Part shown: positions 1 to 64,000 of the stretch, piece after piece
Layout of the letters: every line of letters starts with the position of its first letter
How positions within the stretch are numbered: position 1 is the stretch's first letter
Assembly: GCA_024398475.1 (NCBI GenBank)
Contig: JAKSJB010000007.1
Location: forward strand, 1 to 64,000
Reading direction: 5' to 3'
Source: Bacteroidaceae bacterium
GTDB lineage: Bacteria; Bacteroidota; Bacteroidia; Bacteroidales; Bacteroidaceae
DNA length: 64,000 nt
Program-made: the position numbers and the translations under genes
The notes under the pieces: generated by a model
What the model was told of the DNA's origin: nothing
Seen by the model: only the letters and a program-made list of their open reading frames with translations
Database searches by the model: none

Positions 1-626
1 CACGCAGGGAAGCAGAAGCAAAACGTAAGGCTGAACTTGAGGCAAAGGCTAAGGCAGAAGCAGCAGAGAAAGCACGCAGGGAGGCAGAAGCAGCAGAGAA
101 AGCACGTAAGGAGACAGAAGCAAAACGTAAGGCTGAACTTGAGGCAAAGGCTAAGGCTGAAGCAGCAGAGAAGGCACGTAAGGAGGCAGAAGCAAAACGT
201 AAGGCTGAGGCTGAAGCCAAAGCCAAGGCAAACGTCAACAGTCGTGTTTCAGGAGCCTTTGGAAAAAACGGAAACAATAGTGGCAACACTCAGGGAAGTG
301 GCAACCAGGGTTCTCCTACCGGCAACAGTAACACTGGTAATGTCAATGGAGTGGGAGGAACAGGTAATGCATCTGCAAATGTTGGCTCACGTACGGTTAA
401 GGTACTGGCAAAACCAAACTATTCCGACCGTACAAGCGAAGGAACGGTCATCGTGTCCATAACGGTCAATGCACAGGGTAGGGTGATTCAGGCAGCAATC
501 AAGAGTTCTACTACCACTTCACCCCGACTTCAGCAGTCGGCACTTTCCGCAGCACGCAATTCCACATTCAGCATAGGAGAATCCAATGAGAACGGAACAA
601 TAACCTATGTGTTCAAGCAGAAATAA
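1..626 (+). CDS. TonB/TolA-like energy transducer protein, 3' part only
   Basis: The open frame runs from base 3 to a TAA at 624-626; the start lies before the window. The visible N-terminal part (to about base 230) is almost only Ala, Lys, Glu and Arg and would form a long charged helix, as in TolA or the periplasmic spacer of TonB. Within it a segment beginning KRKAELEAKAKAEAAEKAR occurs twice, 102 bp (34 residues) apart. A Gly/Asn/Ser-rich linker follows (about 236-370). The last ~80 residues fit a TonB C-terminal domain (VIVSITVNAQGRV, then a stretch of QSALSAARNSTF type). Inference: a periplasm-spanning protein that passes proton-motive energy to outer-membrane receptors. The next gene starts 6 bp later, so the three genes up to 2058 may be cotranscribed. 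Confidence 0.75.
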   Translation, partial: RREAEAKRKAELEAKAKAEAAEKARREAEAAEKARKETEAKRKAELEAKAKAEAAEKARKEAEAKRKAEAEAKAKANVNSRVSGAFGKNGNNSGNTQGSGNQGSPTGNSNTGNVNGVGGTGNASANVGSRTVKVLAKPNYSDRTSEGTVIVSITVNAQGRVIQAAIKSSTTTSPRLQQSALSAARNSTFSIGESNENGTITYVFKQK

Positions 627-632
627 CAATCC

Positions 633-1259
633 ATGATACTATCCCTTCGTGACGTAAAAGTTCAGTACGAGGAAAAGACTGTCATAGACACCTTGTCCTT
701 TCAGGTTGACAGAGGAGAAATACTTTGTCTGAAAGGTCATTCCGGCTGTGGCAAGACATCTGTAATCAATGCTGTCATGGGATTTGTACCCTTTATGGGA
801 GAGATAACCGTCATGGACAAACATCTCACGGACAGTACGGTTGATGAGATACGTCGCCACATAGCATACATACCGCAGGAACTGGCACTTCCTCAGGAGA
901 CAGTTCTCGATATGGTACGACTGCCTTTTTCCCTGAAGTCTAACCGCCACGTATCCTTTTCTGAGAAACTGCTGTTTGATGAATGGAAAATGCTGAACCT
1001 TGAACCAGAACTGCTGTCACGTGGAACCAACGAGATAAGCGGTGGTCAGCGCCAGCGCATCATGCTGAGCGTTGCAGGACTGTTGGGGAAGGACTTGCTG
1101 CTTATCGATGAACCGACCAGCGCCCTTGACACAGGAAGCGTGCAACTCGTTCTCGACTATCTGCATTATCTTGCTTCGGAACGTAGTATGGCAATTGTTG
1201 CAGCATCCCATCATAGTGAAATAAGTAACGGAAGTACAAAAGTAATAGACTTTGATTGA
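633..1259 (+). CDS. ABC transporter ATP-binding protein, FetA/YbbL type
   Basis: A 208-residue single ATPase domain. Walker A GHSGCGKT is at residues 35-42, the signature SGGQRQR near 136-142, and Walker B LLLIDEPTSALD near 153-165, followed by an H-loop in AASHHSE. The small size and direct coupling to an UPF0014 permease fit the FetAB (YbbL-YbbM) exporter, reported in E. coli to aid iron homeostasis and peroxide resistance. The substrate here is inferred only from that family. Its stop overlaps the permease start by 8 bp, so translation is probably coupled. Confidence 0.85.
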   Translation: MILSLRDVKVQYEEKTVIDTLSFQVDRGEILCLKGHSGCGKTSVINAVMGFVPFMGEITVMDKHLTDSTVDEIRRHIAYIPQELALPQETVLDMVRLPFSLKSNRHVSFSEKLLFDEWKMLNLEPELLSRGTNEISGGQRQRIMLSVAGLLGKDLLLIDEPTSALDTGSVQLVLDYLHYLASERSMAIVAASHHSEISNGSTKVIDFD

Positions 1260-2058
1260 TATTGACATACAAGGATTGGGAATAGGACTGTTGCTGATGG
1301 TCATTCCATTGTTTTTCCTATACAAGACACGTACGGGACTTGTCCATTCCACGCTTTCAGCCATCATACGCATGATAGTACAGTTGTGGCTGATAGGACT
1401 CTACCTTCAGTATCTCTTCATATATGACATTTGGTGGGTTAACCTCATCTGGGGTATCATCATGACACTTGTGGCAACCGGAACTGCATTGCAGCGTACA
1501 CGCCTCCGTCCTCAGTTGATTGGCATACCGCTCTTTGTGGCGTTTCTGTCCACTTCCATTGTAATAGCTATCTATTTCATGGGATTGGTACTCTACACAT
1601 CTGATGCACCATCAGTAACTCCATTTACGTTCACCTCCCTGTTTTCTGCCCGCTATTTCATACCGATATTCGGCTTGCTTTTGGGCAACATGCTTGGAGT
1701 GAACGTGTTGTCTCTCACTACATATTTCGACGGTATACGACGTGAAAAGCAGATGTATCGCTATCTGCTTGGAAACGGTGCCTCACGTTGGGAAGCCACA
1801 CTTCCGTTCCTTCGTCAGGCAATTATCAAGTCGTTCAATCCATGTATAGCCAATATGGCAGTCATGGGACTTGTAGCAATGCCGGGTACCATGATAGGTC
1901 AGATTCTTGGAGGAAGCGACCCAAGTCAGGCAATAAAGTATCAGATGATGATTGTTGTCATCACCTTTGCTGCCTCCATGATTTCCCTCATGCTTACCAT
2001 AAGTCTTGCTTCCACCCGTTGCTTCGACCGCATGGGACGACTTAAAGATATCTATTAA
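1252..2058 (+). CDS. ABC transporter permease, FetB/YbbM (UPF0014) family
   Basis: A 268-residue integral membrane protein with about six or seven hydrophobic segments. Family-typical stretches include ARYFIPIFGLLLGNMLG and the coupling-helix region YLLGNGASRWEA, followed by AVMGLVAMPGTMIGQILGG. I placed the start at TTG 1252: it overlaps the ATPase stop by 8 bp and leads straight into the first membrane helix, and no in-frame ATG lies nearby. It pairs with the upstream ATPase as an exporter, possibly of iron. A hairpin terminator follows at 2075-2100. Confidence 0.85.
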   Translation: MIDIDIQGLGIGLLLMVIPLFFLYKTRTGLVHSTLSAIIRMIVQLWLIGLYLQYLFIYDIWWVNLIWGIIMTLVATGTALQRTRLRPQLIGIPLFVAFLSTSIVIAIYFMGLVLYTSDAPSVTPFTFTSLFSARYFIPIFGLLLGNMLGVNVLSLTTYFDGIRREKQMYRYLLGNGASRWEATLPFLRQAIIKSFNPCIANMAVMGLVAMPGTMIGQILGGSDPSQAIKYQMMIVVITFAASMISLMLTISLASTRCFDRMGRLKDIY

Positions 2059-2074
2059 TCCCCATTCAAATAAA

Positions 2075-2100
2075 AAAGCGCCACTCGAAAGTGACGCTTT
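2075..2100 (+). terminator. hairpin terminator after the FetAB-like pair
   Basis: AAAGCG-C-CACT, tetraloop CGAA, AGTG-A-CGCTTT: a near-perfect stem with one C/A mismatch, 17 bp after the permease stop. The A-run before and the T-run in the stem allow use on either strand. Confidence 0.7.
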
Positions 2101-2250
2101 GGTTCAATGGCTTCGCCGGTTCAATTAAGGCTGACGCCTTGGTTCAATTGGCTTCGCCGGTTCAATTGAGGCTACGCCTCGGTTCAAGGTTCAATTGAGG
2201 CTGACGCCTTGGTTCAAAGTGGGTTGCTGAAAGTTAAACTATTAAACCCT
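2101..2250. repeat. GGTTCAATTG-type intergenic repeat cluster
   Basis: The stretch between fetB and htpG is made of repeated modules: GGTTCAATTG plus GGCTTCGCC, alternating with GGTTCAATTGAGGCTGACGCCTT (written here in parts: GGTTCAATTGAGGCT, GACGCCTT). It ends in a run of TTAAAC-like words (2236-2268). The 3' part, from GGTTCAATTGAGGCT through GGTTCAAAGTGGGTT and the TTAAAC words, recurs inverted at about 5497-5582. No coding potential is seen. Its role is unknown. Confidence 0.8.
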
Positions 2251-2273
2251 TAAACTCTTAAACTTTTAAAACC

Positions 2274-4322
2274 TTACTTAATCAAATCGATACTGCGCTT
2301 GATGAAATTGCTGAGTGCTTCGCCTTGGAGGAGTCCGTTCTGGAGAAGTGCAAGGTCTATGAGTTGATGAACAGTCTGGTTGCCCTTTGCATATTCGGCA
2401 ACAACGTCTGACTTCTTTGCTTTCTCTGCTTCGATGTCCTTGCGTGTCTGTTCGAGGTTGTCCTTGCTTTCCTGACTGATTTCATCCCATTTCTTATCCT
2501 TCTGGTCCTGCTCTATCACCTGACGGCGTGCATCGAGTCCCTTCAGTTCCTGTTCTATAGGTTTAAGAGCATCTGCCGTGGCTGTCTCACCATCTGAGAG
2601 GATACGCTTGATGATGGCATTGTCTGTGTTGAGTATAATGTTCATCATGTCAGGCATATCACCATAGAACGACATTCCTGGTTGCAGACGTGCCATTTCC
2701 TTCATGCGTCGCATATATTCGCTCTGGGTAATGGTGATAGGTGCTGCTTCTGCTCCCAGTGACTGTGCCTCAACGTGGAATTCGGTTTTGTTGAGTTTAG
2801 GCATCTGAGTCTGGAATATAAGGTTGAGTACGGAGTCTTCACTTACTTCAGTTGCGTTGGCGTCTTCCTTCTGAATGAGTCGGTTGACAGTATCGGAGTC
2901 AACGCGTACGAAACGTGTCTTTTCCTGCTTCTCTTCAAGCATACCGAGCATTGCTGCATCGAGTTCACCGTCCATGAGAAGTACGTTGTAACCCTTGTCC
3001 TGTGCAGCCTTGATGTATGAATACTGTGCATCGCGGTTCTGTGCATAGAGATAGATGACGTTGCCGTCCTTGTCTGTCTGTTCTGCCTTTACAAGATCGC
3101 GGTACTCTTCGTATGTGAAGTACTTACCTTCCGTATCCTTGAGAAGTGCATAAGACTTAGCCTTGTCGTAGTAGTCAGGTTGTGAAAGCATTCCGTAGTG
3201 GATGAATATCTTGATGTCATCCCATTTGGATTCGAATTCCTTGCGGTCCTGCTTGAAGATTGACTGAAGACGGTCACTTACCTTCTTCGTGATGTATGTT
3301 GAAATCTTCTTTACGTTGCTGTCGCTCTGAAGGTAACTGCGGCTCACGTTGAGCGGAATGTCTGGAGAGTCGATTACTCCGTGGAGGAGTGTAAGGAAGT
3401 CGGGCACGATACCTTCTACGGAATCGGTTACGAACACTTGATTGCAGTATAGTTGAATCTTGTTCTTCTGGAGTTCAAACTGATTGTTGACCTTAGGGAA
3501 GTAGAGCACACCTGTGAGGTTGAACGGATAGTCCACGTTGAGATGTATCCAGAAGAGAGGCTCGTTTGCCATTGGATAAAGTTCGCGATAGAACTGCTTA
3601 TAGTCCTCGTCCTTGAGGTCGGCAGGTTTCTTTGTCCAGAGTGGGGTAGTGTTGTTGATGATATTGTCCTCTTCTGTCTCCACCTGTTTTCCGTCCTTCC
3701 ATTCCTTCTTCTTGCCAAAGGCAATGCTTACTGGGAGGAAGTGGCAGTATTTGCTGAGCAGTTCCTGAATCTTGTTCTCTTCAAGGAATTCCTTACATTC
3801 ATCGTCGATATACATGATGATGTCGGTACCGCGTTCTGCCTTTTCGGCATCTTCGATGGAATACTCCGGACTTCCGTCGCATGACCATTTTACAGCCTTT
3901 GAACCTTCCTTCCAACTCTTGGTAATGATTTCAACCTTGTTGCTGACCATGAAGGCTGAATAGAATCCAAGTCCGAAGTGTCCGATGATGGCGTTGGCAT
4001 CTTCCTTATACTTGTCGAGGAAGTCGTTGGCGCTTGAGAAAGCAATCTGATTGATGTACTTGTCAATCTCTTCTTCCGTCATACCAATTCCTCGGTCGCT
4101 TACTGTGAGAGTACCTGCCTCCTTGTTGAGACTTACGCGTACTGTGATGTCACCCATGTCCTCCTTCATCTCGCCACGCTGGGCAAGTGTACGGAGTTTC
4201 TGTGTTGCATCGCATGCGTTGCTTACAATCTCACGGAGAAAAATGTCGTGGTCGCTGTACAAGAACTTTTTGATAACGGGGAATATGTTCTCGGTGGTTA
4301 CCCCAATGTTTCCTTTAGCCAT
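2274..4322 (-). CDS. htpG: molecular chaperone HtpG (Hsp90)
   Basis: 682 residues, the usual length for Bacteroidota HtpG. The N-terminal GHKL ATPase shows REIVSNACDAT (about 30-40, Asn and Asp for Mg-ATP), DRGIGMT (about 95-101) and GHFGLGFYSAFMV (about 115-127). The middle domain has SRSYLQSD with the catalytic-loop Arg. The C-terminal dimerisation part is acidic and Lys-rich. The protein is cytosolic and assists folding and stress recovery. The gene stands alone between an intergenic repeat cluster and divergent nadA. No TAnnTTTG promoter was evident in its short upstream region, so a heat-shock-type promoter is possible but not shown. Confidence 0.97.
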   Translation of the reverse strand: MAKGNIGVTTENIFPVIKKFLYSDHDIFLREIVSNACDATQKLRTLAQRGEMKEDMGDITVRVSLNKEAGTLTVSDRGIGMTEEEIDKYINQIAFSSANDFLDKYKEDANAIIGHFGLGFYSAFMVSNKVEIITKSWKEGSKAVKWSCDGSPEYSIEDAEKAERGTDIIMYIDDECKEFLEENKIQELLSKYCHFLPVSIAFGKKKEWKDGKQVETEEDNIINNTTPLWTKKPADLKDEDYKQFYRELYPMANEPLFWIHLNVDYPFNLTGVLYFPKVNNQFELQKNKIQLYCNQVFVTDSVEGIVPDFLTLLHGVIDSPDIPLNVSRSYLQSDSNVKKISTYITKKVSDRLQSIFKQDRKEFESKWDDIKIFIHYGMLSQPDYYDKAKSYALLKDTEGKYFTYEEYRDLVKAEQTDKDGNVIYLYAQNRDAQYSYIKAAQDKGYNVLLMDGELDAAMLGMLEEKQEKTRFVRVDSDTVNRLIQKEDANATEVSEDSVLNLIFQTQMPKLNKTEFHVEAQSLGAEAAPITITQSEYMRRMKEMARLQPGMSFYGDMPDMMNIILNTDNAIIKRILSDGETATADALKPIEQELKGLDARRQVIEQDQKDKKWDEISQESKDNLEQTRKDIEAEKAKKSDVVAEYAKGNQTVHQLIDLALLQNGLLQGEALSNFIKRSIDLIK

Positions 4323-4454
4323 AATGTCTTATGTTTATTATGTTAGTTGTATTATTTCCATGAGTCGGAACTGCAAATTCAGTACCAGTAAATAATTACT
4401 GACATTTTGTCGTTATTTTTTATGTAATAGTTTATGATTTCGTTTAATATTTCC

Positions 4455-4462
4455 TATCTTTG
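4455..4462 (+). promoter_or_regulatory. -7 box TATCTTTG for nadA
   Basis: Matches the Bacteroidota TAnnTTTG box, 47 bp before the nadA ATG. The -33 box is weak (TTTATG region near 4431). Confidence 0.5.
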
Positions 4463-4508
4463 CAAAATCAAAGTCAAATGACAATAATTTAAGAATCATA
4501 TACGGATT

Positions 4509-5450
4509 ATGAACAAGCAACAACTGATTACAGAAATACGCCGTATCGCAAAGGAAAAGAATGCTGTGATACTGGCTCATTACTATACCAATGACGATAT
4601 ACAGGATATCGCAGACTTTGTAGGTGACTCTCTTGCTCTGGCTCAAAAGGCAGCCAAGACAGATGCCGACATCATAGTGATGTGCGGTGTGCACTTTATG
4701 GGTGAGACCTGTAAGATTCTGTGTCCTGAAAAGAAGGTTCTCGTACTCGACATGAATGCTGGCTGTTCACTTGCTGACAGTTGTAACGCCAATGACCTGC
4801 GTACCTACAAGGCAGAACATCCCGGGTACAAGGTAGTAAGTTACGTGAATACCACCGCCGCCGTCAAGGCTCTGTCCGATGTGGTGGTGACAAGCAGTAA
4901 CGCCATGAAAGTTGTGGAGAGTTATCCTGAGAACGAAAAACTGATATTCGGTCCCGACCGCAACCTTGGTTCCTATATTAACCAGATAACAGGTCGAAAC
5001 ATGTTGCTATGGGATGGCGGATGCCATGTTCACGGACGGTTCTCACTCAACGCATTGTCCCTTCTCAAGAGTCGGCATCCTGAAGCAAAGGTCCTTGTAC
5101 ACCCTGAATGTCCGAAAGACTTGAGGTCTTTTGCCGATGTGATTGGTTCTACTGCCGACCTGCTCAAGTATGCAGTAAATTCTGATTCCGATGAATTCAT
5201 CGTTGTAACAGAATCAGGAATACTCCACAAAATGTATGAGGCATGTCCTGATAAGCATTTCTATCCTGTTCCGCCATCAACAACGGAAGAGGGTGAAAGC
5301 AGTACTTGCAATGAATGCAGTTACATGAAACTCAATACGCTTGAGAAACTCTATGATGCCCTGACTAAGGAACAGCCTGAAATCACGGTTGATGCAGATA
5401 TCGCTAAAGAGGCTCTGCGTCCAATCGAAAAGATGCTGAGTCTGAGTTAA
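4509..5450 (+). CDS. nadA: quinolinate synthase
   Basis: A 313-residue cytosolic 4Fe-4S enzyme that condenses iminoaspartate with dihydroxyacetone phosphate to quinolinate in NAD synthesis. The N-terminal HYYTNDDIQDIADFVGDS is family-typical. Candidate cluster cysteines lie near residues 93 (SLADSC), 201 (HPECP) and 267/270 (STCNEC), matching the three-domain arrangement. The usual partners nadB and nadC are not in this window, although nadD is present at 60518. ATG 4509 lies just after a Bacteroidota -7 box and gives the standard N terminus. Confidence 0.95.
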   Translation: MNKQQLITEIRRIAKEKNAVILAHYYTNDDIQDIADFVGDSLALAQKAAKTDADIIVMCGVHFMGETCKILCPEKKVLVLDMNAGCSLADSCNANDLRTYKAEHPGYKVVSYVNTTAAVKALSDVVVTSSNAMKVVESYPENEKLIFGPDRNLGSYINQITGRNMLLWDGGCHVHGRFSLNALSLLKSRHPEAKVLVHPECPKDLRSFADVIGSTADLLKYAVNSDSDEFIVVTESGILHKMYEACPDKHFYPVPPSTTEEGESSTCNECSYMKLNTLEKLYDALTKEQPEITVDADIAKEALRPIEKMLSLS

Positions 5451-5451
5451 G

Positions 5452-5582
5452 TAAGGGGGTAAAGCCTACCCCTAACCCCTCCCTCAAGGGAAGGGAATAA
5501 AGGGTTAAAAGTTTAAAGGTTGACTTTCTGTAACTCACTTTGAACCAAGGCGCAAGCCTCAATTGAACCGGCGAAGCCAATA
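5452..5582. repeat. CCCCTAACCCCTCCC repeat plus inverted GGTTCAATTG-type repeat
   Basis: The nadA-mnmA gap holds a C-rich inverted-repeat element (CCCCTAACCCCTCCC then AAGGGAAGGG, about 5475-5496). It is followed by TTAAA-rich words and the reverse complement of the element seen at 2165-2250 (CTCACTTTGAACCAAGGC, then GCAAGCCTCAATTGAACC, then GGCGAAGCC, to 5579). The similarity covers roughly 80 bp in opposite orientation. Both copies sit directly after a gene end. Confidence 0.75.
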
Positions 5583-5612
5583 ACGTTAGTAAAAATAACC
5601 GTAATTAGTAAT

Positions 5613-6680
5613 ATGACAAAAGTTGCTGCACTCGTATCGGGTGGTGTGGATTCAGCAGTAAGTGTTCACATGCTGAAGGAACAAGGATATGAGCCACATC
5701 TCTTCTACATAAAGATTGGTCCTGACAAGGATACGGAATGGAACTGTACCTCAGAAGAGGATATGGAGATATGCCGTTGGCTTGCAATGAAATACGGATG
5801 TAAACTCGATGTGATAGATCTTCACAGGGAATACTGGGAGAAGGTGGTGGGTTACACTATGGAGAAAGCCCGAATTGGTTTGACTCCCAATCCTGATGTG
5901 ATGTGCAACAAACTCATCAAGTTCGGTTGCTTTGAAGATGTGGTCGGTAAGGAATTCGACCTCACGGCTACCGGGCATTATGCAACTACAGAAATCGATG
6001 GAGAAGGACGCAAGTGGCTGTGCACCAGTCCCGACCCCGTAAAGGACCAGACAGACTTCCTGTGCCAGATCAATTCGCTTCAGGTGTCAAAACTAATTTT
6101 TCCAATAGGTCACATGATGAAGAACGAGGTGAGGGATATAGCCGACAGGGCTGGTTTGCTCAACGCAAGACGCAAGGACAGTCAGGGTATATGCTTTCTT
6201 GGAAACATCGACTTCCGCGACTATATTAGACGTCATCTCGGCGACAATCCCGGTGATGTACGTGAATTGGAAACGGGCCACAAGATAGGTACGCATCAGG
6301 GACTGTGGTTCTATACCATAGGTCAGAGAAAAGGTCTTGGATTCGGTGGCGGTCCGTGGTTCGTGGTTAAGAAGAACCTGAAACGCAACATACTTTTCGT
6401 GAGTCATGGCTACGACCCGGAAAAGGTGTATAAGGACCATATCCACATGACGGACTTCCATTTCATAACGGCTCCGTTTGAAGACCTTGATGCAACACAG
6501 AAGATAACGTTCAAGATACGCCATACGCCTGAATTCCTTGAAGGTACACTTACAAAGGATAGTGACGGAGACTGGTTGCTGAAGGCAAAGAACAAGATTC
6601 ACGGTGTGGCTCCCGGTCAGTTCTGTGTGGTATATGACGAAGACCATCACAGATGTTGGGGTAGTGGGGAGATTGTATAA
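5613..6680 (+). CDS. mnmA: tRNA-specific 2-thiouridylase MnmA
   Basis: A 355-residue enzyme that adds sulfur to U34 of Lys, Glu and Gln tRNAs with ATP and a sulfur relay. The PP-loop SGGVDSAVS is at residues 9-17. The two catalytic cysteines are at about 97 (NPDVMCNKLIKF) and 193 (DSQGICFLGNI). The C-terminal domain has the family beta-barrel region (HGVAPGQFCVVYD). Length and start are standard. The gene stands alone between repeat-rich gaps. No promoter box was recognised, since the upstream region is mostly repeat. Confidence 0.96.
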   Translation: MTKVAALVSGGVDSAVSVHMLKEQGYEPHLFYIKIGPDKDTEWNCTSEEDMEICRWLAMKYGCKLDVIDLHREYWEKVVGYTMEKARIGLTPNPDVMCNKLIKFGCFEDVVGKEFDLTATGHYATTEIDGEGRKWLCTSPDPVKDQTDFLCQINSLQVSKLIFPIGHMMKNEVRDIADRAGLLNARRKDSQGICFLGNIDFRDYIRRHLGDNPGDVRELETGHKIGTHQGLWFYTIGQRKGLGFGGGPWFVVKKNLKRNILFVSHGYDPEKVYKDHIHMTDFHFITAPFEDLDATQKITFKIRHTPEFLEGTLTKDSDGDWLLKAKNKIHGVAPGQFCVVYDEDHHRCWGSGEIV

Positions 6681-6694
6681 GGGGGAGAAATGGC

Positions 6695-6736
6695 CCTTAG
6701 CCTTTAGCCATTGGCCATTGGCCATTAGCCATTGGC
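6695..6736. repeat. heptamer tandem array, six C[AT]TT[AG]GC units
   Basis: Consecutive 7-bp units read CCTTAGC, CTTTAGC, CATTGGC, CATTGGC, CATTAGC, CATTGGC, starting 15 bp after mnmA. The same units occur at 19143-19175, again next to an octamer array. Confidence 0.9.
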
Positions 6737-6760
6737 TTGCCATCCGGACGGTCACTCGTA

Positions 6761-7000
6761 GACTTGTTGACTCGTAGACTTGTTGACTCATAGACTTGCT
6801 GACTCATTGACTTGTTGACTCATAGACTTGTTGACTTGTTGACTCGTAGACTTGTTGACTCATTGACTTGTAGACTCATAGACTTGTTGACTCATAGACT
6901 TGTTGACTCATAGACTTGTTGACTCATAGACTTGTTGACTCGTAGACTTGTTGACTTGTAGACTCGTTGACTTGTAGACTTGTTGACTTGTAGACTACTA
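6761..7000. repeat. octamer tandem array, 30 exact-phase units GACT[TC][GA]T[TA]
   Basis: Thirty uninterrupted 8-bp units (GACTTGTT, GACTCATA, GACTCGTA, GACTTGTA and close variants) fill 240 bp with no phase slip. The last unit is GACTACTA. The array ends 18 bp before the GH3 start, so it occupies almost all the space where that gene's promoter should be. I found no TAnnTTTG box in the gap 6681-7018. A shorter inverted copy lies at 19178-19241. Confidence 0.95.
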
Positions 7001-7018
7001 AATTAATAATCAAATCCA

Positions 7019-9337
7019 ATGAATAGAATAACAAAATACTTATGGATAGCGGGTGCAGTATTCATGATGTGGTCATGCTGTCATGAAGATGTGAATCAGA
7101 AAGTGGATGATCTTTATGACCGTATGAGTCAGGAGGAGAGGATTGCACAACTGCATGGTATCTATCTTGAAGAACTGTTTGACGCTGACGGAAAACTTGA
7201 TGAAGCCAAGTGTAAGGAACTGATCCCAAACGGTGCGGGACATATCTCGCAGTATGCCTTCAATGCCGGAATAGAACCCAACAAGGTCCGTGATATGGTG
7301 GCACAGATACAGGATTGGCTCATACACAATACTCCCAATGGTATTCCAGCCCTTGCTCATGAGGAAGTGCTTACAGGTGTGAATGCCGAAGGAGCAACAA
7401 TATATCCACAGCAGATTGGACTGGCTTGTTCGTTTAATACCGCACTTGCCGAAAAAAAGACATATCAGACAGCAACTGCACTTCGCAGAATAGGCGGATT
7501 CCTTGCTCTGTCTCCAATGGTGGACGTGGTGCGTAATCCTTCGTTCAACCGTCTGGAAGAATCCTATGGCGAAGACGCATATCTATCGGCAGCCATGGGA
7601 ACAGCCTTCGTGAAAGGTCTGCAGCACGGTAATCTCCGTGACGGAGTAGCCGCATGCACAAAACACTATCTCGGATACGGTGGAGGTGGTGATGCCGATA
7701 CAAAGGAACTCATGGAAGAAATACTGCTTCCTCACGAAACCATCATCCGTACGGTTGGAAGTAAGGTGGTGATGACAGGCTATCATGCCATTGACGGTAC
7801 AAAGTGCGTGGCAAACCGACATATTCAGAAAGACATTCTGCGCAACTATCTGAAGTTCGACGGTATCATGGTGAGTGACTATGGTTCCATTGAACAGATA
7901 GATGATTCCCTGAACGATGTGGAGAGGGCTGCTGCAGCCATCAACGCAGGTAACGACGTGGATTTCCCTACCGGCAACAGTTACCGCCACCTGCAGGAAG
8001 CGATTGAAAAGGGACTGGTGAGTCAGGAAACTCTTGAGGCAGCCGTGAAACGAGTTCTTCATCTGAAAGCCGCCGTGGGGTTGCTTGACGACAATCCAAA
8101 GCTCTATGACAGCGGTGACATAGAATTTGACAACAGGGAAGAACGACATACAGCCTACACACTTGCCACTCAGTCGGTGGTACTGCTTCAGAACAACGGC
8201 ATACTTCCGCTGAAAGACCCAAGGAAGATATTGCTTACAGGACCTAATGCCAATGGCATGTGGGCAATGCTCGGTGACTATACCTATCCAGCCATGCGCT
8301 TCTTCTGGCGTTCCGACATAGTGGACGGACAGCATCCGCATATCGTGTCGCTCAAGGAAGGAATGGAAGACAGAAAACCCGACGGATTCAGCATAGACTA
8401 TTCCCGTGGATGCGAATGGACTGATTCCGTTGAAACCCTCGTTGACAAAAGCGGAGACCCCCGTGTGGCATATCTCGTGAAGATACAGGACCGAATGATT
8501 GACAGCGGAGAAGAAGCAGACATGGATGAAGCCGTCCGTATGGCTGCCGATAATGACGTAATCATAGCAGCGGTGGGAGAAAACGCCATACTGTGTGGTG
8601 AAAACCGCGACCGCACTACATTACGCCTGCCCGGAAGTCAGGAAAAGTTCGTGGAACGACTCATTGCTACAGGCAAACCGGTAGTACTCGTAGTGTTCGG
8701 CGGACGTGCACAGGTAATCTCGGGATTGGCAGAAAAGTGTGCAGCAGTCATTCAGGCATGGTATCCGGGTGAAGAAGGCGGAAATGCACTCGCCGACATC
8801 ATCTACGGAAAGGTGTCACCATCCGGCAAACTGTCGGTCAGTTATCCGGCAGAAGAATTGCATGAACCAATCTGCTACAACTACGGAAACACAGATGACC
8901 CACGCATAGCCTATCCGTTTGGATTCGGCCTCAGTTACACCACATTCGAATACTCCAACTTCAAGGTTGACAGTTCGGCTGCAGTAGATGCATGCTGGTT
9001 CAACGTGAGTGTTGATGTATGCAACACCGGTGACATGCTTGCCGACGAGATAGTTCAACTCTATGCATCACCACTGGAACGTTCAGCAAAACTCAAGCCA
9101 ATCCAATTGAAGGGATTCAGGCGTGTGACTCTGAAACCAGGTGAGAAGAAAACCGTGAAGTTCCGCATGTCGCCACAGCAACTGGCATATTATTCAGACG
9201 GTCACTGGACCATCGACAGTGGTCGCTACCAGATAAAGATAGGAGCCTCATCGGCTGATATCCGTCAGGAGGGAGAAATCCGTCTGACGGGCAAACAACA
9301 CACAATGCCATTGCGCTCACATTATTTTGCTCAATGA
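7019..9337 (+). CDS. GH3 family beta-glycosidase lipoprotein (xylosidase/glucosidase-like)
   Basis: 772 residues. The N terminus has a hydrophobic signal with a Cys pair (MWSCC, residues 18-22), so a lipoprotein at the cell envelope is likely. The GH3 catalytic domain is followed by the (alpha/beta) sandwich domain and a C-terminal fibronectin-III-like domain (KLKPIQLKGFRRVTLKPGEK). The nucleophile Asp is expected at 287 in MVSDYGS. LSPMVDVVRNPSFNRLEESYGEDA is typical (written here as LSPMVDVVRNPSFNR and EESYGEDA). Specificity cannot be fixed from sequence. The GH51 arabinofuranosidase at 27007 makes a role in hemicellulose side products plausible. No SusCD pair is nearby. Upstream lies the octamer array, with no visible promoter. 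Confidence 0.88.
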   Translation: MNRITKYLWIAGAVFMMWSCCHEDVNQKVDDLYDRMSQEERIAQLHGIYLEELFDADGKLDEAKCKELIPNGAGHISQYAFNAGIEPNKVRDMVAQIQDWLIHNTPNGIPALAHEEVLTGVNAEGATIYPQQIGLACSFNTALAEKKTYQTATALRRIGGFLALSPMVDVVRNPSFNRLEESYGEDAYLSAAMGTAFVKGLQHGNLRDGVAACTKHYLGYGGGGDADTKELMEEILLPHETIIRTVGSKVVMTGYHAIDGTKCVANRHIQKDILRNYLKFDGIMVSDYGSIEQIDDSLNDVERAAAAINAGNDVDFPTGNSYRHLQEAIEKGLVSQETLEAAVKRVLHLKAAVGLLDDNPKLYDSGDIEFDNREERHTAYTLATQSVVLLQNNGILPLKDPRKILLTGPNANGMWAMLGDYTYPAMRFFWRSDIVDGQHPHIVSLKEGMEDRKPDGFSIDYSRGCEWTDSVETLVDKSGDPRVAYLVKIQDRMIDSGEEADMDEAVRMAADNDVIIAAVGENAILCGENRDRTTLRLPGSQEKFVERLIATGKPVVLVVFGGRAQVISGLAEKCAAVIQAWYPGEEGGNALADIIYGKVSPSGKLSVSYPAEELHEPICYNYGNTDDPRIAYPFGFGLSYTTFEYSNFKVDSSAAVDACWFNVSVDVCNTGDMLADEIVQLYASPLERSAKLKPIQLKGFRRVTLKPGEKKTVKFRMSPQQLAYYSDGHWTIDSGRYQIKIGASSADIRQEGEIRLTGKQHTMPLRSHYFAQ

Positions 9338-9374
9338 TGGCATGTGAATTATTAACCCTTAATCCTTGATTGCT

Positions 9375-10214
9375 ATGATTATTTATCCAAATGCCAAAAT
9401 CAACTTAGGACTCAACGTGGTAGAGAAGCGTCCTGACGGCTACCATAACCTTGAGACCGTGTTCTACCCAATCCCATTGCAGGATGCAATAGAAATAACT
9501 GCCGTTGACAATGAGAAACAGACCGAAGAAAATGTCGACTACAGACTGAAAGTGACGGGAAACCTTCTTGACGGTACGCCCGACGACAATCTGGTGATAA
9601 AGGCATACAGGTTGCTGCGCAACGATTTCGATATCGCACCATGTGCATTCAATGTGTTCAAGCACATTCCAACTGGTGCCGGACTCGGAGGCGGCAGTAG
9701 TGATGCAGCCTTTACCATAAAGGCATTGAACGACAGGTTCGGACTTGGACTTACCGATACGCAGATGGAGAAATATGCAGCCCGACTCGGTGCCGACTGT
9801 GCCTTCTTCATAAGGAACAAGCCCGTTATGGCAACCGGAATAGGAAACGTGTTCTCTCCGATAGATCTGTCACTGAAAGGCAAGACACTTGTACTGGTAA
9901 AACCCGATATATTCGTATCTACACCTGATGCCTACAGGCTCGTAAAACCGCATAAGCCCGAACAGTCGCTGGCTGAACTGCTGAAACAGCCGATAGAGAC
10001 CTGGAAGGACAATGTGAAGAACGACTTTGAAGTGAGCGTGTTTGCCAAATATCCAGAGATAGCAGGTATAAAGGACATGCTCTACGACCTCGGTGCAGTA
10101 TATGCATCCATGTCGGGCAGCGGAAGCTGCGTGTTCGGTATATTCGACCAACCGCTGGAACATGTTGACGACAGTTTTGCCGGATATTTCTGCCGACAGA
10201 GAGAGTTGGAATAG
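9375..10214 (+). CDS. ispE: 4-diphosphocytidyl-2-C-methyl-D-erythritol kinase
   Basis: A 279-residue GHMP kinase of the MEP isoprenoid pathway. The ATP loop [15 protein letters not shown] is near residues 95-109, and the N terminus ([12 protein letters not shown]) and C-terminal [10 protein letters not shown] glycine motif are canonical. I use ATG 9375; a TTG three codons earlier (9366) is also in frame but adds only MIA. The gene lies 37 bp after the GH3 gene and 16 bp before ligA, probably cotranscribed with ligA. Confidence 0.95.
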
Positions 10215-10221
10215 CCAATAG

Positions 10222-12375
<2,154 letters not shown>

Positions 12376-12422
12376 ATATCGCATTTTTATACATTCAGCA
12401 ACAATATTTCGCAATAATTTTG

Positions 12423-12430
12423 TACCTTTG
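12423..12430 (+). promoter_or_regulatory. -7 box TACCTTTG for dapA
   Basis: Bacteroidota -7 box 46 bp before the dapA ATG, in an AT-rich gap after ligA. It suggests dapA starts its own transcript. Confidence 0.55.
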
Positions 12431-12476
12431 CACCCAATTATAAAATAATGCAAGAGACATAATACAACATACAAAT

Positions 12477-13370
12477 ATGACACACAAACAATTCAAAGGA
12501 CTTGGCATTGCACTCGTTACACCTTTCACCGCAGAAGGTGAGGTTGACTATACTGCATTGCGCAGACTTGTTTCATACCAACTGAGCAATGGTGTGGACT
12601 TTTTATGTATTCTCGCTACAACAGGTGAAACCCCATGTCTGTCGGCAGATGAAAAGAAGAAAGTCAAGGATGTAATCATTGAGACAGTCAAGGGTCAGAT
12701 TCCTATCATCATGGGTTGCGGAGGCAACAACACACAGCAGGTGATTGAAACACTCAAGACCGAAGATTTCACAGGAATAGACGGAATACTCAGCGTATGT
12801 CCGTTCTACAACAAGCCATCTCAGGAAGGACTCTATCAGCACTTCAAGGCAATTGCAGCCGCAACATCACTTCCGGTAGTGCTATACAACGTACCAAGCC
12901 GCACAGGAGTAAACCTTACGGCAGAAACCACACTCCGTCTTGCACGCGACGTTGAAAACATCGTAGCCATCAAGGAAGCCAGCGGCAACTTTACCCAGAT
13001 AGACGACATCATAAAGAACAAGCCGGCAGACTTCGACGTGATATCAGGTGACGACGGAATCACATTCCCACTAATCACACTCGGAGCCACAGGCGTAATC
13101 AGCGTGATAGGAAACGCACTCCCTGCCGAATTCGGACGTATGGTAAGAATGGCACTTGCCGGTGACTACCAGAATGCGCTTCCAATCCACCACAAGTTCA
13201 CGGAATTGTTCAAGTTACTCTTCGTCGACGGAAACCCAGCCGGAGTAAAAGCCATGCTCAACGCAATGGGCTTTATTGAAAACCAACTCCGACTTCCACT
13301 CGTTCCTGCCAAGATCACAACATTCAGTCAGATATCAGAAATACTGCGTCAACTGAATATTAAACTCTAA
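12477..13370 (+). CDS. dapA: 4-hydroxy-tetrahydrodipicolinate synthase
   Basis: A 297-residue TIM-barrel aldolase joining pyruvate and aspartate semialdehyde, the entry step to diaminopimelate and lysine. The Schiff-base Lys is at 166 (IVAIKEASGN), the catalytic Tyr in VVLYNVPSRTG, and the Thr pair in LATTGETP. Length and start are standard. It lies 9 bp before an aminotransferase gene, and both probably share the promoter at 12423. Confidence 0.96.
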   Translation: MTHKQFKGLGIALVTPFTAEGEVDYTALRRLVSYQLSNGVDFLCILATTGETPCLSADEKKKVKDVIIETVKGQIPIIMGCGGNNTQQVIETLKTEDFTGIDGILSVCPFYNKPSQEGLYQHFKAIAAATSLPVVLYNVPSRTGVNLTAETTLRLARDVENIVAIKEASGNFTQIDDIIKNKPADFDVISGDDGITFPLITLGATGVISVIGNALPAEFGRMVRMALAGDYQNALPIHHKFTELFKLLFVDGNPAGVKAMLNAMGFIENQLRLPLVPAKITTFSQISEILRQLNIKL

Positions 13371-13379
13371 ATCAGAAAG

Positions 13380-14579
13380 ATGCCACAAATATCAGTACGA
13401 GGCACACAAATGCCTTCATCTCCAATACGAAAACTTGCACCCCTTGCCGAACAGGCAAAGCAGAAGGGAGTGCACGTCTATCATCTCAACATCGGTCAGC
13501 CCGACCTCCCCACACCACAGGTGGCACTTGATGCGATGAAGAACATAGACCGCAGCATATTGGAGTATTCACCTTCACAGGGCTACAGAAGTTACCGTGA
13601 AAAACTTGTAGGCTATTACGACAAATACAATATCAAACTCACCGCCGACGACATCATCATCACCAGCGGTGGAAGTGAGGCAGTACTCTTTGCCTTCCTC
13701 TCATGTCTCAACCCAGGCGACGAGATAATCGTACCGGAACCAGCCTATGCCAACTACATGGCATTTGCCATTTCAGCCGGAGCCGTAATCCGCACCATCG
13801 CCACAACCATCGAGGAAGGATTTGCCCTTCCGAAGGTAGAGAAGTTCGAGGAACTTATCAACGAGCGTACAAGAGCCATACTTATCTGCAACCCAAACAA
13901 CCCAACAGGCTATCTCTACACACGTCGTGAGATGAACCAGATACGCGACCTCGTAAAGAAGTACGACCTGTATCTCTTCTCCGACGAAGTATATCGTGAA
14001 TTCATATACACAGGCTCCCCATACATCTCAGCATGCCATCTTGAAGGCATAGAGAACAACGTGGTACTCATCGACTCCGTCAGCAAGCGCTATTCAGAAT
14101 GCGGAATCCGAATCGGAGCACTCATCACCAAGAACAAGCAGGTACGTCAGGCAGTGATGAAATTCTGCCAGGCACGCCTTTCGCCACCCCTCATCGGTCA
14201 GGTCATAGCCGAAGCCTCACTCGACACCCCTGACGACTACATGCGAGACATCTACGACGAGTACGTGGAACGGCGCAAGTGCCTCATTGACGGACTCAAC
14301 AGAATCCCCGGCGTATATTCACCAATCCCAATGGGAGCATTCTACACAGTAGCCAAACTCCCCGTTGACGATGCCGAGAAATTCTGTGCATGGTGTCTTG
14401 AAGAATTTGAGTACAAGGGCGCAACCGTGATGATGGCACCAGCCGCAGGATTCTACACCACACCCGGAGCCGGCATCAATCAGGTGCGTATAGCCTACGT
14501 TCTCAAGAAGGAAGATTTGGCAAAGGCACTGATAGTGTTGAAGAAAGCACTCGAAGCATACCCTGGACGAACAGAATGA
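13380..14579 (+). CDS. class I/II aminotransferase (aspartate aminotransferase-like)
   Basis: A 399-residue PLP enzyme of fold type I. The PLP Lys is at 236 in DSVSKRYSECGIRIG, the cofactor-binding CNPNNPTG stretch is present, and the N-terminal NIGQPDLPTP loop is typical. Sequence type suits aspartate or a broad amino acid as donor. The neighbouring dapA suggests use in aspartate-family synthesis, but the N terminus is unlike LL-diaminopimelate aminotransferase. Its stop overlaps the next gene's ATG by 4 bp (ATGA). Confidence 0.88.
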   Translation: MPQISVRGTQMPSSPIRKLAPLAEQAKQKGVHVYHLNIGQPDLPTPQVALDAMKNIDRSILEYSPSQGYRSYREKLVGYYDKYNIKLTADDIIITSGGSEAVLFAFLSCLNPGDEIIVPEPAYANYMAFAISAGAVIRTIATTIEEGFALPKVEKFEELINERTRAILICNPNNPTGYLYTRREMNQIRDLVKKYDLYLFSDEVYREFIYTGSPYISACHLEGIENNVVLIDSVSKRYSECGIRIGALITKNKQVRQAVMKFCQARLSPPLIGQVIAEASLDTPDDYMRDIYDEYVERRKCLIDGLNRIPGVYSPIPMGAFYTVAKLPVDDAEKFCAWCLEEFEYKGATVMMAPAAGFYTTPGAGINQVRIAYVLKKEDLAKALIVLKKALEAYPGRTE

Positions 14580-15826
14580 GTTTAGCAAAATTCATAGCAC
14601 GTCGCATCTATACTGACAGGAATGCGGAACAGAACGAAATATCCCGCCCTGCCATTCAGATTGCTCTGCTCGGTATTATCATCGGTACAGCCGTGATGAT
14701 ATTGAGCATTGCTGTCATTATGGGGTTCAAGCAGCAGATTACCAAGAAAATATCCGGATTCGGTTCCCACATACAGGTCGTTTCGCTCACCCGCAATGTC
14801 GACAACGAACTCATGCCCGTGCTCACCACCGACAGTCTGAAGAAGGTAGTGATGAGCACCCCCAACATAAGCCATGTGCAGCGATATGCCGACATGATGG
14901 GCATGGTGAAGACCGAAGACGACTTTCTCGGAATCCAGTTCAAGGGAATAGGCGAAGACTACGACACCACCTTCCTGCATGAGAATCTTGTGGAAGGACA
15001 CATGCCACCGTTCTCAGCCAAGGAATCCTCAGGCAGCCTCGTAATATCCCGCTATATAGCCGATAAACTCCATCTCAGCCTCGGCGACAAGGCATACACC
15101 TATTTCATCACACCTACTGGAATGCGTGCCCGCAAGTTCAGCATAGAAGGAATCTACCAGACCAACCTCTCCGAGTACGACAAGTCAACCGTCATAACCG
15201 ACATCTTCACCATCCGACGGCTCCACAACTGGAACGAAGACCAGTCCACCGCATTTGAAATATACACCAAGGACTTCGGAAAGGTGAAGGAAACAACCGA
15301 CCTGCTGGTCGAAAAGGTAAACCACCGTACAGACCGCGACGGCTGCACCTATGGCGCATTCCACATCAAGGAACTTGCCCCCAACATCTTCTCATGGCTG
15401 GGCGTACTCGACATGAACGTAGTCATCATCCTCGTGCTGATGATACTCGTAGCCACGGTCACCATAATGTCAGGATTGCTCATCATCATGCTCGAACAAG
15501 TAAGCATGATAGGACTCCTGAAAGCCCTGGGAGCAACCAACTCATCAGTACGCAGCATATTTATCCACTTCGGATTCAAGATGGTAGTAAAAGGAGTAGT
15601 CATAGGCAACATCGTGGCACTCATTCTCGCCGCCCTTCAATACTACACCCACATCGTGAGCCTTGATGCCGAAGCCTATTACATAGATTCCGTACCGATC
15701 CAGTTCCACTGGCTCTATTTCCTGCTCATAGATGCCGCCACCCTGCTCGTCACATATATCGTCGTAGTAGGATCCACCCATCTCGTATCCATCAGCAAGC
15801 CAGCCCAGGCACTCCGGTTCGAATAG
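14576..15826 (+). CDS. FtsX/LolC-type ABC transporter permease
   Basis: 416 residues with one N-terminal membrane helix (IALLGIIIGTAVMILSIAVI), a large periplasmic MacB-like domain, and three C-terminal helices: the pattern of LolC/LolE. The end motif THLVSISKPAQALRFE is typical of this group in Bacteroidota. Such permeases move lipoproteins or other envelope substrates. No LolD-type ATPase is adjacent, so the partner is elsewhere or unknown. The ATG overlaps the aminotransferase stop by 4 bp. Confidence 0.85.
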   Translation: MSLAKFIARRIYTDRNAEQNEISRPAIQIALLGIIIGTAVMILSIAVIMGFKQQITKKISGFGSHIQVVSLTRNVDNELMPVLTTDSLKKVVMSTPNISHVQRYADMMGMVKTEDDFLGIQFKGIGEDYDTTFLHENLVEGHMPPFSAKESSGSLVISRYIADKLHLSLGDKAYTYFITPTGMRARKFSIEGIYQTNLSEYDKSTVITDIFTIRRLHNWNEDQSTAFEIYTKDFGKVKETTDLLVEKVNHRTDRDGCTYGAFHIKELAPNIFSWLGVLDMNVVIILVLMILVATVTIMSGLLIIMLEQVSMIGLLKALGATNSSVRSIFIHFGFKMVVKGVVIGNIVALILAALQYYTHIVSLDAEAYYIDSVPIQFHWLYFLLIDAATLLVTYIVVVGSTHLVSISKPAQALRFE

Positions 15827-15915
15827 ACCGTCACAGTTTTTCATAGAACATAATTAAGCACATAAAAAGGGACCTTGAGTCATACAACAGACCCAAAGCC
15901 CCCGAATCGCTCAGT

Positions 15916-15928
15916 GCGGTTTAACCGC
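15916..15928. other. small palindrome GCGGTTTAACCGC
   Basis: A 13-bp inverted repeat between the permease gene and the remnant at 15934. It could be part of a terminator for either strand, but no clear T-run follows on the plus strand. Confidence 0.3.
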
Positions 15929-15933
15929 AGATT

Positions 15934-16038
15934 TTAGAAACCACCGCCGAATCCACCTTCGTCGTCATCATCGTCATCCGTGTTGCTTCCCGAGTTGCCA
16001 CCGTTGTCAGTATTAGTGCCGGCACCACCGTGCCCCAC
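15934..16038 (-). pseudogene. remnant: Gly-rich, poly-Asp tail like Bacteroidota HU-type DNA-binding proteins
   Basis: On the minus strand a frame ending at TAA 15934-15936 encodes a Gly/Asn/Ser-rich run, then six Asp plus Glu, then GGFGGGF. Such tails end the longer HU-like proteins common in Prevotella and Bacteroides. Reading upstream, the frame meets a TGA within about 12 codons of the Gly-rich run, so only the tail is left. I infer a decayed gene. The assignment rests on composition only. Confidence 0.4.
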
Positions 16039-16208
16039 ACTAAAAATCGATGAATAAATACTGCAGAATCAGCAATTTGTCCTGACAGGCGAGTCCAGCA
16101 AGCATTGAATCAATATGGTATTGGACAAAATCCATCGGCTGCGATTCGCAATCCCTTGACATCGCTGAAAAAAATGTGCTGTGGAATAGAAGTAAATCGG
16201 AGAAAACA

Positions 16209-16239
16209 TTGCAGAAAAATTTATAAAAGTGTATCTTTG
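16209..16239 (+). promoter_or_regulatory. promoter TTGC-N19-TATCTTTG
   Basis: A good Bacteroidota promoter (-7 TATCTTTG at 16232-16239; TTG of -33 at 16209). It would drive the reductase gene with a leader of about 230 nt that includes the short ORF at 16326. Confidence 0.6.
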
Positions 16240-16325
16240 CAGATGCAAACTGCAAAACTAATTAAATAATCAATCAAATAATAAATTAAAACGATTCAAT
16301 CAATTCAATCAGGGAGAATGCTATT

Positions 16326-16439
16326 ATGGGTGTGAAGATTGGTTCCACAGCGGGATACATGTATATGGACATGTGGGTGTTGGCGAGTATCATTCAGTTG
16401 GGAACTTTCAACTTCTGCCGTCGTCCGAAACGAGGATAG
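16326..16439 (+). pseudogene. 37-residue ORF, possible remnant of a four-helix-bundle family protein
   Basis: ATG 16326 with a purine-rich GGGAGA 8-13 bp upstream; TAG at 16437-16439. The product includes YMYMDMWVLASIIQLGTFNF then CRR. This resembles, from memory, the start of four-helix-bundle (suffix) proteins of Bacteroidota, which continue for about 100 further residues missing here. The frame stops at once after CRRPKRG. It is either a truncated copy or a real small leader peptide of the reductase gene. Family recall is uncertain. Confidence 0.35.
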
Positions 16440-16479
16440 GGTGGCGCTTTGGATTAATTTCAACTGTAGTAAATAATTG

Positions 16480-18345
16480 ATGAATGGTATGAAAATTACT
16501 ATCAAAAGAATTTGTGCTGTACTGGCTTGGTGTGCCTTGGCGGTTCTGTGTGTCTGCTTCTACAATGTTGTTTCGCACAGCAGGAAGCATTATGTGAAAG
16601 ACGGCACGTATGTCACTTGCTCGGAGAGTTTCGGCTGGAACGGACTGCTGACGTGCAAGGTTACTTTCAGGGATTGCAGGATTGCTGATATTGATGTTGT
16701 TGAAGAGTTTGATACCCAAACGTCTGATATTGGCCTGATGGCTTTCGAAAGGTTTATTCCAAGACTGATTGAGACTCAGGACCTGGGGGTTGACTGTGTG
16801 ACGGGTGCTACCTACACTTCACAGGCTATACGTCAATGTGTAGCGGATGCTATTGGAATGGCTGGCGGCAACAGCAAGGACTGGTATCAGAAGATTGAAA
16901 AAACGAATAATAGAAGGGTACATCTGGATGGTTATGACGTGATTGTTGTCGGATTGGGCGGTTCGGGCATATATGCCTATGCGGCGGCTGCTTATTCGGG
17001 GGCAAAGGTGTTCGGATTGGAGAAGACTGCAAAATTGGGCGGACAGTCTGCTACGGTTTCCGGTCCGATGGCTATAGGGTCGGTCAATGCGGCGGACCTG
17101 TTCGGAAAGAGTGGTGTTGATTCTGAGGACCTCTATGATGTGTGGGTGGATTATGCGGGACTCTCTAAGGCGGATGTCATCAGGCAGGCAATAGGCAAAT
17201 CGGGAACGGCTCTCGACTTTTACATGGATAACTATGGTGTCGGTCTGCTGCGTGCGGGAGCTTCGCTGACTAATCCTGGATGGGATAGACTGTGGTATGT
17301 TTTCATGCCTGACACTACTATGGTTTCGACCACCCGAAACAAGACTTATCTGTTCCGTAATATGATGGAAAAGGCTGTTTCTGCCGGCAAGGACAATCGC
17401 TATGAACTGGAAATGACTGCCAAGTCTCTTATCATGGATGGAAACGACAGCATTCGTGGTGTGTTGGCTGAGAAAAATGACGGCACTCTGTATGAAATCT
17501 ACGGCAGAAACATTATCCTTGCTACTGGTGGATATATCGGAAATCCGGAAATGGTGAAGAAGAACCTGGGTTGTATGCCCAAGACTATGGCTTATACGGT
17601 CAACGACGGAGCGGGCATCAATATGGCTGTCGAGGCAGGGGCTGCCACATATAACATTTCTGTTCCTCCGATTATTCATGTCGTTCAGGTACCGAACATC
17701 ATCAGGAACGATGACCTGACTGCCGAACAGAAAAGTATTCTGTCGGCTATGGCTCTTGCCAAAAATCAGATTTGTGTTACGGTGAGGGGTGAGATATGGA
17801 ATGCCGAAGATCCTATATGCCTTGCTCCTGGTTTCATGTATTATGTGCTTTTCCCAAAATCTCAGATTGAACGGTTCAAGACGGCTGGGTTGCCTGAGAG
17901 TTATGCGAGGAATGTGCCTCACATATTGTGTCAGTCGGGGTCTTCGACGGTCCAGGTGGGCAAACCGGTCAAGTCGCTTGATGCCATTTTGAAAATGGGT
18001 ATCAAATATGGTGATGTGCTAAGGGCTGGATCTGTTGCTCAACTTGCAAAACTGATAGGGTGTTCGGCTGATACGCTTTCTATGTCACTTAAGGGTTTTG
18101 ATACTGAATTCTATGCTGTGATTGCTGCTGGGTATTCTTATGGTACTGCGGGGGGGCTTGATGTGGATGTCAACTGCAATGTGCTTGATACGCATGGAAA
18201 ACCTATTCCGAATCTGTATGCTGTGGGCAATGACTGTCTGGGAGTGGAGAATGCTGCCGGCAAACCTTATACTCCATGGGGTGGACAGGCTCATTCCTGG
18301 GCAATGACTTCAGGGTATATAGCGGGTATGCATGCTGCCAGGTAG
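16480..18345 (+). CDS. membrane-anchored FMN/FAD flavoprotein reductase (fumarate/urocanate reductase-like)
   Basis: 621 residues. An N-terminal membrane anchor (about 11-31) is followed by an FMN-binding domain (about 38-130) with the flavinylation motif TGATYT, Thr111 being the expected covalent FMN site (ApbE substrate). Then comes an FAD-dependent reductase domain starting YDVIVVGLGGSG (about 148) and ending GGQAHSWAMTSGYIAG. This is the layout of extracytoplasmic fumarate, urocanate or methacrylate-type reductases that take electrons from the membrane. The substrate is unknown. I use ATG 16480; a TTG directly before and an ATG at 16489 are alternatives. No ApbE or cytochrome partner is in the window. 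Confidence 0.82.
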   Translation: MNGMKITIKRICAVLAWCALAVLCVCFYNVVSHSRKHYVKDGTYVTCSESFGWNGLLTCKVTFRDCRIADIDVVEEFDTQTSDIGLMAFERFIPRLIETQDLGVDCVTGATYTSQAIRQCVADAIGMAGGNSKDWYQKIEKTNNRRVHLDGYDVIVVGLGGSGIYAYAAAAYSGAKVFGLEKTAKLGGQSATVSGPMAIGSVNAADLFGKSGVDSEDLYDVWVDYAGLSKADVIRQAIGKSGTALDFYMDNYGVGLLRAGASLTNPGWDRLWYVFMPDTTMVSTTRNKTYLFRNMMEKAVSAGKDNRYELEMTAKSLIMDGNDSIRGVLAEKNDGTLYEIYGRNIILATGGYIGNPEMVKKNLGCMPKTMAYTVNDGAGINMAVEAGAATYNISVPPIIHVVQVPNIIRNDDLTAEQKSILSAMALAKNQICVTVRGEIWNAEDPICLAPGFMYYVLFPKSQIERFKTAGLPESYARNVPHILCQSGSSTVQVGKPVKSLDAILKMGIKYGDVLRAGSVAQLAKLIGCSADTLSMSLKGFDTEFYAVIAAGYSYGTAGGLDVDVNCNVLDTHGKPIPNLYAVGNDCLGVENAAGKPYTPWGGQAHSWAMTSGYIAGMHAAR

Positions 18346-18401
18346 GCTTATTACTTTCGTACTGGTGTGTGGTGGAATGTAATGGGAATTTGTGATTGTT
18401 T

Positions 18402-18632
18402 TCAGCGTTTCAGAATTCTCCTGATGCTTATTCCCATGGCTGCGGCCAACAGGAGGGTGAAGAGTATCTTGGAGTAGAGGGGGTCGGAATGGAACCAGAA
18501 GTAGGGTTGGGGCATTCCGAAGAAGCGGAGTAGGAGCATGAATCCGCGGAACATGAGTTGACCGACTGCTTCCAGTAGGAAGAAGTTGACGAGGAATATG
18601 ATTACTTCATTGTCGGTCTTTACGAGTTTCAT
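18402..18632 (-). CDS. small membrane protein of unknown function
   Basis: 76 residues from ATG 18632 (MKLVKTDNEV), with two hydrophobic segments (IIFLVNFFLLEAVGQLMF; ILFTLLLAAAMGISI) and a basic end (RRILKR). A longer frame reaches back 26 residues, but that part is basic and unlike a protein start. The gene is convergent with the reductase gene. I do not recognise a family; codon-wise it looks real. Confidence 0.55.
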   Translation of the reverse strand: MKLVKTDNEVIIFLVNFFLLEAVGQLMFRGFMLLLRFFGMPQPYFWFHSDPLYSKILFTLLLAAAMGISIRRILKR

Positions 18633-18686
18633 GGGTGCAAATCTATGCAAAATTATCTTATTACGCGTTTTTCTTTGACAAAAAGT

Positions 18687-18717
18687 TTTGTTATTAACCA
18701 ATAATAGCATATCTTTG
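18687..18717 (+). promoter_or_regulatory. consensus promoter TTTG-N19-TATCTTTG for the TM2 gene
   Basis: -33 TTTG at 18687-18690, 19-bp spacer, -7 TATCTTTG at 18710-18717; a textbook Bacteroidota promoter. The leader to ATG 18798 is about 75 nt. Confidence 0.8.
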
Positions 18718-18797
18718 CAATGATTAATCGTGTTTTTGCAACAGATATAGCATATAAAAGAAATTTTATTATTAACTCCTAATTAAATTACCAACTT

Positions 18798-19019
18798 ATG
18801 AGGAATAGAACAACTGCTGCTATCCTGGCAATTATTCTTGGTGCATATGGTGCACAGAAATTTTATATCGGCGAAATGAATAAGGGCTGGCTGTATCTGA
18901 TAGTAACTATCGTTACGTGTCATATTGCCGGTGTCATCTTCTGGGTTCTGTCATTGATTGAAGGTATCAAGTGGCTGCAGATGACTGACGAGGAATTCGA
19001 GGCTTCGTTTGAAAATTAA
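18798..19019 (+). CDS. TM2 domain-containing protein
   Basis: 73 residues with two membrane helices joined by a short turn and the TM2 hallmark ILGAYGAQKFYIGEMNKGW, then a C-terminal acidic tail (TDEEFEASFEN). TM2 proteins are small inner-membrane proteins of unknown job. It is a single-gene unit with its own promoter and a strong terminator at 19079. Confidence 0.9.
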   Translation: MRNRTTAAILAIILGAYGAQKFYIGEMNKGWLYLIVTIVTCHIAGVIFWVLSLIEGIKWLQMTDEEFEASFEN

Positions 19020-19038
19020 TTCTGCTCGGTTTATTTGG

Positions 19039-19063
19039 TTGTATGGGTAGGTTGTCCATACAA
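19039..19063. other. inverted repeat TTGTATGG / CCATACAA
   Basis: A perfect 8-bp stem with a 9-nt loop, 20 bp after the TM2 gene and just before its terminator. It may add to RNA 3'-end structure. Confidence 0.4.
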
Positions 19064-19078
19064 TTATGATGAGTATAG

Positions 19079-19116
19079 GACAGGCATGTGTTGGTTCATG
19101 TCTGTCTTTTTGTTTT
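19079..19116 (+). terminator. intrinsic terminator after the TM2 gene
   Basis: Stem GACAGGCATG / CATGTCTGTC (one G-T pair), 8-nt loop, then TTTTTGTTTT. Confidence 0.85.
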
Positions 19117-19142
19117 AGGAGTCAGTAGGTGGAGAGGGGAGA

Positions 19143-19175
19143 GTAGCCTTTAGCCTTTAGCCATTGGCCATTGGC
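19143..19175. repeat. heptamer array, second copy
   Basis: GTAGC, CTTTAGC, CTTTAGC, CATTGGC, CATTGGC: the same 7-bp units as at 6695-6736, in the same orientation, again followed by octamers. Confidence 0.85.
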
Positions 19176-19177
19176 TT

Positions 19178-19241
19178 TTTGAGTCTACAAGTCAACGGGT
19201 CTACAAGTCAACAAGTCTACAAGTCAACAAGTCAACGAATT
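19178..19241. repeat. octamer array, second copy, inverted
   Basis: Units TACAAGTC, AACGGGTC, TACAAGTC, AACAAGTC, TACAAGTC, AACAAGTC: the reverse complement of the GACTTGTA/GACTTGTT units of 6761-7000. About six clear units and two degenerate ends. It lies just beyond the 3' end of the glycosyltransferase gene (minus). Confidence 0.85.
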
Positions 19242-19291
19242 ATCGAGGTATCGAATTAGTTATTAGTTATTAGTAATTAGTATTTAGTAGG

Positions 19292-20392
19292 TTATAGGCT
19301 TTTGTATAGGTCCATGTACTGGCGGGCTACCTTGATGTGGTTGTGGTGGCGGTGTATGTATTCCATGGATTCTTGTTTCAGACGGGGTATTTCTTCGCTG
19401 TGCTGCACTAACCATTCCATCTGTCGGAAGCAACTTTCTTCGTTGGGCTGTACGTTGATGATGGGGCGTAATTGGGTCTCTCCGAGTATTTCATAGTTTT
19501 CGGGTTCTCCTCCTCCTACGACTACCATTCCCTGACTCATGGCAAGGAGGGCGTTCATGGCTGGTGTGTAACTGTAGAGTTGGTCGAGCAGTATGTCTGA
19601 CGTGTCTATCATCTGACGGTACTGTTCAAACGGTACGTTTTCTGCCTTTACGATGTTGCAGCGTGTGGGGTATTTCGCCTTGACGCGTTCCAGGGCGCGG
19701 AGCATGATGTCGGTTCCCTTGTATTGGTTCCGGCTTCGCTGGATTCCTATGAAGAAGGATATGGGTTCGTGGGGTTGGGTATCGACGGTGTGGTCTGTGG
19801 CTTCCTTGATGGGGAAGGGTATGTAGGTTGTCTTATCGGGATATGTGGGTTGGTAGCATTGGTAGTATTCGTAGAGTCCGGCTACGATGGCGTCGCAGTC
19901 CTGGGCTATGTCGATGTTGAGTTGGGTTTTCTCTCCGTTGAGCCAGTCTTTCACGAACTGTCGGTTGCATGGCTCGTCGCTTCGGAGTGTGCTGCCTATA
20001 TTGAAGTCGCTGTAGCGGAAGGTGGTGCAGTCCATGCATGTCTTTACCCAGTAGTGGTCCATTCCGAAGGCTCCCATTACTATGTGGCGGTTGTGGCGGC
20101 GCAGATAGCGGTAGAATGGCTTCATCCGGGCTGCCCTGAGGTTGAAGAATATGGGGTTGATGATCTGTACGATGTCGTATCCTCGCATCTGGGGCAGCAA
20201 CTGGAGTATGTGGGCGTAGTACTTGAGTGTGTGGTACTTGCTGAGTGAACGGCGGGTGAGGTCGATGTCGCGCCTGTAGTCTTTCCATCCGTCGCCGTCG
20301 CTTATCACGACGACTTCGTTGCCGAGTGCTCGCAGGCCTTCGGCTAATGTCCAGTGTACGTTGCTGTATTCTCCAAGTAATAATATCTTCAT
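19292..20392 (-). CDS. glycosyltransferase, GT-B type
   Basis: 366 residues starting MKILLLGEYSNVHWTLAEGL, a Rossmann-like first half as in family-4 glycosyltransferases. The C-terminal half holds the donor-site region (PISFFIGIQRSRNQYKGTDI, then MSQGMVVVGGGEPENYEILG). It probably adds a sugar to an envelope glycan; donor and acceptor are unknown. It is the last gene of a minus-strand run from 26677 and starts 32 bp after the RluA-type gene. No other sugar-polymer genes are adjacent. Confidence 0.75.
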   Translation of the reverse strand: MKILLLGEYSNVHWTLAEGLRALGNEVVVISDGDGWKDYRRDIDLTRRSLSKYHTLKYYAHILQLLPQMRGYDIVQIINPIFFNLRAARMKPFYRYLRRHNRHIVMGAFGMDHYWVKTCMDCTTFRYSDFNIGSTLRSDEPCNRQFVKDWLNGEKTQLNIDIAQDCDAIVAGLYEYYQCYQPTYPDKTTYIPFPIKEATDHTVDTQPHEPISFFIGIQRSRNQYKGTDIMLRALERVKAKYPTRCNIVKAENVPFEQYRQMIDTSDILLDQLYSYTPAMNALLAMSQGMVVVGGGEPENYEILGETQLRPIINVQPNEESCFRQMEWLVQHSEEIPRLKQESMEYIHRHHNHIKVARQYMDLYKSL

Positions 20393-20424
20393 GTTCCGTG
20401 CTTATGGGGGGCTTACGGTCCTTC

Positions 20425-21804
20425 CTAATATGGTGTGGGTACTTCAAGGTGGATGTGTTCGCCGGTTATGGGATGTGTGAAGTCGATGCTTTCGGCGTGT
20501 AGGTACATCCTGTCGGATTCCTTGCCGTAGAGCCGGTCGCCCTTGATGGGACTGCCGAGTCCGAGGCTGTGGGCTGAATGTACGCGGAGTTGGTGGGTGC
20601 GGCCTGTGTGGGGGTAGAAGTGTATGCGTACTTCGTTCTTTCCGTTTCCGCAGTCTTTGGTGCCGGCTATCTCGAATTCGGTGATGGCTTCCTTTCCGTG
20701 TTCGTGGCTTACCATCTGGCGGGGACGGTCGGTGTGGCTGGGACATAGGGGGAGTGTGATGGGGGTGGGGATGGTCTTCAGCCGGTCGATGTCGTCGGTT
20801 TCCAATATGGCTACGTATTTCTTGCGTATCTCGTGCTTGTAGAACTGTATCTGGAGTGCCTTGTGTATGTCCTTGTTCTTGGCTATTATCATCACTCCGG
20901 ATGTGTCCATGTCGAGCCGGTGGACGATGAGGGGTCCTGTGATTTCGGGATATGTTTCCTGTATCTTTGTCTCTACGCTTGGTACGTCGACGTTGCCTTT
21001 TACGGATAGCATGCCTGCTGGCTTGTCTACTGCTACTATCCATGGGTCGTCGTATATTATCTTCATCCGTTCTGACATTTCCCTCATCATGGGCAGCAGG
21101 GGATTTTCTTCTACGTCGAGTCCCTGGAGCATGTGGCGGAGGATGGGCTTGCACTTTGACTGACAGGCGGGGTAGTATTCTCCTTCTCGGCGGATTTCGC
21201 CCTTGGGGGATGCGCCTAACCAGAATTCTGCCATGCAGAGTGGGTGCAGATTGTGGCTGTAGGCGTATTGCAGCAGTTTGGGTGCACAGCATTCTCCGGC
21301 TCCTGACGGTGGTATGCGGCATGTCTCGTGGTCGAAGATGTCGAGAAGACCGCGTGTCTCTCCACGGGCATTGAGGAAGTTGAACTGACTGAAGAGCCAT
21401 TGCTGCAGGCGGCGTGACCTTTCGCTCTTTTCTTCTCCGTCGGGCATGCTGCTGATTATGGCGTCTTCTGTCTGGAAGTATTCGTCTTGTTGCTGGAGGT
21501 CGAATACTGCGGGTACGAAGCCTTGGTGTGTGTTCCTGCCGTCGAGCAGTCCGGAAAAGGCTGCAAGGTAGGTGATGTCGGTGCTGTCGTGTGATGTGGT
21601 TCCTGACACGACAAGTATGCCAAACATCTTTCCTCGGCTGATTTCTTCGCTCCAGTCTGTACGGCTGCGAAGATATGTCTTGAGTTCCTCTGCGGCTCTT
21701 ATGCACAGGGGATGGGGCTTGTACTGGAATGGGTATGTGAACTGGGACGGCGGCTGTGTGTTGCCGCTATCCATCGTATGCAGTATTTCTTTTGCTTCGA
21801 ACAA
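20425..21804 (-). CDS. RluA-family RNA pseudouridine synthase with long N-terminal extension
   Basis: 459 residues. The C-terminal 240 residues are the synthase domain, with VHRLDMDTSG (catalytic Asp298) and the closing HTGRTHQLRVHSAHSLG motif. About 200 residues precede it with no S4 domain that I can see. They include Cys-containing segments (GAGECCAPKLL; CQSKCKPIL) seen in the long Bacteroidota members. Target RNA unknown. The start lies 2 bp after the lipoprotein gene stop, implying coupled translation. Confidence 0.85.
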   Translation of the reverse strand: MFEAKEILHTMDSGNTQPPSQFTYPFQYKPHPLCIRAAEELKTYLRSRTDWSEEISRGKMFGILVVSGTTSHDSTDITYLAAFSGLLDGRNTHQGFVPAVFDLQQQDEYFQTEDAIISSMPDGEEKSERSRRLQQWLFSQFNFLNARGETRGLLDIFDHETCRIPPSGAGECCAPKLLQYAYSHNLHPLCMAEFWLGASPKGEIRREGEYYPACQSKCKPILRHMLQGLDVEENPLLPMMREMSERMKIIYDDPWIVAVDKPAGMLSVKGNVDVPSVETKIQETYPEITGPLIVHRLDMDTSGVMIIAKNKDIHKALQIQFYKHEIRKKYVAILETDDIDRLKTIPTPITLPLCPSHTDRPRQMVSHEHGKEAITEFEIAGTKDCGNGKNEVRIHFYPHTGRTHQLRVHSAHSLGLGSPIKGDRLYGKESDRMYLHAESIDFTHPITGEHIHLEVPTPY

Positions 21805-21806
21805 GT

Positions 21807-22226
21807 TTAGTAGACTGTGAGTTTTGTGGATTGTACTGCTGGCTGGTTGGTGGGGTAGAGTGTCTTTCCTGCGCTGAAGGATACCTTGCTTTCTACGCTT
21901 ACGGTATATGTTCCTGATGAGTCGGGTGCTTGGAACTTGAATGTTGGGTTGTCAAGTGTAAACACTCCCTTGGTGGCCTTGAATGTCTTTTCGTTGCGTG
22001 GATTGGCGTCGTTCACTACTGTTATCTTCGTGTCGTAGATATATGCGTTTTCGCCTTTGTCCTTGACATTGAGCGACAGGGTTATCTGTGTGCTTGGTAT
22101 GCATCTGTCGGGGGTGAGTGTTACTCCGTCGAATGTTGGTATTCGTGTGCCATAGTCGTCTTCACACGATACTGTTGCCATTGCAAAAATGAATGCGAGG
22201 ATTGCTGTAATTGTAATTTTCTTCAT
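21807..22226 (-). CDS. lipoprotein of unknown function
   Basis: 139 residues with signal MKKITITAILAFIFAMATVS and lipobox ending SC (Cys21), so a lipidated envelope protein. The rest looks beta-rich (VTLTPDRCIPSTQITLSLNV, then SGTYTVSVESKVSF), like a single immunoglobulin-like domain. I recognise no family. It sits between the TPR gene and the RluA-type gene, 2 bp from the latter. Confidence 0.7.
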   Translation of the reverse strand: MKKITITAILAFIFAMATVSCEDDYGTRIPTFDGVTLTPDRCIPSTQITLSLNVKDKGENAYIYDTKITVVNDANPRNEKTFKATKGVFTLDNPTFKFQAPDSSGTYTVSVESKVSFSAGKTLYPTNQPAVQSTKLTVY

Positions 22227-22291
22227 ATTGACTTTATTGTTGATTGTTTGTTTTACTTGTTATTGGTTTTTGTATGTTGATTGTTGTAATG

Positions 22292-24169
22292 CTATTGCTT
22301 GTTCTTGTTGGCTTGTTTCATCACACTGTATGCTTGGTAGATTCCTAATTCTCCTGCCTTGCTCAGGTCTTCGGATGCCTTACGCTTATCTGCAAGACTG
22401 AGGTGGTTGATGCCACGGTTGAAGTATGCCCTGGCGAATGTGGGCTTTAGTTTGATTGCCATGTCAAGGTCTTTCTGGGCTTCGGCGGTCTGTCCGAGCA
22501 TGCTCCTGCAATATGCTCGGTTGTAGTAGGCTTCGGCAAACTTTGGTGCCTGTTCTATGGTACGGGTGAAGGCGGCGATGGCTTGTGTGTATATGTCAAG
22601 GAGTATCTGTCCGTCGATATTTGATGTTGCTTTGGTTGCGGTCATGCCTGCGGCTTTCTGTTCTGCCCGCTGCAGGCGGTGGTCGTCTGCCTTTATGCAT
22701 AGGTCTATTCCTTCCCTGAATTCTTCCAATGTCTTGGGGGTGAGTTTGTAGGCGTCTATTTCGTAGGCGTCTATGTATCCGTCGGATGATATGTCTCCTT
22801 CTGCGTATAGGATAATAGGCAGTAGGCGCACTTCGGATGTGTGGTTCTGAATCTTTCCTCTGTATTCGTCGGCATATTGTGTCTGTTCCACTTCGTCGAC
22901 GATGGGTTTGGAGTAGTCGTTGGGGTCAATCTGTGAACGCTTGCGTGTGCGGTTCTTCATTCTGCTTGTCGGTGTGGAATAGCCGTAATGGTGGGCTACG
23001 TTCTCGCGCAGGATGTGTTCCTCGTCGCGCATCGCTCCCTTGATGTCTCCGATTTTCCTGCGGGCTTCGGCGCGGAGTTGGTAGCCGTAGAGGAACTTTG
23101 GAAATTCGTTGATGACTGTTGTGTAGTCGCGGATGGCTGCCTTGTAGTTTCCTGTCTGGTCGAGCAGGCGGGCTCGGTTGAACAGGGTCATCATGTCGTT
23201 GGGATCTATCTTCAGGATATAGTTGAAATCCTGAATGGCTTTGTTGTCTTCGCCTACTGAGGCAAGGAGTAGGCCTCGGTTGTATCGTCCTATGAAATTG
23301 GTGGAGTCGATATCGAGTGCTAGGTTATAGTCGTCCATGGCTCCACGGTAGTTGTCCTGATTGTAGCGGGCAAGTGCTCGGTTGATGAGGTTGCGTGTGT
23401 TGCGTGGCTGGATTCTGATGGCTTCGTTCAGCGAAGATTCGGCTTCTGGGTATTTTTCCTGCTGCATCAGGAGTCCTGAGTGCATGCTCAGTGCGGTAAG
23501 GTCGAATGGCTCGTGATGAAGGGCTTCGCATACAAGTGTGTCTGCCATTATTGTGTCGCCTTTCTGTAGCATGAGTTGTGCACGCATGGTGTATCCGTCG
23601 GGATCCTTTGGCCATTTTTGTATGTAGCGCAGGAGGGTTGAGTCGGCTGGTGTGATGCTGTCGGTTTCAAGGTAGCAGATTGCAAGATTCCTCCACAATG
23701 CCTTGTTTTCGGGTTCAAGCAGTGTTGCTTCGTGGTAGTCACTGGCGGCTTCTGCATATCTTTCCTGATTTATATACGACAGTCCACGTACCTGATAGGA
23801 ATTGGAAAAGTATGGGTTGAGTTCTATTGCTGAGGTACAGTCGGTTATGGCTCCTGTATAGTCTTCAAGATAGAACTTTGCCAGTCCTCTGTAGAAGTAG
23901 GGGGAATAGAGGTTGGGACGTACACTTATTATCTGATTGAAGTATTGAATGGATAGGGCATAGTCTTCGTAATAAAGGGCATTACGACCTATGTTTATCA
24001 TTCGGTCGACATTTATCTGTGCATTTCCCGGTATGGCTTTCAGTACAAGCATGCATGCAATGACCACACTCTGCATGATTGTATGACTGGTGTGGACCTT
24101 GGGGTACAAACTGCATAGTTGCAATGCAGATTGAATCAATCTGATGCTATGCCTGCCTGAAATGATCAT
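22292..24169 (-). CDS. tetratricopeptide repeat protein
   Basis: 625 residues. An N-terminal hydrophobic segment (SVVIACMLVLKAIPGNAQ, cleavage likely near residue 50) suggests export. It carries around ten TPR units in two blocks: residues about 55-390 (such as YQVRGLSYINQERYAEA) and about 530-620 (EAYYNRAYCRSMLGQTAEAQ). A linker between them is rich in charged residues. Probably a periplasmic scaffold. The ATG overlaps the def stop by 4 bp, a def-TPR order common in Bacteroidota. Confidence 0.85.
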   Translation of the reverse strand: MIISGRHSIRLIQSALQLCSLYPKVHTSHTIMQSVVIACMLVLKAIPGNAQINVDRMINIGRNALYYEDYALSIQYFNQIISVRPNLYSPYFYRGLAKFYLEDYTGAITDCTSAIELNPYFSNSYQVRGLSYINQERYAEAASDYHEATLLEPENKALWRNLAICYLETDSITPADSTLLRYIQKWPKDPDGYTMRAQLMLQKGDTIMADTLVCEALHHEPFDLTALSMHSGLLMQQEKYPEAESSLNEAIRIQPRNTRNLINRALARYNQDNYRGAMDDYNLALDIDSTNFIGRYNRGLLLASVGEDNKAIQDFNYILKIDPNDMMTLFNRARLLDQTGNYKAAIRDYTTVINEFPKFLYGYQLRAEARRKIGDIKGAMRDEEHILRENVAHHYGYSTPTSRMKNRTRKRSQIDPNDYSKPIVDEVEQTQYADEYRGKIQNHTSEVRLLPIILYAEGDISSDGYIDAYEIDAYKLTPKTLEEFREGIDLCIKADDHRLQRAEQKAAGMTATKATSNIDGQILLDIYTQAIAAFTRTIEQAPKFAEAYYNRAYCRSMLGQTAEAQKDLDMAIKLKPTFARAYFNRGINHLSLADKRKASEDLSKAGELGIYQAYSVMKQANKNKQ

Positions 24170-24720
24170 CTGTTCTGCTTTATCTTGTAACTGCAGTTTA
24201 TCTGTCCCTTCTGCATGGCAATCAGTTTCTTCTTTATCAATTGCTTGCGCAGGTTGGAGATGTGGTCGATGAACAGTTTTCCTTCAAGATGGTCGTATTC
24301 GTGCTGGAATACGCGTGCTGCAAAGTCTTCTATCCATTCATCGTGCGGTGTGAGGTTTTCATCGAGATAGGTGACGTGTATCTTTGCCGGACGTCGTACG
24401 TTTTCATGTACTCCCGGTACACTCAGACAGCCTTCTTCGGATATGTTGGTTTCTTCGCTTACTTCTACTATCTGTGGATTGATGAATGCATGGAGGTATC
24501 CTTTGTATTGTGGAAGGTCGTCACTTATTACGTCGAGGTCTACTACGAACATTCGTATTGACAATCCTATCTGTGGTGCTGCAAGTCCAACTCCTTCTGC
24601 CAGTTTCATGGTTTCGAACATGTTGTCGATCAACTCTTTTAGATTAGGGTAGTCTACTGGTATCTCTGTAGTTTCTTTTCGGAGCACTGGCTGTCCGAAT
24701 ATATACATTGGTAATATCAT
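24166..24720 (-). CDS. def: peptide deformylase
   Basis: A 184-residue metalloenzyme removing the formyl group from new proteins. All three motifs are present: GVGLAAPQIG, EGCLSVPG (metal Cys) and HEYDHLEG (metal His pair and catalytic Glu). Length is normal. It lies in the ruvX-def-TPR run. Confidence 0.97.
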   Translation of the reverse strand: MILPMYIFGQPVLRKETTEIPVDYPNLKELIDNMFETMKLAEGVGLAAPQIGLSIRMFVVDLDVISDDLPQYKGYLHAFINPQIVEVSEETNISEEGCLSVPGVHENVRRPAKIHVTYLDENLTPHDEWIEDFAARVFQHEYDHLEGKLFIDHISNLRKQLIKKKLIAMQKGQINCSYKIKQNR

Positions 24721-24799
24721 TGGTAATTGTTATTTATGTACTGTTATTATTTGGTTAATTCTTATTGTCTCTTATATGTTATTTATTATTTATTGTCAC

Positions 24800-25237
24800 T
24801 TATTTATTGTCACGTTCTGCCTGATTACGTCTGCTTTCAAGATAGTCTTCGAGGATTATTGATGCACTTATTTTGTCTACCAGGGCTTTGTCCTGTCGGG
24901 CTTTCTTGCTTATTCCGCTGTCAATCATGGCTTTATGTGCCAATACTGACGTGAAGCGTTCATCGTAATATTCAATGGGTATCGTGGGATAGAGTTTCTT
25001 CAGTCTGTTGACGAATGGTTCTACTCGCTTCATGTTTTCTGATGCTTCACCATTTGTCTGCAATGGTTTTCCTACGATTATCCTTTCAACTTCTTCGGAT
25101 TCCATATATTGCTTTATGAAATCGAATAGGGTAGTGGTGTCTACGGTTGTCAGGGGATTTGCAATCATCTGCATGGGGTCTGTCACTGCTATTCCTGTCC
25201 TTTTCTTGCCATAATCTATTGATAGGATTCTTGCCAT
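24800..25237 (-). CDS. ruvX: YqgF/RuvX family nuclease (putative Holliday junction resolvase)
   Basis: 145 residues with an RNase H-like fold: N-terminal LSIDYGKKRTGIAVTDP, central VGKPLQTNG and C-terminal YDERFTSVLA and DKISASIILEDYL with the acidic site. The family acts in pre-16S rRNA end processing and possibly junction cleavage. It starts 15 bp after the TolC-like gene stop. Confidence 0.93.
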   Translation of the reverse strand: MARILSIDYGKKRTGIAVTDPMQMIANPLTTVDTTTLFDFIKQYMESEEVERIIVGKPLQTNGEASENMKRVEPFVNRLKKLYPTIPIEYYDERFTSVLAHKAMIDSGISKKARQDKALVDKISASIILEDYLESRRNQAERDNK

Positions 25238-25252
25238 GTGGTGTGAACGTAT

Positions 25253-26677
25253 TTATTTTTCGTTTAGTGTACTGATTTTACCGGAGGCTTTCAATAACTT
25301 CAACTGGCTGATTTGGTACTGGCACTTGGCTTCTACGTGGTCGGAATATGCTTTCTGCCATAATGCCTGTGCTTCAAGTAAATCGGACAGTGGTTCAAGT
25401 CCCACGTCGTATTGTTGGCGTGAAAGACGGATATTCTCTTCGTTCTGTAAAAGTGCGCTTTCGGTAAGCAATACTTCCTGACGTGTTTCTTCTGCGTTGT
25501 TGATTGCCTGCTGTAGTTCAAGCCGCATCTTCTCATTCAAATCCTCTTGCTCTATGCGTGCTATCTGACTCTTTGCACGTGCTGAATTCATCTTGTTGGT
25601 ACTTTCGCCAAAGTTGACTAATGGTATCTTTACTCCGAGGGCTACTGTCGGTGAGGCTGAATCTATTAATTTCTTGCCTGCAAGTTCCATACCGTTTGAA
25701 TATGTATATCCTCCCATCAATACTACGTTTGGCAGGTAGTCGCTCTTTGTGAGTTTTACTTCCTTGTCTGCCAGTTCTACTTTTTTATTCAAAATCTCAT
25801 ATTCATAGCGTGATGTTATTTCTGTATTCTCAACTGGCTGATTTTCAGTAAGGGTAGGGTGGTCACCCTCTTTTACTTCTACGTCTATATCCTGTGTAAT
25901 CGGCAGTCCTACCATATTGCACAAGTTCATTTTTGCCAATTTATAGCCATTCTTTGCTTTCAGTATGTTGAGGTCTGCTTCGTTTATCTTTACCTGTACC
26001 TTCATTTGGTCGTTCTTGGTTTTCATTCCATGGCGTACCGCACTTTCTACATTCTTCATAAGTTCATCAAGCAGTTTCTTATAACTTTCAGCAACGGTTA
26101 TAAGTTCTTTTGTCTTTACTGCCAGGGCGTATGCTTCTTCTGTCTGCACAATGATTTCATCTTCTGTCAACGATGTGTTCAAGGCTGCCATCTGTTGTCC
26201 TATCTGTGACATTTGGTATGCAGCGTTGATCTTTCCACCCATATATATGGGTTGCGTAAGAGTGATTCCAGCTGTAAGGAAATTCTTTATCTTGAAGTCC
26301 ATTTTCTGGTCAGGAAAGTATGCGTATTCCGTAAATACGGTCTGACCGTCTGCTGTGGCTATTGCTTTTGGTACGTATTGGCCGGCTGCTGCATTTAGTT
26401 CGAAGATTGGCAGATTTCCTCCTTCGATTGTAAATGAACCTTTGCCTAAAGAATATATATCTGTCACCATTATATCAAAACGTGGATAAAACATGGACTT
26501 ATAAGCCTTTGTATCATATTCCATCTGTTTTGATAATATATTTGCTTTCTTTATCTGACGGTTATTCTGGAGCGCCAGTTTTCTGCATTGGTCTGCGGAT
26601 AGTGTCTGTGAATTGACATTCTGCGCAAACGAAATGAATATTAATAATATAATATATAAATAGTATTTTTCCTTCAT
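25253..26677 (-). CDS. TolC-family outer membrane efflux protein
   Basis: 474 residues with a signal peptide (cleavage about after NVNSQ) and two homologous halves of long amphipathic helices plus short beta strands, as in TolC (LSADQCRKLALQNN start; SRQQYDVGLEPLSDLLEAQA near the end). It forms the outer-membrane duct for an efflux or type I secretion system. No membrane-fusion or RND gene is beside it, so partners must be encoded elsewhere. Probably the first gene of the minus-strand run down to 19292. Confidence 0.88.
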   Translation of the reverse strand: MKEKYYLYIILLIFISFAQNVNSQTLSADQCRKLALQNNRQIKKANILSKQMEYDTKAYKSMFYPRFDIMVTDIYSLGKGSFTIEGGNLPIFELNAAAGQYVPKAIATADGQTVFTEYAYFPDQKMDFKIKNFLTAGITLTQPIYMGGKINAAYQMSQIGQQMAALNTSLTEDEIIVQTEEAYALAVKTKELITVAESYKKLLDELMKNVESAVRHGMKTKNDQMKVQVKINEADLNILKAKNGYKLAKMNLCNMVGLPITQDIDVEVKEGDHPTLTENQPVENTEITSRYEYEILNKKVELADKEVKLTKSDYLPNVVLMGGYTYSNGMELAGKKLIDSASPTVALGVKIPLVNFGESTNKMNSARAKSQIARIEQEDLNEKMRLELQQAINNAEETRQEVLLTESALLQNEENIRLSRQQYDVGLEPLSDLLEAQALWQKAYSDHVEAKCQYQISQLKLLKASGKISTLNEK

Positions 26678-26715
26678 ATAACTTTTTGTAATATGTCTTT
26701 ACAGTCTTTACAGCA

Positions 26716-26746
26716 CAAAGGTACAAATTTATTCTGTGTAAACAAT
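26716..26746 (-). promoter_or_regulatory. promoter for the TolC-like gene
   Basis: Minus-strand -7 TACCTTTG (plus CAAAGGTA, 26716-26723), 19-bp spacer, near-match -33 ATTG at 26743-26746. The leader is about 35 nt. Confidence 0.6.
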
Positions 26747-26927
26747 TATATTTGTTTATTTATTTGAATTCTTTAACACCCCTTATATATTAGTAAGTAT
26801 TTATCAACGTAATATAAATCTTAAATCGGTCATTTTGTGATAACCCTAAATACCCTCTATGTAACAAAAGTATATAATATATTAAACATAACATTGATTA
26901 TAGGAATTTGTATATAAAGAATTCAAA

Positions 26928-26967
26928 TCTATAAAAATGGCTGACTCAAGTATTTTATGAGCCAGCC
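26928..26967 (-). terminator. intrinsic terminator after the arabinofuranosidase gene
   Basis: Read on the minus strand: GGCTGGCTCA, 9-nt loop, TGAGTCAGCC, then ATTTTTATAG. One mismatch in a 10-bp stem. The rest of the gap 26678-27006 is AT-rich with no gene. Confidence 0.8.
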
Positions 26968-26980
26968 GTATATTTCAGTA

Positions 26981-27003
26981 GTTTTGGAGTTAAAGGGAGT
27001 TAA
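26981..27003. repeat. GGAGTTAAAGGGAGTTAAG repeat, copy 1
   Basis: TTTTGGAGTTAAAGGGAGTT then AAG, 3 bp from the arabinofuranosidase stop. The same words occur at 61705-61734 before gmk. Confidence 0.6.
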
Positions 27004-27006
27004 GTA

Positions 27007-28581
27007 TTACTTAATCTGCAGACATACAATTGACATCTTTGGCATCTTGACTGTAAGAGTTCCGTTTGCTGAGAGTTTTGCGTCCTTAAATGCTGTTGGC
27101 ACAACTTTATTTGGTTGTTCAAATGTATTGTGGTCCTTAACATCTCCTGATGTAAGAATTTCAGCATTCTGAATTTTACCTTTGACTCCGTTCAGGTTAA
27201 TTGTAACGGTATTACCGTTCTTTAGGTCTGCATTTGCAAGATTGATAACTACTGTACCATCTGACATCTTTGATGCTGATGCGCTTACATATGGTGATGT
27301 TCGTTCTGGATCATCCTTACGTTCGTTTTCGGCGATGAATTTTTCTGACTGAACCTTTACTGGAATATTAATTGATTCCATGTTTGGCACATACATGCGG
27401 AACACATGATATGTTGGTGTCAGAACCATCTTGTCTTCTTTTGTAAGAACCATACTCTGAAGTACGTTGGCAATCTGTGCTATGTTGCACATTTTCAGAC
27501 GTTTTGTGTATTGATGGAATGTGTTGAGTGAAAATGCGGCTACCATTGCATCACGCATGGTATTCTGCTGATAAAGGTGTCCTGGAATACTTCCTGGTTC
27601 TTCGTCCCACCATGTACCCCATTCATCAAGGAGAAGATCAATCTTGTTCTTTGGGTCTATGCGGTCCATTATCGCAATTTGCTTCTTAAGTACTTCTTCT
27701 ACACCGACACCGCATTTTGCAATTGCCCAATAGTATTGGTCGTCATTGAATTTAGTAGCACTACCCTTGCTTCCTTCCCATGTGTAGCAAGTATAATAAT
27801 GCAATGAAAGTCCCTGCATCTTATCTCCTATACGGTTCATCAGGGTTTCTGTCCAGTCATAGTCATAGTCAGAAGCACCTGAAGCGACCTTGTAGAGTTT
27901 GTTTCCGTTGTATTCGCGGCAGTAAGTCTGGTAACGGCGATAGAGGTCTGAATAGTATTCAGGGCGCATGTTTCCTCCACATCCCCAACTTTCATTTCCT
28001 ACTCCGATATACTTTACTTTCCATGGCTCTACCCTACCGTTTTGCTTACGGAGTTTTGCCATCGGACCATCTTTTGCTGTCATATATTCAACCCACTTGG
28101 CTGTTTCTTCAACACTACCGCTACCTACATTCATGCTGACGTATGGTTCACATCCCAGGATTTCACAAAGATTGAGGAATTCATGTGTACCGAATGAGTT
28201 GTCTTCAACGGTACCTCCCCAGTTGTTGTTCACCATGCGAGGGCGGTTTTCACGTGGACCGATTCCGTCCATCCAGTGGTACTCATCTGCAAAGCAACCT
28301 CCTGGCCAACGGAGAAGAGGTAGTTTGATGTCTTTCAAAGCCTGTAATACATCATTACGATAACCGTTGGTGTTAGGGATGCTACTACCCTCCCCTACCC
28401 AAAGTCCGCCATAGATGCAGGTTCCGAGATGTTCGGCAAACTGACCGTAGATTTCCTTATTAATCTTGTCTTTGGCATCATTAATGTTCAAGGTGACTGT
28501 TGAGGTTTTCTGAGCATTGAGTTGTGCTAAAGTAGATGCTAACAGACATACTGTTGCAAGTCTTTTAATTGTAATCTTCAT
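27007..28581 (-). CDS. alpha-L-arabinofuranosidase, GH51
   Basis: 524 residues: signal peptide (cleavage near LNAQ), GH51 TIM barrel and C-terminal beta-sandwich. The acid/base Glu is about 197 in [12 protein letters not shown] and the nucleophile Glu about 320 in [29 protein letters not shown] is a family signature. It releases arabinose from arabinoxylan or arabinan oligomers, probably in the periplasm. It stands as a single unit with its own promoter and terminator, without SusCD genes or a sensor nearby. Confidence 0.94.
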
Positions 28582-28624
28582 ATTTGTTTGGTTTGATTGG
28601 ATAAAATAATGTCTAATTTGTTTA

Positions 28625-28655
28625 CAAAGATAGGCAAAATATAGTAAATAGCAAA
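28625..28655 (-). promoter_or_regulatory. consensus promoter for the GH51 gene
   Basis: Minus-strand -7 TATCTTTG (28625-28632), 19-bp spacer, -33 TTTG (28652-28655). The -33 box lies inside the T-run of the nqrF terminator. Confidence 0.8.
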
Positions 28656-28688
28656 AAAAGTGTGCTTCTCATTATTGAAAAGCACACC
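28653..28688 (-). terminator. intrinsic terminator of the nqr operon
   Basis: Minus strand: GTGTGCTT, 12-nt loop, AAGCACAC, then seven T. It lies about 70 bp past the nqrF stop. Confidence 0.88.
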
Positions 28689-28758
28689 TATTATATATAA
28701 ATAGTTCCTGTTGGGATGTTTCTGAGGAAATTTTGTTTCCCAACAACTATTTCAGGTT

Positions 28759-30033
28759 TTATCCACCGAAGTTATCGAAGTTGACCATATCATCTTCAAC
28801 TCCAAGAGAATGGAGAAGGTCGAGAACGGTCTTTGCCATCATTGGAGGTCCGCAGAGATAGTATTCAATATCTTCTGGTGCTTCATGCTGCTTGAGGTAT
28901 GTATCACCCATAACTGGAGCAATGAATCCTGGAGTGTACTTAACTCCCATTGCGTCTGCCTTTGGATCAGGACGGTCGAGGGCAAGGTGCATGTGGAAGT
29001 TAGGGAATTCTTTCTCAAGTTCGAGGAAGTCTTCAAGGAAGAATACTTCGTCGATGGCACGGGCTCCATAGAAGTAGTGCATTTCACGGTCTGTTGTCTT
29101 CAATGTCTTGAGCATGTGCATGATCTGAGCACGCAATGGAGCCATACCGGCACCACCACCGACCCATATCATTTCGCGCTTAGAATCGAAGTGTGGATGG
29201 AATTCTCCGTAAGGACCGCTCATGATACACTTGTCACCTGGCTTGAGTGAGAAGATGTATGTAGAAGCAATACCACAAGGTACGTCCTGGAAACCAGGTC
29301 CTTGATCCTTTGGCTTGAATGGTGGTGTTGCAATACGTACTGTAAGTGTGATGATATCACCTTCGTCTGGGTAGTTGGCCATAGAATAAGCACGTACTGT
29401 TGCAACTTCATTCTTCTGCTTCAAGCCGAAGATACCGAACTTCTGCCATGTTGGAACGTAGAGGTCACCGATAAGTTCCTTATCCATATCGCGGTCGTAA
29501 TCGATATCGTATGTAGGAATCTTAATCTGTGCGTAACTACCAGGAACGAAGTCCATGTGTTCACCTGGAGGAAGTGCAACCTTGAATTCCTTGATAAATG
29601 AAGCCACGTTCTTGTTGCTGATGACTGTGCATTCCCATTCCTTAACGCCCATTACTGACTCTGGAACCTTGATGCTGATGTCACCCTTAACCTTACATTG
29701 GCAACCGAGGCGGTAGTTGTCCTTGATTTGCTTGCGTGAGAAGTGAGGTTTTTCTGAGTCGAGGATTTCGCCGCCACCTTCTACAACCTGACACTTACAC
29801 TGTCCGCATGAGCCTTTACCGCCACATGCTGAACTGAGGTAGATGCCGTTTGCTGCGAGTGTTGCAAGTATACTACTACCCTGCTCTACTTCGAGTTTGT
29901 TTTCACCGTTGATTGTCATTGTTACGTTTCCTGATGGAGAAAGATACTTCTTTGCTACGAGCAGGACAATGACGAGTATGAGTGTTATAACAAGAAAGAC
30001 ACCCACAGATGCTAAAATAAAATTCATATCCAT
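28759..30033 (-). CDS. nqrF: Na+-NQR subunit F (NADH dehydrogenase, 2Fe-2S and FAD)
   Basis: 424 residues. An N-terminal membrane helix is followed by a 2Fe-2S ferredoxin domain with CGGKGSCGQCKC (about 70-81) plus a later Cys (LGCQCKV). The FAD/NADH reductase domain has RAYSMANYP (FAD) and WVGGGAGMAPLRAQI (NADH). It oxidises NADH and passes electrons into the complex. It is the last gene of nqrABCDEF, 18 bp after nqrE, and a terminator follows. Confidence 0.97.
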   Translation of the reverse strand: MDMNFILASVGVFLVITLILVIVLLVAKKYLSPSGNVTMTINGENKLEVEQGSSILATLAANGIYLSSACGGKGSCGQCKCQVVEGGGEILDSEKPHFSRKQIKDNYRLGCQCKVKGDISIKVPESVMGVKEWECTVISNKNVASFIKEFKVALPPGEHMDFVPGSYAQIKIPTYDIDYDRDMDKELIGDLYVPTWQKFGIFGLKQKNEVATVRAYSMANYPDEGDIITLTVRIATPPFKPKDQGPGFQDVPCGIASTYIFSLKPGDKCIMSGPYGEFHPHFDSKREMIWVGGGAGMAPLRAQIMHMLKTLKTTDREMHYFYGARAIDEVFFLEDFLELEKEFPNFHMHLALDRPDPKADAMGVKYTPGFIAPVMGDTYLKQHEAPEDIEYYLCGPPMMAKTVLDLLHSLGVEDDMVNFDNFGG

Positions 30034-30051
30034 ATTGATGTGTCCTTTCTA

Positions 30052-30675
30052 TTATAATGTTAAACCACTGAAACACATGAATGCCATAGCCATAAGTCCT
30101 ACGGTGATGAATGTGATACCGAGTCCCTGAAGTGGCTTTGGAACGTCGCTGTATGCCATCTTTTCGCGGATTGCAGCAAGACATACGATTGCAAGTGTCC
30201 AACCAATACCGCTACCAAGTGCATATGCTACACAATCCCATACGCCTGTGATTGCCTGAGAGTTTTCTGCAGGCATCTGGATACGTTGCTGCATGAAGAG
30301 ACTTGCACCCATGATTGCACAGTTTACTGCGATAAGTGGAAGGAAGATACCAAGTGCGGCATATAATGAAGGAGAGAATCGTTCTACAACCATTTCTACC
30401 AACTGTACTATACCGGCAATAACTGCAATAAAGAGGATGAATGCAAGGAATGTGAGGTCAACGCCCAGAATTCCATCAGCAGCAAGCACCTTTGTCTGAA
30501 GCAGGTAGTCAACAGGAACTGTGATGAGGAGTACGAATGTAACTGCTACACCGAGTCCCAATGATGTCTTTACTGTCTTAGATACAGCCAAGTAAGAGCA
30601 CATACCCAAGAAGAAAGCGAATATCATGTTGTCCACAAAGATTGAGCGGACGAATAAACTAAAGAAATGTTCCAT
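30052..30675 (-). CDS. nqrE: Na+-NQR subunit E
   Basis: A 207-residue membrane protein with six helices, homologous to NqrD and RnfA. It includes the conserved half-channel motif [13 protein letters not shown] with the Cys that, with NqrD, holds the intramembrane iron site. The gap to nqrD is 3 bp. Confidence 0.97.
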
Positions 30676-30678
30676 AAA

Positions 30679-31308
30679 TTACTTCTCCTTATTTATTGAG
30701 CGGTGTGCCCAGATTACACATGCAAGAATAATGAGTGCCATGGCTGGCATTGTCATCATACCGTTGTGGAGGTAAAGTCCTCCGTTCTCCATAAGTACGC
30801 TTGAAGGAATGATTGTAAGTCCGAAGAGTGTACCGCTACCGAGCAGTTCACGTACGAAACCAACAATGACGAGGATAATGGCATATCCAAGTCCGTTTGC
30901 AATTCCGTCAAGGAAAGATTCCCAAGGACCGTTCTGAAGTGCAAATGCTTCAAGACGTCCCATAAGGATACAGTTTGTAATGATAAGACCTACATATACT
31001 GACAGTTGAACGCTCACATCGTAAACGTATGCCTTCAGTATGTTGCTCACGATAGTTACGAGAGCAGCAACGACAACGAGTTGTACGATGATACGTATAC
31101 GGTTTGGTATGGTCTTGCGGATGAGTGAGATGATTACGTTTGAAAAAGCAGTAATCACTGTCACGGAAAGTCCCATTACGATTGCAGGCTTCAACTGGCT
31201 TGTTACAGCAAGAGCAGAACAAATACCGAGTACCTGTACGGCAATTGGGTTGTTTAGGTTAAGTGGGCCTGTGAATACGGCACCATTCTCTTTTGAAAAT
31301 AAACTCAT
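30679..31308 (-). CDS. nqrD: Na+-NQR subunit D
   Basis: A 209-residue six-helix membrane subunit related to RnfE. LGICSALAVTSQLKPA carries the conserved Cys facing that of NqrE; the second conserved Cys is in ITNCILMGRLEAFA. It starts 14 bp after nqrC. Confidence 0.97.
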   Translation of the reverse strand: MSLFSKENGAVFTGPLNLNNPIAVQVLGICSALAVTSQLKPAIVMGLSVTVITAFSNVIISLIRKTIPNRIRIIVQLVVVAALVTIVSNILKAYVYDVSVQLSVYVGLIITNCILMGRLEAFALQNGPWESFLDGIANGLGYAIILVIVGFVRELLGSGTLFGLTIIPSSVLMENGGLYLHNGMMTMPAMALIILACVIWAHRSINKEK

Positions 31309-31322
31309 ATTCTTAGTCCTCC

Positions 31323-32096
31323 TTATTCTGTTACTTCGTTAATATTTTCAATATTCTCATAATCTTCCAATGCTGGAAGTTCGCTTTCATCAACAGTTTC
31401 TGTTGCTGATGCTGGCTGATAGGCTTCAACATATTTCTGGAGACCGGTTGTAACCATTTCAGCAACACCCTTACTTGTGAGTGTGGCTCCTGTTACACCG
31501 TCGACCTGATTGTCACCTTCTGCCTTACCTGATTTAGTTACTGTAAGAGCAACTGTCTTAGGATCGTCAGCAAATACTTTCTTTCCGATGAAACTTGTCT
31601 GGAACTTGCGTTCTGCAATGAGAGCACCAAGACCTGCTGTTTCACTTTCGTGGCTGAAGTATGTACCGTAAACTGTCTGGAAGTCTTCATCAAGTGCGAC
31701 ATATCCCCAAAGACCGCCCCAAAGACCGCGTCCTACCATAGGAACCACGTACTTGGTTGTTCCGTCGTCAAGTTTTGCAACGAAAAGATGGAGATTGCCA
31801 GCCTTGAGTTCTTCGCTGTATGAAGTTTTGAAATCGCCTGTATATTCTACGAGTTCGCCATCCTGAATGAGCATATCCTTGACATACTTGTCAAAGTCTG
31901 CTGCCACGTCAGTACTTTCGATGTTGAGTGATGTGAGAATCTGGTTCTTTACGTCATTGACAACATTTGCGTCCTGAGTAGGTTTGAGTGCGGAAGCAAC
32001 GAATGCAAGGAGGAATGCAACAATGATTACCATCACTGATGCATATATAATGGTATAGGCATTACCATTTGTATTGAAACTATTAGACTTTGCCAT
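31323..32096 (-). CDS. nqrC: Na+-NQR subunit C (covalent FMN)
   Basis: 257 residues: one N-terminal helix (IIYASVMVIIVAFLLAFVAS) and a periplasmic FMN-binding domain. DGVTGATLTSKGV is the flavinylation motif; the Thr after GA carries FMN. A short acidic C-terminal tail (ESELPALEDYENIENINEVTE region) is typical of Bacteroidota. It needs ApbE, which is not in this window. Confidence 0.97.
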   Translation of the reverse strand: MAKSNSFNTNGNAYTIIYASVMVIIVAFLLAFVASALKPTQDANVVNDVKNQILTSLNIESTDVAADFDKYVKDMLIQDGELVEYTGDFKTSYSEELKAGNLHLFVAKLDDGTTKYVVPMVGRGLWGGLWGYVALDEDFQTVYGTYFSHESETAGLGALIAERKFQTSFIGKKVFADDPKTVALTVTKSGKAEGDNQVDGVTGATLTSKGVAEMVTTGLQKYVEAYQPASATETVDESELPALEDYENIENINEVTE

Positions 32097-32101
32097 ATCC
32101 T

Positions 32102-33268
32102 TTATGCTTTAATGCGCTTTGCACGCTTGTTAATATTACTCTGAACAACACAGTAGTCGATGAGTGGAGCGAAACAGTTCATCAACAGGATTGCAAGCAT
32201 CATTCCTTCAGGGAAACCTGGGTTGAGAACACGTACAAGAATTGCAACGCATCCGATGAGGAATCCGAAGATATACTTACCGGTTTCAGTACGGGCACTT
32301 GTAACAGGGTCAGTGGCCATGAATACTGCACCGAAGCAGAAACCACCGACTGTGAGGTGCTGATACCAAGGGAACTGTGCGGCTGCATTGTCTTCAGCAC
32401 CGAATGTGTTGAAGAGGAGAGCAATGACTGCACCGCCTACAAATACTGAAAGCATAGTCTTCCAACTTGCTACACCTGACCAAAGAAGGATAATGGCACC
32501 GATTGCAATGGCAATGACGGATGTCTCACCGATTGAACCAGGCATAAGACCGGTAACGGTTGAAAGGAAATCAGTAGTTACAGGTTGACCTGCAGCAAGT
32601 TCTCCGAGTGGAGTAGCAGCGCTGACACCGTCAACTGTACCGTTGATACAATCGAGATATTCACCGTTAACCCATACCTTCTCACCTGACATCATTGTTG
32701 GGTAAGAGAAGAAGAGGAATGCACGTGTTACGAGTGCAACGTTGAAAATGTTCATACCAGTTCCGCCGAATACCTCCTTTGCAAAGATTACAGCAAATGC
32801 AGTTGCTACTGCAATAATCCAAAGTGGGCAGTTGATAGGAACGATAAGCGGAATGAGCATACCGGAAACGAGGAAACCTTCCTGGATTTCTTCGCCCTTC
32901 CACTGTGCTATTGTAAATTCAATTCCAAGACCTACAGCATAACTGACGATTACCTTTGGCATGACTGCAGCAAGTCCGTAAAGGAATGTTGCAAGGAAAT
33001 CTGCTGTTTCGCCGATTGCATTGTAGTGCTGGAAACCTACATTGTACATACCGAAAAGAAGACAAGGAATCAGTGCGATTACCACGAACGACATGATACG
33101 CTTTGAATCGATAGCGTCGTGAATGTGTGAACCCTGTGCCTTTGATGTTTCGTTTGGCACGTACATAAATGTGTAGAAACCATCGAAGAGAGAACGGAAA
33201 GCATGGAACTTACCTTCGCCTTCAAACTGTGGCTTCACTTTTTCGTCGATATATTTCTTAAGTCCCAT
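32102..33268 (-). CDS. nqrB: Na+-NQR subunit B (covalent FMN, riboflavin site)
   Basis: 388 residues with about ten membrane helices. DGVSAATPLGE is the FMN-attachment motif (Thr in AAT). The N-terminal FHAFRSLFDGFYTFMYVPN stretch is typical. This subunit forms the Na+ channel part. It starts 2 bp after nqrA and ends 5 bp before nqrC. Confidence 0.97.
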   Translation of the reverse strand: MGLKKYIDEKVKPQFEGEGKFHAFRSLFDGFYTFMYVPNETSKAQGSHIHDAIDSKRIMSFVVIALIPCLLFGMYNVGFQHYNAIGETADFLATFLYGLAAVMPKVIVSYAVGLGIEFTIAQWKGEEIQEGFLVSGMLIPLIVPINCPLWIIAVATAFAVIFAKEVFGGTGMNIFNVALVTRAFLFFSYPTMMSGEKVWVNGEYLDCINGTVDGVSAATPLGELAAGQPVTTDFLSTVTGLMPGSIGETSVIAIAIGAIILLWSGVASWKTMLSVFVGGAVIALLFNTFGAEDNAAAQFPWYQHLTVGGFCFGAVFMATDPVTSARTETGKYIFGFLIGCVAILVRVLNPGFPEGMMLAILLMNCFAPLIDYCVVQSNINKRAKRIKA

Positions 33269-33270
33269 AA

Positions 33271-34605
33271 TTAACTGTTCTCCTTTCTTAACATATCGAG
33301 TCCTTCGCGTACGATACGTTGAACTTCAACCTTTGAAGAGTCAACGAACTCGCAGAGTGCGAAATCTTCTGGTGCAACTTCATAAATACCAAGTGCCTCC
33401 ATGCGGTCGATGTCACCGGCGATGATGGCCTTTACCAATTGTTCAGGGTAGATATCCATTGGGAATACAGAATCGTATTCGCCTGACATAATCATGTGGC
33501 GATGACCACCCTTGATACGTGTGTCATAATTGAATGCCTTCTTACCGAAAAGCCAACTGCAATAAGTGCGGCTTACAGAGAACTGATTGAAACGTGGAAG
33601 GATCCATCCGAATGCCTCGTCTGCCTTGTCGCCTTCTGCCACAGTAGAAATTTCTGTAGTGTGAGCACCAAGGAATTCTTTCTCGCTTGTCTGCCATCCG
33701 CAAAGAGGACTGCCCTGAATGAGACGTACATCCTTGTCTGTCTTTACCTGGCCTGCAAGTATATCGCTTAGAGGAGCACCAACCAATACCTTTGCGTATG
33801 AAGGATTGTTGATTTCAGCACCACCTACGGCGATGACACGGGTAAGGTCAACCTTTCCTTCATTGAAGAGACGTCCGATGAATACGACTTCTTCGGCACC
33901 GATTGTCCATACGACTTCGCCCTTGTTTACAGGTTGGGTGTGGTTAATCTGAACACCTACGTTACCTGCAGGACATTTGCCCTTGAATACAGAAACCTGT
34001 GCGTTCTTTGTGTTTTCGAGTGCGCATCCTGGTTTAACGCCTACGAACACCTTGGCTATCTTTGACAATGCATCTACACCTGTCTGGAAGTTTGCTTCCT
34101 GACCTTTCAGTGCAAAGCAAATGTTCTGAGTGAGCGGCATGTCGTTGAATGTCGACACGAAGATACCCTTTGGCGCATCGTCGGGGTTGGCAGTAACAGC
34201 GTACGGACGTTGCTTGATAAAAGCAAAAAGACCGCTCTCAAGGAGCAGTTCCTTTACTTTCTGTCCGTCTGCAGGTACTCCCTTAGGGAATTCTGCATAC
34301 TGCTGCTGGCTGTCAGCTTCCACCTGAATGCTTAATACTTTACGACGTTCGCCTCTCTCTACCAGTGATACCTTACCACTGACAGGGCTAACGAACTTTA
34401 CTTCTGGATGCAGTTTGTCCACGAACAATGCATCTCCGGCCTTTACAGCGTCACCTTCCTTAACTACCACCTTTGGCTTCACACCATAGAATGCATCGGG
34501 TACAAGTCCGTACACCTTTGACATTTCTACAGTCTTTACCTCCTGTGCAGCAGTTCCGGCAAGCGCGATGTCCAAGCCCTTGCGTAACTTAATTACATTC
34601 GCCAT
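33271..34605 (-). CDS. nqrA: Na+-NQR subunit A
   Basis: A 444-residue soluble subunit with the RnfC-like barrel-sandwich at the N terminus (LRKGLDIALAGTAAQEV) and the conserved C-terminal motif RMEALGIYEVAPEDFALCEF. It is the first gene of the nqr operon, which moves Na+ outward while reducing quinone with NADH. Confidence 0.97.
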   Translation of the reverse strand: MANVIKLRKGLDIALAGTAAQEVKTVEMSKVYGLVPDAFYGVKPKVVVKEGDAVKAGDALFVDKLHPEVKFVSPVSGKVSLVERGERRKVLSIQVEADSQQQYAEFPKGVPADGQKVKELLLESGLFAFIKQRPYAVTANPDDAPKGIFVSTFNDMPLTQNICFALKGQEANFQTGVDALSKIAKVFVGVKPGCALENTKNAQVSVFKGKCPAGNVGVQINHTQPVNKGEVVWTIGAEEVVFIGRLFNEGKVDLTRVIAVGGAEINNPSYAKVLVGAPLSDILAGQVKTDKDVRLIQGSPLCGWQTSEKEFLGAHTTEISTVAEGDKADEAFGWILPRFNQFSVSRTYCSWLFGKKAFNYDTRIKGGHRHMIMSGEYDSVFPMDIYPEQLVKAIIAGDIDRMEALGIYEVAPEDFALCEFVDSSKVEVQRIVREGLDMLRKENS

Positions 34606-34663
34606 TTGATAAAATTGATTGTTTAAATAATATATTATTTACAGAATTTTCCTGAAAACGATG

Positions 34664-34671
34664 CAAAGGTA
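34664..34671 (-). promoter_or_regulatory. -7 box TACCTTTG for the nqr operon
   Basis: Minus-strand -7 box 58 bp before the nqrA ATG; -33 is not a clear match. The gap 34606-34938 has no gene. It also holds an inverted repeat at 34717-34736 and a second minus-strand TACTTTTG at 34811-34818 without a good -33. Confidence 0.5.
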
Positions 34672-34716
34672 GTAAATAAATCCGAATTTTGGGATATGTT
34701 GAACGTATTATTTCGC

Positions 34717-34736
34717 CAACTATCGCAAAATAGTTG
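34717..34736. promoter_or_regulatory. inverted repeat CAACTAT-N6-ATAGTTG
   Basis: Perfect 7-bp arms about 45 bp upstream of the nqr -7 box. It may be an operator; no regulator is assigned. Confidence 0.35.
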
Positions 34737-34903
34737 TATGATGCCGTTGTTTAGGTTGTTTCGCTAAGCAGTAAGGTCTATTATAGGCAAAAAAGTCCGT
34801 ATAGCCAATGCAAAAGTACACTCCAGTCAAAATATAATTTCAGTACAATGAAAAAATATTTTCAGTGAACTCAAAAATATGACTGTTTTCGAATTAATAT
34901 TTG

Positions 34904-34911
34904 TAACTTTG
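34904..34911 (+). promoter_or_regulatory. -7 box TAACTTTG for rnhB
   Basis: It lies inside the longest possible rnhB frame (which would begin at 34879), so the true start must be ATG 34939. Confidence 0.55.
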
Positions 34912-34938
34912 CCACGAAATAACAAAAACATAACATCA

Positions 34939-35541
34939 ATGTTGAAACCATTCTACAATGCAAATCTGATTGAAGCAGGCTGTGATGAAGCCGGTCGTGG
35001 CTGTCTGGCTGGTAGCGTATTCGCTGCCGCCGTGATTTTTCCGAAAGACTATTCCAATGAATTTCTGAACGACTCCAAGCAACTGACAGCCAAAAAACGC
35101 TATCAACTTCGTGATATAATTGAACATGATGCGTTGGCATGGGCTGTAGGAGAGGTAACAGCAAAGGAAATCGACGAAATGAACATCCTCCGGGCAAGTA
35201 TCACGGCTATGCATCGTGCGATTGATAAACTCAGTATTAGACCGGAAACACTAATCATTGATGGCAATAGATTCTATCAATATCAGGATTTACCTCACAC
35301 TACAATTGTAAAAGGTGATGGAAAGTATCTGTCAATTGCTGCTGCATCAATACTTGCCAAGACATATCGTGACGATTACATGTTGCGTCTTCATGAACAA
35401 TACCCATACTATGGCTGGGACCATAATGCTGGCTACCCTACCCCGGAACATCGTGAAGGAATCCGTAAATATGGATTGTCTCCGTTTCATAGAATGACAT
35501 TCAACCAGTTGGGTGACGGTCAGTTATCTCTTGATTTTTAA
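34939..35541 (+). CDS. rnhB: ribonuclease HII ending in a clamp-binding-like QLSLDF
   Basis: A 200-residue enzyme that nicks DNA 5' of single ribonucleotides and trims RNA from hybrids. Motifs: GCDEAGRGCLAG (two acidic residues), IIDGNRF, and SIAAASILAKTYRDDYM. I chose ATG 34939 (MLKPFYNANLIEAG) because a longer frame would overlap the promoter. The last six residues are QLSLDF, matching the hexapeptide sliding-clamp motif QxxLx[LF], at the position where archaeal RNase HII carries its PCNA-binding tail. It is a single gene with a terminator at 35553. Confidence 0.96.
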   Translation: MLKPFYNANLIEAGCDEAGRGCLAGSVFAAAVIFPKDYSNEFLNDSKQLTAKKRYQLRDIIEHDALAWAVGEVTAKEIDEMNILRASITAMHRAIDKLSIRPETLIIDGNRFYQYQDLPHTTIVKGDGKYLSIAAASILAKTYRDDYMLRLHEQYPYYGWDHNAGYPTPEHREGIRKYGLSPFHRMTFNQLGDGQLSLDF

Positions 35542-35552
35542 TATTGTAAAAT

Positions 35553-35598
35553 ATAAAAAATAGGACGCTCTAGTTATGAACGCCCTATTGTTTTTTTT
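35553..35598. terminator. bidirectional terminator between rnhB and the aquaporin gene
   Basis: AATAGGACG / CGCCCTATT stem (one mismatch), 13-nt loop, an A-run before and TGTTTTTTTT after, so it can end both converging transcripts. Confidence 0.8.
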
Positions 35599-35629
35599 CA
35601 ACCTTGCCCATTGTGACAAGATTGTAGAT

Positions 35630-36319
35630 TTAGTCTTTTTTGCAACAGTTGCAGTCACAACCGATGAGGCACCAAAGACCTGCTGCCAAGGCTGCACCAG
35701 CGAATGGGCCAACGATGAATATCCAAAGTTGTTCAAGTGCAATTCCACCTTCAAAGAGTGCAGGACCGATTGAACGAGCAGGGTTTACAGATGTACCAGT
35801 GTAATGGATTCCTACAAAGTGAATCAGGATAAGAGACAGACCGATAGCAAGACCGGCAAAATTGCCTGCACCCTTCTTTTCATCAGTAGTACCCAATACT
35901 ACAAGTACGAATATGCATGTAAGTACAACTTCAGCAATGAAACCGGCAAGAATACCATGATCACCGCAAGCATTTGCTCCTGTTGTAGTACCACCAGCAA
36001 GTAACTGATCGCTTGATGTCAATGCAAACAGAATTGAAGAACCTATAACGGCTCCAATTACCTGGAACAACATATACATTCCGGCATCCTTTCCGCTGAT
36101 TCGCTTTGTAAGTAGGCAACCAAGTGTGATAGCCGGGTTTATGTGACAGCCGGAAATGCCTCCAATTGTGTATGCCATTGCTACTACTGCAAGACCGAAT
36201 GCCATTGCTGTACCGACTACTGATGCTGTATCAACACCGCAATTTAGGCTGACAGCAGTTCCGCATCCCATGAGTACGAGCACCATAGTGCCGACCATTT
36301 CTGCTAAATACTTCTTCAT
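35630..36319 (-). CDS. aquaporin (MIP family) with a Cys-rich tail
   Basis: 229 residues, six membrane helices and two half-helices with HINPAITLG and SVNPARSIGPALF. NPARS rather than NPARD in the second motif points to a water channel (AqpZ type) more than a glycerol facilitator. The C terminus ends GCDCNCCKKD, four Cys in the cytosolic tail, which is unusual. A -7 box lies at 36386. It is convergent with rnhB. Confidence 0.92.
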   Translation of the reverse strand: MKKYLAEMVGTMVLVLMGCGTAVSLNCGVDTASVVGTAMAFGLAVVAMAYTIGGISGCHINPAITLGCLLTKRISGKDAGMYMLFQVIGAVIGSSILFALTSSDQLLAGGTTTGANACGDHGILAGFIAEVVLTCIFVLVVLGTTDEKKGAGNFAGLAIGLSLILIHFVGIHYTGTSVNPARSIGPALFEGGIALEQLWIFIVGPFAGAALAAGLWCLIGCDCNCCKKD

Positions 36320-36385
36320 AATGATTTTAGTTCGTTTTAATGGTTAATAAAAAATGTTGACATTAGTTGAAATGCTTATCTGATG

Positions 36386-36393
36386 CAAAAGTA
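36386..36393 (-). promoter_or_regulatory. -7 box TACTTTTG for the aquaporin gene
   Basis: Minus strand, 66 bp before the ATG. No clear -33. Confidence 0.45.
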
Positions 36394-36446
36394 GGGATTT
36401 AAATCTACACCACCAAACATTTTGTCATTTTTTTACAAGTACCACT

Positions 36447-39400
36447 CTATTGAATAACGAACTTTATCACACATTCATGACCTTCAGCATCCTTTGCCCT
36501 TGCAATGTAAGTTCCATTTGGCAGTGATACCTTATATGAATTGTTTCCTCCATTCATAGCCAACAGTGATGTGTCCACCTTCTGTCCGGCAAGGCTGTAG
36601 ATAACAAGGTGTGCATCCTGGCGTAATTCGCTCTTTACAATAATGTAGCCATTGATGTAAGCCATGCTCATGGTTCCATCACGTGTAATGACGGATGGTG
36701 CATCAATATCGAGGGCCACTTCTTCCTGAGTCAACTGAACATGTACCGTATCATAAGAACATAATGTATTGCATTTTCCTATTGTGGGTACATTCATTGC
36801 ATAGACAGTATTTGCTCCGTCAGGATAGCGGCCAATCGTCTGATCACCATTGTGAGGACAGTACTGCAGGGTATCAGCCCATGTCTCATCGCTTGCAGTA
36901 AGTACTACAAATGAATGCTCGTTTCCAAGTTTAAATGATGTGTGGAGTTGAGATGTACCAACGTTTTTGTCACACCATACGACACGGTATCCGTAAGGTT
37001 CAATAACCGTAGAGACATCTCCTTTCTCAAATTGGAATTTCTTAGGTTTCTTGATGTTGTCAGAAAGATACATACCAGCAATATCAACACTCTTGTTTGT
37101 TGTGTTGTATAATTCAACCCAGTCTTCCTTGTCGAAATACTCGTTTACATACATTGAATTACCTGCACTTACCTCATTTATTCTAACAGGTACGGCATTG
37201 TCATTCAGCAATTCTTCTTCAGGCAGTTTTTCCCATACGGCAGTATAGTCAAATGTACCAGTTGCCGGAAGTGCAAATATCTGTTCTGTTGATTTAATTG
37301 TACCCTGTGTCTGTGCTGTGTAAGTAAGGGAGGCATCCCACAAAGCATCTGACGATGAAACATCGTTATTATGTACCTCAACAGCAATTAGATTTGCACC
37401 TCGTTTCAACAATGATGCAGGTATTGCTATTGTTTGAGGAAATTGGAAATCATCACAATATTGGGATGCGTACGTGTTGTATTTAATAGTTCCTGAAGGC
37501 ATATTGAACCTACCGACTTCTTTGCCGTTTATATACACCACACAACCATCATCAACGATGAAACTGAGTGTAAATTTATTTTCATCAGTAGGAGTAAAGT
37601 CCAACGTAAAACTCTTGCGGAAATAATATGTATATTTCTTTTCTGCAGTCGTGGTTTTGATAGTTGTTCCAGCCCAAGTTGATGTACCCTTGTAACCAAT
37701 TGGAGCAGTTCCACTGGACCAAGTCTCTGTGTATGTGTCTTTATTCCATTGCTTTCCGTCAAGACTTCCTTTGTCATAATAGTACCATACACTGCTGTTT
37801 CCAAATACATTTTTCTGTTGCGTACCGGAACCAGTAGTCCATCCTACGAACCTGTAACCAGCAGGGGCTTCTGTCCTAATAGTGATAGGAGGGAACAGTT
37901 GTCCGCTAAACTTGTTTGTAGGAACGACCTGATCATTAATCAGAATACGTCCGTCATCAATGTTGCTTTTCAATGTTGCCTTGATTGGAGTCTTGCCGGA
38001 AAGTTTCATACGGGAAAAACTCTTCATTGCACTAATCATGGTATTCTGGCGTGAAGAAGAAAGGTTGTCAATAACCCTATTAGCACTTTCCCAACAGGAT
38101 TCAGTTGAAGTACCCCACCAATCCTGTCTTGTAACTTGATTAAATGCCATATCAGCATAGTCGGCAATCTCTGTCACAATTTCGTTACAACGTGACGGTT
38201 CGAAAATAGAACCGGCAACCACGCAGAACGTATCAATGAACTTTTTCCTGAACTCTTCATTATTAAGCAAATTGAGGAATATCGTTACAAATTCAATTTC
38301 AGCATTCTGTAATTGTTTTCCTGCATATTTACCCATTTGTGCATTGAAAGTATAACGTTGTTCATTTGCAAAAGTAGTAAATGCATTGGACCCTCTGTTG
38401 AATGCGAAATCGAGGTCGAACAAGACAAAACGGAACTTTCCGTTTTCAATTCTTGGACGATACCCCTTGACATTATTATGAGGCCAGTCATCACCACCAA
38501 GATACAATTCAATTGCCATATAGTTGATGAACTCATCAATATCCAGGAGATTCTTAATCTTTTCGTACGATTCTGTATTTGTTGCAGTCTTCGTCAGATT
38601 ATATAATTCCTTGAAAGCATCTTTTGTGCCTTCCATTTGAACATAGTTGGAATCAGGATCTTCTTCAAACTGGTCAATTTCGTCATCATCAAGTCCCCTA
38701 TTGGAATATGCAAAGTGCTTATTGTTTGCTTCGCGTATGTTCAAAACACCATAGAACTGTCCATTTATATAGACGAATGATGGTTTATAACATTGATAAT
38801 CAATATCAATACCAGAGCGGGCAACGATACCCTGCAATAATGCATCTGCTAATTTAAACCTGTTTTCCAATGCACCGTTTCCACCATTACGAATCTGAAG
38901 AGTCTTTGTCTTGACGTATGGCTTTTCTGAGAAGAACGAATAAGGCATGTATTTTAATCCATATACCTTATTAGCCTTTAATTTAAATGAATGTGGTGTC
39001 CAGGCACGACTCCATCCTCCACACATGGACATGTTGACTTCCTGGGCAAAACATACTTCTTTACCGTCTTCGAAATATTCCATGCTTACAGGACGGTCCC
39101 AATCCATGTTCCAATTGCAGTTACCGTTTTGTCCGCGTCCCGGACGACCATTACCTGAACCTTGAACAAATATACCATATTCCTGTCCATTGATATTCTT
39201 ATCATCAGTAACAACTGAAATAATTGGAACGCAGAAATTCTTGTCATTATAGATATATGAACGGGTAACAACATCACTTGGTAGATATCCGTCCTTGAAT
39301 AGACGGAAACGATATGAGGTTGATTTAGCAACACTAAAAATACCGGTTTTACTTGTTGTACCGTTTTTCATGGAAGGTACCGAACCGTTTGTAGTATATC

Positions 39401-40037
39401 TGAGAGTTGCTCCTTCTGGTATATTTACCGATACCTGCAGCGTCCCAGTAAATACCTGTCCGATTTTATCTACAATAGGAGCCTCTAATTGTATTGAAGC
39501 AAATTGGCTGTTATTGTTAGTTGCGCCTAAAGTCTTGGAGGTACTATTAATTGAAGGCTCAGTACACCATCCCCAGGTACTGCCTCCATCCGTCGTACGT
39601 GCGTATGAACAGCGCTTTACGGCTGCAGGATATTCCTGTGATGCAATAAGGTTCCCCTCTTTGTCTGAAACATAGATTGTTCCACCATCCGTGTCAAGTT
39701 TAAAAGGACACTGCGATGTACAATATACATCATTGTGGTCAAACCATATCAAATAATAGCCTTTCTTTTGTACTGTGGCAGAAGTACGGAATTGCCATTT
39801 CTTCAGATTGTTAGCATCATCACTCAACCAAATGCCGAAAATAGATATGTTGGCATCGGTTGGATTATATAGTTCAATGAATCCACCATAGTTCCAAGAA
39901 GGGTCAATTCTTGTATCAATGTTTGCTGGCATTATTTCATTAATAATCAAGTCATTGACAGATGCAGCATGCATCTTTGTTATCGGACTGAAAGTTAGGA
40001 CTGATAAAAATGCTAATGTAGTTAGTAATTTATACAT
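36447..40037 (-). CDS. secreted LTD-CotH kinase-LTD protein with T9SS tail (copy 1)
   Basis: 1,196 residues. Order: signal peptide (to about 25); lamin-tail domain (about 28-170, LIINEIMPANID and FIELYNP); chitobiase-like beta-sandwich (about 190-265); CotH-kinase region (about 280-650) with GGDDWPHNNVKGYR near 512 and FDLDFAFN near 540 as likely catalytic and metal motifs; a repeat-like YRFVGW segment; a beta-sandwich with VDDGCVVYINGKEVGRF; a second lamin-tail domain (about 950-1090, VRINEVSAGNSMYVNEYF); and a C-terminal sorting domain (ending in GTYIARAKDAEGHECVIKF). Inference: an outer-surface protein exported by T9SS that may phosphorylate secreted proteins. It is a tandem paralogue of 40708-44247. 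Confidence 0.85.
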   Translation of the reverse strand: MYKLLTTLAFLSVLTFSPITKMHAASVNDLIINEIMPANIDTRIDPSWNYGGFIELYNPTDANISIFGIWLSDDANNLKKWQFRTSATVQKKGYYLIWFDHNDVYCTSQCPFKLDTDGGTIYVSDKEGNLIASQEYPAAVKRCSYARTTDGGSTWGWCTEPSINSTSKTLGATNNNSQFASIQLEAPIVDKIGQVFTGTLQVSVNIPEGATLRYTTNGSVPSMKNGTTSKTGIFSVAKSTSYRFRLFKDGYLPSDVVTRSYIYNDKNFCVPIISVVTDDKNINGQEYGIFVQGSGNGRPGRGQNGNCNWNMDWDRPVSMEYFEDGKEVCFAQEVNMSMCGGWSRAWTPHSFKLKANKVYGLKYMPYSFFSEKPYVKTKTLQIRNGGNGALENRFKLADALLQGIVARSGIDIDYQCYKPSFVYINGQFYGVLNIREANNKHFAYSNRGLDDDEIDQFEEDPDSNYVQMEGTKDAFKELYNLTKTATNTESYEKIKNLLDIDEFINYMAIELYLGGDDWPHNNVKGYRPRIENGKFRFVLFDLDFAFNRGSNAFTTFANEQRYTFNAQMGKYAGKQLQNAEIEFVTIFLNLLNNEEFRKKFIDTFCVVAGSIFEPSRCNEIVTEIADYADMAFNQVTRQDWWGTSTESCWESANRVIDNLSSSRQNTMISAMKSFSRMKLSGKTPIKATLKSNIDDGRILINDQVVPTNKFSGQLFPPITIRTEAPAGYRFVGWTTGSGTQQKNVFGNSSVWYYYDKGSLDGKQWNKDTYTETWSSGTAPIGYKGTSTWAGTTIKTTTAEKKYTYYFRKSFTLDFTPTDENKFTLSFIVDDGCVVYINGKEVGRFNMPSGTIKYNTYASQYCDDFQFPQTIAIPASLLKRGANLIAVEVHNNDVSSSDALWDASLTYTAQTQGTIKSTEQIFALPATGTFDYTAVWEKLPEEELLNDNAVPVRINEVSAGNSMYVNEYFDKEDWVELYNTTNKSVDIAGMYLSDNIKKPKKFQFEKGDVSTVIEPYGYRVVWCDKNVGTSQLHTSFKLGNEHSFVVLTASDETWADTLQYCPHNGDQTIGRYPDGANTVYAMNVPTIGKCNTLCSYDTVHVQLTQEEVALDIDAPSVITRDGTMSMAYINGYIIVKSELRQDAHLVIYSLAGQKVDTSLLAMNGGNNSYKVSLPNGTYIARAKDAEGHECVIKFVIQ

Positions 40038-40089
40038 GGTTATTTTAGATTGTTTTTGTTATTTTGATTATTTGATTTGAAAAACTTTG

Positions 40090-40097
40090 CAAAGTTA
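40090..40097 (-). promoter_or_regulatory. -7 box TAACTTTG for CotH copy 1
   Basis: Minus strand, about 53 bp before the ATG. The identical box stands before copy 2 at 44301-44308. Confidence 0.5.
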
Positions 40098-40262
40098 CAA
40101 ATAAATATTGAGCAATCATAAATAATTATGTTTTTTTAGTAATAATATGTCTGTTGTCATATTTTCCAATAGTTGTTTATTTGGTTCATCATATATACAA
40201 AAAATGCACATAACTCATTACTGAATTATGTGCAATACAACTATTTGGAGAACTATCTGAGA

Positions 40263-40436
40263 TTAATCTGCAGGATATTTAACACCCCACTCGTTTCTAA
40301 GACTGTCCATCACCTGCATGATTTCGTTGATAATCAATTGAGCCTTAGCAGAACCAGTAACTTAGGAAATCATGCATACTGATAGTATTATCTTCTTCCA
40401 ATCTTTTGCAGAAGAAGAGTATAGTTTCTTTATCAT
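40263..40436 (-). pseudogene. chimeric scar: LTD-protein signal peptide fused to the oxidoreductase 3' end
   Basis: Minus-strand frame from ATG 40436: 24 codons (MIKKLYSSSAKDWKK then a hydrophobic run), an in-frame TAA (40362-40364), then VTGSAKAQLIINEIMQ running without a shift into the last 20 codons of the oxidoreductase (VMDSLRNEWGVKYPAD, stop 40263). The first part is a signal peptide and the start of a lamin-tail protein (LIINEIM as in both CotH proteins). The second part, 40263-40325, is identical to 44474-44536. The joint falls in the shared word GAAATCATGCAG. It is a recombination scar. The rest of 40038-40707 is AT-rich with no gene. Confidence 0.75.
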
Positions 40437-40707
40437 ATAAATAATGCTTATATATTATACTTTATTATTTTGTCCAAGTTAACCTAATTGAAATTCACCA
40501 AACTATGTATTATTATCAAAGTAAGGTATTAAATCAAAAAGTGGCGCAAATTTACGAATAAAAATTGAGATTATTTATGTTTTGTCGCAATTTTTGTGAA
40601 ATGAGACTTTTGAAATGTTATCTATCGGATTTTGTCATAATGTATATGCCCTTTAATTTTAAGTAATTATTCATGGTAACATTCAAATATAACAATGTTA
40701 TACATAA

Positions 40708-43700
40708 TTAATTAACATTGAATTTTACAGAACACTTTTTCCCAACTGAATTTACGATATATGCGATATAGGTTCCCTGAGGTAAGGACAACGGATATGT
40801 ACTACATCCGTCGTGGGTGTTCAATACCGTTGAAATAATTCGCTGACCAGACATAGTTGTTACATACAATTCGATAGTGCTATCAAAATTATTCTTTATC
40901 AGCAAATAATCATGATTATATGCTATACTCATATTTTCGACCTGGGAAACAATTTTTGGGGTAAATATGTCATCAGATATAGATCGTGACTGAATTTGGA
41001 TGGAGTCGTAGGTCGAAATAGAGTTACTCTTGCCTATAGTTGGTCGGTTCATAACATACACACTGTTTGCTCCGTCTGGATATCTGCCTATCGAAAGGTC
41101 TCCTTTGTGCGCACAATACTGCAATGTGTCTGCCCACGTGTTGTCTTCTGAAGTCAATACCACAAAGGCATCTTCATTTGCCAATTTGAAGGATGCGTGC
41201 AATTGCTGTCCCATACTCTCATTCTTATCACACCATACAATCCTGTGTCCGAATGGTTCGATAACAGTAATTGCTGAACCCTTTTCAAACTGGAATTTCT
41301 GAGGTTTCATTATATTATCGGAGAGATACATTCCAGCAATATCAATGCTTTTATCTGTAGTGTTGTATAATTCTATCCAGTCTTCCTTATCAAAATATTC
41401 GTTGATATAGATGGAATTTCCTGCACTAATTTCATTGATTCTGACAGGTACAATTCCACTATCAGTTATTTCATTATCGGAAAGATGCTCATATACTGCA
41501 GTTAAGTACATGTCTTCACTTGAAGGCAATACAAATGTCTCATCCGTTGATACAAATAAGTCACTACTACTGTTATCAGTATATAATAATGATGCATCCC
41601 AATATGCATCGGATGATTGTGCTTGATTATTATGTATCTCAACTGCTATGACATTGCTTCCTTTCTTAAATAAGGTGCCTGATAATTCAATAGTTTGTGG
41701 AAATGAGAACTGATCAGAATGGGTAGAAGCATAAGTACTGTATTTGATGGTTCCTGATGGCATGTTGAATCTTCCGGCTTCCTTACCATTTACGTATATT
41801 ACACATCCATCATCAACAGTGAAGTTTAATGTAAATACGTCTGATGCTGATGGTGTATTTGCTAGATTGAAAGACTTTCGCATGTAATATGTTGACAATC
41901 TATGCTTAACTTCGCTTTTTACCCCCGGCCATGAAGAACCTTCAACATAACCAATAGGGGCATTACCGTTTTTCCATGATAAAACAGAGTATGAAGATGA
42001 ATACCATGCTTTTCCGTCAAGACTACCACTGTCATAGTAATACCATGATGAGCCAGTATCAAATGCTTCCTTCCTAAGATTTTTTAAAGATTGCCACCCT
42101 TTGAATCTATATTCCTGTGGGGCTTTTGCAGATGTCGTAACTGGAGGAAACAGTTTGCCGTCGAATTTATTCGTAGGAACCTGTAGACCGTTTATACCAA
42201 TTCTGGCATCCTCGATATTGGAATTGAGCGAAACGTTAATAGGCTGAATATTTGACAGTTTCATCTTAGAATAACTCTTTATCGCATTTATCATAGTTGC
42301 CTGCCTTGATGAAGAAAACGTACTCTTTACGTTATTGGCACTACCCCACGGACTTTCTCCAATCTGACTCATTGCTTTGTATGCTCTGTTTGCCAATTCG
42401 TCCACGATATCACTACATCGTTTCGGTTCAAAGACAGAACCGACAACCATACAGAACGTATCGATGAACTGCTTGCGAAAGTTGTCATTTGCGAGCAGAT
42501 TCAACCATATCGTCGTAAGTTCCATTTCCTTATACATCGACGTGCCGGTATCATACATATAATCCAGCGTCTGCCATCTTGTATTTTCCAAATCATGGAA
42601 TTGGTTAGTTCCGCCAAAACTATCGAGGTCCATCAGTACAATACGGAACTTACCACCATCTATCCTAGGCCTATACCCCTTCACATTATTACTGTTGTTC
42701 AGCCAATCACTGCCTCCGAGATACATTTCAACAGCCATATAATTAATAAATTCATCAATGTCGAGCAATTGCTTAATCTGTTCGTATATATCTTCATTTG
42801 CCGCTTTTTTAGAAAGAGAGTACAATTCTTCGAAAGCATCACGTGTACCTTCCATTTGGACATATCCGGAATCTGGAGAATATTCAAACTGATCCATTTC
42901 ATCGTCATCAAGTCCTTTGTTTGCATAAGCGAAATGCTTGTTGTTAGGTTCGCGGATGTTAAGAATATCATAAAGGGAACCATTGATATATACAAATGCC
43001 GGAATGTAAGATTGACAGTCAACATCAATACCTGACCTTGCAACGATTTCATGAATCAAGGCATCATTCATCTTACTCCCATTGTCATTCCCGCCATTAC
43101 GCACATGCAGAGTCTTGTTCTTGTTGAATGGCTTGTTTGGGAAAAAAGCATATGGAAGATAGTTCAAACCGTACAGTTTGTTAGCCTTCAACTTGAAAGA
43201 ATGAGGTGACCATGCACGACTCCATCCTCCAACAGCAGACATATTGACTTCCTGTGTCAAACAAACCTCCTGACCGTTCTCAAAATATTCAAAATTTACA
43301 GGACGGTCCCAATCCATGTTCCAGTTGCATGCACTACTCTGTCCCCTACCCGAACGGCCATTACCTGAACCTCGGACAAAAATACCATATTCCTGTCCAT
43401 TGATATTTTTATCATCAGTAACAATAGAAATAATTGGAATGCAGAAATTCTTGTCATTATAGATATACGAACGGGTAACAACATCACTTGGCAGATAACC
43501 ATCCTTGAATAGACGGAAACGATATGAGGTTGATTTAGTAACACTAAAAATACCGGTTTTACTTGTTGTACCGTTTTTCATGGAAGGTACCGAACCGTTT
43601 GTAGTATATCTGAGAGTTGCTCCTTCTGGTATATTTACCGATACCTGCAGCGTCCCAGTAAATACCTGTCCGATTTTATCTACAATAGGAGCCTCTAATT

Positions 43701-44247
43701 GTATTGAAGCAAATTGGCTGTTATTGTTAGTTGCGCCTAAAGTCTTGGAGGTACTATTAATTGAAGGCTCAGTACACCATCCCCAGGTACTGCCTCCATC
43801 CGTCGTACGTGCGTATGAACAGCGCTTTACGGCTGCAGGATATTCCTGTGATGCAATAAGGTTCCCCTCTTTGTCTGAAACATAGATTGTTCCACCATCC
43901 GTGTCAAGTTTAAAAGGACACTGCGATGTACAATATACATCATTGTGGTCAAACCATATCAAATAATAGCCTTTCTTTTGTACTGTGGCAGAAGTACGGA
44001 ATTGCCATTTCTTCAGATTGTTAGCATCATCACTCAACCAAATGCCGAAAATAGATATGTTGGCATCGGTTGGATTATATAGTTCAATGAATCCACCATA
44101 GTTCCAAGAAGGGTCAATTCTTGTATCGATGTTTGCCGGCATAATTTCATTAATAATCAGATCATTGACAGATGCAGCCTGCATCTTAGTTATTGGACTG
44201 AAAGTTAGGAGTGATATAAATGCTAATATGGTTCGTAATTTATTCAT
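40708..44247 (-). CDS. secreted LTD-CotH kinase-LTD protein with T9SS tail (copy 2)
   Basis: 1,179 residues with the same order as copy 1: signal peptide; lamin-tail domain; beta-sandwich; CotH region; second beta-sandwich (VDDGCVIYVNGKEAGRF); second lamin-tail domain (VRINEISAGNSIYINEYF); sorting domain ending GTYIAYIVNSVGKKCSVKF. Residues about 21-236 are identical to copy 1. In the CotH core the first motif reads GGSDWLNNSNNVKGYR (an insertion, and the first Asp and the His of copy 1 are lost) and the second MDLDSFGGT instead of FDLDFAFNRG, so activity may differ. Promoter at 44301. Upstream is the intact oxidoreductase. Confidence 0.85.
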   Translation of the reverse strand: MNKLRTILAFISLLTFSPITKMQAASVNDLIINEIMPANIDTRIDPSWNYGGFIELYNPTDANISIFGIWLSDDANNLKKWQFRTSATVQKKGYYLIWFDHNDVYCTSQCPFKLDTDGGTIYVSDKEGNLIASQEYPAAVKRCSYARTTDGGSTWGWCTEPSINSTSKTLGATNNNSQFASIQLEAPIVDKIGQVFTGTLQVSVNIPEGATLRYTTNGSVPSMKNGTTSKTGIFSVTKSTSYRFRLFKDGYLPSDVVTRSYIYNDKNFCIPIISIVTDDKNINGQEYGIFVRGSGNGRSGRGQSSACNWNMDWDRPVNFEYFENGQEVCLTQEVNMSAVGGWSRAWSPHSFKLKANKLYGLNYLPYAFFPNKPFNKNKTLHVRNGGNDNGSKMNDALIHEIVARSGIDVDCQSYIPAFVYINGSLYDILNIREPNNKHFAYANKGLDDDEMDQFEYSPDSGYVQMEGTRDAFEELYSLSKKAANEDIYEQIKQLLDIDEFINYMAVEMYLGGSDWLNNSNNVKGYRPRIDGGKFRIVLMDLDSFGGTNQFHDLENTRWQTLDYMYDTGTSMYKEMELTTIWLNLLANDNFRKQFIDTFCMVVGSVFEPKRCSDIVDELANRAYKAMSQIGESPWGSANNVKSTFSSSRQATMINAIKSYSKMKLSNIQPINVSLNSNIEDARIGINGLQVPTNKFDGKLFPPVTTSAKAPQEYRFKGWQSLKNLRKEAFDTGSSWYYYDSGSLDGKAWYSSSYSVLSWKNGNAPIGYVEGSSWPGVKSEVKHRLSTYYMRKSFNLANTPSASDVFTLNFTVDDGCVIYVNGKEAGRFNMPSGTIKYSTYASTHSDQFSFPQTIELSGTLFKKGSNVIAVEIHNNQAQSSDAYWDASLLYTDNSSSDLFVSTDETFVLPSSEDMYLTAVYEHLSDNEITDSGIVPVRINEISAGNSIYINEYFDKEDWIELYNTTDKSIDIAGMYLSDNIMKPQKFQFEKGSAITVIEPFGHRIVWCDKNESMGQQLHASFKLANEDAFVVLTSEDNTWADTLQYCAHKGDLSIGRYPDGANSVYVMNRPTIGKSNSISTYDSIQIQSRSISDDIFTPKIVSQVENMSIAYNHDYLLIKNNFDSTIELYVTTMSGQRIISTVLNTHDGCSTYPLSLPQGTYIAYIVNSVGKKCSVKFNVN

Positions 44248-44300
44248 AAATATTTAGATATTTTTGTTGTTTTTTGGGCTATTTGATTTGAAAAACTTTG

Positions 44301-44308
44301 CAAAGTTA
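44301..44308 (-). promoter_or_regulatory. -7 box TAACTTTG for CotH copy 2
   Basis: Minus strand, 54 bp before the ATG, in the same context as copy 1. Confidence 0.5.
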
Positions 44309-44473
44309 CAAATAAAAATTAATCAATCATAAATAATTGCGTTTTTTTAGTATTAATATGTCTGTTGTCATATTTTCCAATAGTTGTTTATTTGGTTCAT
44401 CATATATACAAAAAATGCACATAACTCATTACTGAATTATGTGCAATACAACTATTTGGAGAACTATCTGAGA

Positions 44474-45499
44474 TTAATCTGCAGGATATTTAACACCCCA
44501 CTCGTTTCTAAGACTGTCCATCACCTGCATGATTTCAATTGTCTCGCTGTGAGGCATAAACGGCGATTCAGTCCTACCGTTTCTGATGGCATCCAGGCAA
44601 GCCAGTACTTCATACTCATATCCCGTGGATTGTTCCTTTGGAGGATAGAATGTTTCAACAGCCTTGTAATCGTGGTACAATGTCACTTTTTCAGGACAGT
44701 TGATGTTCTGTACTTCGATATACCCTTTTCTTCCTGCAATCATACCCATACGGTTACACCAACAGCGTACACCAGCCTGAAGGTTTGCCATTCTGCCATC
44801 GTTCCAAAGCATAGTAATTGTTTCGCTGAGGTCAACACCCGACTTACCCTTCACACATGCCGAATGCATGGAAGAATTGCCATTTCCGAAATACATTCTT
44901 GCAAAGTTTATGCTGTAAACACCTAAATCAAGTAATGCACCGCCACACAATTCCGGCCTTTGAATCCGTTCCTTGTCCTCGTTATCGTAGCAGAGGCTTG
45001 CATAGAGCACTTCAGGTTGACCTATAGCGTCATTCTTAAGCAGTTCCGATACCTTATGCGACAGAGGCATACATCTTGTCCATACAGCCTCCATACAGAA
45101 CACACCTTTCCTTTTTGCTGCATCAAGTAGTTCAAGGGCTTCCCGTGTATTTGCCGTAAAAGCCTTTTCCACCAACACATGCTTTCCTGCATTGATAGCC
45201 AACAAGGCATGTTTCAGGTGATGGGAGTGAGGAGTAGCAATATACACCAGTTCCACTTCATTGTCTTCCACTAGTTCCTGATATGAGCCGTATGCTTTCT
45301 GGAATCCCATTTTTTCTGCAAAATCCCTTGCACGTTCAATGTTACGTGCTGCAATCGCATACTTTTCCAACTGTTCACCAGTATCCATTACACCCATTGT
45401 TTTTTGGAGTGCAGATACGGTAGATGATGATTGTAGATTACTTAAGGTTAGTGCCATCTTGTCGGCAATCCAACCAGCACCGATTATTCCGACTTTCAT
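44474..45499 (-). CDS. Gfo/Idh/MocA family oxidoreductase
   Basis: 341 residues. The N-terminal NAD(P)-binding fold starts VGIIGAGWIADKM; YIATPHSHHLKHALLAINAGKHVLVEKAF (here as YIATPHSHH and GKHVLVEKAF) holds the conserved Lys. The C-terminal half is the alpha/beta substrate domain. Probably oxidises or reduces a sugar or inositol-like compound; substrate unknown. It is 26 bp after the threonine aldolase-like gene. Its last 63 bp are duplicated at 40263-40325. Confidence 0.88.
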   Translation of the reverse strand: MKVGIIGAGWIADKMALTLSNLQSSSTVSALQKTMGVMDTGEQLEKYAIAARNIERARDFAEKMGFQKAYGSYQELVEDNEVELVYIATPHSHHLKHALLAINAGKHVLVEKAFTANTREALELLDAAKRKGVFCMEAVWTRCMPLSHKVSELLKNDAIGQPEVLYASLCYDNEDKERIQRPELCGGALLDLGVYSINFARMYFGNGNSSMHSACVKGKSGVDLSETITMLWNDGRMANLQAGVRCWCNRMGMIAGRKGYIEVQNINCPEKVTLYHDYKAVETFYPPKEQSTGYEYEVLACLDAIRNGRTESPFMPHSETIEIMQVMDSLRNEWGVKYPAD

Positions 45500-45525
45500 A
45501 TTCTGATTTGATTATTAATATATTA

Positions 45526-46572
45526 TCAGTAATGTTTCCCAATGGCATTGATTGCCATTATGAGCGAGTCAACCTGATCGTCAGTCGTCGCCCAACTCGT
45601 GCAGAATCTTACCCCAATGTGTTCGCTGTCCACTTTCTGCCAAAGTTCAAAACCAAAGTCCTTTCCCAATGATTCAGCAACATCCTTCGGCAGTATGGGG
45701 AATACCTGATTCGTAGGACTGTCAACAAGGAACCCATAGCCATTCTCCCTGAAAGCATCAGTAAGTCTTGCCGCAAGTTTATCAGCATGAGCAGCCAATT
45801 CATAATACAGGTTGTCCTCAAACAGCACTTCAAACTGAATACCCAATAAACGTCCCTTTGCCAGCATTCCACCATTTTGTTTAATCATGTATCTAAAGTC
45901 ATTCTTTAAGGATTCGTTGTTAATTACCACAGCTTCACCGAATAAAGCACCTTGTTTTGTTTCACCGATATAGAACACGTCAGCAATAGAAGCAATATCC
46001 TTTATGGTTAGGTCACATTCCGATGAAGCCAAACCGTAACCAAGTCGGGCTCCGTCAATAAACAGCGGTATGTTCCATTTATTGCAAACCTTCCTGATTG
46101 CCACCAATTCGTCTTTGGAATATATCGTTCCCAGTTCCGTTGAGAACGAAATATACAGCATTGCAGGCTGAACCATATGTTCAAAAGAAGCATCCTGATG
46201 ATGTTCGGTCAAAGCCTTGTCTACACTTTCAGCACTTATCTTTCCATCTTTTGCGGCAAGAGGAAGAACCTTGTGACCGCTATGCTCAATGGCACCGGTT
46301 TCGTGGCAGTTTATGTGTCCCGATTCAGCACACATCACCCCTTGATGCGGACGGAGTACGGAAGAAATCACAGTAGTGTTTGTCTGAGTTCCGCCTACGA
46401 GAAAATGAACATCAGCATTAGGCGTACCGCAGATACTTCTTATCAACATCCTTGCGCGTTCACAATACTCATCTTCGCCATATCCCGGTGTCTGCACAAG
46501 ATTCGTATCCTGCATTCTCTCCAGTATTGCAGGATGACAACCTTCAAGATAATCGCTATAAAATAAAAACAT
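45526..46572 (-). CDS. threonine aldolase / beta-eliminating lyase family enzyme
   Basis: 348 residues, fold-type I PLP enzyme. FIDGARLGYGLA carries the Asp binding the PLP ring and IGETKQGALFGEA the Schiff-base Lys; FLVGGTQTNTTVI is near the start. It matches low-specificity L-threonine aldolases that cleave threonine to glycine and acetaldehyde, though other substrates are possible. It lies 24 bp after the secreted unknown gene, so the genes from 47472 to 44474 are likely one transcript. Confidence 0.86.
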   Translation of the reverse strand: MFLFYSDYLEGCHPAILERMQDTNLVQTPGYGEDEYCERARMLIRSICGTPNADVHFLVGGTQTNTTVISSVLRPHQGVMCAESGHINCHETGAIEHSGHKVLPLAAKDGKISAESVDKALTEHHQDASFEHMVQPAMLYISFSTELGTIYSKDELVAIRKVCNKWNIPLFIDGARLGYGLASSECDLTIKDIASIADVFYIGETKQGALFGEAVVINNESLKNDFRYMIKQNGGMLAKGRLLGIQFEVLFEDNLYYELAAHADKLAARLTDAFRENGYGFLVDSPTNQVFPILPKDVAESLGKDFGFELWQKVDSEHIGVRFCTSWATTDDQVDSLIMAINAIGKHY

Positions 46573-46596
46573 GCTGTAAGTAACAATAATGGTTGA

Positions 46597-47472
46597 TTAG
46601 TTTGTACTTGTAATAAGCAGAGTAGCACCGGAATCAATGTTCTGCTTGATTTCCACCCCACCCTTCGTAACCTTACAAAGACTGATATCATCACCCATGA
46701 CTTCGGTAATCTTCAATCTGCCGATTTCCTTCTTTGCCTCCTTACCGGCTACAGTCAGGACAGTATATACATTGAATGTCATGCCCTTGAATGCTCCCAT
46801 ACTCTCTCCGAGGTCAATATACACTTCCTTCTGCTTATCCTTCTTGGCAGTATTGCCTTCAACAATACTGGCATACATCGGCCATGCAAGGTTGAGTTGA
46901 CGTGTGATGGTAGCACGCATCCTGTCGATGGCATTACTTATAGCCTTCTCCGGTGTCTCAATCCAACTGTAGTCATATTCACCGCTTCCGATAGATATAG
47001 TCTTGACAATCTGGTCAGTCCTTACGTCCTTTATGTTTACTGTAATGGCAATAGTAGCACGATATTGGATTTTCGTGTGTGAAACACCCTTGTCATCCTT
47101 TGTAGTAGTATTCTGCGAAGTACAACTGATGGAACCAATGGATCCGTCATAGGTCAGAGCCTCTTCACCTTCAGTCAATTCACCGGGAAGAAACTGGCCG
47201 TCAACAACATTCAGTCGTCTTGCACTACCAATTGCACCTGCAATGGCGTTTCTTACATTATCCGCAAACTCGGGATGCTGTTCAGTATTGGAACCGGCAG
47301 CAGCCGTGACAAGCGAACCAAGAACGCTTCCAACAGTAGTTTTCTTAGCCTGAGGTTCGGTATAGGTGATTTCCCCACGTGACACACGGTATATATAGTT
47401 TCTGTCAACCTGTGCATTGGCGGCCATCACAAAAGCAGTAAATGCGATAACTGAAAAAATAATGTGTTTCAT
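46597..47472 (-). CDS. secreted protein of unknown function
   Basis: 291 residues from ATG 47472 (MKHIIFSVIAFTAFVMAANA, a clean signal peptide). A longer frame to 47526 overlaps a consensus promoter, so it is rejected. The body has a Thr/Asp-rich strand pattern (TIAITVNIKDVRTDQIVKTI) and an Ala/Arg helix (PEKAISNAIDRMRATITRQL), like the CsgG/LpoB/FlgT type of periplasmic folds. I cannot name a family. It is first in the run toward the threonine aldolase and oxidoreductase genes. Confidence 0.65.
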   Translation of the reverse strand: MKHIIFSVIAFTAFVMAANAQVDRNYIYRVSRGEITYTEPQAKKTTVGSVLGSLVTAAAGSNTEQHPEFADNVRNAIAGAIGSARRLNVVDGQFLPGELTEGEEALTYDGSIGSISCTSQNTTTKDDKGVSHTKIQYRATIAITVNIKDVRTDQIVKTISIGSGEYDYSWIETPEKAISNAIDRMRATITRQLNLAWPMYASIVEGNTAKKDKQKEVYIDLGESMGAFKGMTFNVYTVLTVAGKEAKKEIGRLKITEVMGDDISLCKVTKGGVEIKQNIDSGATLLITSTN

Positions 47473-47503
47473 ACGTCTATTGTGTTTTATACTTAATTTT
47501 CTG

Positions 47504-47534
47504 CAAAGATAATGTTTTTTATCCAAACCGCAAA
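47504..47534 (-). promoter_or_regulatory. consensus promoter for the 47472-44474 run
   Basis: Minus-strand -7 TATCTTTG (47504-47511), 19-bp spacer, -33 TTTG (47531-47534). It decides the downstream start at 47472. Confidence 0.8.
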
Positions 47535-47642
47535 GAGTTTGAACGTTTACATTTGAATATTAAACACAGAAATTTCAGTATATTCTGCTGTACTATGTGG
47601 CAAAAGAACAGAGATACGCGCACGTACATTAATAAAATAGGA

Positions 47643-47660
47643 AGTATTTTTCTAAATACT
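47643..47660. promoter_or_regulatory. palindrome upstream of feoAB, possible metal-regulator site
   Basis: AGTATTTTTCTAAATACT: perfect 7-bp arms, 4-bp centre, just upstream of the feo -33 box. Its place suggests an operator of an iron regulator. No matching consensus is claimed. Confidence 0.4.
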
Positions 47661-47672
47661 ACATGCATAGTA

Positions 47673-47703
47673 TTGTATGTGTAATTTTTTCGCCGTAACT
47701 TTG
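47673..47703 (+). promoter_or_regulatory. promoter for feoAB
   Basis: -7 TAACTTTG at 47696-47703, -33-like TTGT at 47673-47676, spacer 19 bp; leader about 20 nt. Confidence 0.6.
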
Positions 47704-47729
47704 CAGCGGAATACAACAAAACTGGTTGC

Positions 47730-50105
47730 ATGAAACTATCAGAACTGAAAACGGGAGAAAGTGGAGTAATCGTAAAGGTCCACGGACATGGAGGATTCCG
47801 CAAGCGTATTGTGGAAATGGGATTTATTAAGGGTACGCAAGTTGATGTAGTACTCAACGCTCCCCTACGCGATCCTGTGAAATACAAACTGATGGACTAT
47901 GAAGTGAGTCTTCGACGTGCAGAAGCCGAACTTGTTGAGATTGTATCGGTGGAAGAAGCCAAGGAACTTGCAAGGACAAAATCCAATAGACCTGGTATTC
48001 CAGTTGACGAATGTCAGTATATGCACGAGATTGCCGAGGAACGCGGAAAGAATATAGATATGGTGTTTGTGGGCAATCCCAACTGTGGCAAGACTTCGCT
48101 CTTCAATATTGCCGGTAATGCTCACGAACGTGTGGGTAATTATTCAGGAGTTACCGTTGATGCAAAAAAAGGAGAACTTGATTTTGAAGGTTATCATCTG
48201 ACTATTATCGACCTACCCGGAACCTATTCCCTGTCGGCATATTCACCAGAGGAACTATATGTAAGAAAGTATATAATTGAGCAACACCCTGATGTCATCA
48301 TAAATGTGGTGGACGCATCCAATCTTGAACGCAACCTTTATCTCACTGCACAACTCATCGACATGGACGTACCTATGATTATGGCTCTGAACATGTATGA
48401 TGACCTACGTCGAAGTGGTAATCATCTTGATGCCGAACAGTTGGGTCGTCTGCTTGGAGTACCGGTAGTACCAACTGTAGGACGGACAGGTGAAGGTGTG
48501 AACGAACTGCTTCACAATATTATTGAAATATATGAGGGAAAACAGCAGACAATGCGTCATATACATGTAAATCATGGACATATCCTGGAAGGAATGATTG
48601 AACGTCTGGAAACACCTATACGCAAAAACCCGGAACCTCACCAAAATTATTCGGGACGTTTCCTTGCCATCAAGTTGTTGGAAAATGACCGTCAGGTAGA
48701 AGGCATCATAAAAGGGTTGGATAATTCAGATGAAATTCTGAATGTAAGGGACGAATGCCAGAAAAAGATTCAGGAAGAACTCGGAGAAGAGGCAGAAAAT
48801 GCCATTACCGATGCAAAGTATGGTTTTGTACAGGGAGCCCTACGTGAGTGTTTCAGGAAAAACAACATATACAGACGGGTTCAGACAAAGCGCATAGACG
48901 CAGTCGTGACACATCAGGTGTGGGGCTATCCAATCTTTATTGCCCTGATGTATCTCATGTTCTACTGTACGTTTACCATCGGACAATACCCAATGGATTG
49001 GATTGATGCTCTTGTGGGATGGATAGGCAGCATCGTAAGCAACAACATGGCAGACGGTATGCTGAAAGACCTTGTTGTAGACGGTATTATAGCCGGTGTC
49101 GGTGGAGTCATTGTCTTCCTTCCGAATATACTCATATTGTATGCTTTCATATCTTGGATGGAAGATTCAGGTTACATGTCCAGGGCTGCATTCATAATGG
49201 ATAAGATAATGCACAGAATGGGACTTCACGGAAAATCGTTCATACCAATGATAATGGGATTTGGATGCAACATTCCGGCAATAATGGCCACACGAACGAT
49301 AGAAGACAGAAAGAGCCGTCTGATAACGATGCTTATCGTACCGCTCATGTCCTGTTCTGCACGACTTCCAGTATATATTATCATAACTGCGGCATTCTTT
49401 CCCAGACATGCAGCACTCGTGATGTTCATACTCTATTTTCTTGGTATCGTCATGAGCATCGTTATGGCAAATCTGTTCAGCAAGCATGTAGTAAAAGGTG
49501 ATTCCAGTCCTTTTGTAATGGAATTGCCACCATACAGGCGGCCTTCGGTAAGGTCAGTAGTACGTCATACATGGGAGAAAGGCAGACAGTACCTGAGAAA
49601 GATGGGAACCACGATTCTTATGGCAAGTATAGTAATCTGGGCATTAAGTTATTTTCCACATCATGACGGCCTAACCAGAGAACAGCAGATGGAACAAAGT
49701 TATATTGGTACAGTCGGAAAGGTTATAGAGCCTGTAATAAGGCCGTGCGGTTTCCAATGGAAGGAAGGAGTAAGTATAATTACAGGTATAGGTGCTAAGG
49801 AAATCGTAGCATCATCAATGGCAGTACTGTATTCATCGGATACGGAAGTTAATTCCGTCACTGATGAAGGAGCAACGGAGCAGGTTCGACTCTCAATGGC
49901 ACTTGAAAACAGTGGTATGACAGCCGTGACAGCCTTCTCGTTCCTTGTATTTGTTCTTTTATATATGCCTTGTCTGCCAACATGTATTGCCATTAAACAT
50001 GAATCCGGAAGATGGAGATGGGCATTGTTCACGGCAGCCTACACTACCCTATTGGCATGGATATGTTCCGTATTGGTATTCCAAATAGGCAATCTAATAG
50101 TATAG
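47730..50105 (+). CDS. feoB: FeoA-FeoB fusion, ferrous iron transporter
   Basis: 791 residues. Residues 1-75 form an SH3-like FeoA domain (LKTGESGVIVKVHGHGGFRK). The FeoB G domain follows with G1 GNPNCGKTS at 114-122, G2 GVTVDAKKG, G3 DLPGTYSL and the family switch residues. The C-terminal part has Gate motifs in about eight helices (GFGCNIPAIMATRTI, CSARLPVYIII). It imports Fe2+ across the inner membrane. Such fusions are common in Bacteroidota. A Cys-rich partner starts 11 bp after the stop. Confidence 0.97.
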   Translation: MKLSELKTGESGVIVKVHGHGGFRKRIVEMGFIKGTQVDVVLNAPLRDPVKYKLMDYEVSLRRAEAELVEIVSVEEAKELARTKSNRPGIPVDECQYMHEIAEERGKNIDMVFVGNPNCGKTSLFNIAGNAHERVGNYSGVTVDAKKGELDFEGYHLTIIDLPGTYSLSAYSPEELYVRKYIIEQHPDVIINVVDASNLERNLYLTAQLIDMDVPMIMALNMYDDLRRSGNHLDAEQLGRLLGVPVVPTVGRTGEGVNELLHNIIEIYEGKQQTMRHIHVNHGHILEGMIERLETPIRKNPEPHQNYSGRFLAIKLLENDRQVEGIIKGLDNSDEILNVRDECQKKIQEELGEEAENAITDAKYGFVQGALRECFRKNNIYRRVQTKRIDAVVTHQVWGYPIFIALMYLMFYCTFTIGQYPMDWIDALVGWIGSIVSNNMADGMLKDLVVDGIIAGVGGVIVFLPNILILYAFISWMEDSGYMSRAAFIMDKIMHRMGLHGKSFIPMIMGFGCNIPAIMATRTIEDRKSRLITMLIVPLMSCSARLPVYIIITAAFFPRHAALVMFILYFLGIVMSIVMANLFSKHVVKGDSSPFVMELPPYRRPSVRSVVRHTWEKGRQYLRKMGTTILMASIVIWALSYFPHHDGLTREQQMEQSYIGTVGKVIEPVIRPCGFQWKEGVSIITGIGAKEIVASSMAVLYSSDTEVNSVTDEGATEQVRLSMALENSGMTAVTAFSFLVFVLLYMPCLPTCIAIKHESGRWRWALFTAAYTTLLAWICSVLVFQIGNLIV

Positions 50106-50116
50106 CTACGCTAAAC

Positions 50117-50347
50117 ATGCAGGAAATAATTACATACATATTGATAGGTGTTTCTGTAGTATATGCCATCTACCGACTGGTAAGGCATCTGCATCATGGT
50201 GATAAAAATACCGACCATAAATGCGAGTCTTGCGATAAAGACCTATGCTGCAACGTGAATGAAGAAGACAAGAAAGGTTGCCGTCCAATGAAGGAAAGCA
50301 ACCAATGTATGAATTGTCCGTTCAATACAACTACACGCTCACGGTAG
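50117..50347 (+). CDS. FeoB-associated Cys-rich membrane protein
   Basis: 76 residues from ATG 50117 ([19 protein letters not shown]), one N-terminal helix, then a cytosolic tail with eight Cys (CESC, LCC, GCR, QCMNC). A longer frame begins inside feoB and is rejected. The family regularly follows feoB and may act like FeoC. Its last 17 bp overlap the 3' end of convergent thyA. Confidence 0.88.
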
Positions 50348-51125
50348 CCTTTATGTGGTCATACGGATCATAATCCGACAATGTAAAATCCTCAAACTTA
50401 AAATCAAATATATCCTTAACCTCCGGGTTCAGAGTCATCTTCGGCAAGGCGCGAGGTGTTCGTGTGAGTTGAAGTTTCGCCTGTTCAATATGATCCAGAT
50501 ACAGATGTGTATCACCTGTTGTATATACAAAATCACCCGGTTTCAATCCCGTGACCTGAGCCACCATAAGCAAAAGCAGAGAATAACTGGCAATGTTGAA
50601 CGGCACACCAAGGAACGTATCGGCACTACGCTGGTAGAGTTGAAGGCTCAGCCTTCCGTCTGCTACATAGAATTGGAACAGAATATGACAAGGCGGAAGA
50701 TTCATATTCTTGATGTCAGCCACATTCCATGCACTCACAAGCAAGCGGCGTGAATTAGGATTTGACTTAATCTGTTCTATCACCTCCCTTATCTGATCAA
50801 TATGACCTCCGTCATAATCAGGCCATGAACGCCATTGGTATCCATAAATATGTCCCAGATTTCCGTCTGGATCCGCCCATTCGTTCCATATACGCACACC
50901 ACGTTCCTGCAACCATTTTGCATTTGTGTCACCGCGAAGGAACCAGAGCAATTCATATATAATGGATTTCAGGTGAAGTTTCTTTGTAGTAAGCAGAGGG
51001 AAACCATCTTCAAGATTGAAACGCATCTGATTGCCGAATACACTAATGGTACCCGTACCCGTACGATCACCTTTCTGTACGCCTTCATTCATAATGCGAT
51101 TCAGTAAATCTAAGTATTGTTTCAT
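50331..51125 (-). CDS. thyA: thymidylate synthase
   Basis: 264 residues, the same length as E. coli ThyA. The catalytic Cys is in [28 protein letters not shown] and [11 protein letters not shown] are hallmarks. It turns dUMP into dTMP with methylene-tetrahydrofolate, yielding dihydrofolate for FolA (52043). I use ATG 51125; a TTG at 51131 is less likely. A -7 box lies at 51153. Confidence 0.97.
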
Positions 51126-51152
51126 AATCAATCGGTTTTTATTTTATCAGCG

Positions 51153-51160
51153 CAAAGTTA
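51153..51160 (-). promoter_or_regulatory. -7 box TAACTTTG for thyA
   Basis: Minus strand, 28 bp before ATG 51125. The -33 is unclear. Confidence 0.5.
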
Positions 51161-51266
51161 TAATAAATTCCCGAATATTCAGCAATGAATTCTTAAAGAA
51201 ATATAAAAGTTATTTATTATTACTCCTTTTGCGATAGTTTCTTACGGACATATCAATATTTATTTG

Positions 51267-51274
51267 TACTTTTG
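51267..51274 (+). promoter_or_regulatory. -7 box TACTTTTG for the lipoprotein gene
   Basis: It lies within the longest frame of the gene and supports the internal ATG 51303. Confidence 0.45.
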
Positions 51275-51302
51275 TGCACTAAAAGAATCAGTACGCAAGA
51301 AT

Positions 51303-51989
51303 ATGCAGAAAATAGTATCTTATTTTATTATAGTGATGGTGCTGATGTGCTCCTGCTCGGAAAGATACACAGTTGAAGGTTCGTCAAGTAATATCCTTGA
51401 CGGGACAATGGCATATATACGCAACCTAGAGGATCCAATGAATACATCTGCCATCGACTCATGCCAAATCATTCATGGCAAGTTTCACATGGACGGCAAT
51501 ATCGACAGTTCCGTATGTGTAAGACTTTTTATGGGAGACAATAATTTTCCAATGGTTTTAGAACCGGGAAATATCAGCATCAATATTTCAAACAATACAG
51601 TAAAGTTGGAAGGTACCCCATTGAATGAAAGTCTGTATAATTTCCTTATGCAACGCGATTCTCTTCAGGTACTATTCGATGAACTTCCCCACAAGGAAAG
51701 CCTTATGTATCTCGACGGCTATTCACAGGAGGAAATTGCGAAAACATTGAACGAAGAGTCTGCAAGGCTCAATACAGCATTGGACAAGTTGGACACGAAC
51801 TTTATCGTTGACAACTTCGACAACACACTTGGCGTAATGTGGTTTCTGCGTCTATGCTACGATGCAAACGATTGGTATGGATTCCCTACGACTACTCCAC
51901 AGATTGATGATATCTACAGTAGGGCTCCTGTTTCCTTCAAGCAAAACAAACTTGTAGATGAATATATGCGTCAGGTAAACGGACAATAA
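51303..51989 (+). CDS. DUF4369-type lipoprotein
   Basis: 228 residues from ATG 51303; signal VSYFIIVMVLMCSCS with lipobox Cys near 16-18. The N-terminal beta domain (VEGSSSNILDGTMAYIRNL, then CQIIHGKFHMDGNI) matches DUF4369, usually found in front of thioredoxin-like domains; here it is followed only by a helical part and no CxxC. Function unknown. folA follows by 53 bp. Confidence 0.7.
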   Translation: MQKIVSYFIIVMVLMCSCSERYTVEGSSSNILDGTMAYIRNLEDPMNTSAIDSCQIIHGKFHMDGNIDSSVCVRLFMGDNNFPMVLEPGNISINISNNTVKLEGTPLNESLYNFLMQRDSLQVLFDELPHKESLMYLDGYSQEEIAKTLNEESARLNTALDKLDTNFIVDNFDNTLGVMWFLRLCYDANDWYGFPTTTPQIDDIYSRAPVSFKQNKLVDEYMRQVNGQ

Positions 51990-52042
51990 CATATTAATAA
52001 TACATACAAAGAATTTTCCATAACAGTTAACACCCCTAACAA

Positions 52043-52537
52043 TTGGTATCGATAATAGTAGCAATAGCAAGCAACAATGCAATAGGTAGAAACAATGAAT
52101 TGCTCTACCACATGCCAAATGACATGAAGCGATTCAAGGAAACCACTACCGGACATACGATAATCATGGGACGGAAAACATTCAATTCTTTTCCACGCCG
52201 TCCATTGCCCAACCGCAGAAATATAGTATTGGCATCAGAAAACAACATTCCCGATGACAAGCAAGGTGCCGAATGGATGACATCATTGCCACAGGCATTG
52301 AATGAATCCAAGAACGATGGTGAAGTATTTATCATAGGTGGAGCAAGCGTATATGTACAGGCATTATCCCTTGCTGACATGATATACCTAACTATAATAG
52401 ATGATGAGCCACAAGATGCAGATTCATTCTTCCCGGAAATTGACTACAATGAATGGAAGGTAGAAAGCGAGGAAAAGTTCCCTGCCGACGAAAAGCACGC
52501 ACATCCATACTCATTCATAAATCTCGTTAGGAAATAA
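52043..52537 (+). CDS. folA: dihydrofolate reductase
   Basis: 164 residues; IVAIASNNAIGRNNELLYHM, then PNDMKRFKE with the catalytic Asp, and GRKTFNSFP and FIIGGASVY for NADPH. The start must be TTG 52043, since no in-frame ATG lies upstream before a stop and the family N terminus begins here. It recycles the dihydrofolate made by ThyA, whose gene is close by on the other strand. Confidence 0.95.
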   Translation: MVSIIVAIASNNAIGRNNELLYHMPNDMKRFKETTTGHTIIMGRKTFNSFPRRPLPNRRNIVLASENNIPDDKQGAEWMTSLPQALNESKNDGEVFIIGGASVYVQALSLADMIYLTIIDDEPQDADSFFPEIDYNEWKVESEEKFPADEKHAHPYSFINLVRK

Positions 52538-52554
52538 GAGGATAAAGAGAAAAA

Positions 52555-52595
52555 GAAAGCCTCCATAATCAAGTGTACTGATTATGGAGGCTTTC
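52555..52595. terminator. bidirectional terminator between folA and eda
   Basis: A perfect 17-bp stem (52555-52571 with 52579-52595; GAAAGCCTCC at one end) and a 7-nt loop AGTGTAC. It serves both converging genes. Confidence 0.9.
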
Positions 52596-52611
52596 ATATT
52601 CATTTAGTAAT

Positions 52612-53277
52612 CTATTTACAGTTTTTTATTACGTTCAGACATTCCTTACATTTGTCTGTAATATATTGCCAATCTTCGGCTTCGATACGTTCCTTAGGGA
52701 ACAGTTTGCTACCCATACCCACGCAGAAGACGCCAGCCTTAAACCATGATGTAAGGTTCTCTTCAGTAGGAGCCACACCACCGGTTACCATAATCTTTGA
52801 CCATGGCATAGGAGCCTTCATTCCTTTTACAAAAGCAGGACCGTAAACGTCACCAGGGAACACCTTGCACAGATCGCAACCCATTTCCTGAGCCTTACCT
52901 ATTTCACTAACAGAACCACAACCTGGACAGTAAGGAACAAGGCGACGGTTACAAACCGGTACTACATCGGCATTAAACAAAGGACCGACAACGAAACAGG
53001 CACCGAGTTGAATATAGAGAGATGCAGTAGGAGCATCTACCACACTACCTACTCCCATAGCCATTTCCGGACATTCCTTTGCCGCATATTTTACACACTC
53101 AGCAAAAACCTCATGGGCAAAATCACCGCGGTTTGTAAACTCAAAGGCACGTACACCGCCGTCATAACACGCCTTAATAACCTTCTTTGCAATTTCTGCA
53201 TCCTTGTGATAGAAGACAGGAACCATTCCCGTCTCCCCTATTTTGCCTAAAACTTGTAATTTATCAAATTTTGCCAT
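52612..53277 (-). CDS. eda: 2-dehydro-3-deoxyphosphogluconate aldolase
   Basis: A 221-residue TIM-barrel class I aldolase that splits KDPG to pyruvate and glyceraldehyde-3-phosphate. Catalytic Lys is in [10 protein letters not shown]; Glu region in [23 protein letters not shown] binds phosphate. It follows kdgK by 15 bp, so kinase and aldolase make a two-step pathway for ketodeoxygluconate from uronates. Confidence 0.94.
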
Positions 53278-53292
53278 AATGCTATCAATTAA

Positions 53293-54315
53293 TTATCTTT
53301 GAACACGACCGTTTGCATTACCACCAGCCAAAGCCTCAACTTCTTCAATGCTGACATGGTTGAAATCACCGGGAATAGTATGTTTGAGTGCACTCGCAGC
53401 AACTGCAAACTCAAGGGCTTCACCCTGAGTCGGTTTGGTGAGCAAGCCATGGATAAGTCCGCCTGAGAAACTGTCGCCTCCACCTACACGGTCGATTATA
53501 GGGTCGATGTCATAACGCTTAGACTGATAGAACTCCTTACCATCGAAGATAAGAGCCTTCCAACCGTTATGTGTTGCGCTGAAACTTTCGCGAAGAGTAG
53601 ATACCACATACTTGAAACCGAATTCCTTGGCCATCTGCCTGAATATACCCTCATATCCAGCAGCATCAGTCTTGCCGCCTTCAACGTCAGCATCAGGTTT
53701 GAAACCGAGACAGAGTTCAGCATCCTCCTCATTACCGATACACACATCAACATACTGCATCAATGGACGCATTACGCTGATAGCCTTTTCGCTTGTCCAC
53801 AGTTTCTTTCGGAAATTTAGGTCGCAACTGATTGTCACACCATGACGCTTGGCTGCAACACATGCCAGACGAAGGCATTCAGCACTTTCGTCACTAATGG
53901 CAGGAGTGATACCGCTCCAGTGAAACCAATCAGCACCTTCAAACACCTTGTCGAAGTCAAAATCCTCAGGTTTAGCCTCTGCAATAGCAGAATGTGCTCT
54001 GTCATATATCACCTTCGAAGCACGCATAGATGCTCCGGTTTCTGCATAATACAGTCCCACTCTGTCTCCGCCACGAGCAATGAAATCAGTATTTACACCA
54101 TAACGGCGCATCGCATTTAAAGCAATCTGACCGATTTCATGTTTAGGCAGTTTTGACACGAAATAGCAATCGTGACCGAAATTGGCGCAACTAATAGCCA
54201 CATTGGCTTCACCGCCGCCAGGAATGATGTTGAATTTGTCAGCCTGAACAAAACGATAGTTTCCTTCAGGAGAAAGGCGAAGCATCAATTCGCCCATTGT
54301 AACAATTTTTGCCAT
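53293..54315 (-). CDS. kdgK: 2-dehydro-3-deoxygluconokinase (PfkB family)
   Basis: 340 residues. N-terminal MGELMLRLSPEGNYRFVQAD and GGGEANVAISCANFG, C-terminal PfkB signature DRVGGGDSFSGGLIHGL with the catalytic Asp. It phosphorylates 2-keto-3-deoxygluconate. First gene of kdgK-eda; its promoter overlaps a palindrome at 54414-54429 and faces the LacI gene. Confidence 0.92.
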   Translation of the reverse strand: MAKIVTMGELMLRLSPEGNYRFVQADKFNIIPGGGEANVAISCANFGHDCYFVSKLPKHEIGQIALNAMRRYGVNTDFIARGGDRVGLYYAETGASMRASKVIYDRAHSAIAEAKPEDFDFDKVFEGADWFHWSGITPAISDESAECLRLACVAAKRHGVTISCDLNFRKKLWTSEKAISVMRPLMQYVDVCIGNEEDAELCLGFKPDADVEGGKTDAAGYEGIFRQMAKEFGFKYVVSTLRESFSATHNGWKALIFDGKEFYQSKRYDIDPIIDRVGGGDSFSGGLIHGLLTKPTQGEALEFAVAASALKHTIPGDFNHVSIEEVEALAGGNANGRVQR

Positions 54316-54413
54316 GTTATAATTTTTTGAATATTAGTTATAGTCAGAATAATCTCTTCAGACGTTGTTCATTTTTATAACTTATTGTCGTTTACCTTAT
54401 GCTGCTGCATAAT

Positions 54414-54431
54414 TATTTGCGTGCAAATATA
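54414..54431 (-). promoter_or_regulatory. kdgK -7 box TATATTTG overlapped by palindrome
   Basis: Minus -7 box at 54424-54431. TATTTGC-GT-GCAAATA (54414-54429) is a perfect 7-bp-arm palindrome covering it, a fitting place for a repressor. Confidence 0.45.
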
Positions 54432-54459
54432 AGCATTTTTGACGACAGCAGACTTTTTT

Positions 54460-54473
54460 TGTTTACAAAAACA
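54460..54473. promoter_or_regulatory. candidate LacI-family operator 1, TGTTTACAAAAACA
   Basis: A 14-bp pseudo-palindrome in the kdgK-lacI gap, 11 of 14 positions the same as site 54528-54541. It lies upstream of both promoters. Confidence 0.5.
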
Positions 54474-54482
54474 CTTCCATAC

Positions 54483-54514
54483 ATTGTTTTTTGATAAAAA
54501 ATGTCGTAACTTTG
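54483..54514 (+). promoter_or_regulatory. promoter for the LacI-type regulator
   Basis: -7 TAACTTTG at 54507-54514, -33-like ATTG at 54483-54486, spacer 20 bp. Confidence 0.55.
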
Positions 54515-54527
54515 CAAATAACTTAAG

Positions 54528-54541
54528 TGTGTACGCAAACA
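54528..54541. promoter_or_regulatory. candidate LacI-family operator 2, TGTGTACGCAAACA
   Basis: Just downstream of the regulator's expected transcription start; fits TGTKTACRMAAACA together with site 54460. It is a likely autoregulation site. Confidence 0.5.
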
Positions 54542-54586
54542 AAACACTCTTTCAGACAAGTAAGTATTGATTAATAATTCAGTTCA

Positions 54587-55657
54587 ATGGTATTCAATCA
54601 GTCAAAAATCAGAATCAAGGATATTGCGGAAATGGCAGGAGTCAGCGTAGGAACCGTTGACCGAGTCATTCATGGACGCAGTTGTGTGTCAAAACTCGCT
54701 CAGGAAAAGGTACAGAAGGTACTCGATGAAATCAATTATGTACCAAACCACTATGCCAGCGCATTGGCGAGCAACAAAGTTTATAAGATTGCCGCCATAT
54801 TGCCGATGCACAAGGAAGACAGTTATTGGGCACGTGTTGAAACAGGACTTTACGAAGGAGTAAAGCGATACACCGACTTCAAGTTGGCATTCAAGGTCTT
54901 CAGTTACGATCAGTTCAACGAGGAATCCTTTGAATCACAGTGCCGTAGCATCATGAACTATGAGCCATGTGCCGTCATCATAGGACCAATCTTCAACCAT
55001 AGGATTATGTCTAAGTTCACACGCAGGCTTGAAGACAGGGATATCCCATATTCATTGCTTGACTCCTATTGGGCAGACTTGAATCCAGTAACCTTCTACG
55101 GACAGGACGCACGTCGAAGCGGAGAGTTCTCTGCAAAGATAATACTGATGGCAGCAGCCGAACATAGGAAACTTGCCTTGTTCAAGATATTGGGTGAAGG
55201 ACGGGTAGCCAGCCGTCAGCAGTTGGAACGAGAAGAAGGATTCAGGGAATACGTGAAGAAACACAGTCCTGAAACCCAAATCATAGACCTAAACCTTTAT
55301 GCCTACGATAAGGAAGGAATGAAAGATTCCATGAAGCAATTCTTTACCGAAAATTCCGACATCAGATTCGGTCTTTCATTCAACTCCTCAATTCACGTAA
55401 TCGGCAATTTCCTCAAGGACAATATGCCAAATCATCCAAAAGTAACCCTTCTCGGCTATGATGCCATCGACAGCAACATGAGATGTATGCGCGACGGATA
55501 TGTCGATTTCCTCGTAGGTCAGCACCCACAGCACCAGGGCCTGAACTGTTTCCGAAGCATATTCAATTCATGCGTGCTCCACATGAAGCAAGAACCGCTC
55601 CATTATGTAGGAATCGAGTTGATTATGCCTGAAAACATGGACTTCTACAAGGATTGA
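54587..55657 (+). CDS. LacI-family transcriptional regulator
   Basis: 356 residues. N-terminal helix-turn-helix (RIKDIAEMAGVSVGTVDRVI) and hinge helix (NHYASALASNK), then a periplasmic-binding-protein-like sensor domain. VGTVDRV is a common variant of the LacI recognition helix in Bacteroidota. Divergent from kdgK-eda, so it probably controls them in response to KDG, a uronate or a phosphorylated intermediate. Two similar 14-bp sites lie in the shared gap. Confidence 0.9.
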   Translation: MVFNQSKIRIKDIAEMAGVSVGTVDRVIHGRSCVSKLAQEKVQKVLDEINYVPNHYASALASNKVYKIAAILPMHKEDSYWARVETGLYEGVKRYTDFKLAFKVFSYDQFNEESFESQCRSIMNYEPCAVIIGPIFNHRIMSKFTRRLEDRDIPYSLLDSYWADLNPVTFYGQDARRSGEFSAKIILMAAAEHRKLALFKILGEGRVASRQQLEREEGFREYVKKHSPETQIIDLNLYAYDKEGMKDSMKQFFTENSDIRFGLSFNSSIHVIGNFLKDNMPNHPKVTLLGYDAIDSNMRCMRDGYVDFLVGQHPQHQGLNCFRSIFNSCVLHMKQEPLHYVGIELIMPENMDFYKD

Positions 55658-55738
55658 TATCCGAAAAGACAGATTGATTGTTTTGTTTATCAGAATTGTT
55701 ATTTTATACAATAGACACATATTTTTTATTGAGCAGAC

Positions 55739-57763
55739 ATGTTTGACCTTATTTCCGATTTTGAACCTACAGGCGACCAACCCGAAGCCATCAGGCAACT
55801 GACCGAAGGCGTACACAACGGATTGCCTGCACAGGTACTGCTTGGAGTTACAGGTTCAGGTAAGACATTCACCATTGCAAATGTGATAAAGAACATCGGT
55901 CGCCCCACCCTCATTCTTAGCCACAACAAGACCCTTGCTCATCAGTTATATACGGAAATGAAGGCATTCTTCCCCAATAATGCCGTAGAATACTACGTCA
56001 GTTACTACGATTACTATCAGCCCGAGGCATATATACCCTCCACCGATACATACATAGAAAAGGATCTGGCAATCAATGAGGAAGTCGACCGTCTGCGGAT
56101 TGCAGCCACCCGCTCGTTGATGTCTGGCAGGAACGACATTGTAGTAGTGAGTTCCGTATCCTGCATCTACGGTATGGGTTCACCAGTAGATTTCTCCGAA
56201 AACATAATACCCATCAATGTAGGACAGTCAATCGACATCAATGTCTTTCTCCGCAAACTGGTTGACAGCCTGTATGTAAGAAACGACATAGAACTCACAC
56301 GAGGTCATTTCAGCGTCAAGGGCGAAGTCGTTGACATATACCTTGCATACGATGAAAGACTGCTCAGGGTATGTTTTGCATGGGACGAAATAGAAAGCAT
56401 ACAGGAAGTGGAACCCGATACCGGATATGTCATAAGCAATTACGATGACTACAAGATATATCCTGCCAATCTCTTCATGACCTCCAAGGAACGTACCCTT
56501 GAAGCAATCAGCAAGATACAGGACGACCTCGTGGAACGCATGCAGTTCTATGAAGAAATAGGTGATGAAGTCAAGAAGAACCTCATAGAGACAAGAGTCA
56601 CCAACGATCTCGAGATGATACGCGAGTTGGGACATTGTTCAGGAATAGAAAACTACAGTCGATACTTCGACGGACGCCAACCGGATGAACGCCCATACTG
56701 CCTTCTTGATTTCTTCCCGAAGGATTTCCTGCTCGTAGTAGACGAAAGCCATGAATCCGTACCACAGATACGGGCAATGTACGGAGGTGACAGAAGGCGT
56801 AAGCAGACATTGGTAGAATATGGTTACCGTCTGCCTGCAGCACTCGACAACCGTCCCCTCACCTTTGAAGAATTCGAGGAGATGACACCGCAGACCATAT
56901 ACATGAGTGCAACCCCAGCCGAATACGAACTGGAGAAGTCTGAAGGAGTGATAGTAGAACAGGTAATCCGCCCTACCGGATTGCTCGAACCAAAGATTGA
57001 GATACGTCCATGCGAAAATCAGGTCGACGACCTCATGGAAGAAATACAGGTTCGCATCGAGCGCAATGAGCGCGTACTCGTCACCACCCTCACCAAGCGA
57101 CAGGCAGAGGAACTCGTGGACTACCTTGTGCGTTACAACATAAGCTGCAACTATATACACTCCGACGTTGACACCTTCGAGCGAGTGGATATACTGCAGA
57201 AACTCCGACGGGGCGAATACGATGTAGTAGTAGGTGTGAATCTTCTGCGCGAAGGACTCGACCTGCCAGAAGTGTCGCTCGTAGCAATACTCGATGCCGA
57301 CAAGGAAGGTTTCCTGCGTAGTTACCGTTCGCTCACTCAAACTATAGGACGAGCAGCACGCAACCTCAACGGTATGGCAATCCTCTATGCCGACCGTATA
57401 ACCGACAGCATGCGAAAGACCATCGATGAAATGGAACGCAGAAGAACAAAACAACTGAAATACAACGAAGAGAACCATATCACTCCGGCACAGGTAAAGA
57501 AAGCACAGCAATGTCTCAGCGAAGGCAGACACGTGGACTATGTAGGAAAGGCATATATCGAGGAATCATTCCTGAAAGCAGCAGAAGACCCTATTGTAAG
57601 GCAGATGGACAGCGAACACCTCGACAAGGCAATAGAACACTCAAGGAAACTCATGCAGGAAGCAGCAAGAAAACTCGACTTCACACTCGCTGCACAATAC
57701 CGCGATGAAATGCTGAAACTCGAAGAAATCAGAGACGAAAAGAAAAGGAAGAAAAATGAATAG
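55739..57763 (+). CDS. uvrB: excinuclease ABC subunit B
   Basis: 674 residues, standard. Walker A GVTGSGKTFT, the damage-verifying beta-hairpin (YYDYYQPEAYIPSTDTYIEK), helicase motifs (VDESHES; VGVNLLREGLDLPEV; QTIGRAARN) and a C-terminal UVR domain. It acts with UvrA and UvrC in nucleotide excision repair. Its end overlaps the next gene by 8 bp. Confidence 0.98.
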   Translation: MFDLISDFEPTGDQPEAIRQLTEGVHNGLPAQVLLGVTGSGKTFTIANVIKNIGRPTLILSHNKTLAHQLYTEMKAFFPNNAVEYYVSYYDYYQPEAYIPSTDTYIEKDLAINEEVDRLRIAATRSLMSGRNDIVVVSSVSCIYGMGSPVDFSENIIPINVGQSIDINVFLRKLVDSLYVRNDIELTRGHFSVKGEVVDIYLAYDERLLRVCFAWDEIESIQEVEPDTGYVISNYDDYKIYPANLFMTSKERTLEAISKIQDDLVERMQFYEEIGDEVKKNLIETRVTNDLEMIRELGHCSGIENYSRYFDGRQPDERPYCLLDFFPKDFLLVVDESHESVPQIRAMYGGDRRRKQTLVEYGYRLPAALDNRPLTFEEFEEMTPQTIYMSATPAEYELEKSEGVIVEQVIRPTGLLEPKIEIRPCENQVDDLMEEIQVRIERNERVLVTTLTKRQAEELVDYLVRYNISCNYIHSDVDTFERVDILQKLRRGEYDVVVGVNLLREGLDLPEVSLVAILDADKEGFLRSYRSLTQTIGRAARNLNGMAILYADRITDSMRKTIDEMERRRTKQLKYNEENHITPAQVKKAQQCLSEGRHVDYVGKAYIEESFLKAAEDPIVRQMDSEHLDKAIEHSRKLMQEAARKLDFTLAAQYRDEMLKLEEIRDEKKRKKNE

Positions 57764-58718
57764 CATAAGACGTATCATATTGTTCATCAAGAACTGGACC
57801 CTACCCATATCGATGATAACAGGTGTAGTTTCATATTTCGTATATGTAAGCATACCCGAACTCGATGATACCCATGCAATGATGAACGATGTAGTGAATT
57901 TCGTACAACCATCGCTGATCTTCATGATGTTGCTTTTGGCATTCTGCAAGGTCAATCCACGTGAACTGCGTCCCCATCGTTGGCAACTGAAACTACTGGC
58001 AATACAAGCCCTGTCGTTCACCTTGATGGCAATCCCTATAATCCTCTATCCCAAACTACCCGGAAGAGTAATCATTGAAAGCGCCATGGTGTGCATGATT
58101 TGTCCCACAGCAACGGCAGCATCCGTCGTAACAGGAAAACTCAACGGGAACGGAAGTACCGTAGTGAGTTACACATGCGTCATCAACCTGGTAGCAGCAT
58201 TGCTCATTCCGTCCATAGTACCCCTCCTTCACAGCACCGCCACAACACTCGGATTCACAGAATCCTTCACCATAATAATCGGACGCGTGTTCCCGTTGCT
58301 CATGATGCCACTTCTGCTCGCATTTATTCTGCGCTACCTGTTTCCACGAGTCCACCGCTATCTGGTAAGCATAAGTGGATTGGCGTTCTACATGTGGGCA
58401 GTAGCCCTTGCCCTCGCCATAGCCGTCACCACCAAGGCAATCGTACACAGTCACGAAGAAATGTGGGAATACGTTGGCATAGCATTGGCATCAGCCCTGT
58501 GCTGCCTCATCCAGTTTGGTTTGGGACGAATCATCGGCAGGCACCACGGCGACAGAATAGCAGGAGCCCAGAGTCTTGGACAGAAGAACACCGCATTTGC
58601 CATTTGGATGGCATACACATTCATGAATCCAGTGACAGCCCTCGCCGGCGGATTCTACAGCGTTTGGCATAATATAATCAATTCATATCAGTTATGGAAA
58701 GCAAGAAAAAAACATTAA
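57756..58718 (+). CDS. bile acid:sodium symporter (BASS) family transporter
   Basis: 320 residues, about nine or ten helices. CPTATAASVVTGKLNGN and the later GAQSLGQKNTAFAIWMAY fit the two crossover regions of BASS transporters. It may move an organic anion with Na+; substrate unknown. The start overlaps uvrB by 8 bp and the end overlaps the next gene by 25 bp. Confidence 0.82.
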   Translation: MNSIRRIILFIKNWTLPISMITGVVSYFVYVSIPELDDTHAMMNDVVNFVQPSLIFMMLLLAFCKVNPRELRPHRWQLKLLAIQALSFTLMAIPIILYPKLPGRVIIESAMVCMICPTATAASVVTGKLNGNGSTVVSYTCVINLVAALLIPSIVPLLHSTATTLGFTESFTIIIGRVFPLLMMPLLLAFILRYLFPRVHRYLVSISGLAFYMWAVALALAIAVTTKAIVHSHEEMWEYVGIALASALCCLIQFGLGRIIGRHHGDRIAGAQSLGQKNTAFAIWMAYTFMNPVTALAGGFYSVWHNIINSYQLWKARKKH

Positions 58719-60022
58719 TCCTATTTCTGGCACTCATGTGCATGACAGCCACAGCAGTACAGGCACAGACAGAAGACAAAGTACTCAACCGCTACACCGA
58801 CTCCCTGTTGGTATATCGTAATCTAGTAAACGACAGTATAGCAAGGATACTTCAGCAGTCATATATAGGTTCCGACAGCGACAGCATAGTGCAGAACAAC
58901 GTCACACCAAGTCTTTACCGACTTATCGGCCCCTCCACATACTACGATGAAGTCACCCATAGCATACTCCGACTCGAACCAACCACCACGGAAGAACCCA
59001 TAGATACAGCCATCTACGGAAAACTTATGAAAATGTATCTGGAACATCCCTCGTCAGTGAAATACTACAAGCGGCAGTTCAATGAAGAAAACCTAATATC
59101 CGCCGAACCAACTGATTCCAAGCAGGAACTCAAGAACGCCATTTCCGAACAGATGCCCGACGTAGATGACGTAGCAGAAGTTTCGGATGACATCAACATA
59201 GACCTCACCATCAAGAAACCGAACTTCTGGAAGCGCACAGGAAGTTTTGCCTTGCAGTTTCAGCAGAACTACTTCTCCGACAATTGGTACAAGGGAGGCA
59301 ACAACAACCAGACAATGCTCGCCACCATACTCCTTCAGGCAAACTACGACGACACAAAACGGGTGACATGGGAAAACAGACTCGACATGCGACTCGGATT
59401 CGTCACCACCACCTCTGATTCCTGCCACACATTTCTCACAAACAACGATAAACTCAATCTGCAGTCAAAAGTAGGAATAAAGACCACCAAGAACTGGTAC
59501 TATACCGTATCTGCAGAAGCCAACACCCAGTTCATGCCAGGCTACAAGAGCAACAACCGACTTAAGTTCTCCGACTTCATGGCACCGCTCGACGTGTACG
59601 TCTCAACCGGTATGGACTTCAAGCCAACATTCAAGAACGGTAACACACTCAGTATAGCCATACTCCCATTCTCATTCAAGTGGAGATATATAGATACCGA
59701 CAATCTGAACATACATCAGGTATACAACATGGTAGGCAAACGCCATACTGAAGACTATGGTTCACGACTCGAACTGAACTGCAAGGTACAGATTTGCAAG
59801 AACTTCACATGGAAATGCCGATCCTACTACTTCACCTCCTACAAGTACTCGGAAGCCGAACTCGAGAACACCCTGTCATTCGCATTCTCCAAATACATTT
59901 CATCAGAAGTCTATACCCTCTGGCGATTCGATGACAACCGCGGTCCCAACTTCTATGACGACAACATCGGTTACTTCCAGTTCAAGGAATACATGACACT
60001 CGGACTCAAATACGACTTTTAA
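58694..60022 (+). CDS. DUF3078-type outer-membrane beta-barrel protein
   Basis: 442 residues with a signal peptide (cleavage after VQAQ). The second half has repeated amphipathic strands (FALQFQQNYFSDNWYKGG, WYYTVSAEANTQFMPG) and ends in F (LGLKYDF), as outer-membrane barrels do. NYFSDNWYKGG is typical of DUF3078. Function unknown. Starts within the BASS gene, so translation may be coupled. Confidence 0.75.
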   Translation: MESKKKTLILFLALMCMTATAVQAQTEDKVLNRYTDSLLVYRNLVNDSIARILQQSYIGSDSDSIVQNNVTPSLYRLIGPSTYYDEVTHSILRLEPTTTEEPIDTAIYGKLMKMYLEHPSSVKYYKRQFNEENLISAEPTDSKQELKNAISEQMPDVDDVAEVSDDINIDLTIKKPNFWKRTGSFALQFQQNYFSDNWYKGGNNNQTMLATILLQANYDDTKRVTWENRLDMRLGFVTTTSDSCHTFLTNNDKLNLQSKVGIKTTKNWYYTVSAEANTQFMPGYKSNNRLKFSDFMAPLDVYVSTGMDFKPTFKNGNTLSIAILPFSFKWRYIDTDNLNIHQVYNMVGKRHTEDYGSRLELNCKVQICKNFTWKCRSYYFTSYKYSEAELENTLSFAFSKYISSEVYTLWRFDDNRGPNFYDDNIGYFQFKEYMTLGLKYDF

Positions 60023-60035
60023 AATAATATACAAA

Positions 60036-60503
60036 ATGAACTATAACGAATCAGTTGAATATCTCAACAAAATTACTGATAACCTTATCGTACGCATAGG
60101 TGGTCAGTTGACAGACGCTAATATGGACATGCTTTCCATCGACGAACATATAATGCTTGCCTATCGTTACCTACGCGACGAGGTGATGGAGGGCGGTTTT
60201 ATTCAACTCATACAGAATGGTTACGGACCATACGTGTTGCTTGGTCCTTTTCCTATGCTCATGAAGAAGGAACTTGAACTGAAGGACTTCGGTAAACTCC
60301 TGTATAATGCCTTGCATGAATATAAGATACATCGTGAGGAACTGGAAGCCGACAAGAGTGAGGAAGAGTTCATGGCTCAATATGAGCAGATGGAGAAACT
60401 CAACGAACTAGGTGATGACTATCTCGACGACTTCGAGGAAGAGGTAACGATTGCCGTTGCCGAATATTTTGCTGAAAAAAATGCCATTCAGCAAAAATCC
60501 TAA
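60036..60503 (+). CDS. DUF4375 (DMP19-like) protein
   Basis: 155 residues, cytosolic, acidic. DEVMEGGFIQLIQNGYG resembles the DUF4375/DMP19 core (x-x-EVxNGGFxQ). C-terminal part rich in Glu and helical. Function unknown; starts 13 bp after the barrel gene. Confidence 0.75.
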   Translation: MNYNESVEYLNKITDNLIVRIGGQLTDANMDMLSIDEHIMLAYRYLRDEVMEGGFIQLIQNGYGPYVLLGPFPMLMKKELELKDFGKLLYNALHEYKIHREELEADKSEEEFMAQYEQMEKLNELGDDYLDDFEEEVTIAVAEYFAEKNAIQQKS

Positions 60504-60517
60504 AGAAAAACCTTCAA

Positions 60518-61099
60518 TCAATAACCGTATAGGTGGTTTTTCCTAATGTATTTCAGAACAGATGGAGTGAGCATGTCGGTCTTCTGATGATTGCGTATTT
60601 CGGTACTGCTGACATCGTATAGCGGTGTTTCGACGACACTTACCCGTTCCGACAGTTTTTCGGGTACTACAATTTCGCACCCTGGACGTCTATAGACCAT
60701 CAGGGGATAGTTCTCAATGATTTCTTCCGACTTATACCATCTTCCGAACCGTTCCCAGTTGTCTGCTCCTATCACAAGGCAGAACTGATGCTGCGGATAT
60801 GTGGCTGACAGTTCGGTTAAAGTAGTTATGGTGTATGATGGGACAGGCAGATGGCTTTCGAAATCTGATACCCATATTCCTGCAATTCCCTTGCATGCCA
60901 GTTTTGCCATCTTCAGCCTATGGGTATATTCTGAAATGTCAAGACTTTCACTTGTTGAATCATTTCGTTTCAAGGGATTCTGTGGACTTACCATCAACCA
61001 TACTTCATCTACCAATCCCTGCTCTATCAATGAATGGGCAAGATTGATATGCCCTAAATGTATGGGATTGAAGGAACCTCCGTAGATTGCAATTTTCAT
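60518..61099 (-). CDS. nadD: nicotinate-nucleotide adenylyltransferase
   Basis: 193 residues; GGSFNPIHLGHINLAHSL nucleotide motif near the N terminus and the late SSTEIRNHQK motif. It makes deamido-NAD from nicotinate mononucleotide. 25 bp after gmk; the 14-bp gap to the convergent DUF4375 gene and the nadD end hold GAAAAACC/GGTTTTTC arms (60505-60542), maybe a weak shared hairpin. Confidence 0.96.
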   Translation of the reverse strand: MKIAIYGGSFNPIHLGHINLAHSLIEQGLVDEVWLMVSPQNPLKRNDSTSESLDISEYTHRLKMAKLACKGIAGIWVSDFESHLPVPSYTITTLTELSATYPQHQFCLVIGADNWERFGRWYKSEEIIENYPLMVYRRPGCEIVVPEKLSERVSVVETPLYDVSSTEIRNHQKTDMLTPSVLKYIRKNHLYGY

Positions 61100-61124
61100 C
61101 TTGAAAGGAAATGGCTTGTATGAA

Positions 61125-61691
61125 TTAGTCCTTTAGAAATTTGCTGATTATTTCGAATACTTGTTTCTTTGCGGTTTCAAGGTCGTCGTTCACTACCTGA
61201 CAGTCAAAGTTATCAGCCTGACTGATTTCGTATTCGGCACGTGCTATTCGTTGGTCAATTACTTCGGGAGCATCAGTTCCTCGGTTCTCCAAACGGTTGC
61301 GAAGGGTTTGTATGCTTGGTGGCATAATGAATATGCTGAGTGCCTGATTTCCATAATGTTTCTTAATGCGCATTCCTCCGTTGACATCAACGTCGAACAC
61401 CACATTCTGTCCGGCTTCCAACTGACTTTCAACCTGTGATTTCAACGTACCGTAAAAGCGGTCAGTATATACTTCCTCGTATTCCACGAAATCGTCATTC
61501 TGTATATGGCTGCGGAATTCTTCCGGAGAGATAAAGAAGTATTCTACTCCGTTCTTTTCTTCGCCTCGTGGTGCACGGGTAGTTGTGGAGATTGAGAAAT
61601 GAAGATTCAATTCCAATCCCATTAGGTAATTGATGATAGTGGATTTGCCTGTGCCTGATGGCGCACAGAATATTATAAGTTTTCCTCGCAT
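61125..61691 (-). CDS. gmk: guanylate kinase
   Basis: 188 residues; P-loop FCAPSGTGKSTI, GMP-binding STTTRAPRGEEKNGVEYFFI region (STTTRAPRGEEKNG), and the lid segment. It turns GMP into GDP. It sits between yicC and nadD, a common order in Bacteroidota. Confidence 0.97.
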   Translation of the reverse strand: MRGKLIIFCAPSGTGKSTIINYLMGLELNLHFSISTTTRAPRGEEKNGVEYFFISPEEFRSHIQNDDFVEYEEVYTDRFYGTLKSQVESQLEAGQNVVFDVDVNGGMRIKKHYGNQALSIFIMPPSIQTLRNRLENRGTDAPEVIDQRIARAEYEISQADNFDCQVVNDDLETAKKQVFEIISKFLKD

Positions 61692-61704
61692 AAAAATAGT
61701 AGAT

Positions 61705-61792
61705 TTGGAGTTAAAGAAGTTAAAGGGAGTTAAGGAGAGATAAGGAGAAGTCTCCTGTCTACTTAACTCCTGTCTACTGTCTACTTAACTCC
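61705..61792. repeat. GGAGTTAAAG repeat, copy 2, with inverted CTTAACTCC words
   Basis: GGAGTTAAAG, AAGTTAAAG, GGAGTTAAGG in one direction (61706-61738), then GTCTACTTAACTCCT twice (61757-61793, with an extra GTCTACT). This fills the yicC-gmk gap. A shorter copy is at 26981-27003. Confidence 0.65.
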
Positions 61793-61800
61793 TGACATTA

Positions 61801-62682
61801 TTACATTACATTCAGGACTTGCTCCTTGATTTGTTCAAGTTCGTCCTTCATCTTGACTACGATGTTCTGCATTTCTGCATGATTTGACTTGGAACCGGTG
61901 GTATTGATTTCACGTCCCATTTCCTGTGCTATGAAACCCAGTTTCTTTCCCTGTCCATGACCATCCTGCATAGTCTCCATGAAATACTTGAGATGATTGG
62001 ACAGACGTTGCTTTTCCTCGTTGATGTCAAGTTTTTCGATGTAGTAGATCATTTCCTGCTCAAGTCGGTTCTTGTCGTAATCCACGGAGAGTGTCTTTTC
62101 GAGGACATCGGTGATTCTCTGACGGATTTTTTCCACACGTTCCTTTTCAAATGGTTCGATGCTTGCCAGAAGGTTTCCTATGTTTTCGATATTCTGGGTG
62201 AACTTCTTCGACAATGCAACTCCTTCCTGCTTACGGAATTCCACGAGTTGAGCCACGGCTTGTTCTACGGCTGTACGAGCCTGCAACCATTCTTCATCGG
62301 AAAGTTCCTCGACTTCGTTCTTGGATACTACATCCGGCATGCGTTGGAGGATACTTACCCATTCATGAGGCTGTGGTTCGGCTATACCCGTTGCTTCGCA
62401 TATTTCTTTCAACTGGCGGTAGTATGTGAGCATGGCATCCTTGTTGAGTGAAACGTCGGATGACATATTCTCTTTCTCTACCCAGAGATTGAATTCCACC
62501 TTGCCACGCTCCAACTGCTGTGCGATATATGAACGGATATCCATTTCCTTATCTCTATATACCGGTGCAATGCGGGTTGAAAGGTCGAGAGCCTTACTGT
62601 TGAGAGACTTGATTTCTGCGTGGATTTTCTTGTTTCCGAATTGTGCTACGCTTTTGCCGTAGCCAGTCATTGATTGTATCAT
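61801..62682 (-). CDS. YicC family endoribonuclease
   Basis: 293 residues from ATG 62682 (MIQSMTGYGKS, the classic YicC start; an ATG at 62709 adds nine unlikely residues). LNSKALDLSTRIAP and, at the end, EMGREINTTGSKSNHAEMQ (two conserved motif regions) are diagnostic. Family members cut RNA. Minus -7 TAACTTTG at 62744-62751. Likely operon yicC-gmk-nadD. Confidence 0.92.
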   Translation of the reverse strand: MIQSMTGYGKSVAQFGNKKIHAEIKSLNSKALDLSTRIAPVYRDKEMDIRSYIAQQLERGKVEFNLWVEKENMSSDVSLNKDAMLTYYRQLKEICEATGIAEPQPHEWVSILQRMPDVVSKNEVEELSDEEWLQARTAVEQAVAQLVEFRKQEGVALSKKFTQNIENIGNLLASIEPFEKERVEKIRQRITDVLEKTLSVDYDKNRLEQEMIYYIEKLDINEEKQRLSNHLKYFMETMQDGHGQGKKLGFIAQEMGREINTTGSKSNHAEMQNIVVKMKDELEQIKEQVLNVM

Positions 62683-62743
62683 TGCGTGAAAATTTCTGAT
62701 TGGAGACATACGTGGATTGTATATCTGCTGTTTTTTATCGGCG

Positions 62744-62751
62744 CAAAGTTA
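62744..62751 (-). promoter_or_regulatory. -7 box TAACTTTG for yicC-gmk-nadD
   Basis: Minus strand, 62 bp before the yicC ATG. Confidence 0.45.
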
Positions 62752-62835
62752 CAAAATTAAAATGATAACGAACCAGAAAATACATACAAATGGTAAAAAG
62801 TTATGGTTAATGCTGTGGTTGTCGTTTTATTTTCG

Positions 62836-62843
62836 TACCTTTG
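62836..62843 (+). promoter_or_regulatory. -7 box TACCTTTG for tsaB
   Basis: 23 bp before the ATG; GTGG/TTG-rich -33 region is not exact. Confidence 0.5.
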
Positions 62844-62865
62844 CGCACTATAAATTCGGATTATC

Positions 62866-63597
62866 ATGTCGTGTATATTACATATAGAAACATCAACAGA
62901 TGAATGTTCGGTTGCCGTCAGTCAGGACGGTGCCAATATTTTCTTTGAGACAGTAGAAGATAAAGCCTCCGATTCGAATGGCCGTTCACGAGGTGGAGGT
63001 AAGGCTCAGCAACTTGGAACGCTTGTGGACCATGCCCTTTCATTCACCGACAACCATGCCATTCCGTTTGATGCCGTTGCCGTAAGCAGCGGTCCTGGTT
63101 CCTATACAGGATTGAGAATAGGTGTTTCGATGGCAAAGGGAATTTGCTACGGACGCAACCTCAAACTGCTGTCGCTCCCCACCCTTCAGATTATGTGTGT
63201 GCCGGTATTGCTCTGTCACGCCGACGAACTTCCGGAAAATGCCTTGCTCTGTCCTATGATTGACGCAAGGAGAATGGAAGTATATACCGCTCTTTATGAC
63301 CGTGCCTTGAAATCGGAAATGGACGTAAAGCCAATGGTAATTGAAGGAAGTTCATTTGCTGATATCCTTGAATCCCGTCCGATATATTTTTTCGGCAACG
63401 GAAGCGACAAGTGCAGGGACATTATCAACCACCCGAACGCTCACTTCATCGAAGGTATTCAGCCATTGGCTAAATGGATGAGTCCTCTTGCCGAGAAGGC
63501 TCATGCAAGGGAGGAATTCCAGGATGTCGCCTATTTTGAACCGTTCTACCTGAAGGAGTTTGTTGCTGTCAAGTCGCGCAATCTACTCGATGTGTGA
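62866..63597 (+). CDS. tsaB: tRNA t6A synthesis protein TsaB
   Basis: 243 residues of the ASKHA fold: N-terminal LHIETSTDECSVAV, SSGPGSYTGLRIGVSMAKG, LCPMIDARRMEVYTA. With TsaD and TsaE it places threonylcarbamoyl on A37 of ANN-decoding tRNAs. Length is normal. Confidence 0.95.
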   Translation: MSCILHIETSTDECSVAVSQDGANIFFETVEDKASDSNGRSRGGGKAQQLGTLVDHALSFTDNHAIPFDAVAVSSGPGSYTGLRIGVSMAKGICYGRNLKLLSLPTLQIMCVPVLLCHADELPENALLCPMIDARRMEVYTALYDRALKSEMDVKPMVIEGSSFADILESRPIYFFGNGSDKCRDIINHPNAHFIEGIQPLAKWMSPLAEKAHAREEFQDVAYFEPFYLKEFVAVKSRNLLDV

Positions 63598-63667
63598 TAT
63601 ATAATTACTTGCATTTTGTTTCTCACGAGACTTTTTCACATACATCAATAACGAAATATATTTCCAA

Positions 63668-64000
63668 ATGGATTACAATACACAAAGAGAAAAACTCATT
63701 CTTCCTGAATACGGAAGGTGCATACAGGATATGGTGAAGTATGCCATGACGCTGGAAGACAGATCGGAACGCCAACGCTGTGCATTCACCATTATCGACC
63801 TCATGGCTGCTATACAGTCATACAACGGTGACGAGAACGACTTCTACCAGAAGTTGTGGAATCATCTTGCATTGATATCAAACTATCAGTTGGATATTGA
63901 CTATCCGGTGGAGATTCAGCACGTAGATGAACAGGCTGTAAAGCGTGAAATCATTCCTTATCCACAGAAAAAGATTGACCGACGCCACTATGGTGCAACC
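63668..64000 (+). CDS. DUF4290 protein, 5' part only
   Basis: 111 codons from ATG 63668 to the window edge. It starts MDYNTQREKLILPEYGR, then IQDMVKYAMTLEDRSERQRC, which is the DUF4290 start known only in Bacteroidota. Function unknown. It begins 70 bp after tsaB. Confidence 0.85.
   Translation, partial: MDYNTQREKLILPEYGRCIQDMVKYAMTLEDRSERQRCAFTIIDLMAAIQSYNGDENDFYQKLWNHLALISNYQLDIDYPVEIQHVDEQAVKREIIPYPQKKIDRRHYGAT

Follow-up and report, generated by a model that had tools for sequence, protein, structure and literature searches.

The window, a 64,000-nucleotide stretch of one contig of a Bacteroidaceae bacterium, comes from a single draft assembly (44 contigs, 79.6% complete), and the recombination event described below is reconstructed from this one genome. 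It carries two large genes on the minus strand, A (36447..40037, 1196 aa) and B (40708..44247, 1179 aa), which in the list of open reading frames (ORFs) lie head to tail between an intact gene for a Gfo/Idh-type oxidoreductase (44474..45499, minus strand; supported by its ORF and by orthologues in the genus) and an aquaporin-like gene on the other flank (36319-35630; an ORF named from the sequence itself). As the earlier note had described, ORFs and Pfam agreed on one domain order for both genes, to which TIGR04183 added the tail: signal peptide, a first lamin-tail domain (LTD1), a HEX_C/Fn3-associated region, the CotH kinase, a galactose-binding-like region, a second lamin-tail domain (LTD2), and a C-terminal tail, of T9SS type A in gene A. 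Pfam placed LTD in two stretches of each protein (88.5 bits in A and 95.1 bits in B), and CHB_HEX_C_1 scored 28.0 bits in A and 27.4 bits in B; the galactose-binding-like stretch of both drew weak Pfam matches only.

The T9SS tail proposed in the same note stood for A but was left as probable for B. Against TIGR04183 (cut-off 23), the tail of A scored 24.9 bits at the protein level and 28.9 bits in a genome scan, whereas that of B stayed below the cut-off, at 17.3 and 21.1 bits, and aligned with the tails of relatives. With Pfam PF18962 even the tail of A reached only 14.9 against a cut-off of 27. Components of the T9SS machinery were detected in the genome, all above their cut-offs: the sortase (1008.6 bits), SprA/Sov (2663.4 bits), and GldM/PorM (545.6 bits). 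From sequence matches such as these, we consider it very probable that A is exported by the T9SS and likely, with somewhat less assurance, that B is too.

The CotH assignment, also part of the earlier reading, was supported both by Pfam (PF08757, 86.6 bits in A and 84.2 bits in B; gathering score, 23.8) and by a structural model. The CotH region of A (residues 264-700) was modeled with AlphaFold2 from a 12-member alignment, at moderate confidence (mean pLDDT 70.4, pTM 0.78), and its best matches were the Bacillus cereus CotH kinase structures 5JDA and 5JD9 (Z 21.1 and 20.8, Foldseek E 1e-11), with an rmsd of 3.4 over 316 residues for 5JDA; the next unrelated row had a Z of 9.7. A sequence search of the PDB with A and with the 12-member CotH profile returned no true relative, and the relationship was found by fold comparison alone. 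The resemblance to B. cereus CotH thus lies in the Pfam match and the predicted fold, while the differences are a sequence identity of 12-13% and the setting of the domain, which in A and B sits inside secreted LTD proteins of ~1,200 residues with no spore coat context. The candidate catalytic residues D254, N258, N259, K261, and D278 (numbered from A residue 264) were invariant in the 12 sequences. A and B are most likely exported CotH-type kinases acting on extracytoplasmic proteins, and we lean slightly toward their being active kinases.

The earlier note had read the pair as a tandem duplication with a 4,211-bp period. A 277-bp block at the 5′ end does recur at a spacing of exactly 4211, with 96% identity, but the repeat as a whole is not uniform: the spacing between A and B shifts along the gene from 4211 to 4210, 4219, 4228, and 4258, and DNA identity is 50-78% past ~39200. 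The recent copy is confined to ~1.15 kb at the 5′ end, and for this copied block the previously given end at 44536 was right. Over its 1126 bp, the block holds 40 mismatches and a single 1-bp gap, and the mismatches are unevenly spread; counted from the junction into A, there are 0 in 183 bp (40325-40143), 32 in 225 bp (40142-39918), 0 in 588 bp (39917-39330), and 8 in 130 bp (39329-39200). In 200,000 trials that scattered 40 mismatches uniformly over this length, no mismatch-free run of 588 bp ever arose. The 588-bp exact tract (39330..39917 in A and 43540..44127 in B, minus strand) covers LTD1 and HEX_C. The 183-bp exact tract (40143..40325 at A and 44354..44536 at B, minus strand) comprises, as had been noted for the repeated unit, the final 63 bp of the oxidoreductase gene, together with a downstream hairpin; its source at B is the intact oxidoreductase 3′ end and the intergenic region. 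Between the two lies a 14% diverged island on the minus strand (39918..40142 in A versus 44128-44353 in B) that contains the promoter, the signal peptide, and the first 40 codons.

At conserved residues, third codon positions matched at 100% within the 588-bp tract compared to ~50%, near saturation, across the remaining gene. A full match at third positions means that purifying selection on the protein cannot account for the tract, and this contrast, combined with the mosaic identity, excludes a uniform recent duplication. At the protein level, A and B were 99.6% identical over residues 26-270, but 64% identical in the CotH region, 60% over residues 700-1105, and 30% in the tail, which is far from the near-uniform identity expected of a recent duplication of the whole unit.

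We further analyzed the junction at 40325/40326, where identity between A and B ends sharply and whose copied side includes the 63 bp from the oxidoreductase 3′ end. Across it, the minus strand reads MIKKLYSSSAKDWKKIILSVCMIS, a stop codon, and VTGSAKAQLIIN, and then the oxidoreductase end EIMQVMDSLRNEWGVKYPAD with its stop codon. The first part (40326..40436, minus strand) resembles the decayed leader of a displaced LTD-type 5′ end: it has an in-frame stop, runs as GSAKAQLIIN up to the junction, and meets it at EIM. Its motif, [LIV]I[IV]NE[IV]M, occurred just three times in the six frames of the window, in A, in B, and in this remnant, and LIINEIM is how the LTD begins in this CotH-LTD protein family. 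We read the remnant as the displaced original start of gene A, since decayed, though it could instead derive from another LTD gene. A microhomology, GAAATCATG (40317..40325, minus strand), was found by sequence comparison at the junction; A's start would have been cut at the codons E-I-M because GAAATCATG(C) is common to these first LTD codons and to E-I-M-Q of the oxidoreductase. When 40326-40720 was compared as DNA with the genus, the matches were short, AT-rich, and promoter-like, and none was a homologous intergenic region; a DNA-level counterpart of the remnant leader in another species was thus not found. It was likewise absent from the other CotH genes of this genome (on contigs C20, C24, and C41).

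The copied segment brings with it putative control elements. Upstream of A lies a terminator-like hairpin followed by a U-run (40205..40234, minus strand; -17.6 kcal/mol, z -5.55 versus shuffles), identical to that at 44416-44445. A predicted canonical Bacteroidales -7 element of A, TAACTTTG, matches the motif TAnnTTTG at 40090..40097 (minus strand), and the same element is present in B at 44301-44308. Upstream of the remnant leader, TAAATTTG at 40547..40554 (minus strand) is promoter-like as a match to the -7 motif only, and the AT-rich motif around it is also seen elsewhere in the genus, at sites unrelated to this one. With the remnant leader and this element, the record of the event reaches past the junction into 40326-40560. 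These elements suggest that A may now be insulated from upstream transcription and driven by a B-type promoter.

Relatives of the CotH genes were present in all 17 genomes of the genus (17/17), and CotH-LTD relatives were common in gut Bacteroidales in a public collection. A search for tandem states among relatives found the pair already in the horse-gut Candidatus Colivivens caballi (G012, which is also L108, contig C87), a different species, in the same aquaporin-A-B order; this speaks against a recent duplication. In a tree of the CotH region, A of the window joined the A copy of that species (G012_A) with support of 100/100, and a grouping of A with B was rejected (AU p 0.002). In contrast, a tree of the front region (residues 26-270) placed A and B of the window together and rejected A with G012_A (p 0.0006). 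The CotH region of B was 69% identical to that of G012_B versus 61% to that of G012_A, but the tree gave no clear B-B join (p 0.23). Among 11 aligned proteins, only A and B of the window had an insertion of 7 residues in the front region, while the front ends of G012_A and G012_B are separate (63.9% identical). Beyond the front 1.15 kb, divergence between A and B matches their divergence from the Candidatus Colivivens caballi copies. The two copies are therefore closest to one another over only part of their length, since A joins G012_A in the CotH region, and the sharp identity tract in conflict with the tree of its flanks is what segmental replacement predicts.

These comparisons bear on whether the whole 4.2-kb unit was duplicated recently at 40325/40326, its rear three quarters then diverging fast. 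The common domain order fits such an event, as does the single clear junction that includes 63 bp from the oxidoreductase. Silent sites are, however, saturated outside the tract, the CotH tree puts A with the A of another species and rejects A with B, the tandem order already exists in Candidatus Colivivens caballi, and such an event would not explain the remnant leader found at the junction; we regard this account as extremely improbable. The shared gene order and the grouping of A with G012_A in the CotH region indicate that the gene duplication predates the species split, and the shared front end would then be due to later ectopic recombination. The boundary at 40325/40326 is real in that identity stops abruptly there, but it would mark a later replacement of the front end of A and not the gene duplication, as previously proposed. 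A sharp repeat boundary that carries a fragment of a neighboring gene can thus date a later recombination instead of the duplication of the gene.

Taken together, the evidence argues strongly that, whatever the exact pathway, the front end of A was replaced segmentally by ectopic recombination. A and B would be old tandem paralogues that predate the divergence of this genome from Candidatus Colivivens caballi. After the split, the 5′ part of B would have overwritten that of A, carrying over the oxidoreductase 3′ end, hairpin, promoter, signal peptide, LTD1, and HEX_C. On one side, the exchange would have ended within the homologous HEX_C-to-CotH coding stretch at 39200-39330, and on the other at a microhomology of ~10 nt (GAAATCATGC) that the oxidoreductase shares with the LTD start of A. 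The leader that A had before would have been stranded as a decayed fragment, probably along with its promoter, leaving both genes with a common exported front end and promoter core, and with a CotH kinase, LTD2, and tail that evolved independently. We infer that the transfer ran from B to A because the oxidoreductase fragment can come only from B's side; in six genus members the oxidoreductase orthologues (50-56% identity) lie on contigs other than those with CotH genes. Against B as the donor is the weak placement of the window pair with G012_A in the front-end tree (91/94 and 77/90 in two analyses), which would suggest A as the donor; the alternative placement with G012_B was not rejected (p 0.23).

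Duplications typically have microhomology junctions, and the joint seen here would equally suit a tandem duplication of B with the start of A, and then a homologous deletion through which the new front of B became joined to the old body of A. This route would yield an identical product, remnant leader and junction included. It needs two events where one exchange is enough, however, and by itself leaves the diverged 225-bp island between the exact tracts unexplained; we consider it a possible but rather less likely pathway. For direct replacement of A's front by B's, an island of 14% divergence between two exact tracts implies that exchange took place at least twice or, if once, discontinuously. 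For transformation of B. subtilis, a single exchange has been reported to leave discontinuous tracts (PMC13344027), and the mosaic at this locus resembles them, so the island may reflect one event or two. Homology at one end combined with illegitimate joining at microhomology at the other corresponds to homology-facilitated illegitimate recombination (PMC3240628), which, with ectopic gene conversion between tandem paralogues, is among the closest known systems; a difference is that here both partners appear to lie in one chromosome, and the event is deduced from one genome instead of being seen to happen.

Because the locus was assembled as a draft, we also considered whether a collapsed repeat could have wrongly given the two genes an identical front end. 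Incompleteness and fragmentation of the assembly would allow this, as would an exact repeat of 588 bp, which is hard for short reads. The unrelated sequences share just ~13 bp at the joint, though, which should be too short for ordinary assembler overlaps and makes a simple assembly join unlikely; moreover, A and B keep their differences to the left and right of the exact tract, and the tandem pair was assembled independently in another species. An artefact is therefore improbable in our view.

A further possibility is that A and B belong to a programmed exchange system in which front ends are repeatedly reassorted, in the manner of antigenic variation. The two exact tracts and an older homogenization of LTD2 in two other tandem pairs would be in keeping with it. 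No silent cassettes and no third copy, nor any third source for the diverged island, were found in this genome, however; the exchange reduces the differences between the copies instead of adding variation; and a recent front-end tract was absent from the three other same-genus tandem pairs (G012, G002, and G005). We accordingly rejected a phase-variable or cassette system as the main reading and judge it highly unlikely. More speculatively, and with low confidence, front ends (promoter, signal peptide, and LTD1) and other lamin-tail modules might be repeatedly homogenized or swapped among tandem secreted CotH kinases of gut Bacteroidales. If so, kinase bodies of different specificity would be kept behind one common export and docking front end.

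The description of such proteins as poorly known proved only partly true. The open-access articles searched did not describe CotH proteins from Bacteroidetes, but the order LTD-LTD-Fn3-CotH is listed for the cellulosomal protein Cthe_0239 of Clostridium thermocellum (PMC6083626), and the family is common in gut Bacteroidales. Cthe_0239 resembles A and B in combining two LTDs, an Fn3-like module, and CotH in one secreted protein; it differs in being cellulosomal and from a Firmicute, whereas A and B have one LTD on each side of CotH and end in a T9SS-type (A) or T9SS-like (B) tail, although a dockerin forms the end of their relative G012_B. The family, the fold, and the domain combination are already known, and the recombination, itself of a known kind, has left an unusually complete trace: the two exact tracts, the joint with its microhomology, and the displaced leader are all retained at the locus.

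Secreted CotH-type proteins with lamin-tail domains are modular as well as common in gut Bacteroidales. G012_B (L021:8184-12587) carries a type I dockerin end (40.9 bits) in place of a T9SS tail and an N-terminal extension of ~300 residues with Big_2; its modules show that front and tail vary within this CotH-LTD family. In tandem pairs of other Bacteroidales (L072 and L110), LTD2 is up to 93% identical between copies, with a silent-site match of up to 0.84 and 0.70 versus ~0.5 elsewhere, which suggests an older homogenization. In two relatives, a similar gene with NlpC/P60 and PGA_cap-like domains precedes a tandem CotH pair (L022:12970-14259; L023:1002-2309). Finally, contig C41 of the same genome (G000; L147:3248-9961) has two adjacent CotH genes, of 473 and 1059 aa, beside a gene for a Cthe_2159-type carbohydrate-binding protein.

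Follow-up and report, generated by a model that had tools for sequence, protein, structure and literature searches.

The minus-strand frame of 58 codons that lies between the tandem genes A and B of the window (the whole stretch of DNA analyzed, 64,000 nucleotides, from a gut bacterium) is probably the original 5′ end of gene A, overwritten by a block copied from the side of gene B. The case is made by the chimeric sequence itself, the identity profile of A and B, the gene orders in relatives, and the loss of the orthologue signal from the 5′ part of A. The remnant is read as the own start of A because it lies directly before this gene, on the same strand, and has an architecture like that of the orthologue from Ca. 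Colivivens caballi; its position thus suggests which gene it once opened. Coordinates of the features are collected in Table 1.

Table 1. Positions of the chimeric frame, its parent genes, and associated features in the window.
Feature	Positions	Strand	Basis or counterpart
LTD start remnant: ATG, signal peptide, A-K-A cleavage site, LIINEIM	40317–40436	-	Translation, LTD starts of relatives, DNA match
Copied oxidoreductase tail EIMQVMDSLRNEWGVKYPAD and stop	40263–40325	-	Original at 44474–44536
Joint GAAATCATGC, run common to the oxidoreductase tail and, judging from relatives, the LTD start	40316–40325	-	
Perfect inverted repeat of 11 bp, 40 nt loop, foot at the joint	40315–40376	.	Arms 40315–40325 and 40366–40376
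Copied intrinsic terminator of the oxidoreductase, hairpin and TTTTTTG	40205–40234	-	Original at 44416–44445
TAACTTTG, possible −7 box (Bacteroidota type) of gene A	40090–40097	-	Same in gene B (44301–44308)
TAAATTTG, possible former −7 box, 110 nt ahead of the remnant ATG	40547–40554	-	
588 bp of A without difference from B, putative recent conversion tract	39330–39917	-	43540–44127 in B
Gene A, LTD–CotH protein, 1196 aa; apparently a B-like 5′ block on the old A body	36447–40037	-	
Gene B, LTD–CotH protein, 1179 aa; its 5′ block, with the DNA upstream, is the presumed donor	40708–44247	-	
Oxidoreductase of the GFO/IDH/MocA family, complete (341 aa); origin of the tail	44474–45499	-	

The chimeric frame and its joint

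Read on the minus strand from 40436 to 40263, the frame has 174 bases, or 58 codons including both stops, and translates as MIKKLYSSSAKDWKKIILSVCMIS, stop, VTGSAKAQLIINEIMQVMDSLRNEWGVKYPAD, stop. The signal peptide MIKKLYSSSAKDWKKIILSVCMIS is followed by TAA, VTGSAKAQLIINEIMQ, and then VMDSLRNEWGVKYPAD with the final stop; VTGSAKAQLIINEIM is placed between the TAA and the residues that reproduce exactly the C terminus of the oxidoreductase upstream. The translation bears out the preliminary description, which had reported a chimeric frame made of a signal peptide, one TAA, and the exact oxidoreductase C terminus; its broader claim, that the start of an LTD gene was cut off and joined in frame to the duplicated oxidoreductase tail at a short homology, is supported as well. 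The in-frame TAA is codon 25, inside the signal peptide, and because of it the remnant is not expected to yield an exported protein. LIINEIM is the LTD start seen in relatives, and the remnant has the N terminus of a PF00932 protein, i.e., a signal peptide and then [LVIM]I[NT]E[IVL]M; since it keeps seven residues of the LTD domain, no profile match is possible.

From the GAA at 40325 down, the DNA equals that of the oxidoreductase gene (from 44536 down), 40326 being the first differing base. The run shared at the joint is seen directly in the oxidoreductase parent; in the LTD parent, whose continuation past the joint is lost, it is deduced from relatives. LTD starts of relatives match the remnant DNA across the joint as far as GAAATCATG or GAAATCATGC, and 27 of 51 distinct starts use GAAATCATG. 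The nearest DNA match at this place (genome G002, locus L161) has TGATTATCAACGAAATCATGC followed by CT, not AG; it reads TGATTATCAACGAAATCATGCCT, and its similarity to the remnant ends after GAAATCATGC. Among the 51 distinct starts, EIM or a variant of it is followed by Ala in 19, Pro in 14, Val in 11, and Ser in 7; because these starts read IMA, IMP, IMV, or IMS, and never IMQ, the Gln at the joint was probably contributed by the oxidoreductase. Both parents had been said to share GAAATCATGCAG. The relatives do not bear out this extent of 12 bases: the run appears to be GAAATCATG(C), 9–10 bases, where GAAATCATG is safely inferred and GAAATCATGC is probable. Of 200,000 position pairs drawn at random from the region, 28 share a run of at least nine bases; if the LTD parent carried the run, its length at the joint exceeds chance.

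The 10-mer occurs three times in the window, that is, in the oxidoreductase gene, at the joint, and once inverted at 40366, 40 nt inside the scar. Perfect 11-bp inverted repeats with loops of 3–60 nt are found twice in the window, at the joint and at 52555–52595. The repeat at the joint folds weakly better than shuffled sequences (z = −1.8; 13 of 200 shuffles fold as well). Its origin by a small inversion was considered and rejected, as the DNA in its current orientation encodes a proper LTD start. Elsewhere in the window, at 6754–6996, there are short direct repeats of 150–180 bp, with spacings of 72 and 88 bp, about 86% alike.

Probable exchange of the front of gene A

Genes A and B form a tandem on the minus strand; both match PF00932 (LTD) and PF08757 (CotH) above the curated cut-offs, and each contains two LTD domains. 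Their similarity varies strongly along the sequence. The oxidoreductase tail and spacer (40143–40325 vs. 44354–44536), with the terminator hairpin and its T run inside them, show no difference in 183 positions; the promoter and signal-peptide stretch (39918–40142) shows 29 listed differences between A and B in 225 positions (~13%); the subsequent 588-bp tract, in the LTD coding part, lacks even synonymous codon differences; 9 of 158 positions differ at 39172–39329; and beyond 39172 the two genes mostly differ by 15–50% per 50-column window. The heterogeneity is highly significant (chi-square p = 1.7e-19; the test entered 28 differences for the 225-bp stretch, for which the list has 29 and three one-base gaps on the A side, the conclusion being unaffected). 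A stretch of identity with sharp edges inside diverged homologues, the mark of gene conversion, is thereby found in A and B. The segment-by-segment profile indicates that the block at about 39172–40325 has a single origin at both places and is mosaic, some of its copies being younger than others. Because the ~13%-different stretch sits between two perfectly identical ones, one event is not enough; later conversion is the likeliest addition; DNA imported from another strain, or copies merged by the assembler, are possible ones.

The promoter region was scanned for TAnnTTTG, taken as the consensus of the −7 promoter box in Bacteroidota. Such boxes are not more frequent than in shuffled sequences (5 vs. 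a mean of 4.55 in locus L157), and a scan for sigma-70-type promoters was uninformative (21 found vs. 21.4 expected).

In Ca. Colivivens caballi (JAGHSZ010000140.1, loci L015 and L144), two LTD–CotH genes, 41 bp apart, precede the same aquaporin gene as in the window. The one nearer the aquaporin is 65% identical to A and has a signal peptide directly followed by VIINEIMP. In the tree of gene bodies, A groups with this aquaporin-side gene (support 100/99), while the orthologue of B itself is left unresolved; the nearest gene compared is 67% identical in the body of A. The signal of this kinship is lost from the 5′ part: at informative sites, i.e., positions where the two caballi genes differ, A sides with its caballi orthologue vs. 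the other gene at a ratio of 168:47 in residues 311–1179 and of 20:21 in residues 24–236, the latter being equal to those of B (Fisher p = 3.6e-4). This loss indicates that the front of gene A was exchanged and the body kept. In residues 237–310, A (89%) and B (86%) are both similar to the caballi A gene, so that the inner boundary of the block cannot be located. The coding sites were also tried as a guide to the direction of copying and set aside, given the 20:21 split and the caballi-A-like residues 237–310 in both genes, which other species share and which may be ancestral. Since the oxidoreductase is complete only in front of B, we infer that the B side was the donor.

Further relatives were compared by gene order. 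Five congeners (loci L147, L148, L149, L150, and L152) have one LTD–CotH gene directly before the aquaporin, and a single LTD–CotH gene interrupted by the contig end is seen in L151. The caballi oxidoreductase is on another contig (L098), adjoining the same aldolase-like gene as in the window. The oxidoreductase and the aldolase-like gene (44474–46572 in the window) are also neighbors in genomes G001 and G008 (L098 and L096), where the stretch fetched around them has no LTD–CotH gene; the link to the LTD pair is seen only in the window.

Adjacent LTD–CotH genes are present in 8 of the 89 loci examined, 6 of these pairs being distinct. Three of the six have a similar or identical 3′ part within otherwise more diverged genes: 849 bp at 100% in L031 (6175–7023 and 10129–10977), 868 bp at 93.5% in L092 (2026–2888 and 5017–5883), and 692 bp at 83% in L050 (10678–11369 and 14745–15433). 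Segmental conversion among such genes, as read from these alignments, is not unique to the genome of the window and appears recurrent in tandem LTD–CotH pairs of Bacteroidales. Judged by titles and the opening parts of abstracts, no literature on gene conversion of LTD–CotH genes in Bacteroidales was found. Locus L038 contains neighboring genes of 733 residues each (14649–16850 and 17008–19209) that share a stretch of 851 bp, 91% alike, in the first 300 codons.

Other origins of the remnant

The preliminary description had proposed that the remnant is what is left of a separate, third LTD gene once located between B and A, whose body disappeared as the duplicated block became attached to the gene start. 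We regard this as unlikely. The signal peptide of the remnant is indeed unlike those of A and B, and the 271 bp between B and the remnant (vs. gaps of −1 to 143 bp in the six distinct pairs of relatives), together with a possible promoter before the remnant, fit a separate gene. However, such a gene requires, apart from its own existence, the loss of its body, of the 3′ spacer, and of the 5′ end of A itself; no triplet of LTD–CotH genes occurs among the 89 loci with their six distinct tandem pairs; and there is no LTD domain outside A and B in the genome of the window, which is 79.6% complete. With the caballi kinship lost from the 5′ block of A in addition, a third gene is not the simplest account, and none is needed, since the displaced start of A itself explains all with one gene fewer. 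The remnant N terminus MIKKLYSSSAKDW has no convincing match in 398 other genomes sampled from the family (best E = 0.012), which is uninformative, as signal peptides lack conservation here even among orthologues (29% identity between A and the caballi gene), and a tblastn search over 94 loci yielded, among the best 25 of 213 matches, chance matches only outside the window's own loci (best E = 0.5). For the same reason, a search with the N terminus was rejected as a test for an intact gene.

An artifact of assembly, with merged strains or repeat copies producing the identical stretches and possibly the joint, is very unlikely. The window does come from a draft genome of 44 contigs and the completeness given above, most public records of relatives are metagenome assemblies, and merged repeat copies could yield exact repeats (588 and 183 bp) flanking a stretch with 13% difference; but the ~10 bases shared at the joint are far shorter than the overlaps used by assemblers, the remnant side of the joint has no second occurrence elsewhere in the genome, and the genome contains no other LTD start from which it could derive. 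Continued use of the frame, either as a small exported peptide produced by stop read-through or as a leader for gene A, is barely credible: it is intact apart from one stop and preceded by a possible promoter, but the TAA falls in the signal peptide with no ATG from there to LIINEIM, a terminator separates the frame from gene A, and the same frame is present in no relative among the 398 other family genomes searched.

Proposed course of events and comparison with known systems

If the scar is the displaced start of gene A, the ancestral order on the minus strand would have been oxidoreductase – gene B – gene A (MIKKLYSSS...LIINEIM...) – aquaporin. During copying or repair, a strand would have left the start of A at the 9–10 shared bases and continued, at a distance of 4.2 kb, on the end of the oxidoreductase gene, and the copied block would have comprised the oxidoreductase tail, the terminator, and the promoter, signal peptide, and LTD domain of gene B, with a return to gene A via homology inside the LTD/CotH coding region, at about residues 237–310. 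Two steps might lead to the same product: a tandem duplication with that joint, and then a deletion caused by recombination of the paralogues with each other. Gene A would thus have been re-headed with the promoter and the exported LTD part of B, the copied terminator shielding it from the previous promoter; its former start would have remained as a 40-codon fossil, with a TAA acquired either before or after the displacement; and later gene conversion would have made the tail and spacer (183 bp) and a coding stretch of 588 bp identical. We infer the order of the steps, the polymerase switch, and the effect on expression from the present arrangement.

According to an excerpt of PMC3161906, inverted repeats are linked to fork stalling; fork stalling or a microhomology template switch at this joint may be offered as a suggestion only. 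The wider proposition, that tandem LTD–CotH genes of Bacteroidales swap entire modules by repeated segmental conversion (the 5′ part in the window, the 3′ part in the three other pairs) and that a fork stalled by the hairpin in the gene start triggered a switch yielding a complete expression and export head of terminator, promoter, signal peptide, and LTD, is distinctly unlikely as a whole.

What makes the case informative is that neither the joint nor the abandoned gene start has been lost from this unusually readable fossil, so that it can be stated what was replaced, by what, and via which short homology. It illustrates how a bacterial gene for an exported protein may exchange promoter, signal peptide, and first domain in one piece, and that segmental conversion acts on tandem LTD–CotH genes.

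The mechanism is of a known kind, and the scar is a clean, well-preserved case, not a new class of system. In Lac amplification of E. coli, as described in the excerpted part of PMC3161906, the 3′ end of a stalled or broken fork anneals at a microhomology and forms a new joint at few shared bases, embedded inverted duplications have 3–30 bp at their joints, and microhomology template switches serve as a model for duplication joints in starving cells. The new joint of the scar, formed at few shared bases, is like the joints of the MMBIR type, or microhomology template-switch joints, in that account. Unlike in the Lac system as excerpted there, the second junction of the block involves homology between the paralogues, and the scar is a fossil, not an experimental product, with the mechanism deduced from the joint only. 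The 588-bp tract without synonymous differences in diverged neighbors resembles segmental conversion of tandem paralogues (concerted evolution); in contrast to the 3′ tracts of the L031, L050, and L092 pairs, however, it occupies the 5′ end, and non-homologous DNA from upstream goes along with it. Compared to other LTD (PF00932)–CotH (PF08757) proteins with signal peptides in Bacteroidales, A and B are ordinary, save for the exchanged 5′ end of A.
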